The notes beneath the pieces were generated by a model. The model did no database searches. It was not told where the DNA came from and was given only the letters and a program-made list of their open reading frames with translations. A program made the translations under genes and the position numbers. Below are positions 1 to 24,124 of a stretch of DNA of 24,124 nucleotides, in pieces. The stretch is taken from the IMG/VR virus record IMGVR_UViG_3300020720_000022, positions 1-24,124 of that record, one strand, 5' to 3'. This DNA comes from a virus. The stretch's first letter is position 1. Each line of letters begins with the position of its first letter.

Positions 1-1
1 A

Positions 2-25
2 AACTAGGCTTTTCTAGTTCTTTTT
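2..25 (+). terminator. Rho-independent terminator at left edge
   Basis: Six-base stem AACTAG (2-7) / CTAGTT (14-19) with a six-base loop, followed by CTTTTT (20-25). It probably ends transcription of a gene to the left of the window. The stem is AT-rich and therefore weak. The T run and the following GCAAAAA can also pair with each other, an alternative fold. Confidence 0.5.
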
Positions 26-42
26 GCAAAAAGGAAAATATT

Positions 43-399
43 ATGGGTTATGGTATGAAAGGTGAAAGCGGCGAACGCTTTCCAAAAGGTGTTAAATCAA
101 GCGACCGTACAGGCGAAAAACGTGAACCACGTGAAACTGGCGTAAATTCCACAAAATTTATGCCTGGCGCTACTGGTGAAAAGATTCCTAAAGGCGCAAC
201 ATCAAGCGATACAACTGGCGAACGTCATGCAAAATCATTTGCTGGTGGCGTTGCTCTTGGTATGGAAGATGGAATGGGCGGTCGTGAAATGCACATGGGC
301 AAACACGATGGCCGTTTAGGTGAGTTTAATCATGGCAATACTGGTGAATCCGTATGCTATGACCATAAGCGCGCTGGCCACGACCAAGACGATATGTAA
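43..399 (+). CDS. Hypothetical hydrophilic protein with an internal repeat
   Basis: 118 residues, no family recognised. The ATG at 43 is preceded by AAGGAAA (31-37), a good ribosome binding site. The protein is rich in Gly, Lys, Glu, Asp and His with no hydrophobic segment, so it should be soluble. Residues 10-27 and 45-62 form an imperfect direct repeat with the pattern GE-[RK]-x-PKG-x-x-SSD-x-TGE-[KR], 35 residues apart. The C-terminal third carries several His residues and ends in an acidic tail. It lies just after a terminator and 2 nt before the next gene, so the two are probably co-transcribed. The sequence gives no function; a minor virion or DNA-associated role is only a guess. Confidence 0.75.
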   Translation: MGYGMKGESGERFPKGVKSSDRTGEKREPRETGVNSTKFMPGATGEKIPKGATSSDTTGERHAKSFAGGVALGMEDGMGGREMHMGKHDGRLGEFNHGNTGESVCYDHKRAGHDQDDM

Positions 400-401
400 T
401 T

Positions 402-629
402 ATGGCTGGGTTTACTGCCAATCTAAATCCCTCATCTAGTAATCAAACTAGCTTGGGGGACTTATTAAAGACCAGCGCATACGTTAAAGATGCACAACGG
501 GCAATGCAAGTCCAAAAAGCTAAAGCAACGCCGTGGAATGACAAGTCGATGCAAAGCGGCAAAGACATTTCATTTACCGCTGGTTCAGGCAGTCAAGCAC
601 CAACAGACCCAAATTATTACGCAGATTAA
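402..629 (+). CDS. Small protein with an N-terminus like the 477-residue ejection protein
   Basis: 75 residues. Residues 1-27 align without gaps to the N-terminus of the large protein encoded at 17982-19415: MA-x-FTA-x-LNP-x3-NQ-x2-LGD-x2-K-x3-Y, 15 of 27 identical. The remainder is hydrophilic and Gln/Lys/Ser rich, ending in an Asn-Tyr-Tyr-Ala-Asp tail. The start lies 2 nt after the stop of the preceding gene without a clear ribosome binding site, so translation is probably coupled. The gene is closed by a terminator 9 nt after its stop. It could be a minor virion protein using the same packaging or docking sequence as the ejection protein, or the remnant of a duplicated ejection gene. The shared N-terminus is seen; the role is inference. 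Confidence 0.7.
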   Translation: MAGFTANLNPSSSNQTSLGDLLKTSAYVKDAQRAMQVQKAKATPWNDKSMQSGKDISFTAGSGSQAPTDPNYYAD

Positions 630-637
630 AGCGAAAA

Positions 638-670
638 GCCCTAGCACGTGAAGGTAAACTAGGGCCTTTC
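638..670 (+). terminator. Rho-independent terminator
   Basis: Perfect seven-base stem GCCCTAG (638-644) / CTAGGGC (659-665) with a 14-base loop, followed by a short CTTTCT tract. It separates the two small left-end genes from the GroES-terminase operon. The T tract is short, so termination may be partial. Confidence 0.65.
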
Positions 671-697
671 TAACCAACCAACTATTAAGGAGTTGAT

Positions 698-1048
698 ATG
701 GCTGATGTAGATTTTATATTAAAACCGATGGGCGACAAAATCGTTGTCCGTCCGGATAAACGCATTTTAAGTTCTGTAATCATTGTTGAAAACAAAGAAG
801 CAGACAATATGGGTACCGTAGTAGCCGTAGGACCAGGCAAAAAGCTACCTAATGGCCGCCGTGAAGCCATGCCAGTTAATGTTGGCGACCATGTTCGATT
901 TGGAACTATGAGTAAAAACGCCCAAGATGAATACCTTAAATTTCAAGAATACTTTACTAACGGTGAACGTTATCTTATTATGTCCTGGCAAGACGTATGT
1001 TTCTTAACGGAAGAAGATTATGCTGAAAAAAATACTGAACTGGTTTAA
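698..1048 (+). CDS. Phage GroES-like co-chaperonin (Cpn10)
   Basis: 116 residues. The Cpn10 fold is readable: KPMGDKIVVRP at residues 9-19 (GroES start, L-x-D-R-V-x-V-K), a mobile-loop region at about 20-38 with SSVIIVEN in place of the GroEL-binding G-G-I-V-L, then GTVVAVGPGK at 39-48, VGDHVRFG at 62-69 and YLIMSWQDV at 92-100 (the GroES V-L-I-M-x-x-x-D-I end). It is about 20 residues longer than bacterial GroES, mostly through extra sequence at about 71-90 and the acidic tail. TAAGGAG (686-692) gives a near-ideal ribosome binding site. By analogy with T4 gp31 it should cap host GroEL and adapt it for a phage substrate, most plausibly the coat protein, since it opens the morphogenesis operon. 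No GroEL is encoded here. The family call is firm; the substrate is inference. Confidence 0.88.
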   Translation: MADVDFILKPMGDKIVVRPDKRILSSVIIVENKEADNMGTVVAVGPGKKLPNGRREAMPVNVGDHVRFGTMSKNAQDEYLKFQEYFTNGERYLIMSWQDVCFLTEEDYAEKNTELV

Positions 1049-1304
1049 ATCCGAAGCTGAAAAGTATGCGGAAGATACAAAAGTAATTGATTTTCCACTT
1101 GATAAAGCTAAAAAGCGCCCACAAGTACGTAAAGCAACCACCCGAAAGGAAAAAGATATGCCATTAGTAAAATCAGCAAAACCAGCCGCATTTAAGAAAA
1201 ACGTGGCCACCGAGGTCAAAGCCGGACGTCCCGTTAAACAAGCAGTAGCAATCGCATATAGCGAAAAACGTGAAGCAAAAAAAAAGAAAGGTAAGAAAAA
1301 ATGA
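1020..1304 (+). CDS. Small basic protein, probable internal start at 1158
   Basis: 94 residues from ATG 1020, which overlaps the last 29 nt of the GroES gene. An in-frame ATG at 1158 has AAAGGA seven bases upstream and would give a 48-residue protein. That C-terminal part (KNVATEVKAGRPVKQAVAIA and a Lys-rich tail) resembles a small basic protein common in phage terminase-portal regions, usually starting at this methionine. The first 46 residues are amphipathic and charged and may be an independent extension. Both products may be made. The function of the family is unknown; high Lys/Arg content would allow nucleic-acid binding. Translation of the next gene is coupled through an ATGA overlap. 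Confidence 0.75.
   Translation: MLKKILNWFKSEAEKYAEDTKVIDFPLDKAKKRPQVRKATTRKEKDMPLVKSAKPAAFKKNVATEVKAGRPVKQAVAIAYSEKREAKKKKGKKK
1145..1160 (+). promoter_or_regulatory. Internal ribosome binding site and ATG inside the basic-protein gene
   Basis: AAAGGA (1145-1150) stands seven bases before an in-frame ATG (1158-1160). It is a better signal than the one before ATG 1020 and falls exactly where the conserved part of the protein begins, so the 48-residue product 1158-1304 is the likely conserved form. Confidence 0.5.
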
Positions 1305-1567
1305 ATTTAAACGACTTAAAACTAACATTTGACCATTCAGTACAGGAAATGGAAGTAATCCTTCAGGGATTGCGTAAGCTTCCTATTGAAGTGGCCCTAG
1401 AAATCCATAACAAACTGCACCTGGGCGCGAAAGCAATGGTTGATAGCCATATTGCACAAAGCATTGAAAAAGTAGCAGATACCCCAGTAGAAGCACCAGC
1501 ACAAACTACTACTGAAACACCAGTAGCAACTGACGGTAGCGCACCAGCAGAACCACCACAAGCGTAA
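1301..1567 (+). CDS. Hypothetical protein with Pro/Ala/Thr-rich tail
   Basis: 88 residues, starting in an ATGA overlap with the preceding gene. Residues 1-55 look helical (LQGLRKLPIEVALEIHNKL) and resemble a short protein often found next to phage terminase genes. Residues 58-88 are low complexity, built of Pro, Ala, Thr and Glu, and probably disordered. There is no catalytic motif or membrane segment. It lies directly upstream of the probable small terminase, so a packaging-associated role is possible but unproven. Confidence 0.75.
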   Translation: MNLNDLKLTFDHSVQEMEVILQGLRKLPIEVALEIHNKLHLGAKAMVDSHIAQSIEKVADTPVEAPAQTTTETPVATDGSAPAEPPQA

Positions 1568-1588
1568 CTAAAGAAGGCTTTACAAATC

Positions 1589-1900
1589 ATGGACATGGAA
1601 ATCGATACGAATAATTCAAGAGGGGGTCAAATTGGCAATCAAAATGCTAAGAAGGGCAAACTTTTTTATGACCGTATTCGCATGGATTTGATTCAAGACC
1701 CAACCAAGTTAGCTAATATCGTTAAAAAGCTTATTTCACTTGCAGAATCAGGTGAAGCATGGGCAGTAAAGGAAGTAATGGACCGTGTAGATGGAAAGGC
1801 TATTGCAACGCAAGAAGTCACCGGTCCAAATGGTGCAGAACTTAAAACTGGTGTTCAGATAACTTTTGTGGACCCTGATGGAACCGTCACAACAGATTAA
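1589..1900 (+). CDS. Probable terminase small subunit
   Basis: 103 residues. The N-terminus has the pattern GGQIGNQNAKKGKLFYDRI, a start frequently seen in phage small-terminase and related DNA-binding proteins. Helical sequence follows, with AESGEAWAVKEVMDRVDGKA at about 51-70, which resembles the C-terminal helix-turn part of such proteins. Position immediately upstream of, and overlapping, the large terminase gene supports a TerS role, namely recognising phage DNA and loading the TerL motor. The protein is shorter than P22 gp3 (162 residues), and no complete helix-turn-helix can be named with certainty, so the call rests largely on context. Confidence 0.6.
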   Translation: MDMEIDTNNSRGGQIGNQNAKKGKLFYDRIRMDLIQDPTKLANIVKKLISLAESGEAWAVKEVMDRVDGKAIATQEVTGPNGAELKTGVQITFVDPDGTVTTD

Positions 1901-3164
1901 AGATGCCATTGCCAGGGAACGGTTTCCGGCCAAACTAAAGTGTTTATTTGAACCCAAGCAAATTCGATACAGAATTTTGTACGGTGGGCGCGGCGGCTCA
2001 AAATCTTGGGGAATTTCTCGCGCCCTTTTAATCAAGGGTATTAAAGCGCCTATTCGTGTGCTATGCGCCCGTGAGTTCCAAACCAGTATTAAGGATTCGG
2101 TACATAAGCTATTAAGCGACCAAATCTATGCTATGGGATTAGAAGCCCATTATGAAATCACCCAAAATACTATTCGTGGTATCAATGGTTCAGAATTTAT
2201 CTTTGCTGGCATTAAAAACAACATTAACGGCCTAAAATCTATCGAAGGAATAGACATTTGCTGGGTAGAGGAAGCAAATAACGTTACTTCCCATTCCTGG
2301 GAAATTTTGGCCCCAACGATAAGAAAAGAAGGTAGTGAAATATGGGTAAGCTTTAACCCTGAACTGCCAACAGATGAAACTTATAAGCGTTTTGTATTAA
2401 ATCCACCGGAAAATGCCGTAGTCACCAAACTTAATTGGAGTGATAACCCTTATTTTCCTGAAGTATTGGACATAGAACGCAGACAACTGCAAGCACGTGA
2501 TATAGAAGCGTATAACAACGTTTGGGAAGGAATTCCACGTCAGACGATAAATGGTGCCATCTTTGCTAAAGAAGTCACTATGGCTGAATTACAAGGCCGT
2601 ATATGCAATGTTCCATACGATGCAATGAAGGGCGTTCATATTGTGTTCGATTTGGGGTTCAACGACCATACGGCAATTTGGTATGTGCAACTGTTCCCAA
2701 CTGAAACCAGGTTGATACGTTACGAAGAAGATAACCAGCAAACCATAAGCTATTGGCTGGCCAAGATTCAATCCTATGGTTACATGATTGATACGATTTG
2801 GTTGCCGCATGATGCCAAAGCCCATTCTTATCAAACTGGAATGACGATTGAACAAATTGTCCGGCAAACAGGGCATAGAACTAAAGTGTTAGATAGAGTG
2901 CCTGTTGTAGATTCTATTAACGCGGCAAGAACAATATTCCCTAAATGCTATTTTGATAGGCAAAATACGGAAGAAGGCTTACAATGTTTACGTCACTACC
3001 GGTACGAAGTTGACCCCGAAACAAAGCAATTTAGCCAAAAGCCATTGCACGACCATTACTCAAACGGGGCCGATGCCTTTCGGTACATAGGACTTATGAT
3101 TAACGAACCAAGGAAAGTGGTCAAAAAGACCGTTCCACACGTTCAATCCAGTTGGATGGGATAG
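1878..3164 (+). CDS. Terminase large subunit (packaging ATPase-nuclease)
   Basis: 428 residues from ATG 1878; an in-frame TTG at 1866 would add four. Residue numbers are from ATG 1878. Walker A is GGRGGSKS at 36-43, Walker B plus catalytic Glu is IDICWVEEA at 125-133, and the coupling motif is VSFNPE at 157-162. The RNase H-like nuclease supplies acidic residues at D258 (FDLGFND), D312 (LPHDAKAH) and D399 (NGADAFRY). This is the full set for a PBSX/Terminase_3-type TerL. It pumps DNA into the procapsid at the portal vertex and cuts concatemers. It overlaps the small-subunit gene by 23 nt and is followed three bases later by the portal gene. Length is normal and no domain is missing. Confidence 0.95.
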   Translation: MEPSQQIKDAIARERFPAKLKCLFEPKQIRYRILYGGRGGSKSWGISRALLIKGIKAPIRVLCAREFQTSIKDSVHKLLSDQIYAMGLEAHYEITQNTIRGINGSEFIFAGIKNNINGLKSIEGIDICWVEEANNVTSHSWEILAPTIRKEGSEIWVSFNPELPTDETYKRFVLNPPENAVVTKLNWSDNPYFPEVLDIERRQLQARDIEAYNNVWEGIPRQTINGAIFAKEVTMAELQGRICNVPYDAMKGVHIVFDLGFNDHTAIWYVQLFPTETRLIRYEEDNQQTISYWLAKIQSYGYMIDTIWLPHDAKAHSYQTGMTIEQIVRQTGHRTKVLDRVPVVDSINAARTIFPKCYFDRQNTEEGLQCLRHYRYEVDPETKQFSQKPLHDHYSNGADAFRYIGLMINEPRKVVKKTVPHVQSSWMG

Positions 3165-3167
3165 ATT

Positions 3168-5261
3168 ATGGCTGAATCGCAATACGATGATTATGACCCT
3201 AGAATTGATGATGCAAAGCAATTCCTACGTTTTGCGGCAGATGCCGATACCAATAACCGTTCAGAAGCATTAGATGACCTAAAGTTCGCCGGTGGCGACC
3301 AATGGCCAGTAGAAATTCAAAATAGCCGTAGCGTGGAATCGCGCCCATGCTTAACAATTAATAAAGTTGATGCGTATATCCGTCAACTATGCAATCAGCA
3401 ACGCCAGCAACGCCCAAGGATGAAAGCCCACGGGATGAACAATGAAACTGACGAACAGTTAGCCGACATTGTTACTGGTATGTGCCGTCACATTGAAAAT
3501 CAATCCAATGCCGACCATGCTTATGACACCGCTTATGAATCAGCAGTTCGTATGGGATGGGGTTTTTGGCGTGTAAATACACGTTATGTGAACGAAAGGT
3601 CATTTGACCAAGAAATCTGTATTGATACGATTGACAACCCATTTACCGTATATTTTGACCCTAATTCGGTGCTACCTGACGGTTCAGATGCCGAAAAAGT
3701 ATTAATCACAACGGTAATTCCTAAAGAAAACTTTAGAGCCATGTACCCTGATGCCGAAGATGGTTCAGGATTTACCCAGCGTGGTACTGGTGATAGCGAT
3801 GCTGAATGGGTAATGAAGGAAGATATTCGCCTGGCTGAATACTTTTATACCAAGATTGTTAATGCAGACCTAATCCTATTGTCCGATGGCACCCACGTTT
3901 ATGAAGATGAAATGCCAAGCGAAAAGGTTTTAGAATCTGCCGGCATTTATGAAGTAAGCCGCCGCAGTTCATGGCGCAAAGAAATCCATTGGTGCAAGCT
4001 AACTGGTATGCAAATCCTTGAAGAAGGCAAATGGGCTGGTAAATACATCCCAATCGTGCCTACTTATGGTCAGCAATTGGTTATTGAAGGCAAACGTAAG
4101 AAATTTGGTTTGGTTCGCATGGCCAAAGACCCACAACGTATGTACAACTTTTGGGTTACATCCATTACTGAAAGCGTTGCCCTCGCGCCCAAAGCCAAAT
4201 GGATTATGGCTGAAGGTCAAGATGAAGGCCACGAAAACGAATGGGCACAAGCTAATACCAAAGCAATGTCTTATCTGCGTTACAAGCAGACAGATACCGA
4301 TGGCGTACCAGCACCACCCCCAATTCGCCAGGCACCGGAGCAACCGCCAGCCGGAATTATGGCCGCGGCCGCTGGAATTAATGCTGATTTGATGGCCGTA
4401 GTAGGTATTTTTGACCCATCACAACTGCCACAAGGCCCAATATCCGGTAAAGCATTACAAGGTCAACAGATGCAAGTTGACATGACTAATTACCATTATT
4501 ACGACAATTTGACCCGTTCAATTGCCCATACTGGCCGCATTATTCTTGATTTAATTCCCAAAATTTACGATAAAGAACGTGTAATGCGGATTATTGGTGA
4601 TGATGGCAAGCCAAAGATTGTCACGATTAACCAGCAAGGCAAAGACGAAAGCGGCATTGATAAGGTTTTGAATGACGTAACCGTTGGCGAATACGACATT
4701 GTGATGGAAACTGGCCCTGGATATAGCACTAAACGCCAGGAAGCCGTGGAATCCATGATGCAAGCCCTGACTGCTAATCCGAACCTATTTGGTCAGATTG
4801 GTGACTTGGTATTTAGAAATATGGATTTCCCAGGCGCAGAAGTCATTGCAGACCGTCTTGCTTCTATTAATCCATTGGCCAATATTGACGACCAATCCAA
4901 GATTCCGCCACAAGTTCAGATGCAAATCAAGCAAATGCAAGATGCGTTGCAACAAATGGGTCAACAAAACCAGCAATTGCAGATGTACATCAAACAACGC
5001 CAGGATATTGAAGAAGTTAAACAAGGCCATGAAGATAGACGTGCCATGCTTAACGCCCAAGTCAAGGTTAATGACCAAAATACCAGGTCAGTTACTAGCC
5101 AAAACAAGATGGAAATTGATGCCCTTATGGAACTTATCTTGCATCACATGGACACCGCAAAGCTTGAAAGAGAAATTGAAGCACGGAATAAAGAACAGTA
5201 TGGTTTTGCAAATCAAGCAACTGGTAGTTTGCAACCAACTAATGTTGCACAACCGCAGTAA
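3168..5261 (+). CDS. Portal protein, P22 gp1-like
   Basis: 697 residues, close to the 725 of P22 gp1. The N-terminal signature DLKFAGGDQW (37-46), followed by RPCLTINKVDAYIRQL and a Gln/Arg-rich helix, is typical of P22-type portals, as is VRMGWGFWRV further on. The C-terminal 120 or so residues are strongly helical and Gln-rich (QMQDALQQMGQQNQQLQMYI), consistent with the coiled-coil barrel that projects into the capsid in P22. Twelve copies should form the ring at one capsid vertex, serving as DNA channel and TerL dock. It starts three bases after the terminase stop. Family assignment is confident; whether a long barrel forms is inferred from composition. Confidence 0.93.
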   Translation: MAESQYDDYDPRIDDAKQFLRFAADADTNNRSEALDDLKFAGGDQWPVEIQNSRSVESRPCLTINKVDAYIRQLCNQQRQQRPRMKAHGMNNETDEQLADIVTGMCRHIENQSNADHAYDTAYESAVRMGWGFWRVNTRYVNERSFDQEICIDTIDNPFTVYFDPNSVLPDGSDAEKVLITTVIPKENFRAMYPDAEDGSGFTQRGTGDSDAEWVMKEDIRLAEYFYTKIVNADLILLSDGTHVYEDEMPSEKVLESAGIYEVSRRSSWRKEIHWCKLTGMQILEEGKWAGKYIPIVPTYGQQLVIEGKRKKFGLVRMAKDPQRMYNFWVTSITESVALAPKAKWIMAEGQDEGHENEWAQANTKAMSYLRYKQTDTDGVPAPPPIRQAPEQPPAGIMAAAAGINADLMAVVGIFDPSQLPQGPISGKALQGQQMQVDMTNYHYYDNLTRSIAHTGRIILDLIPKIYDKERVMRIIGDDGKPKIVTINQQGKDESGIDKVLNDVTVGEYDIVMETGPGYSTKRQEAVESMMQALTANPNLFGQIGDLVFRNMDFPGAEVIADRLASINPLANIDDQSKIPPQVQMQIKQMQDALQQMGQQNQQLQMYIKQRQDIEEVKQGHEDRRAMLNAQVKVNDQNTRSVTSQNKMEIDALMELILHHMDTAKLEREIEARNKEQYGFANQATGSLQPTNVAQPQ

Positions 5262-5274
5262 AGTGTTGTATAGT
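5245..5274 (+). promoter_or_regulatory. Possible sigma70-type promoter before the scaffold gene
   Basis: TTGCAC (5245-5250) and TATAGT (5269-5274) are separated by 18 bases. The -10 box matches consensus at five of six positions, the -35 box at three. It ends just before the scaffold leader and would allow extra transcription of scaffold and coat genes. Chance occurrence in AT-rich sequence is quite possible. Confidence 0.28.
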
Positions 5275-5286
5275 TAAAACAACCTA

Positions 5287-5302
5287 CCGATGGGTTCATC
5301 GG
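5287..5302 (+). promoter_or_regulatory. mRNA hairpin in the scaffold leader
   Basis: Perfect six-base stem CCGATG (5287-5292) / CATCGG (5297-5302) with a GGTT loop, in the 63-base gap between portal and scaffold genes. There is no T run after it, so it is not a standard terminator. It ends 10 bases before the GGAG ribosome binding site (5313-5316) and could stabilise or process the message or tune scaffold translation. Confidence 0.45.
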
Positions 5303-5324
5303 GCAAATTCTTGGAGTGAAGTCC

Positions 5325-6242
5325 ATGTCAGAAGCAAATGTAACAGAACGTTTGGCATCAAGCGTTGTAACAAATGATAATTCAGCAGATTTTTATGCTG
5401 GGAAACTAGGTTTAGCTACCGAAGAAAGCCCAACTGCGGCTACTGTTGAGGAAACTCCAGTAGAGCCAGCGGCCGAAGTAGGTCAGAGTGAACAAGCCCC
5501 ATCGGAAGAAAATGCGACCGTAACAGAGGAACCGAAATCTAACCCCAAGTTAGAAAAACGTTTTTCTGAACTGACCAAAGCACGTAAGGCGGCCGAAGAA
5601 AATGCGGCACGTGAACGCGAAGCTAGGGAAAGTTTGGAAGTACGTTTAGCGGCTTTAGAAGGGCAACAACCAGCGCCACAAACGCAAACTGCCAATACAA
5701 AGCCACAACCTGACGACTTTCCGGATGCGTTTAAATACGCTGAAGCGTTAGCCGAATGGTCAGCAAATGAAGCAGTAGCAAGACGTGATAGGGAAGTAAG
5801 GCAACAACAAGAACAAGCTAAACAACAGGCAGTATTACAAACCTGGCAACAAAAGCTTGATTCAGTTAAAGCTGAATTACCCGATTACGAAGATATGGTT
5901 GCATCATCAACAGTTGCAGTAAGCAATGAAGTGCGTGATGCGATTTTGGAAAGTGATGTTGGTCCTAGGATTCTGTATGAACTTGCTTCAGATGATGAAT
6001 TGGGCGCCAAGATTGCCGGACTATCTACCGCTAGTGCGTTAAAGCTGATTGGGAAGTTAGAAGCGAAGTTTGAAGCGAAAGCCGAAGAACCAGCTACAAG
6101 TAAGCCTGTTGCGGTGAAGTCAAATGCACCGAAACCGATTAATCCGATTCGTGGGACAGGCAGTCAAAGCGTATATACAGATGGCGAACAAATCGACTAT
6201 CAAGCTTGGAAAGCAGGCCGCAAGACAGGAAAGATTCGTTAA
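5325..6242 (+). CDS. Capsid scaffolding protein
   Basis: 305 residues from ATG 5325. A GTG at 5316 is in frame, but it overlaps GGAG (5313-5316), which is the right distance from ATG 5325 to be its ribosome binding site, so the ATG is preferred. The protein is acidic and Ala/Glu/Pro rich at the N-terminus. It then has a long coiled-coil region (LEKRFSELTKARKAAEENAA onward), a DDFPDAFKYAEALAEW segment seen in phage scaffolds, and a basic C-terminus (YQAWKAGRKTGKIR) like the helix-turn-helix coat-binding end of P22 gp8. Length equals that of P22 gp8 (303). Position between portal and coat fits. It should nucleate and shape the procapsid and then leave it. Confidence 0.88.
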   Translation: MSEANVTERLASSVVTNDNSADFYAGKLGLATEESPTAATVEETPVEPAAEVGQSEQAPSEENATVTEEPKSNPKLEKRFSELTKARKAAEENAAREREARESLEVRLAALEGQQPAPQTQTANTKPQPDDFPDAFKYAEALAEWSANEAVARRDREVRQQQEQAKQQAVLQTWQQKLDSVKAELPDYEDMVASSTVAVSNEVRDAILESDVGPRILYELASDDELGAKIAGLSTASALKLIGKLEAKFEAKAEEPATSKPVAVKSNAPKPINPIRGTGSQSVYTDGEQIDYQAWKAGRKTGKIR

Positions 6243-6278
6243 GGTAAAAATTTAATTTACATTTAAGGAACTTGCATC

Positions 6279-7523
6279 ATGGCAAATAATTTATTAACCA
6301 TTAGCAAAATCACCAACGAAGCGTTGATGGTTTTGGAAAACGAACTAACATTCACTTCAGAAGTTGACCGTAACTATGACGACCAGTTCGCAGTAGTCGG
6401 CGGTAAAATTGGCGCAACCGTTAACGTAAGACGTCCTGGACGCTTCGTAGGTGCGACAGGTCCCGCCCTCTCGGTCGAGGATTTTAACGAAACTTCTGTA
6501 CCAGTAACATTGACAACTCAATTCCAAGTTGCGACCCAGTTCACAACGCAAGATTTGGCATTGTCTTTGGATATGTTCAGCGACCGCGTATTGAAACCAG
6601 CCGTAGCAACTATTGCTAACAAAATCGACCGTGATGGTCTATTGATGGCTAAGAACAATACTGCAAACATCGTTGGTACTGCTGGTACTGCTCCAACTGG
6701 TTTGATTACTTACCTGACTGCGGCCGCTTACCTTGATTCTGAAGGTGCGCCACGTGACGGTCGCCGTTCTTGCATCGTTGAGCCATTCACTTCAGCAACT
6801 ATTGTTGATAGCTTGAAAGGTTTGTTCGTTCCACAAGAAGCAATTGGCGAACAGTATCGTAAAGGCCTTATGGGTCGTGATTCCGGCGGCATGAACTGGA
6901 AGATGGACCAAAACGTTCAGGCACAAACATTCGGTAGCTACTCCGGTGCTACATTGTCTTGCAACGTTACAACTGCAACTGGATTCTTGACTTCAGGTTG
7001 GGCACAAACTTCTACCATCACTATTGGTGCTACAAGTGCGGCCGCAACATTGAACCAAGGTGATACATTCACTATCGCTGGCGTATATGCAGTTAACCCA
7101 CAAAACCGTCAAGCTTATGGTTCAGGCAAACTACGTTCATTCGTTGTAACTGCTCCTGTATCTATCAGTTCAGGTGGTACTGCTTCCGTGACTGTTTCCC
7201 CAGCCGTTATTACTGCTGGTCAGTTCCAAAACGTTAGCGTAACTTCAACTGGTTCACAGACTGTTACTCCATTTAACAATACTGGTACAACTTCTTCACA
7301 AAACATCATCATGCACCGCAATGCTTTTTGCCTTGCGGTCGCAGATTTAGAATTGCCGGAAGGGGTCCATTTCGCGGGGCGCGCTTCTGATAAAGAAATT
7401 GGCTTGTCACTTCGTGTGGTTAGGCAATACACCATAAATAACGATAGTATTCCTACTCGTTTGGATGTGTTGTATGGCTGGGCGCCTTTGTACCCTGAAC
7501 TTGCTTGCCGCGTAGCATCGTAA
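6279..7523 (+). CDS. Major capsid (coat) protein, P22 gp5-like
   Basis: 414 residues, against 430 for P22 coat. The N-terminal region has NVRRPGRFVG and the long helix region QDLALSLDMFSDRVLKPAVA (91-110), arranged as in the P22 coat family. A beta-rich part at about 220-330 contains GDTFTIAGVYAVNPQ (261-275), a signature shared by many P22-type coat proteins. The C-terminus LPEGVHFAGR...GLSLRVVRQY...DVLYGWAPLYPELA is also family-like. The ribosome binding site is AAGGAA before ATG 6279. The product should form the HK97-fold icosahedral shell with scaffold and portal. The reading frame is intact throughout. Confidence 0.93.
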   Translation: MANNLLTISKITNEALMVLENELTFTSEVDRNYDDQFAVVGGKIGATVNVRRPGRFVGATGPALSVEDFNETSVPVTLTTQFQVATQFTTQDLALSLDMFSDRVLKPAVATIANKIDRDGLLMAKNNTANIVGTAGTAPTGLITYLTAAAYLDSEGAPRDGRRSCIVEPFTSATIVDSLKGLFVPQEAIGEQYRKGLMGRDSGGMNWKMDQNVQAQTFGSYSGATLSCNVTTATGFLTSGWAQTSTITIGATSAAATLNQGDTFTIAGVYAVNPQNRQAYGSGKLRSFVVTAPVSISSGGTASVTVSPAVITAGQFQNVSVTSTGSQTVTPFNNTGTTSSQNIIMHRNAFCLAVADLELPEGVHFAGRASDKEIGLSLRVVRQYTINNDSIPTRLDVLYGWAPLYPELACRVAS

Positions 7524-7533
7524 GCATTAAATA

Positions 7534-7553
7534 GCCGGGGGTAACACCCTGGC
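7534..7553 (+). promoter_or_regulatory. GC-rich hairpin after the coat gene
   Basis: GCCGGGG (7534-7540) pairs with CCCTGGC (7547-7553) with one G-U pair and a six-base loop, in the 58-base gap after the coat gene. Only ATTTC follows, so it is a poor terminator. It may protect the 3' end of coat mRNA or reduce read-through. Confidence 0.45.
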
Positions 7554-7581
7554 ATTTCAACCATATTTAAGGAATAAAATC

Positions 7582-8028
7582 ATGAGCAATCCAGGACCAG
7601 CATCAACCCAAACGATTCACCCATCAAATCTAGCTTCTAACCAAGCTATCCGTTTGTTAGGTGTATTGACTGGTGTAAACGTTAACGCTACTGGCGATAA
7701 CGCAATCCCTATCCAAAACACAACTAACTTTTCTGTTAGCAACTTTATCGTTACCAATGCTTCTACAAGCTTGACAACGGCAGTTGCGGCAGTTTACCCA
7801 GCGGCTAACGCACAAGGTACTGCTATTGTTGCGGCTTCTACTGCGCTTTCAGGCAATACTGGTGCAACAGTTGTTAACCAATTGACAGTAGCTTCTACTG
7901 CTACTCAATCAACACAAAACGTATATTTCCGTGTAACTACCGCCCAAGGCGCGGCCGCTACTTGTGACGTTTATGTTTACGGTTACGACTTTAGCAACTA
8001 CAACTTAACTAACCCTATTGGGGCTTAA
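7582..8028 (+). CDS. Coat-adjacent beta-rich protein, possible head decoration
   Basis: 148 residues with a clear AAGGAA site before the ATG. It is very rich in Thr, Ser, Asn, Ala and Val, with alternating hydrophobic patterns that suggest a beta sandwich. There is no signal peptide, membrane segment or catalytic motif. It directly follows the coat gene and precedes a strong terminator, so it should be expressed at coat-like level, which suits an abundant decoration or cement protein. I recognise no family; the role is inferred from position and composition. Confidence 0.72.
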   Translation: MSNPGPASTQTIHPSNLASNQAIRLLGVLTGVNVNATGDNAIPIQNTTNFSVSNFIVTNASTSLTTAVAAVYPAANAQGTAIVAASTALSGNTGATVVNQLTVASTATQSTQNVYFRVTTAQGAAATCDVYVYGYDFSNYNLTNPIGA

Positions 8029-8050
8029 TTAAGTAAGAAGTAAAGGAAAG

Positions 8051-8078
8051 GCCGCCCCCAAAAAGGGTGGCTTTTTTT
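8051..8078 (+). terminator. Strong Rho-independent terminator
   Basis: GCCGCCC (8051-8057) pairs with GGGTGGC (8065-8071) with one G-U pair and a CCAAAAA loop, followed directly by seven T (8072-8078). The stem can extend through AAAG/CTTT. It closes the packaging-scaffold-coat transcription unit. No comparable terminator was found in the remaining 16 kb. Confidence 0.9.
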
Positions 8079-8089
8079 CTATTTAGACT

Positions 8090-8095
8090 TATAAT
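8090..8095 (+). promoter_or_regulatory. Possible -10 box after the terminator
   Basis: A perfect TATAAT occurs 12 bases after the terminator T run and 28 bases before the next ATG. No good -35 box lies 16-18 bases upstream, where the terminator stem sits. It is a candidate start for the long tail-ejection-lysis unit only because some promoter is expected there; an activator or phage-specific factor would be needed. Confidence 0.25.
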
Positions 8096-8122
8096 TAATT
8101 ATCCTCATTTAAAGGAAAAATC

Positions 8123-8458
8123 ATGTCATCTACTACCGTTACACGTGGCAATGCCCACGAAACTTTTTATGTAGTCCCAACTTTAGACAATACGTCTAAT
8201 TCATTGGCCGCAAATACTACAACTTCCGTAACTTATAGCTTACCTGGCTTACAAACTACTGATATTGTGACTGTTATTGGTTATAACGGTTCACAAACTG
8301 CCGGTGTTGTAATTGCTGAAGCTGATTGTCTAACTGCCAACGTCTTATCAATTCAATTTGGTAACTTGACTGCTACTGCTACTTTAAAACCAGCAAGCGG
8401 CGCTTACACAATTCAAGTTGTTCGTCTTGAAGGCCCAGCACCAGCAACGGCGGTTTAA
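8123..8458 (+). CDS. Small beta-rich virion protein candidate
   Basis: 111 residues; AAAGGAAA precedes ATG 8123. The sequence is Thr/Ala/Val rich with alternating patterns and a C-terminal strand IQVVRLEG, and looks like a single beta domain. There is no membrane, signal or catalytic feature and no family is recognised. It begins the transcription unit after the strong terminator and is followed two bases later by a gene of similar size and composition, so the two may be subunits of one structure such as a head or tail decoration. Confidence 0.72.
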   Translation: MSSTTVTRGNAHETFYVVPTLDNTSNSLAANTTTSVTYSLPGLQTTDIVTVIGYNGSQTAGVVIAEADCLTANVLSIQFGNLTATATLKPASGAYTIQVVRLEGPAPATAV

Positions 8459-8460
8459 TC

Positions 8461-8811
8461 ATGGCTAATACTTCCGTTTATCGTTTTATTGGACCAACAA
8501 CGGCTATTACCGTTAGTGGAACATCGTCAACGGCAGTTACCATTACCCCAGGCGGCAACGACCAAATTAATTATTGTGCGTTTCTAAATACTGCTTCTAC
8601 ACCGGTTGCAATTACCATTAGCCCAGTTGTTCAAGGCGTTGGTTCTGCACCGGCCGCAGTATTGCCTACTGGTGGAAATAGTAGCCAATCGTTTGTATTA
8701 GGCGTATCAATGTCACAACCTACTGTTATTGCAGTTCCACAGATTTTCTCAATTACCGCAATTGGTACTTCAGGAACCCTGTATGTAATGCCAGTAGCAG
8801 ACCAATCGTAA
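8461..8811 (+). CDS. Small beta-rich virion protein candidate
   Basis: 116 residues, two bases after the preceding stop and nine bases before the next gene. It is dominated by Thr, Ser, Val, Ile and Gly in beta-strand-like alternation (TTAITVSGTSSTAVTITPGG), ending SGTLYVMPVADQS. The second half contains GTSGTLYV, a strand pattern common in phage fibre-associated domains. No family, signal peptide or catalytic motif is recognised. It is most likely structural, given composition and its place just before the fibre genes. Confidence 0.7.
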   Translation: MANTSVYRFIGPTTAITVSGTSSTAVTITPGGNDQINYCAFLNTASTPVAITISPVVQGVGSAPAAVLPTGGNSSQSFVLGVSMSQPTVIAVPQIFSITAIGTSGTLYVMPVADQS

Positions 8812-8820
8812 GGAAACATT

Positions 8821-9309
8821 ATGGCAAACCCAGGCGTAGCAAATAGTTCAGTAACAAATTTACTGCCGGTACAGGCAACATTTAATACGGCTGGGGCTTG
8901 CACCGGTTTAATTGGTCCTGGCGGTGCAGTATTTTCACCACCATTAAGCGGTAATACCGAAAATCCAGCAACTTTGTCCATGGGCGGCAATTTAATTGCT
9001 ACTTCAAATACATTGCCTACAATTAGTTCAGGATTTGGCACAAGCCCAACAATTACTGCGGTTAGCACATTTGTATTTAAAATTGTTGTTGGTTCGGGCG
9101 GTGCTTCAAGTGGAACAATTACGCTACCAACCGCGCCAAATGGATGGTTAGCTTTTGCCGCTGACGTAACAAGCGGTTCTACATTATTTTTACAATTAAC
9201 TGGAAGCACAACAACTTCAGTAACATTTACTAGCTTTTCAGTAACAACTGGCGCCGCGGCACCAATGTCAGCAAGTGATGTAATCCTAGTTAACTGTATT
9301 GCCTATTAA
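8821..9309 (+). CDS. Short tail protein sharing the fibre N-terminal anchor
   Basis: 162 residues. Residues 9-32 match residues 7-30 of the following 1025-residue fibre: S-x-V-x-NLLPVQA-x-FN, a Gly, then IG-x-G. The C-terminal part SGFGTSPTI, FKIVVGSGGASSGTITLPTA and PNGWLAFAADVT is a pattern I associate with short phage tail-fibre head or tip domains. The two genes therefore look like alternative proteins mounted on the same virion site: one short, one long. AAGGAAA precedes the ATG. The shared N-terminus is directly visible; the docking role is inferred. Confidence 0.78.
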   Translation: MANPGVANSSVTNLLPVQATFNTAGACTGLIGPGGAVFSPPLSGNTENPATLSMGGNLIATSNTLPTISSGFGTSPTITAVSTFVFKIVVGSGGASSGTITLPTAPNGWLAFAADVTSGSTLFLQLTGSTTTSVTFTSFSVTTGAAAPMSASDVILVNCIAY

Positions 9310-9317
9310 GGTTTAGT

Positions 9318-12300
9318 ATGACTACACCATCAAATTCTGCGGTACAGAATTTACTGCCAGTTCAAGCGTATTTCAACGTTGATGGCAGTTTTAATACTTT
9401 TATTGGTCAAGGTAAGCCGTTTTATGCGACTTCAAACCCTGTTCAATCAGGATTAACCATTACCAATTCCACATTGGATTCAAGTCCAATTGGAGCAACT
9501 ACACCGTCAACTGGCGCATTTACTAGCTTTAGCACAACAACCGGCACGATTTCTACACAACCAAGCGGTGCAACAGATATTGTTAACTTGTTGGCGTTGC
9601 AATCTTATGCCGCTGGCATTAGCTGGAAACAACCAGTAGCTTGTGCGACTTTGACAAACATTACATTATCGGGATTACAGACAATTGATGGTTATACAAC
9701 CCTTGCTGGCGACCGTGTAATAGTTAAAAATCAATCAACTGCCGCTAATAATGGTATTTATATTGCCGCTTCAGGCGCATGGACACGTTCATCTGATGCA
9801 AATACATGGAATGAATTAATTTCAGCCATAGCATTTGTGGAATATGGAACACAAGCCGGTTCTGCATGGTTTTGTACGGCAATTCCAGGTGGAACATTAG
9901 GCGTTACCGCCGTTAACTGGTCGCAATTTACAACTTCTGCAACTTATACTGCTGGAACAGGATTAACCCTTACTGGATTTCAATTTAGCATTACCCCAGT
10001 AGGAACTGCTGGTACTTATGGTTCTGCTTCTAATGTTCCAGTAATTACTACAAATGCAAGCGGTCAAGTTTCAAGCGTTACAAACACTTCTATTGCTATT
10101 AACGGCAATCAAATTACTAGCGGAACAATTGGTTCTAGCTATATTACAGGCTCATATACAGGCATTACAGGCGTTGGTACGTTAACTGCTGGCACATGGA
10201 ACGCTGGAACAATTGGCGTGGCTTATGGCGGTACTGGTGCTACTACATTAACTGGTTATTTAATTGGCAATGGTACTGGCGCATTTACGGCTTCTTCAAC
10301 TATTCCAACTACTGCTTTAAGCGGCACAATTACAAATGCACAACTAGCTAATAGCACTATTTCAGGCGTGGCGTTAGGCGGTAATTTAGCTAATTTAACT
10401 GCTGGTACAAACATTACTTTTAGTAGCGGAACAACTTATAACGGTTCAACTGCAATTACTATCAATGCCGCATCAACCATGGTTTATCCTGGCGCCGGTA
10501 TTGCTAATTCAACTGGTTCTGCATGGGGTACAAGTTATTCCACAACCGGTACTGGTTCCGTAGTTGCTCTAGCAACAAGCCCAACATTTGTAACGCCTAT
10601 ATTGGGCGCGGCATCTGCTACTTCTGTAACTTCAGGAACTTTTGTTGCAAACGGAACAACTTCCGGTTCATCGTCAACTGGAGCATATAGCTATGGAACA
10701 TTAAGCTATACCGACAACAACCATATTTTGACAATGCAAGCTAGTCAAAATGCTTACATTCAAATGGAAATTCAAAACACCAATACTGGTGCAACGGCTT
10801 CTGCTGACGTTGTTGTAGGCAATAACAATACTACTGCAAGTACCTATTACGGTGACTTTGGTATGAATAGTAGTGGATGGGCTGGAACTGCTGGAACAAA
10901 CAGTTTTGGCGCACCAAACATGGTGTATTTGACTTCTACAACTGCTGATTTAGCTATTGGAACAACTACTGCCAACTCTATTCGTTTTGTAACAAATAGC
11001 GGCGCAGATAATGCAACTGTATCTTCTAGCGGTGTATGGTCATTTGCAAATACAATTACTGGTTCTATTAGCGGCAATGCGGCAACCGCAACAAGCGCAA
11101 CAAGTGCAACATCAGCTACTAACGCTACTAATGCTACAAATACTGGCACAACAGACGATACAACTAATGCTTCTACTGTTTATCCAGTTTGGAAAACAAA
11201 TACAACTGGAAATTTACCTGAATTTACTTCTTCCACAAAATATAGTTTTGTTCCTTCAACTGGAATATTAACAACTACTGGATTAGCAACTGGAGCCGCT
11301 TCATTTAGTGGAGTAATTACTGGAACTGCTAACAATGGCTTCCTTGCTACTGCTAGGGGTGTAAATGCTACTTATGCAATCATAGGAAATACCGGCGGCA
11401 ATACTTTTATTGGTAGGGATGATTCTACTGGTGGTGTAATTAGTGGTGTTGCTTATGCTTCATTATTTTGGGCAACTGGTGCTTATCCAATATTATTTGC
11501 AACCAATGGAACTGAAAGATTCCGTATTGGTGCTTCAGGTCAATTAGGTATCGGTGGTGCTACTTATGGAACTGCTGGTCAAGTATTGACTTCAGGTGGC
11601 GCAAGTGCCGCACCTACATGGTCAGCCGCTACTCCTTCAACTTATCAAGCAAACTACACAGTTGTTGCTGGTGGTGGCGGTGGTGGTAATGCACTTGGAA
11701 CAGGAGCATATTGTTCTGCTGGTGGTGGTGCTGGCGGTTTATTTATTGGTTCATTACCTTTAAGTATTGGAACAACTTATACGATTACTGTTGGTGCTGG
11801 TGGCGCTAAAAGTGGAGTTGGTTCAAATTCAGTAGCATTAGGTTTAACTGCTTTAGGCGGCGGTGCTGGTCAGCCAGTAAGCGTAACTGCTAATGGCGGT
11901 TCAGGTGGTGGTGCTGGGGACCCAGTTGGTACTGGTGGTGCTAGTGCTGGTACTGGAACTGCTGGACAAGGTTTTGGTGGTGGTTCTGCTTCAGGTGGTG
12001 CTGGAACCGCTGGCGGTGGTGGTGGAGCAAGTCAAGCTGGTCAAGGAACAGTTGGTGGCAACGGAATTTTTGAAAACTATACTAGAGCTTACTACGGTGG
12101 AGGAGGTTCTGCTGGTAGCGGTGGCACAACTTATGCTGGCGGTCTAGGTGGTGGTGGTATAGGCGCAGCAACTGGAAGCTCAACTGCTGGAACTGCCAAT
12201 ACTGGTGGCGGTGGCGGTGGAACTTATGGGATAAATGCTGGAAACCAAAATGGTTTAGCTGGTGGTTCAGGCATTGTAATTATTGCTATTCCTAATGCAA

Positions 12301-12395
12301 ACTACACAGGAACAACAACTGGAAGCCCAACTGTAACAACTACTGGTAGCGTTACTATTCTTAAATTTACTGCTTCAGGGAGTTACACGGCATGA
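9318..12395 (+). CDS. Long tail fibre with glycine-rich tip
   Basis: 1025 residues. Residues 7-36 are an anchor shared with the preceding gene (NLLPVQAYFN). About 84-204 is a globular region with GDRVIVKNQSTAANNGIYI and AWTRSSDANTWNEL, found in many phage fibres. About 205-460 is repeated beta-rich shaft (AGTWNAGTIGVAYGGTGATT). About 455-580 and 640-760 are further shaft domains, separated by a Ser-Ala-Thr/Asn-Ala-Thr repeat (about 590-608). Residues 782-985 are glycine-rich with GGG/GGGG runs and VVAGGGGGG at the start, like the polyglycine-II tips of phage adhesins, ending ILKFTASGSYTA. It should bind the host surface. There is no intramolecular chaperone or depolymerase motif. The next two small genes overlap or abut it and may help in assembly. 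Confidence 0.87.
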   Translation: MTTPSNSAVQNLLPVQAYFNVDGSFNTFIGQGKPFYATSNPVQSGLTITNSTLDSSPIGATTPSTGAFTSFSTTTGTISTQPSGATDIVNLLALQSYAAGISWKQPVACATLTNITLSGLQTIDGYTTLAGDRVIVKNQSTAANNGIYIAASGAWTRSSDANTWNELISAIAFVEYGTQAGSAWFCTAIPGGTLGVTAVNWSQFTTSATYTAGTGLTLTGFQFSITPVGTAGTYGSASNVPVITTNASGQVSSVTNTSIAINGNQITSGTIGSSYITGSYTGITGVGTLTAGTWNAGTIGVAYGGTGATTLTGYLIGNGTGAFTASSTIPTTALSGTITNAQLANSTISGVALGGNLANLTAGTNITFSSGTTYNGSTAITINAASTMVYPGAGIANSTGSAWGTSYSTTGTGSVVALATSPTFVTPILGAASATSVTSGTFVANGTTSGSSSTGAYSYGTLSYTDNNHILTMQASQNAYIQMEIQNTNTGATASADVVVGNNNTTASTYYGDFGMNSSGWAGTAGTNSFGAPNMVYLTSTTADLAIGTTTANSIRFVTNSGADNATVSSSGVWSFANTITGSISGNAATATSATSATSATNATNATNTGTTDDTTNASTVYPVWKTNTTGNLPEFTSSTKYSFVPSTGILTTTGLATGAASFSGVITGTANNGFLATARGVNATYAIIGNTGGNTFIGRDDSTGGVISGVAYASLFWATGAYPILFATNGTERFRIGASGQLGIGGATYGTAGQVLTSGGASAAPTWSAATPSTYQANYTVVAGGGGGGNALGTGAYCSAGGGAGGLFIGSLPLSIGTTYTITVGAGGAKSGVGSNSVALGLTALGGGAGQPVSVTANGGSGGGAGDPVGTGGASAGTGTAGQGFGGGSASGGAGTAGGGGGASQAGQGTVGGNGIFENYTRAYYGGGGSAGSGGTTYAGGLGGGGIGAATGSSTAGTANTGGGGGGTYGINAGNQNGLAGGSGIVIIAIPNANYTGTTTGSPTVTTTGSVTILKFTASGSYTA
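11076..11147 (+). repeat. GCAACN / ACTAACGCT short tandem repeats in the fibre gene
   Basis: Imperfect six- and nine-base repeats encode alternating Ala-Thr, Ser-Ala-Thr and Asn-Ala-Thr units (residues 587-610). The repeat keeps the frame in multiples of three, so slippage would change shaft length without breaking the gene. Confidence 0.6.
11661..12272 (+). repeat. Glycine-rich coding repeat (fibre tip)
   Basis: GGT/GGC/GCT-rich stretch encoding residues 782-985 of the fibre, with at least ten runs of three or more Gly separated by short Ala/Ser/Thr segments. It is the likely receptor-contacting tip and the most recombination-prone part of the gene. The only GCWGC word of the window lies here (12165-12169). 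Confidence 0.75.
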
Positions 12396-12751
12396 GTCAT
12401 TTTGCACAAGTGGTTAATGGCATTGTTCAGCAAGTTATTGTTGCAGAACAGGACTATATTGATACATTGCCTGATAAACAAAATTGGATTCAAACTTCAT
12501 ACAATACTTGGGGAGGCGTTCATTATAAAGCTGACGGAGTAACGCCTGATGGTGGCGTAGCTTTGCGTGGAAATTATGCTGGAGTAGGATTTACATATAA
12601 TGCTGAAAATGATGTATTTTATGCTCCACAACCTTATCCATCTTGGGTAATTTCTGCTCCTACTTGGTTGTGGCAATCCCCAATACCTTTCCCTGATGAT
12701 GGCAAAAACTATAAATGGGATGAAACAACAAAATCTTGGGTTAGCGTATGA
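12392..12751 (+). CDS. Conserved fibre-associated small protein
   Basis: 119 residues, starting in an ATGA overlap with the fibre gene. The sequence MSHFAQVVNGIVQQVIVAEQ, then SYNTWGGVHY, PDGGVALRGNYAGVGFTY and PYPSWVISAPTWLWQSPIPF, belongs to a small protein I recognise as recurring in marine and freshwater phage tail regions, without known function. It is rich in Trp, Tyr and Pro, is compact and has no membrane segment. Translational coupling to the fibre suggests a fibre-assembly or fibre-capping role, but this is inferred. It is followed by another ATGA overlap. Confidence 0.8.
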   Translation: MSHFAQVVNGIVQQVIVAEQDYIDTLPDKQNWIQTSYNTWGGVHYKADGVTPDGGVALRGNYAGVGFTYNAENDVFYAPQPYPSWVISAPTWLWQSPIPFPDDGKNYKWDETTKSWVSV

Positions 12752-13062
12752 CAAACTTTAAATGGAAATTTACAGAATTATTTGCTAACAATGATAATTT
12801 AGTAAAAGTTAAATATTTGCTTACTGGAACTGATGGAACAAATACAGTTGAATCAGAAGGAAATCATGAATTTTCAATTGGTGTAGTAAACAAATCTTTA
12901 GCAGATATTGTTGAATCAGATTTGGTTCAATGGATTGAAAAAGACACTATTAAGGATGATGTAAATCTTATAAAATTAGCTATTGAAAATCAATTAAAAG
13001 CCATAGAATCTACAAAAAAAGTAGATTTTCCATGGTTAGCTAATACATTTACGGTGGAATAA
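12748..13062 (+). CDS. Conserved small protein after the fibre genes
   Basis: 104 residues, ATGA overlap with the preceding gene. It begins with beta-like sequence ([20 protein letters not shown]) and ends with helices containing LVQWIEKDT and [10 protein letters not shown]. This resembles a conserved unknown protein of aquatic phages, usually next to the SHFA-type gene, as here. G+C is low (A/T-rich codons), unlike the coat region. There is no catalytic or membrane signature. The pair probably travels with the fibre as one module. Confidence 0.77.
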
Positions 13063-13063
13063 T

Positions 13064-14035
13064 ATGACCCAGCCAATTGACATAATTTCAGGCGCATTAA
13101 AAGATATTGGCGCTTTGGCTGGTGGTGAAGTTCCAACTGCTGAAGCCGTACAAGATGCTTTAAACATGATGAATGGCATGATTGACCAATGGTCTAATGA
13201 ATCCATGATGGTCAGCTATAAGACTGAAATCATATTTCCTATTACGCCAGGTCAAATTCAATACACCATAGGCCCTGGCGGCACAATTGGTTCAAACTTT
13301 ACTGGTTCTATTACAGGCAATGTTTTAACTGTTACTGGTATAACCCAAGGGGCATTAGCCCTAGGGCAAACATTAGCTGGAACGGGGATTGCAAATGGTA
13401 CAACGATTACTGCGTTTGGCACGGGTGCCGGTGGCAACGTTAATGACAATGGCACATACACCGTTAATATTTCTCAAACAGTTAGTTCAACATCCATTAA
13501 TGGCTACTACCAGCGCCCTCTTGCTATTCAGTCTAGCTTTGTGCGGATTAACACTAATTCTAATGGCACTCCTATTGTTAACGGGGGCCTTGACTACCCA
13601 GTTGCCGTACTCAATCTTGAAAATTATGAAATGATTGGTTTAAAGACTTTAGCCGGTCCTTGGCCAAAAGCAATGTATTACCAACCTTCCGACCCATTAG
13701 GTAACATTTTTGTATGGCCAAACCCTTCACAGGGCGAAATGCACATATTTGCAGATACGTTATTTACACGTTATGCCACCGCTTATGACAATATTGTTTT
13801 GCCACAAGGTTATGAATTATGTTTGCGTTGGTGCCTTGCTGAACGTTTAATGCCAATGTACGGCAAAAACGACCCGGCGGCATTAGCCATGATTGGAAAA
13901 TATTCTGCACAAGCTAAAGCCACATTAAAACGCACTAATATGCGCCCAATACAAGCTTCTGTATTTAGCGATGCTTTGTTAGTTGGACGTCAAAAAGATG
14001 CTGGATGGATATTAACTGGCGGTTTCTTAAGATAA
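13064..14035 (+). CDS. Head-tail connector, P22 gp4-like, with inserted beta module
   Basis: 323 residues. The start ([20 protein letters not shown], then a helix with [10 protein letters not shown]) and later [22 protein letters not shown] are typical of the P22 gp4 family, the first accessory ring under the portal. P22 gp4 has 166 residues. Much of the extra length is residues 79-146, a Thr/Gly-rich module ([13 protein letters not shown]...[16 protein letters not shown]) lying between YTIGPGG (68-73) and [13 protein letters not shown] (151-163), which in uninterrupted relatives are, as I recall, close together. The same module recurs in the next gene. The product should seal the portal and seat the gp10-like plug. 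The gp4 call rests on motifs and gene order. Confidence 0.83.
13298..13501 (+). repeat. Beta-rich module copy A, inside the gp4-like gene
   Basis: About 68 codons with the pattern GSI-x-GN-LTVT ... GQ-x-x-x-G-x-G-I/V ... GT-x-ITA-x-GTG ... GTYT-[IV]-NISQT. It contains a 19-base exact match (13319-13337) to copy C in the gp10-like gene (14679-14697), which indicates common origin at DNA level. Confidence 0.8.
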
Positions 14036-14045
14036 AAGGGGCTTT

Positions 14046-16160
14046 ATGCCGGATTTTGGATTTGTTGGCCCATCATACGAAGCCCCGTCCATCTACCAAG
14101 ATGCACAGGAATGTATAAATTTTTACCCTGAAATTGACCCATTAAAACAACCAGGTCAAAACGGGGTTGTAGCACTTTACCCAACGCCAGGACTTACTGT
14201 TGCCGCCCAAATGTTTAATTCTGCGGAAGTTCGTGGGATGCGTACTGTTTCCGGCGGTAATTATTGCGTAATAGTTTGTGGTCAATATGTTTACGTATTA
14301 AATTCCAGCCTTACTCCAAACCTTGTTGGAACACTTAATTCTAATTCGGGCATGGTTGGAATTACTGATAATGGTCAAAACGTTTACATTACAGACGGTT
14401 CTTACCGTTATACATGGCGCATTTCTAATCCATCTTCTGCCCAATTTGTAGGTTCAGTATCAGGAACAACTCTTACTGTAACTTTAATGAAATCAGGCAC
14501 TATTGCCGCTGGCCAACAATTATTTGGAATTGGCGTAACCCCTGAAACTATTATTACTGCTCTTGGCACCGGTACAGGCGGTACTGGTACTTATACAATT
14601 AACATTAGCCAAACCGAAGCTTCTGAAGTATTCAATTCTTCTGCGGTGGCCGCCAAAATAACTGGCTCTATTTCCGGTAATGTTTTAACTGTTACTGCCG
14701 TTGCTAATGGCACTTTATATCCAGGACAAACTATTCAAGGTTCAGGAGTAACTGCTGGAACGATTATTACGGCTTTAGGCGGTTCTGCGGCCATTAGTTA
14801 TAGCATTACGTCAGGCGGTACTGGTTATGCCGTAGGTGACACCGTTACAGTCGTTGGCGGCATATACAGTCAACAAGCAACTTATACAGTAGCAACAGTA
14901 GCGGCTGGAGTAGTAACTGGATTAACACCAGTAAGTTATGGCGTTTATACCGTCCAACCTGGAACACCAGCAACAACCACAACTAGCGGTAATGGTACAG
15001 GGTTAACCCTTACTTTAACTTTTGGTACTGGTACAGGGGGAACTGGAAGCTATGTTGTCAATGGAACACAAACCGTTGGTTCAGAAACTTTGTATGCGCT
15101 TAACTTTAGCGTTTTGCCATCTTCTGATGGCGGCTTTAGTGGTGCGGATGTTGTTGACATTGTTGATAACTATTTTGTATATAACAGGCCAAATACCCAA
15201 CAATGGGGTGCTTCAGGGATTCTTTCCCCAATAAGTCCACAATTAAGCTTTAGTTCAAAAGATGGCGCACCTGACAATTTAGTGTCAATTATTGTGGACC
15301 ACAGGGAAGTCTATTTATTAGGTGAAACGTCTAGCGAAGTATGGATTGATGCTGGATTATTTCCTTTTCCATTTCAACGGATTCCAGGAACCAATACCCA
15401 GCATGGTATTGCCGCCAAATTTAGCGTTGCAAGATTAGGTAATTCATTTGCTTACGTAAGCCGTAATATTCGTGGCCAAGCCCAAATTATGATGATGAAC
15501 GGCTATACACCAACTCGTATTAGCACCCATGCCGTAGAAAATACATTGGTTGACCAATATATATCTGATGCACGTGCTTGGACGTATCAATTAGAAGGCC
15601 ATGAAGTTTACGTTGTTAGCTTTCCAACAATTGATTTAACTTGGGCATATGACATTGCAACTGGAATGTGGCATAAATGGTTATCTGTTGACAATCAGAA
15701 CGTATTTCATCGTCATCGTGGTAATTGCCAAGCTAATTTTCAAAATATGAACTTGGTTGGTGATTATGCAAATGGACTTGTTTATCAATTAGATAAAAAA
15801 AATTACACCGACAATGGCAATGAAGTGCGCCGTATTCGCCGTGCGCCACACATGGTTAGTGATTATCAACGTCAATATTTTGATGAATTGCAAATTTATT
15901 TCCAACCAGGCGTAGGCCTTTCTAACGGCTTAACTGCCAATGAAAATCCACAAGCCATGCTTCGCTGGTCAGATGATGGCGGTTCTACATGGTCAAATGA
16001 GCATTGGACTTCTATTGGTACCCAAGGCGCTTATAAAAACCGTGCTATTTGGCGCAGAATGGGTTGGGCGCGTGACCGTGTATTTGAAGTTGTTGTTACC
16101 GACCCAATTAATGCGGTAATCATTGCCGCTAACCTTAAAGCTAGTGCTGGGAGCAACTAA
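14046..16160 (+). CDS. Tail hub/DNA stabilisation protein, P22 gp10-like, with inserted modules
   Basis: 704 residues; P22 gp10 has 472. The N-terminus (PSIYQDAQECINFYPEID, then YPTPGL and VRGMRTVSGG) and C-terminal half (HREVYLLGETSSEVWIDAG, QHGIAAKFSVARLGNSFAYV, and final KNRAIWRRMGWARDRVFEV) correspond along the length to P22 gp10. Residues about 133-350 are inserted: module B at 133-197, module C first part at 205-245, a different GGTGYAVGDTVTVVGG-type module at 246-326, and the end of C at 327-346. Removing them leaves about 486 residues, near the family length. The protein should plug the portal channel below the gp4-like ring. It starts ten bases after the gp4-like gene with AAAAGGGG as binding site. 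Confidence 0.85.
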   Translation: MPDFGFVGPSYEAPSIYQDAQECINFYPEIDPLKQPGQNGVVALYPTPGLTVAAQMFNSAEVRGMRTVSGGNYCVIVCGQYVYVLNSSLTPNLVGTLNSNSGMVGITDNGQNVYITDGSYRYTWRISNPSSAQFVGSVSGTTLTVTLMKSGTIAAGQQLFGIGVTPETIITALGTGTGGTGTYTINISQTEASEVFNSSAVAAKITGSISGNVLTVTAVANGTLYPGQTIQGSGVTAGTIITALGGSAAISYSITSGGTGYAVGDTVTVVGGIYSQQATYTVATVAAGVVTGLTPVSYGVYTVQPGTPATTTTSGNGTGLTLTLTFGTGTGGTGSYVVNGTQTVGSETLYALNFSVLPSSDGGFSGADVVDIVDNYFVYNRPNTQQWGASGILSPISPQLSFSSKDGAPDNLVSIIVDHREVYLLGETSSEVWIDAGLFPFPFQRIPGTNTQHGIAAKFSVARLGNSFAYVSRNIRGQAQIMMMNGYTPTRISTHAVENTLVDQYISDARAWTYQLEGHEVYVVSFPTIDLTWAYDIATGMWHKWLSVDNQNVFHRHRGNCQANFQNMNLVGDYANGLVYQLDKKNYTDNGNEVRRIRRAPHMVSDYQRQYFDELQIYFQPGVGLSNGLTANENPQAMLRWSDDGGSTWSNEHWTSIGTQGAYKNRAIWRRMGWARDRVFEVVVTDPINAVIIAANLKASAGSN
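14442..14636 (+). repeat. Beta-rich module copy B, inside the gp10-like gene
   Basis: About 65 codons (residues 133-197): GSVSGTTLTVT ... AAGQQLFGIGV ... TIITALGTGTGGTGTYTINI. It is the same module as copies A and C, uninterrupted. Confidence 0.78.
14658..15083 (+). repeat. Beta-rich module copy C, split by a second module
   Basis: Residues 205-245 give the first part (GSISGNVLTVT ... GTIITALG). Residues 246-326 are a different module (SGGTGYAVGDTVTVVGG ... LTLTLT). Residues 327-346 (FGTGTGGTGSYVVNGTQTVG) resume the end of the first module. Bases 14781-15023 are the nested part. Confidence 0.68.
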
Positions 16161-16402
16161 TGGCCAGTAATAATGGAATTTGGACTAGCAGTCAAAATAA
16201 TCCTTATCCACAATCCCCAATTATGGATGAACAAACCAAGCGACCTACCCGTGCTTGGCAACAATATTTTTTAAATCTGCTAAACTTTTCTTCAGCTACA
16301 ACGGCTACAAAAGGTTCTGCAACATTGCCTTCAAACCCAGTAGGATTTATTAATGTAACTGTCAATGGTCAATCTTTTAAAGTGCCTTATTACAATCCAT
16401 GA
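16160..16402 (+). CDS. Small conserved protein in the tail-needle position
   Basis: 80 residues, starting in a TAATG overlap with the gp10-like gene. RPTRAWQQYFLNLLNF (28-43) and NPVGFINVTVNGQSFKVPYY (59-78) resemble a small protein seen near connector genes in other podoviruses. The middle is Ala/Thr rich. In P22 the next gene after gp10 encodes the tail needle gp26 (233 residues, coiled coil). This one is far too short and has no heptad repeat, so it is not a needle. It is probably a structural or connector-associated protein. Confidence 0.72.
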   Translation: MASNNGIWTSSQNNPYPQSPIMDEQTKRPTRAWQQYFLNLLNFSSATTATKGSATLPSNPVGFINVTVNGQSFKVPYYNP

Positions 16403-17262
16403 ACCTAGTTTACGTAAAACCTTCTAAACAGTTATCAGTTAAGTCGCAAATAGAAAATTTGCAAAACGAACTGTTAAAAATGCCCCAATCGGACATTGTG
16501 ACGGAGCATACCTTTTATCCAGGGTTTTATGAACGCAAAATAACTATTCCGGCATGGACTGTATTAACTGGCGCAGAACATAAAACAGGCTACACCGTTC
16601 GCCTAGAAAAAGGCACTATTGCGGTAAACGTAGAAGATTCAGTCAAAATATTGACTGCTCCAATGCAGTTTGAATCAAAGCCTGGCGCCCAACGTGTAGG
16701 CCGTGTATTTGATGAAGAAGTTGTTTGGATTGATGTTTATGAAAACCCTGACAATTGCCAAGATTTAGACGTATTGGAAGAACGTTTGTTTGTTGTTCCT
16801 GAATGTGGATTACAAGATAATAGACTTAAAAAAGAAATTAAAGAAGTTCATGAAGATTACAAGCTTTTTTGTAAAGAATTAGGCCTAAATCAAGAAGAAA
16901 TTGATAAAATAGTATTAATCAAACATGATTTGATGGAAATGCCAATTGAATATGCAACAGAATTACGGCCATCCAAAATTCATGGTAAAGGTTTATTTGC
17001 AACAAAAAGTTTTAAAATGTGGGATGTAGTTTGCCCATGTAGATTAGACGGAAAACGAACACCAGGCGGTAGATATATCAATCATTCGCATAAACAGAAT
17101 CTTATGCCAGTAAAAATTGGCGATGATATTTATGCGATTGCTTGTAAAGATATTTATCAAAATGAGGAATTATTGTTAGATTACCGTTCTATGGTTCGCG
17201 TTAATTTTGGTATTAATTTAAGAGGGGAACTTCCATGTCAGCCGGTGTATCAAGCACAGTAA
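16399..17262 (+). CDS. Cupin-like plus SET-domain protein (putative lysine methyltransferase)
   Basis: 287 residues, ATGA overlap with the preceding gene. Residues about 33-133 form a cupin-like jelly roll (YERKITIPAWTVLTGAEHKT, RLEKGTIAV, VGRVFDEEVVWIDVY) of a type common as a stand-alone phage protein. A charged helical linker (136-180) follows. Residues 184-270 read as a compact SET domain: IHGKGLFATKSF (194-205), GRYINHSHKQNL (224-235), which matches the R-x-x-N-H-S-x-x-x-N cofactor-binding motif, and NEELLLDYR (255-263), the E-E-L-x-x-D-Y catalytic motif. Only about 15 residues separate the first two motifs, so the usual SET insert is missing. It may methylate lysines on a phage or host protein using SAM; the target and activity are unknown. 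It sits among virion genes and overlaps the next by 28 bases. Confidence 0.8.
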   Translation: MNLVYVKPSKQLSVKSQIENLQNELLKMPQSDIVTEHTFYPGFYERKITIPAWTVLTGAEHKTGYTVRLEKGTIAVNVEDSVKILTAPMQFESKPGAQRVGRVFDEEVVWIDVYENPDNCQDLDVLEERLFVVPECGLQDNRLKKEIKEVHEDYKLFCKELGLNQEEIDKIVLIKHDLMEMPIEYATELRPSKIHGKGLFATKSFKMWDVVCPCRLDGKRTPGGRYINHSHKQNLMPVKIGDDIYAIACKDIYQNEELLLDYRSMVRVNFGINLRGELPCQPVYQAQ

Positions 17263-17969
17263 TAGCTGGAACAGTCATTGGCGGTGCCATGCTTGGTTCT
17301 GCTTATATGCAGTCACAAGCCGCTGGAAATGCCGCTAGTCAATATGCTAATGCCGCTAATCAAGGCATTAATTATAGCCAAGGCATTTACAATGATATTA
17401 AAGGAATGGCACAACCATATATGAATACTGGCACACAAGCCAATTATGGTTTAAATGCTATGTTGCCTGGCCAATATACAGATGCCAACGGAAATATTCA
17501 AACTGGTAGCGGTTATTTAACTGCCCAGCCAACAATGAATGATTTGACCAGTTTGATGCCAAATTATAAATTTGGATTAACGCAAGGATTGGGTCAATTT
17601 AATGCCGGTTTAAATGCCGGTGGTGGCGCAGTAAGCGGCAATGCTATTCAAGGTGGCCAACAATTTGCCCAAGATTATGCCGGAAATCAATTGCAAAACG
17701 CATATAGTAACTACCAAGCAAATCGTCAAAACGTTGCCAGCAACATATTTAACGCTAATAACGTAGGCATGAACGCCCTTGGTACAGTATCAAATGCTGG
17801 TACTGGAACTGCTTCTAACGTATCTAATATGTTATCTAGCATCGGTAATGCTCAAGCTTCTGCAACTATGGGTTCTGCTAATGCTTATGCAAATGGTTTA
17901 AGCGGTATTAGCAATTACGCTATGTTGTATGGCTTAAACAAAATGAACGCGCCAACTCCACCGGGCTAA
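17235..17969 (+). CDS. DNA-ejection protein, P22 gp7-like by position and type
   Basis: 244 residues (P22 gp7 has 229). The N-terminus STVIAGTVIGGAMLGSAYMQ is a Gly/Ala-rich hydrophobic helix able to insert into membrane. Ala/Gln/Asn-rich helical sequence follows, with MAQPYMNTG, YKFGLTQGLGQFNAGLNAGG and QDYAGNQLQNAYSNYQANRQ, a pattern typical of phage ejection proteins. AGAGGGG precedes the ATG, which lies inside the end of the cupin-SET gene. It should be packed in the head and released into the cell envelope at infection to help make a DNA conduit with the next two products. Confidence 0.8.
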   Translation: MSAGVSSTVIAGTVIGGAMLGSAYMQSQAAGNAASQYANAANQGINYSQGIYNDIKGMAQPYMNTGTQANYGLNAMLPGQYTDANGNIQTGSGYLTAQPTMNDLTSLMPNYKFGLTQGLGQFNAGLNAGGGAVSGNAIQGGQQFAQDYAGNQLQNAYSNYQANRQNVASNIFNANNVGMNALGTVSNAGTGTASNVSNMLSSIGNAQASATMGSANAYANGLSGISNYAMLYGLNKMNAPTPPG

Positions 17970-17981
17970 TAGGAAACAATT

Positions 17982-19415
17982 ATGGCTGAATTTACTGCGG
18001 ATTTAAACCCAAAAAATACTAATCAAATGACCCTTGGGGATATGATGAAAGTAGGCCTTTATTCGGCCGAAACTGCTATTGCACAACGTCAAGCGCAAAT
18101 GGCAGAACAAAAAACCAAAGAAATGCCAATTATTCAGCAATGGGCAAAAGACCCAGCAAATAAGCTTCCTGATGGTTCTTTTGATTTGGAACAAGTTCCA
18201 GCATTAATTTCAGTAGCCCCAATGTCCGGTCCTGAATATGCAGACAAAATCATTACCTTAACTAAAAACCATATTGAAACCAATAAAGCTTTAAATGAAC
18301 TTTCAGAAAGCAATAGAAAGCCTTTTGCTTCCGTTTATGGTTCTTATGGACAAATGGCCGCAAATGGCCAAAAAGTTAACCCAACAGACATTATCAATTC
18401 TTTGGAAACTTTAAAACAATACTATCCACAATTAACAAAAGCGGCAGATGGTCAAATTAAAGGTTGGAAAGCTTATCCGTCAGACCATCCAGTTGACCCA
18501 CAGTCCTTGTTAAAAGCACGTAATGAATCATTAACACCAACACAGTTAATTGACCAATTTGCACCTAAAGCTGAAACCGCTACTATTGGTGGCGCACAAC
18601 GCCCAGTTGTACGTCAACCTTCTATGACCGGCGAACAACCTAAAATTACTCCGGTTGAATTTGGTGGCGGTCAAAATGCCGTTGGTGGTGGCGGCACAAC
18701 TGAAGCGCCTAAACCAAGTGCTAAAGACCGTGACCTTATTAAGTATGACCAATATCTTGATTACAAAGGCAATCCAGCCCTTGCAAACTACACAACAGAG
18801 CAAAAAGAAGCTTTGGATAACGGTAAAAACTTGCTTAAAGAAAGCAATGCACTTGCTTCTGCCGCTAAAGAACAAGAAGCTAATACACGTGGCGTTATAG
18901 AAAATATTTCTGCCGCTTCAGGAAACCGCCCAGGTCAATTGTTACGTCAAGGTGGAAAATACATTATTGGCAATGCAACACAAGAAATGTTGAATAAAAA
19001 CATTGCACGTATGGCCGCGGCTTCTGAAGTTATGGGAACTGCTAAAACTGACCAATCCCGTGCAGATGCCAAAGTTATTAATGGTAGCGATGATTTAACC
19101 GCACAAGCATTAACTGATATTGTTTCCCGTGCAGATGCTACTGTTAAGGCCGCTACTATGTTTAATAGCGCCTACAACAAACTTATTGAAAAACGTGGTA
19201 TCAATGGCTACATTCAAGCAGAAAAATTTAAATCTGCTTGGGTTGATAACTATGACGTTCGTATGGCTCAAATTGAAGCTTTAGCCGCTTCTAATTCGCC
19301 TGAAGCAAAAATTAAAGCAAACGAAATTTACGCTACTGTTCCTAAAAACCAACGTGACGAATTTAATCGTAAATGGGATAATCTTCATGCTTTAGAACAA
19401 GGAAAGTTTAGATAA
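17982..19415 (+). CDS. DNA-ejection protein, P22 gp20-like by position
   Basis: 477 residues (P22 gp20 has 471). Apart from the first 27 residues, shared with the small protein at 402-629, no motif is recognisable. The protein is largely helical and Gln/Ala/Lys rich. A Gly/Pro-rich hinge at about 200-245 (FGGGQNAVGGGGTTEAPKPS) separates two helical halves; the C-terminal half has repeated Ala-rich helices (IARMAAASEVMGTAK). There is no membrane segment. The AGGAAA site is eight bases before the ATG, and the stop overlaps the next start by one base. It is assigned to the ejection set by order between gp7-like and M15-bearing proteins; sequence evidence for gp20 itself is weak. Confidence 0.72.
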   Translation: MAEFTADLNPKNTNQMTLGDMMKVGLYSAETAIAQRQAQMAEQKTKEMPIIQQWAKDPANKLPDGSFDLEQVPALISVAPMSGPEYADKIITLTKNHIETNKALNELSESNRKPFASVYGSYGQMAANGQKVNPTDIINSLETLKQYYPQLTKAADGQIKGWKAYPSDHPVDPQSLLKARNESLTPTQLIDQFAPKAETATIGGAQRPVVRQPSMTGEQPKITPVEFGGGQNAVGGGGTTEAPKPSAKDRDLIKYDQYLDYKGNPALANYTTEQKEALDNGKNLLKESNALASAAKEQEANTRGVIENISAASGNRPGQLLRQGGKYIIGNATQEMLNKNIARMAAASEVMGTAKTDQSRADAKVINGSDDLTAQALTDIVSRADATVKAATMFNSAYNKLIEKRGINGYIQAEKFKSAWVDNYDVRMAQIEALAASNSPEAKIKANEIYATVPKNQRDEFNRKWDNLHALEQGKFR

Positions 19416-21373
19416 TGTCAGACGATATTGATAATCCTGGTTTAAAGTTTTTAGGTGTTGATACCATACCTTCAGTTAGTGTAAGCGTAGGTGCGCCAAG
19501 CATTTATGACAATGCAAAACCAATATCTAATACTAAAGCGCCGGTTGATACTGAAAATCTACAACCGGATTTACTTGACCGAGTAAATCAACTTAAAGAC
19601 CTTTGGAAAAGCAATAAAGAATTAAATCCTAAAGGCGAAGATTTGCCTATTACTAGCGGTTACAGAACCCTAGAACAACAACGTGAAGAATATAAGAACC
19701 GTTTAAAAAACCCTAATTTAGTAGCTGAACCAGGTACAAGCCGCCATGAAAAAGGCGATGCAATTGACATTCATCCACGTGTCCCTGATTCATTATTGGC
19801 ACAAGTAGGCTTACATCGTCCATTTGGTGCTAAAGACCCAGTTCACGTACAAATTAACCCTGATTTGCCATACGAATCTAATGTAGAACCAAATACCGAT
19901 AATGACATTGAAAATTCAGGATTAAAGTTTATTGACCAAAATTACGAAAAACCTAAAAATTGGCTTGAAGAATTTAAAAAACCATTGCATGAAATGTCAA
20001 TGGAAGATTGGAAACAAAAAAGTTTAGCCGCACCGATAATAGCTTATACCGCTGGCAGTATGCCGATAATTGGCGATGAAGCTATGAAAAAAGAAGCTGA
20101 AGCCAATTTGCTTGCAAAATACGAATCTGCTAAACAAGGCCTTAAATCTTTTGCAGAACATCCTGGTGAATCTATTTCTAATATTGCCAAAAATATTTAT
20201 GAGAATCCTGGACGTTTTGCTGGCGAAACGCTTAAAGGCGCAATCTATGACCCTGAATTTGCAGTCAGAACACCATTAGGTAGCATGGTTGCAAAAACTG
20301 CTGAAAAAACTGGCAATGCAATATCTAGCATTGGTGGTGCAGTTGGCCGAAATGTAAAAGCCGGAACCATTGGAAATATTGCAACTGATGTAATGGGTAT
20401 TCCTATTGATAAAAGCGGTGAAGTATTGCGTGAAGCCGCACGTTCAGGTTATGCCAATCCACGTACAGTTTCAGAACTTGCTGAAAATATGCGCGGCAAT
20501 AGGTCGCCGGCTGATTTGGTTGAACAATTCCGTTCTGCTTTGGAAAACACACGTCATGCACGTAGCGAAGCTTATAAACAAGGTATTGCAACTACCAAAG
20601 ACAATCAAGTATTTTTGGACTTTAAACCAATACGTAAAGCTTTTGATGAAACACTTGAATCTTTAAAATCTAAAAATCTTGGTGTTGAAACTCCAAAAGT
20701 TACTGAAAAAACAATGTCCAAAGTTAACGAAATTAAAAAAATTTTGGACGAATGGGAAAGCAAACCCGAACTTCATACTGCTGGCAATTTAGATGATTTA
20801 AAACAACTTATTGATGATACTTATTCAAATGACATGACGGCAAATGCTAAACGTATCATGACAAATACTCGTAATGCCGTAAAAGATACCATTGTTAAAC
20901 AAGACCCAAATTACGAAAAAACAATGGCTGAATATCAAGAAGCTTTAAATACCGAACGTGAAATTGAGAAATCTTTAGGTCTTGGTCCAAAAGCTTCTGT
21001 TGACCTTACATTGCGCCGCCTTAAAACCATGATGGGTCCAACATCCACTATGGGTAATGAATTTAGACGTGAATTAACACGTCAATTGGAAGAATCAGGC
21101 AATAAAAACTTAATGGAAGCATTAGCTGGTCAATCATTAAAAGAATGGCACCCATCCGGTTTAGCTGGTCCAGCATTAGGAATGAACGCTTTATATACTG
21201 GTGGTCGTGTTTTCTCAGGTGATTTAACGCCATTATCAGGGTTGGCACTTCCATTCCAAAGCCCACGTGTAATGGGCGAATTAATGTATAAAGGTGGCCA
21301 AGTTGCTAGAAAAGCAGTTGAAGCCAAACAAGCCGCAAAAACAAAATTAAGTGAAATAACTTCTAGGAAATAA
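19415..21373 (+). CDS. Ejection protein with N-terminal M15 peptidoglycan peptidase domain
   Basis: 652 residues (P22 gp16 has 609). Residues about 50-150 form a VanY/M15-type zinc peptidase: SGYRTLEQQ (81-89), SRHEKGDAIDIH (109-120) matching S-x-H-x-x-G-x-A-x-D, and DPVHVQI (141-147), giving zinc ligands H111, D118 and H144. The rest (about 170-652) is helical, with a Gly-rich stretch (SSIGGAVGRNVKAGTIGN) and coiled-coil segments, as expected for an ejection protein. DIDNPGLKF (5-13, with Asp4 before it) recurs as DIENSGLKF (164-172), bracketing the peptidase. It probably cleaves peptide cross-links so the ejection conduit can cross the cell wall. Starts in a TAATG overlap. Confidence 0.84.
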   Translation: MSDDIDNPGLKFLGVDTIPSVSVSVGAPSIYDNAKPISNTKAPVDTENLQPDLLDRVNQLKDLWKSNKELNPKGEDLPITSGYRTLEQQREEYKNRLKNPNLVAEPGTSRHEKGDAIDIHPRVPDSLLAQVGLHRPFGAKDPVHVQINPDLPYESNVEPNTDNDIENSGLKFIDQNYEKPKNWLEEFKKPLHEMSMEDWKQKSLAAPIIAYTAGSMPIIGDEAMKKEAEANLLAKYESAKQGLKSFAEHPGESISNIAKNIYENPGRFAGETLKGAIYDPEFAVRTPLGSMVAKTAEKTGNAISSIGGAVGRNVKAGTIGNIATDVMGIPIDKSGEVLREAARSGYANPRTVSELAENMRGNRSPADLVEQFRSALENTRHARSEAYKQGIATTKDNQVFLDFKPIRKAFDETLESLKSKNLGVETPKVTEKTMSKVNEIKKILDEWESKPELHTAGNLDDLKQLIDDTYSNDMTANAKRIMTNTRNAVKDTIVKQDPNYEKTMAEYQEALNTEREIEKSLGLGPKASVDLTLRRLKTMMGPTSTMGNEFRRELTRQLEESGNKNLMEALAGQSLKEWHPSGLAGPALGMNALYTGGRVFSGDLTPLSGLALPFQSPRVMGELMYKGGQVARKAVEAKQAAKTKLSEITSRK

Positions 21374-21375
21374 TT

Positions 21376-22098
21376 ATGGCAAGCGTACTTTTATCCCCAG
21401 TTGGTAACGGCCAACAATTTTTTGATAACAACGGTGTGCCATTGGCCGGTGGATTGATTTATCAATACCAAGCTGGTTCTAGCACTTTGTTGACTACTTA
21501 TACAACGGTTAACGGTACGGTTGCTAATGCTAATCCTATTGTTTTGGATTCTAGCGGCCGCCCAAGCAATGAAATTTGGATGCAAACTGGATATAGCTAT
21601 AAGCTTGTAATTCAAACATCCGGCGGTTCTACATTGCAAACTTTAGATAATTTATATCCAATTTTGCAAAATGCTCCTTCAAGCGCCCCAACATTGCCAA
21701 GCGGTGCAATTATTTTATGGTCAGGAAGTATTGGTTCTATTCCTTCAGGATATGTAATTTGCGATGGTACAAATTCAACGCCGGATTTGCGTGACCGTTT
21801 TGTTATTGCCGCCGGTAATAATTATTCAGTTGGTCAAACAGGCGGTTCTGCTGATGCTATTGTTGTAAGTCATAATCATACCCTTACAGACCCAGGACAT
21901 ACACATAATGCTTTTTTATCTGAAGGTTCTGTAACTCTTACATCTGCAACTACAACAAGAAGTTCACAAACTGCTATTGCAGTATCCGGATATATTGCAT
22001 CCAATACAACAGGTATTACTTTAGCTTCTGCTGGTACAAGCGGTACAAATGCTAATCTTCCACCATACTACGCATTAGCGTACATCATGAAAACATAA
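21376..22098 (+). CDS. Tailspike head-binding domain fused to tail-collar receptor tip
   Basis: 240 residues. Residues 1-85 resemble the P22 tailspike head-binding domain: QQFFDNNGVPLAGGLIYQYQ, TLLTTYTTVNGTVANANPIV and LDSSGRPSNEIWM. Residues 107-158 are a phage tail-collar domain (SGAIILWSGSIGSIPSGYVI, CDGTNSTPDLRDRFVIAAG). Then SHNHTLTDPGHTHN (165-178) supplies His-x-His pairs that in T4 gp12-type tips bind metal, and LPPYYALAYIMKT ends the protein as in other collar proteins. No beta-helix spike or endorhamnosidase lies between, so this is a short receptor-binding protein on a spike-type mount. It directly precedes the lysis cassette. Both domain calls rest on visible motifs. Confidence 0.85.
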   Translation: MASVLLSPVGNGQQFFDNNGVPLAGGLIYQYQAGSSTLLTTYTTVNGTVANANPIVLDSSGRPSNEIWMQTGYSYKLVIQTSGGSTLQTLDNLYPILQNAPSSAPTLPSGAIILWSGSIGSIPSGYVICDGTNSTPDLRDRFVIAAGNNYSVGQTGGSADAIVVSHNHTLTDPGHTHNAFLSEGSVTLTSATTTRSSQTAIAVSGYIASNTTGITLASAGTSGTNANLPPYYALAYIMKT

Positions 22099-22337
22099 TG
22101 GAAATGACTATGTTTGAAATTGACCCTGTTAAGTATGGCGTTTTATGGCAGAAAGTAGAAAGCTATGAAGAAAAATTTGATGAAATGTCTAAAAAAATAG
22201 ACAAAATGGAAAGTTCAATAGAACAATTGGTTGCTATGGCCAATAAAGGCCGCGGTGGATTTTGGATGGGAATGATGTTTATTTCCGGAATAAGTTCTTG
22301 TGTTGGTTTTATTGGACATTATTTAAGTAGCAAATAA
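22098..22337 (+). CDS. Coiled-coil protein with C-terminal membrane segment
   Basis: 79 residues. ATG 22098 overlaps the preceding stop (TAATG). ATG 22110 in the same frame has GGA eight bases upstream and may be the actual start. Residues about 15-48 form a charged coiled coil (YEEKFDEMSKKIDKMESSIE), and 54-75 a single membrane segment rich in Gly, Met and Phe. This layout occurs in small phage lysis-cassette membrane proteins. It could be a holin accessory, antiholin or spanin-related protein; no family can be fixed. Confidence 0.72.
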   Translation: MEMTMFEIDPVKYGVLWQKVESYEEKFDEMSKKIDKMESSIEQLVAMANKGRGGFWMGMMFISGISSCVGFIGHYLSSK

Positions 22338-22359
22338 GGACGGTATAAGAAAGTGTTTA

Positions 22360-22809
22360 ATGTCAGACCCGTTTGGAATAACAGAAGGAGTAAAAACTCT
22401 TTCCGGTAGTCTTGATGCAAGCCGGGAAGCGGCTAAAGGTTTATCTAAAAGTATTGAAAGTGTTCAGCAAGACGGTATAGACGTAGCGCAACGCAAGGCA
22501 AATGAAAGACGTAGGGCGGCACGGGAAGCAGAACATAAAAAACAAACGGCATTAATAAAAGCATTGGAAGATTGGAATAAAAAGAAGCAAATTAGCGACC
22601 AAGAAGCAAAGTTAAAAATAGACTTTGTTAAGAAGTACGGCGCTAAAGAATGGGATGCAGTATTAAGAATTAAGTTGGATATTGAAAATATGGAACGCAA
22701 AGCAAACGAAGAATATCAGCATGACCTTAAAGAAGTGCGTAGAATTCAATTTATTTGTTTTGCAGTAGCGGCTTTAATTGCCTGGTATTTGACCTGGGGT
22801 ATTAAATGA
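22360..22809 (+). CDS. Long coiled-coil protein with C-terminal membrane anchor
   Basis: 149 residues. Residues about 10-130 are helical and highly charged (QRKANERRRAAREAEHKKQT, DQEAKLKIDFVKK). Residues 131-146 (FICFAVAALIAWYLTW) form one membrane segment very close to the C-terminus. Typical inner-membrane spanins have the anchor at the N-terminus, so this is reversed relative to Rz, although the size and charge are similar. The soluble part probably faces the cytoplasm. Its stop overlaps the start of a 26-codon membrane gene (ATGA). The role in lysis is inferred from position only. Confidence 0.75.
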   Translation: MSDPFGITEGVKTLSGSLDASREAAKGLSKSIESVQQDGIDVAQRKANERRRAAREAEHKKQTALIKALEDWNKKKQISDQEAKLKIDFVKKYGAKEWDAVLRIKLDIENMERKANEEYQHDLKEVRRIQFICFAVAALIAWYLTWGIK

Positions 22810-22886
22810 ACGAAAGATGGCTATGGTTTTTTACAGCATTGTGTATTTGGCTTATTGCGGGAATTTTAATTATGGGAACTTACTAA
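22806..22886 (+). CDS. 26-residue membrane miniprotein
   Basis: ATG 22806 overlaps the previous stop as ATGA, and TAA is at 22884-22886. The product starts MNERWLWFFTALCIW and continues as one hydrophobic segment to GILIMGTY. It is a single membrane helix with a short charged N-terminus. Without it there is a 101-base gap in an otherwise tightly packed cassette. Strict translational coupling and coherent hydrophobic composition support a real gene. Possible roles are a holin regulator or a small toxin-like lysis factor; none is proven. Confidence 0.6.
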   Translation: MNERWLWFFTALCIWLIAGILIMGTY

Positions 22887-22910
22887 TATGTTTAGCATAA
22901 GGAAAACATC

Positions 22911-23318
22911 ATGTCTTTAGACCCTATTTCAGCCGCACTTGACCTTGGCGGCAAACTAATTGACCATTTCTTTCCGGACCCAGCACAAGCGGCCGATGCC
23001 AAATTAAAGTTATTGGCACTTCAACAAAGTGGCGATTTGGCCACAATGACTGCACAAACTGATATTAATAAAGCGGAAGCCACAAATTCATCCGTATTCG
23101 TGTCAGGATGGCGCCCAGCAATCGGTTGGGTATGCGCCCTAGCATTGGCCTACCAATACTTATTTAGACCCCTTGCTGGCACCGTAGCGGGTGTTCTTGG
23201 CGTTACTATTCCCCCTTTGCCTGGCCTTGATGACAATTTATGGCAACTCATGATGGGTATGCTTGGTATGGGCGGTTTACGTACTTTTGAAAAGATTCAG
23301 GGAGTTGCTTCAAAATGA
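22911..23318 (+). CDS. Holin, GTA three-transmembrane type
   Basis: 135 residues; AAGGAAAA precedes the ATG. The family pattern is clear: PISAALDLGGKLIDHFFPDP (5-24), an Ala/Gln-rich helix, then SGWRPAIGWVCALALAYQYL (65-84) and GMLGMGGLRTFEKIQG (116-131). GWRP-x-x-GW followed by a Tyr-rich helix and G-x-R-x-x-EK at the end is the signature of the 3TM holins described for gene transfer agents. It should form inner-membrane lesions that let the endolysin, which has no signal peptide, reach the wall. Its stop overlaps the next start by ATGA. Confidence 0.85.
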   Translation: MSLDPISAALDLGGKLIDHFFPDPAQAADAKLKLLALQQSGDLATMTAQTDINKAEATNSSVFVSGWRPAIGWVCALALAYQYLFRPLAGTVAGVLGVTIPPLPGLDDNLWQLMMGMLGMGGLRTFEKIQGVASK

Positions 23319-23527
23319 ACAACAAGGAACATATTCTGACGATTGCCGCATGGTCATTAGTTTGTGTTGTAGTGGCTATGTTAGCTATGTTTGCTTTTGC
23401 AGTAATTGACCCAAACGTTGACGATGAAAAAGTATTTCAAATTATTGGCCCAGCATTTCAAACTATTGTTGGTGGTTTTATTGGTCTTATTACTGGCATA
23501 AAGATTGGTAATAGCGATGACGAATGA
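23315..23527 (+). CDS. Small two-segment membrane protein of the lysis cassette
   Basis: 70 residues, ATGA overlap with the holin. Two membrane segments, residues 8-31 and 43-63 (IIGPAFQTIVGGFIGLITGI), are joined by an acidic loop (DPNVDDEK), with an acidic tail (NSDDE). Size and layout fit a class II holin or an antiholin. It ends 11 bases inside the endolysin gene, so the two are translationally linked. No family name is certain. Confidence 0.8.
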   Translation: MNNKEHILTIAAWSLVCVVVAMLAMFAFAVIDPNVDDEKVFQIIGPAFQTIVGGFIGLITGIKIGNSDDE

Positions 23528-24107
23528 CCAGCTAATTGCTTTAGGTATTGACGAAAAATGGTTAGAGCCATTAAATACTACGTTTGATAAATACGAAATT
23601 AATACCCCAAAACGTCAAGCTGGCTTTATTGGTCAATGTCAACATGAATCCGGCAATTTTAAAACGCTAGAAGAAAATCTTCATTACAACGCCGGCGCTT
23701 TAATGCGTGTATGGCCTTCTAGGTTTCCTGATGCCAATACTGCTGAAAAGTACGACAACAATCCCCAGGCAATAGCCAATAAAGTTTATGCCGGACGTAT
23801 GGGCAATACAGAAGATGGTGACGGCTGGAAATACCACGGTAGGGGCGTTATTCAGCTAACCGGTAAGGATAACTATGTATTTTGTGGACAAGCCCTTAAA
23901 CTGCCTTTAATGGACAATCCTGACCTATTATTAGAGCCAATGAACGCTATGCTATCTGCTGGATGGTTTTGGAATAAACGTGGCCTAAACGCCACGGCTG
24001 ATGTGTCAGGTTGGGAAGAAATTACTCGAAAAATTAACGGCGGTGTGTTGGGTTTAGACGACAGAATTGCTAAAATTACTAAAGCATTACAAATCTTGGA
24101 AGGATAA
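23517..24107 (+). CDS. Endolysin, glycoside hydrolase family 19
   Basis: 196 residues from ATG 23517; an upstream in-frame TTG (23505) is less likely. QCQHESGNFKTLEENLHYNA (40-59) holds the GH19 catalytic acid E44 and the probable base E53. GWKYHGRGVIQLTGKDNY (103-120) is the conserved substrate-cleft motif, and AGWFWNKRGLN (148-158) also fits the family. The enzyme should cleave the glycan strands of peptidoglycan. There is no signal peptide or separate binding domain, so export depends on the holin. The AGC-GATG start lies within the end of the preceding membrane gene. Confidence 0.92.
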   Translation: MTNDQLIALGIDEKWLEPLNTTFDKYEINTPKRQAGFIGQCQHESGNFKTLEENLHYNAGALMRVWPSRFPDANTAEKYDNNPQAIANKVYAGRMGNTEDGDGWKYHGRGVIQLTGKDNYVFCGQALKLPLMDNPDLLLEPMNAMLSAGWFWNKRGLNATADVSGWEEITRKINGGVLGLDDRIAKITKALQILEG

Positions 24108-24110
24108 AAA

Positions 24111-24124
24111 ATGGCTACAAATTT
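24111..24124 (+). CDS. Partial gene leaving the right edge
   Basis: ATG 24111 follows GGATAAAAA after the endolysin stop and opens a frame Met-Ala-Thr-Asn that is cut by the window edge. The ribosome binding context and three-base spacing suggest a real start, but nothing can be said about the product. A spanin or further lysis gene would fit the position. Confidence 0.45.

Follow-up and report, generated by a model that had tools for sequence, protein, structure and literature searches.

A cupin–SET fusion encoded among the virion genes of short-tailed phages is a candidate protein-lysine methyltransferase

SET is a fold of lysine-methylating enzymes, known chiefly from the modification of histones. 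The present analysis describes a phage protein in which a compact SET domain is joined to a cupin, encoded in a 24,124-nucleotide stretch of viral DNA (hereafter the window, meaning the whole stretch). We propose that this protein is a phage protein-lysine methyltransferase, in which a minimal SET domain is tethered to the cupin of a tail or ejection gene set, and we assign this reading a probability of roughly 0.6. The fusion itself had been suggested in a preliminary description made from the letters of the DNA, and the Pfam SET match and the models of both halves now substantiate it.

Results

The cupin–SET gene and its neighbours

The window is a 24-kb virus record that encodes a P22-type portal, a terminase, a major head protein and a gp10-like closure protein (Pfam and PHROG matches); the virus is a short-tailed, freshwater-type phage. 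The features considered here are the following.

14046..16160, + strand: gp10-like head-closure protein, upstream of the cupin–SET gene (phrog_578, 3e-99)
16160..16402, + strand: 80-aa ORF with a 4-bp overlap with the cupin–SET start (ORF call)
16399..17262, + strand: cupin–SET fusion protein, 287 aa, ATG start
16498..16746, + strand: cupin (RmlC-like) beta-barrel, residues 34–116 (AF2 model, PHROG)
16813..16953, + strand: helical linker, residues 139–185 (ending DLMEMP; helices in the models)
16954..17208, + strand: compact SET domain without SET-I, residues 186–270 (Pfam, AF2, Foldseek to MLL1, SET8 and vSET)
16984..17001, + strand: SET motif GKGLFA, the SAM-site GxG, residues 196–201 (sequence)
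17071..17088, + strand: SET motif RYINHS, with the SAM-site Asn-His at residues 228–229 (sequence)
17164..17184, + strand: SET motif EELLLDY, residues 256–262, with the catalytic Tyr262 (sequence)
17235..17969, + strand: DNA-ejection protein, downstream, its ATG 28 bp inside the cupin–SET gene (phrog_598, 2.5e-13)

The gene overlaps its neighbours on both sides, as had been described, by 4 bp upstream and 28 bp downstream, and the downstream arrangement is widespread, an ejection-type gene overlapping the cupin–SET gene in 87 of 94 loci. The recurring order in annotated phages, with small variations, is gp10-like gene, small ORF, cupin–SET gene and ejection-region gene, and the gp10-like and ejection neighbours recur in isolates and environmental phages alike. 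The placement among virion genes noted at the outset is thus a conserved one. The small 80-aa ORF gave no convincing family match in Pfam and PHROG searches. Many relatives share a conserved Cys-Gln at the C-terminus; it coincides with ATGTCA, where the next, overlapping gene begins (window 17235–17262), and its conservation may be caused by the overlap constraint rather than by protein function.

The cupin–SET ORF matches the uncharacterised family phrog_34170 over its full length (E=3e-34), and an NCBIfam search with the protein returned 0 matches. phrog_34170 has no assigned function, and its entry does not mention SET. Both SET and cupin are established families; their fusion is catalogued only as this nameless PHROG.

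Several other features of the window deserve mention. A phage-encoded GroES-like co-chaperonin lies at 698–1048 (Pfam Cpn10, 8e-12). The 75-aa ORF at 402–629 resembles the N-terminus of the 477-aa protein at 17982–19415, which sits downstream of the ejection gene (47% over 49 aa, E=3e-10), and by this likeness it looks as if it were a partial duplicate. The adaptor-like protein (13064–14035) and the gp10-like protein have in common a glycine/threonine-rich insert (TGSISGNVLTVT...), which is present in at least two copies in gp10 and also occurs in tail fiber PHROGs. The large ejection-region protein at 19415–21373 carries a VanY-type peptidase domain near its N-terminus (Pfam).

Distribution of the fusion

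Relatives of the cupin–SET protein are encoded in five distinct phage records (P26218, zth2-2, PH1, ct1fd225 and ctfPj964), in at least 584 IMG/VR loci, and in 14 loci from assemblies of bacteria or archaea, most of which are MAG contigs and possibly phage. A scan with the cupins of Vibrio/Shewanella-type phages revealed SET fusions in 18 of 80 loci. The preliminary view that SET domains are uncommon in phages is therefore wrong for this podovirus group. As the nearest relatives include those in Rhodoferax phage P26218 and in a Burkholderiales MAG contig (L173; 65% identity), we infer that a freshwater Burkholderiales host is plausible for the window phage.

Fold and motifs of the SET half

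The motifs read from the sequence, GKGLFA, NHS-x-x-x-N (NHSHKQN at residues 228–234) and EELLLDY, are all present at the positions described. The Pfam SET match has an E-value of 1.6e-7, above the curated cut-off, and covers residues 223–262 only. A value this modest, over so short a segment, could be taken as a chance or annotation artefact, that is, as weak motif matches in an ordinary tail protein. However, this explanation is refuted by independent profile, fold and conservation evidence, including a confident SET model and hundreds of relatives, and we consider its probability negligible. Structure prediction, which had been recommended for this protein, revealed a confident SET fold: the SET module alone (residues 142–287, 41 relatives) was modelled by AF2 with a pLDDT of 90 and a pTM of 0.82. 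All 50 listed PDB matches to this model are SET or PR domains (MLL1, SET8, EZH2 and vSET among them), and among viral models an uncultured Caudovirales SET protein comes nearest (E=4.5e-13). The SET domains of MLL1/KMT2 and SET8/KMT5A are the best sequence and fold matches. The vSET of PBCV-1, an algal virus H3K27 methyltransferase of 119 aa, is a small viral SET with the same motif set and is also matched in fold (3kma, TM 0.64 by target length).

The residues expected at an active site are well preserved. About 119 of the 122 distinct SET segments retain GxG, Asn-His and the catalytic Tyr, and 118 passed all three motif tests. Among the four that failed the pattern, one has an intact Asn-His after all (L332), one has Gln in place of His (L182) and two have an altered GxG (L320 and L327). 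A loss of Asn-His in all homologues, which would have spoken against the SET assignment, was looked for, and the pair is instead kept in nearly all of them. The segments were partly retrieved by a motif around RTxxGRxxN, so that conservation is biased there; GxG was in no search pattern. Tyr262 is invariant in the alignment of relatives and present in 122 of 122 segments, which were selected for such a Tyr. The residues conserved in, and special to, the cupin–SET family include R215, R220 and T221.

A SET domain without SET-I

SET-I normally forms one wall of the peptide cleft and is variable in size. By alignment count, 30 residues separate the second Gly of GxG from the Asn of NHS in the window protein, as compared with 64 in MLL1, in agreement with the earlier remark that an insert between the first two motifs is absent. 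This spacing is 30–31 residues in all 119 measurable SET segments, and thus about 34 residues, corresponding to SET-I, are missing throughout the family. On the evidence of the alignments, the absence of SET-I is a constant family trait and not damage. The phage domain also differs from those of MLL1/KMT2 and SET8/KMT5A in having no recognisable post-SET. Moreover, in a manual comparison, two of the three lysine-channel tyrosines of SET7/9 presumably have no counterpart in the phage SET.

The missing SET-I and the seemingly incomplete lysine channel, the location of the gene among virion genes, and the few relatives with an altered GxG or His would all suit another explanation, in which the SET half is not an enzyme but an inactive SET-like beta-clip, retained in the tail for a binding or structural role. 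However, the near-invariance of GxG, NH and Tyr at an overall identity of only about 30% among relatives is the pattern expected of an active site. The repeated loss of the SET domain and its occurrence alone, described below, also fit an optional enzyme better. We therefore regard an inactive domain as improbable.

The cupin half

In an AlphaFold model built on 52 relatives, the mean pLDDT is 82.8, and most of the PDB matches listed for it are cupins, TM1459 for example (Foldseek, E 1.5e-6); the N-terminal beta-barrel thus resembles PDB cupins at E-values of about 1e-6. Pfam gave no useful match on this half. The N-terminal half is similar to phage families labelled as short tail fiber or adhesin (phrog_12032 'short tail fiber protein', 1.8e-21), although 'short tail fiber' is a name from annotation only. 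The homologous cupins of phrog_12032 and phrog_24280 ('short tail fiber protein' and 'tail fiber adhesin'; VPMS1, VvAW1 and BPP-1 bbp23) stand in a comparable neighbourhood but carry no SET. Of the cupin metal motifs (HxH...E and H), direct reading found H61 alone in motif 1; motif 2 lacks His, and H61 is not conserved in distant relatives. Since the usual metal ligands are absent, a docking or structural domain is probable, and the sequence suggests that the cupin is structural, not catalytic.

Selection, loss and modularity of the SET half

The dN/dS ratio is about 0.08–0.11 for the SET half and 0.05–0.10 for the cupin half. Purifying selection is as strong on the SET as on the cupin, which argues against a decaying domain. 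On the other hand, of 79 cupin genes 17 have no SET, which requires five changes on the tree, at least three of which are forced by well-supported branches. Some SET-less genes (L010–L012) retain merely a short tail, one (L143) retains remnants without GxG or NHS, and the 35-kb record of one such phage (L011) contains no other SET. Given that the SET has been lost repeatedly while the cupin stays, it is dispensable, an accessory enzyme and not a structural necessity.

The SET can also be found apart from the cupin. In a prophage-like region of Paraburkholderia ferrariae (L181), cupin and SET are two genes with a 4-bp overlap, and SETs that stand alone but keep the helical linker are found elsewhere (L185, L186; Comamonadaceae and Rhodocyclales assemblies). 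The shared linker indicates that linker and SET form one module, and the split genes and stand-alone SETs together indicate that this module is able to act alone. A further stand-alone candidate, in DSS3phi2, was discarded as a weak match (E=3). Exchange of the module, sought as a lower synonymous divergence in the SET than in the cupin, was not significant (16 of 24 independent pairs, p=0.15).

Cupin genes next to GNAT acetyltransferases

The SET-less cupin of BPP-1, bbp23, is homologous to the window cupin (hhalign 98.4%, E=9e-15) and its gene overlaps bbp24, which encodes a GNAT acetyltransferase, at the 3' end of the latter. BPP-1-like phages have the GNAT gene directly upstream of the cupin, and a GNAT gene overlapping a SET-less cupin is also found in ctQRb9 and in Acinetobacter prophages. 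In total, 25 of 66 representative upstream neighbours of cupin genes match the GNAT family. Instances in which the GNAT gene overlaps the start of a SET-less cupin include L241 (4507–5426), L248 (2412–3360) and L253–L269. Compared pairwise, the two GNAT groups showed no recognisable similarity (E=0.66). The cupin is thus repeatedly paired with group-transfer enzymes, either SET or GNAT, and the recurrence of the cupin–GNAT adjacency is suggestive, though no proof, of a cupin that acts jointly with an amine-modifying enzyme.

Discussion

Our analyses can provide insights into how such a protein may work. The cupin, the constant part, is probably what attaches the protein to the tail or ejection complex. 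The SET, the optional enzyme, would use SAM through GxG, Asn-His and Tyr262 and methylate lysines on any partner kept close by the cupin. With SET-I missing, the substrate is probably selected through the cupin, the helical linker or a partner protein.

The likeliest target would be a virion or ejection protein modified in late assembly, although we place this at somewhat below even odds; it is favoured by the late-gene position and the overlap with the ejection gene. Lysines in neighbouring virion proteins do not clearly track SET presence, in a comparison confounded by kinship. The few that do are in two large ejection-region proteins, for which the few SET-less rows come from one clade. Only slightly less likely as a target is a host protein, encountered in the cytoplasm or following injection.

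The more specific proposal that a cytoplasmic late-infection enzyme, or an injected one, methylates a host protein of the nucleoid, of translation or of defence to favour the phage, as vSET does with histone H3, has several points in its favour. The vSET of PBCV-1, the smallest histone methyltransferase, is carried in the virion and has been linked to the shut-off of host transcription (PMC7019647), and by analogy it offers a precedent for an enzyme that is delivered. In archaea, a SET protein methylates MC1-alpha, which binds DNA (PMC3980110), and the repeated loss of the phage SET would fit a host-specific advantage. Unlike the phage SET, however, vSET is a free protein, and the phage infects bacteria, which leaves no histone target. 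That the SET is fused or adjacent to a tail-type cupin, and encoded among late genes, points instead to a virion-linked target, and we consider the host-directed proposal rather unlikely.

On a larger scale, and only tentatively, the cupin genes may represent a widespread phage system in which a tail-type cupin recruits exchangeable protein-modifying enzymes, SET by fusion or adjacency and GNAT by adjacency. These would modify lysines or amino termini of the tail or ejection machinery, or of the proteins it delivers, with the SET working without SET-I.

Our search, which covered few subscription journals, found no literature on phage SET or cupin–SET proteins, and no virion mass spectrometry of the cupin–SET protein was found in the literature searched. 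Isolates such as Rhodoferax phage P26218 and Pseudoalteromonas phage PH1, together with the phages that have naturally lost the SET, make direct tests possible. If active, the protein would be a minimal SET methyltransferase, with a core smaller than that of vSET, and would show which parts of the fold suffice for catalysis. It would also extend protein-lysine methylation to short-tailed phages of a common group.
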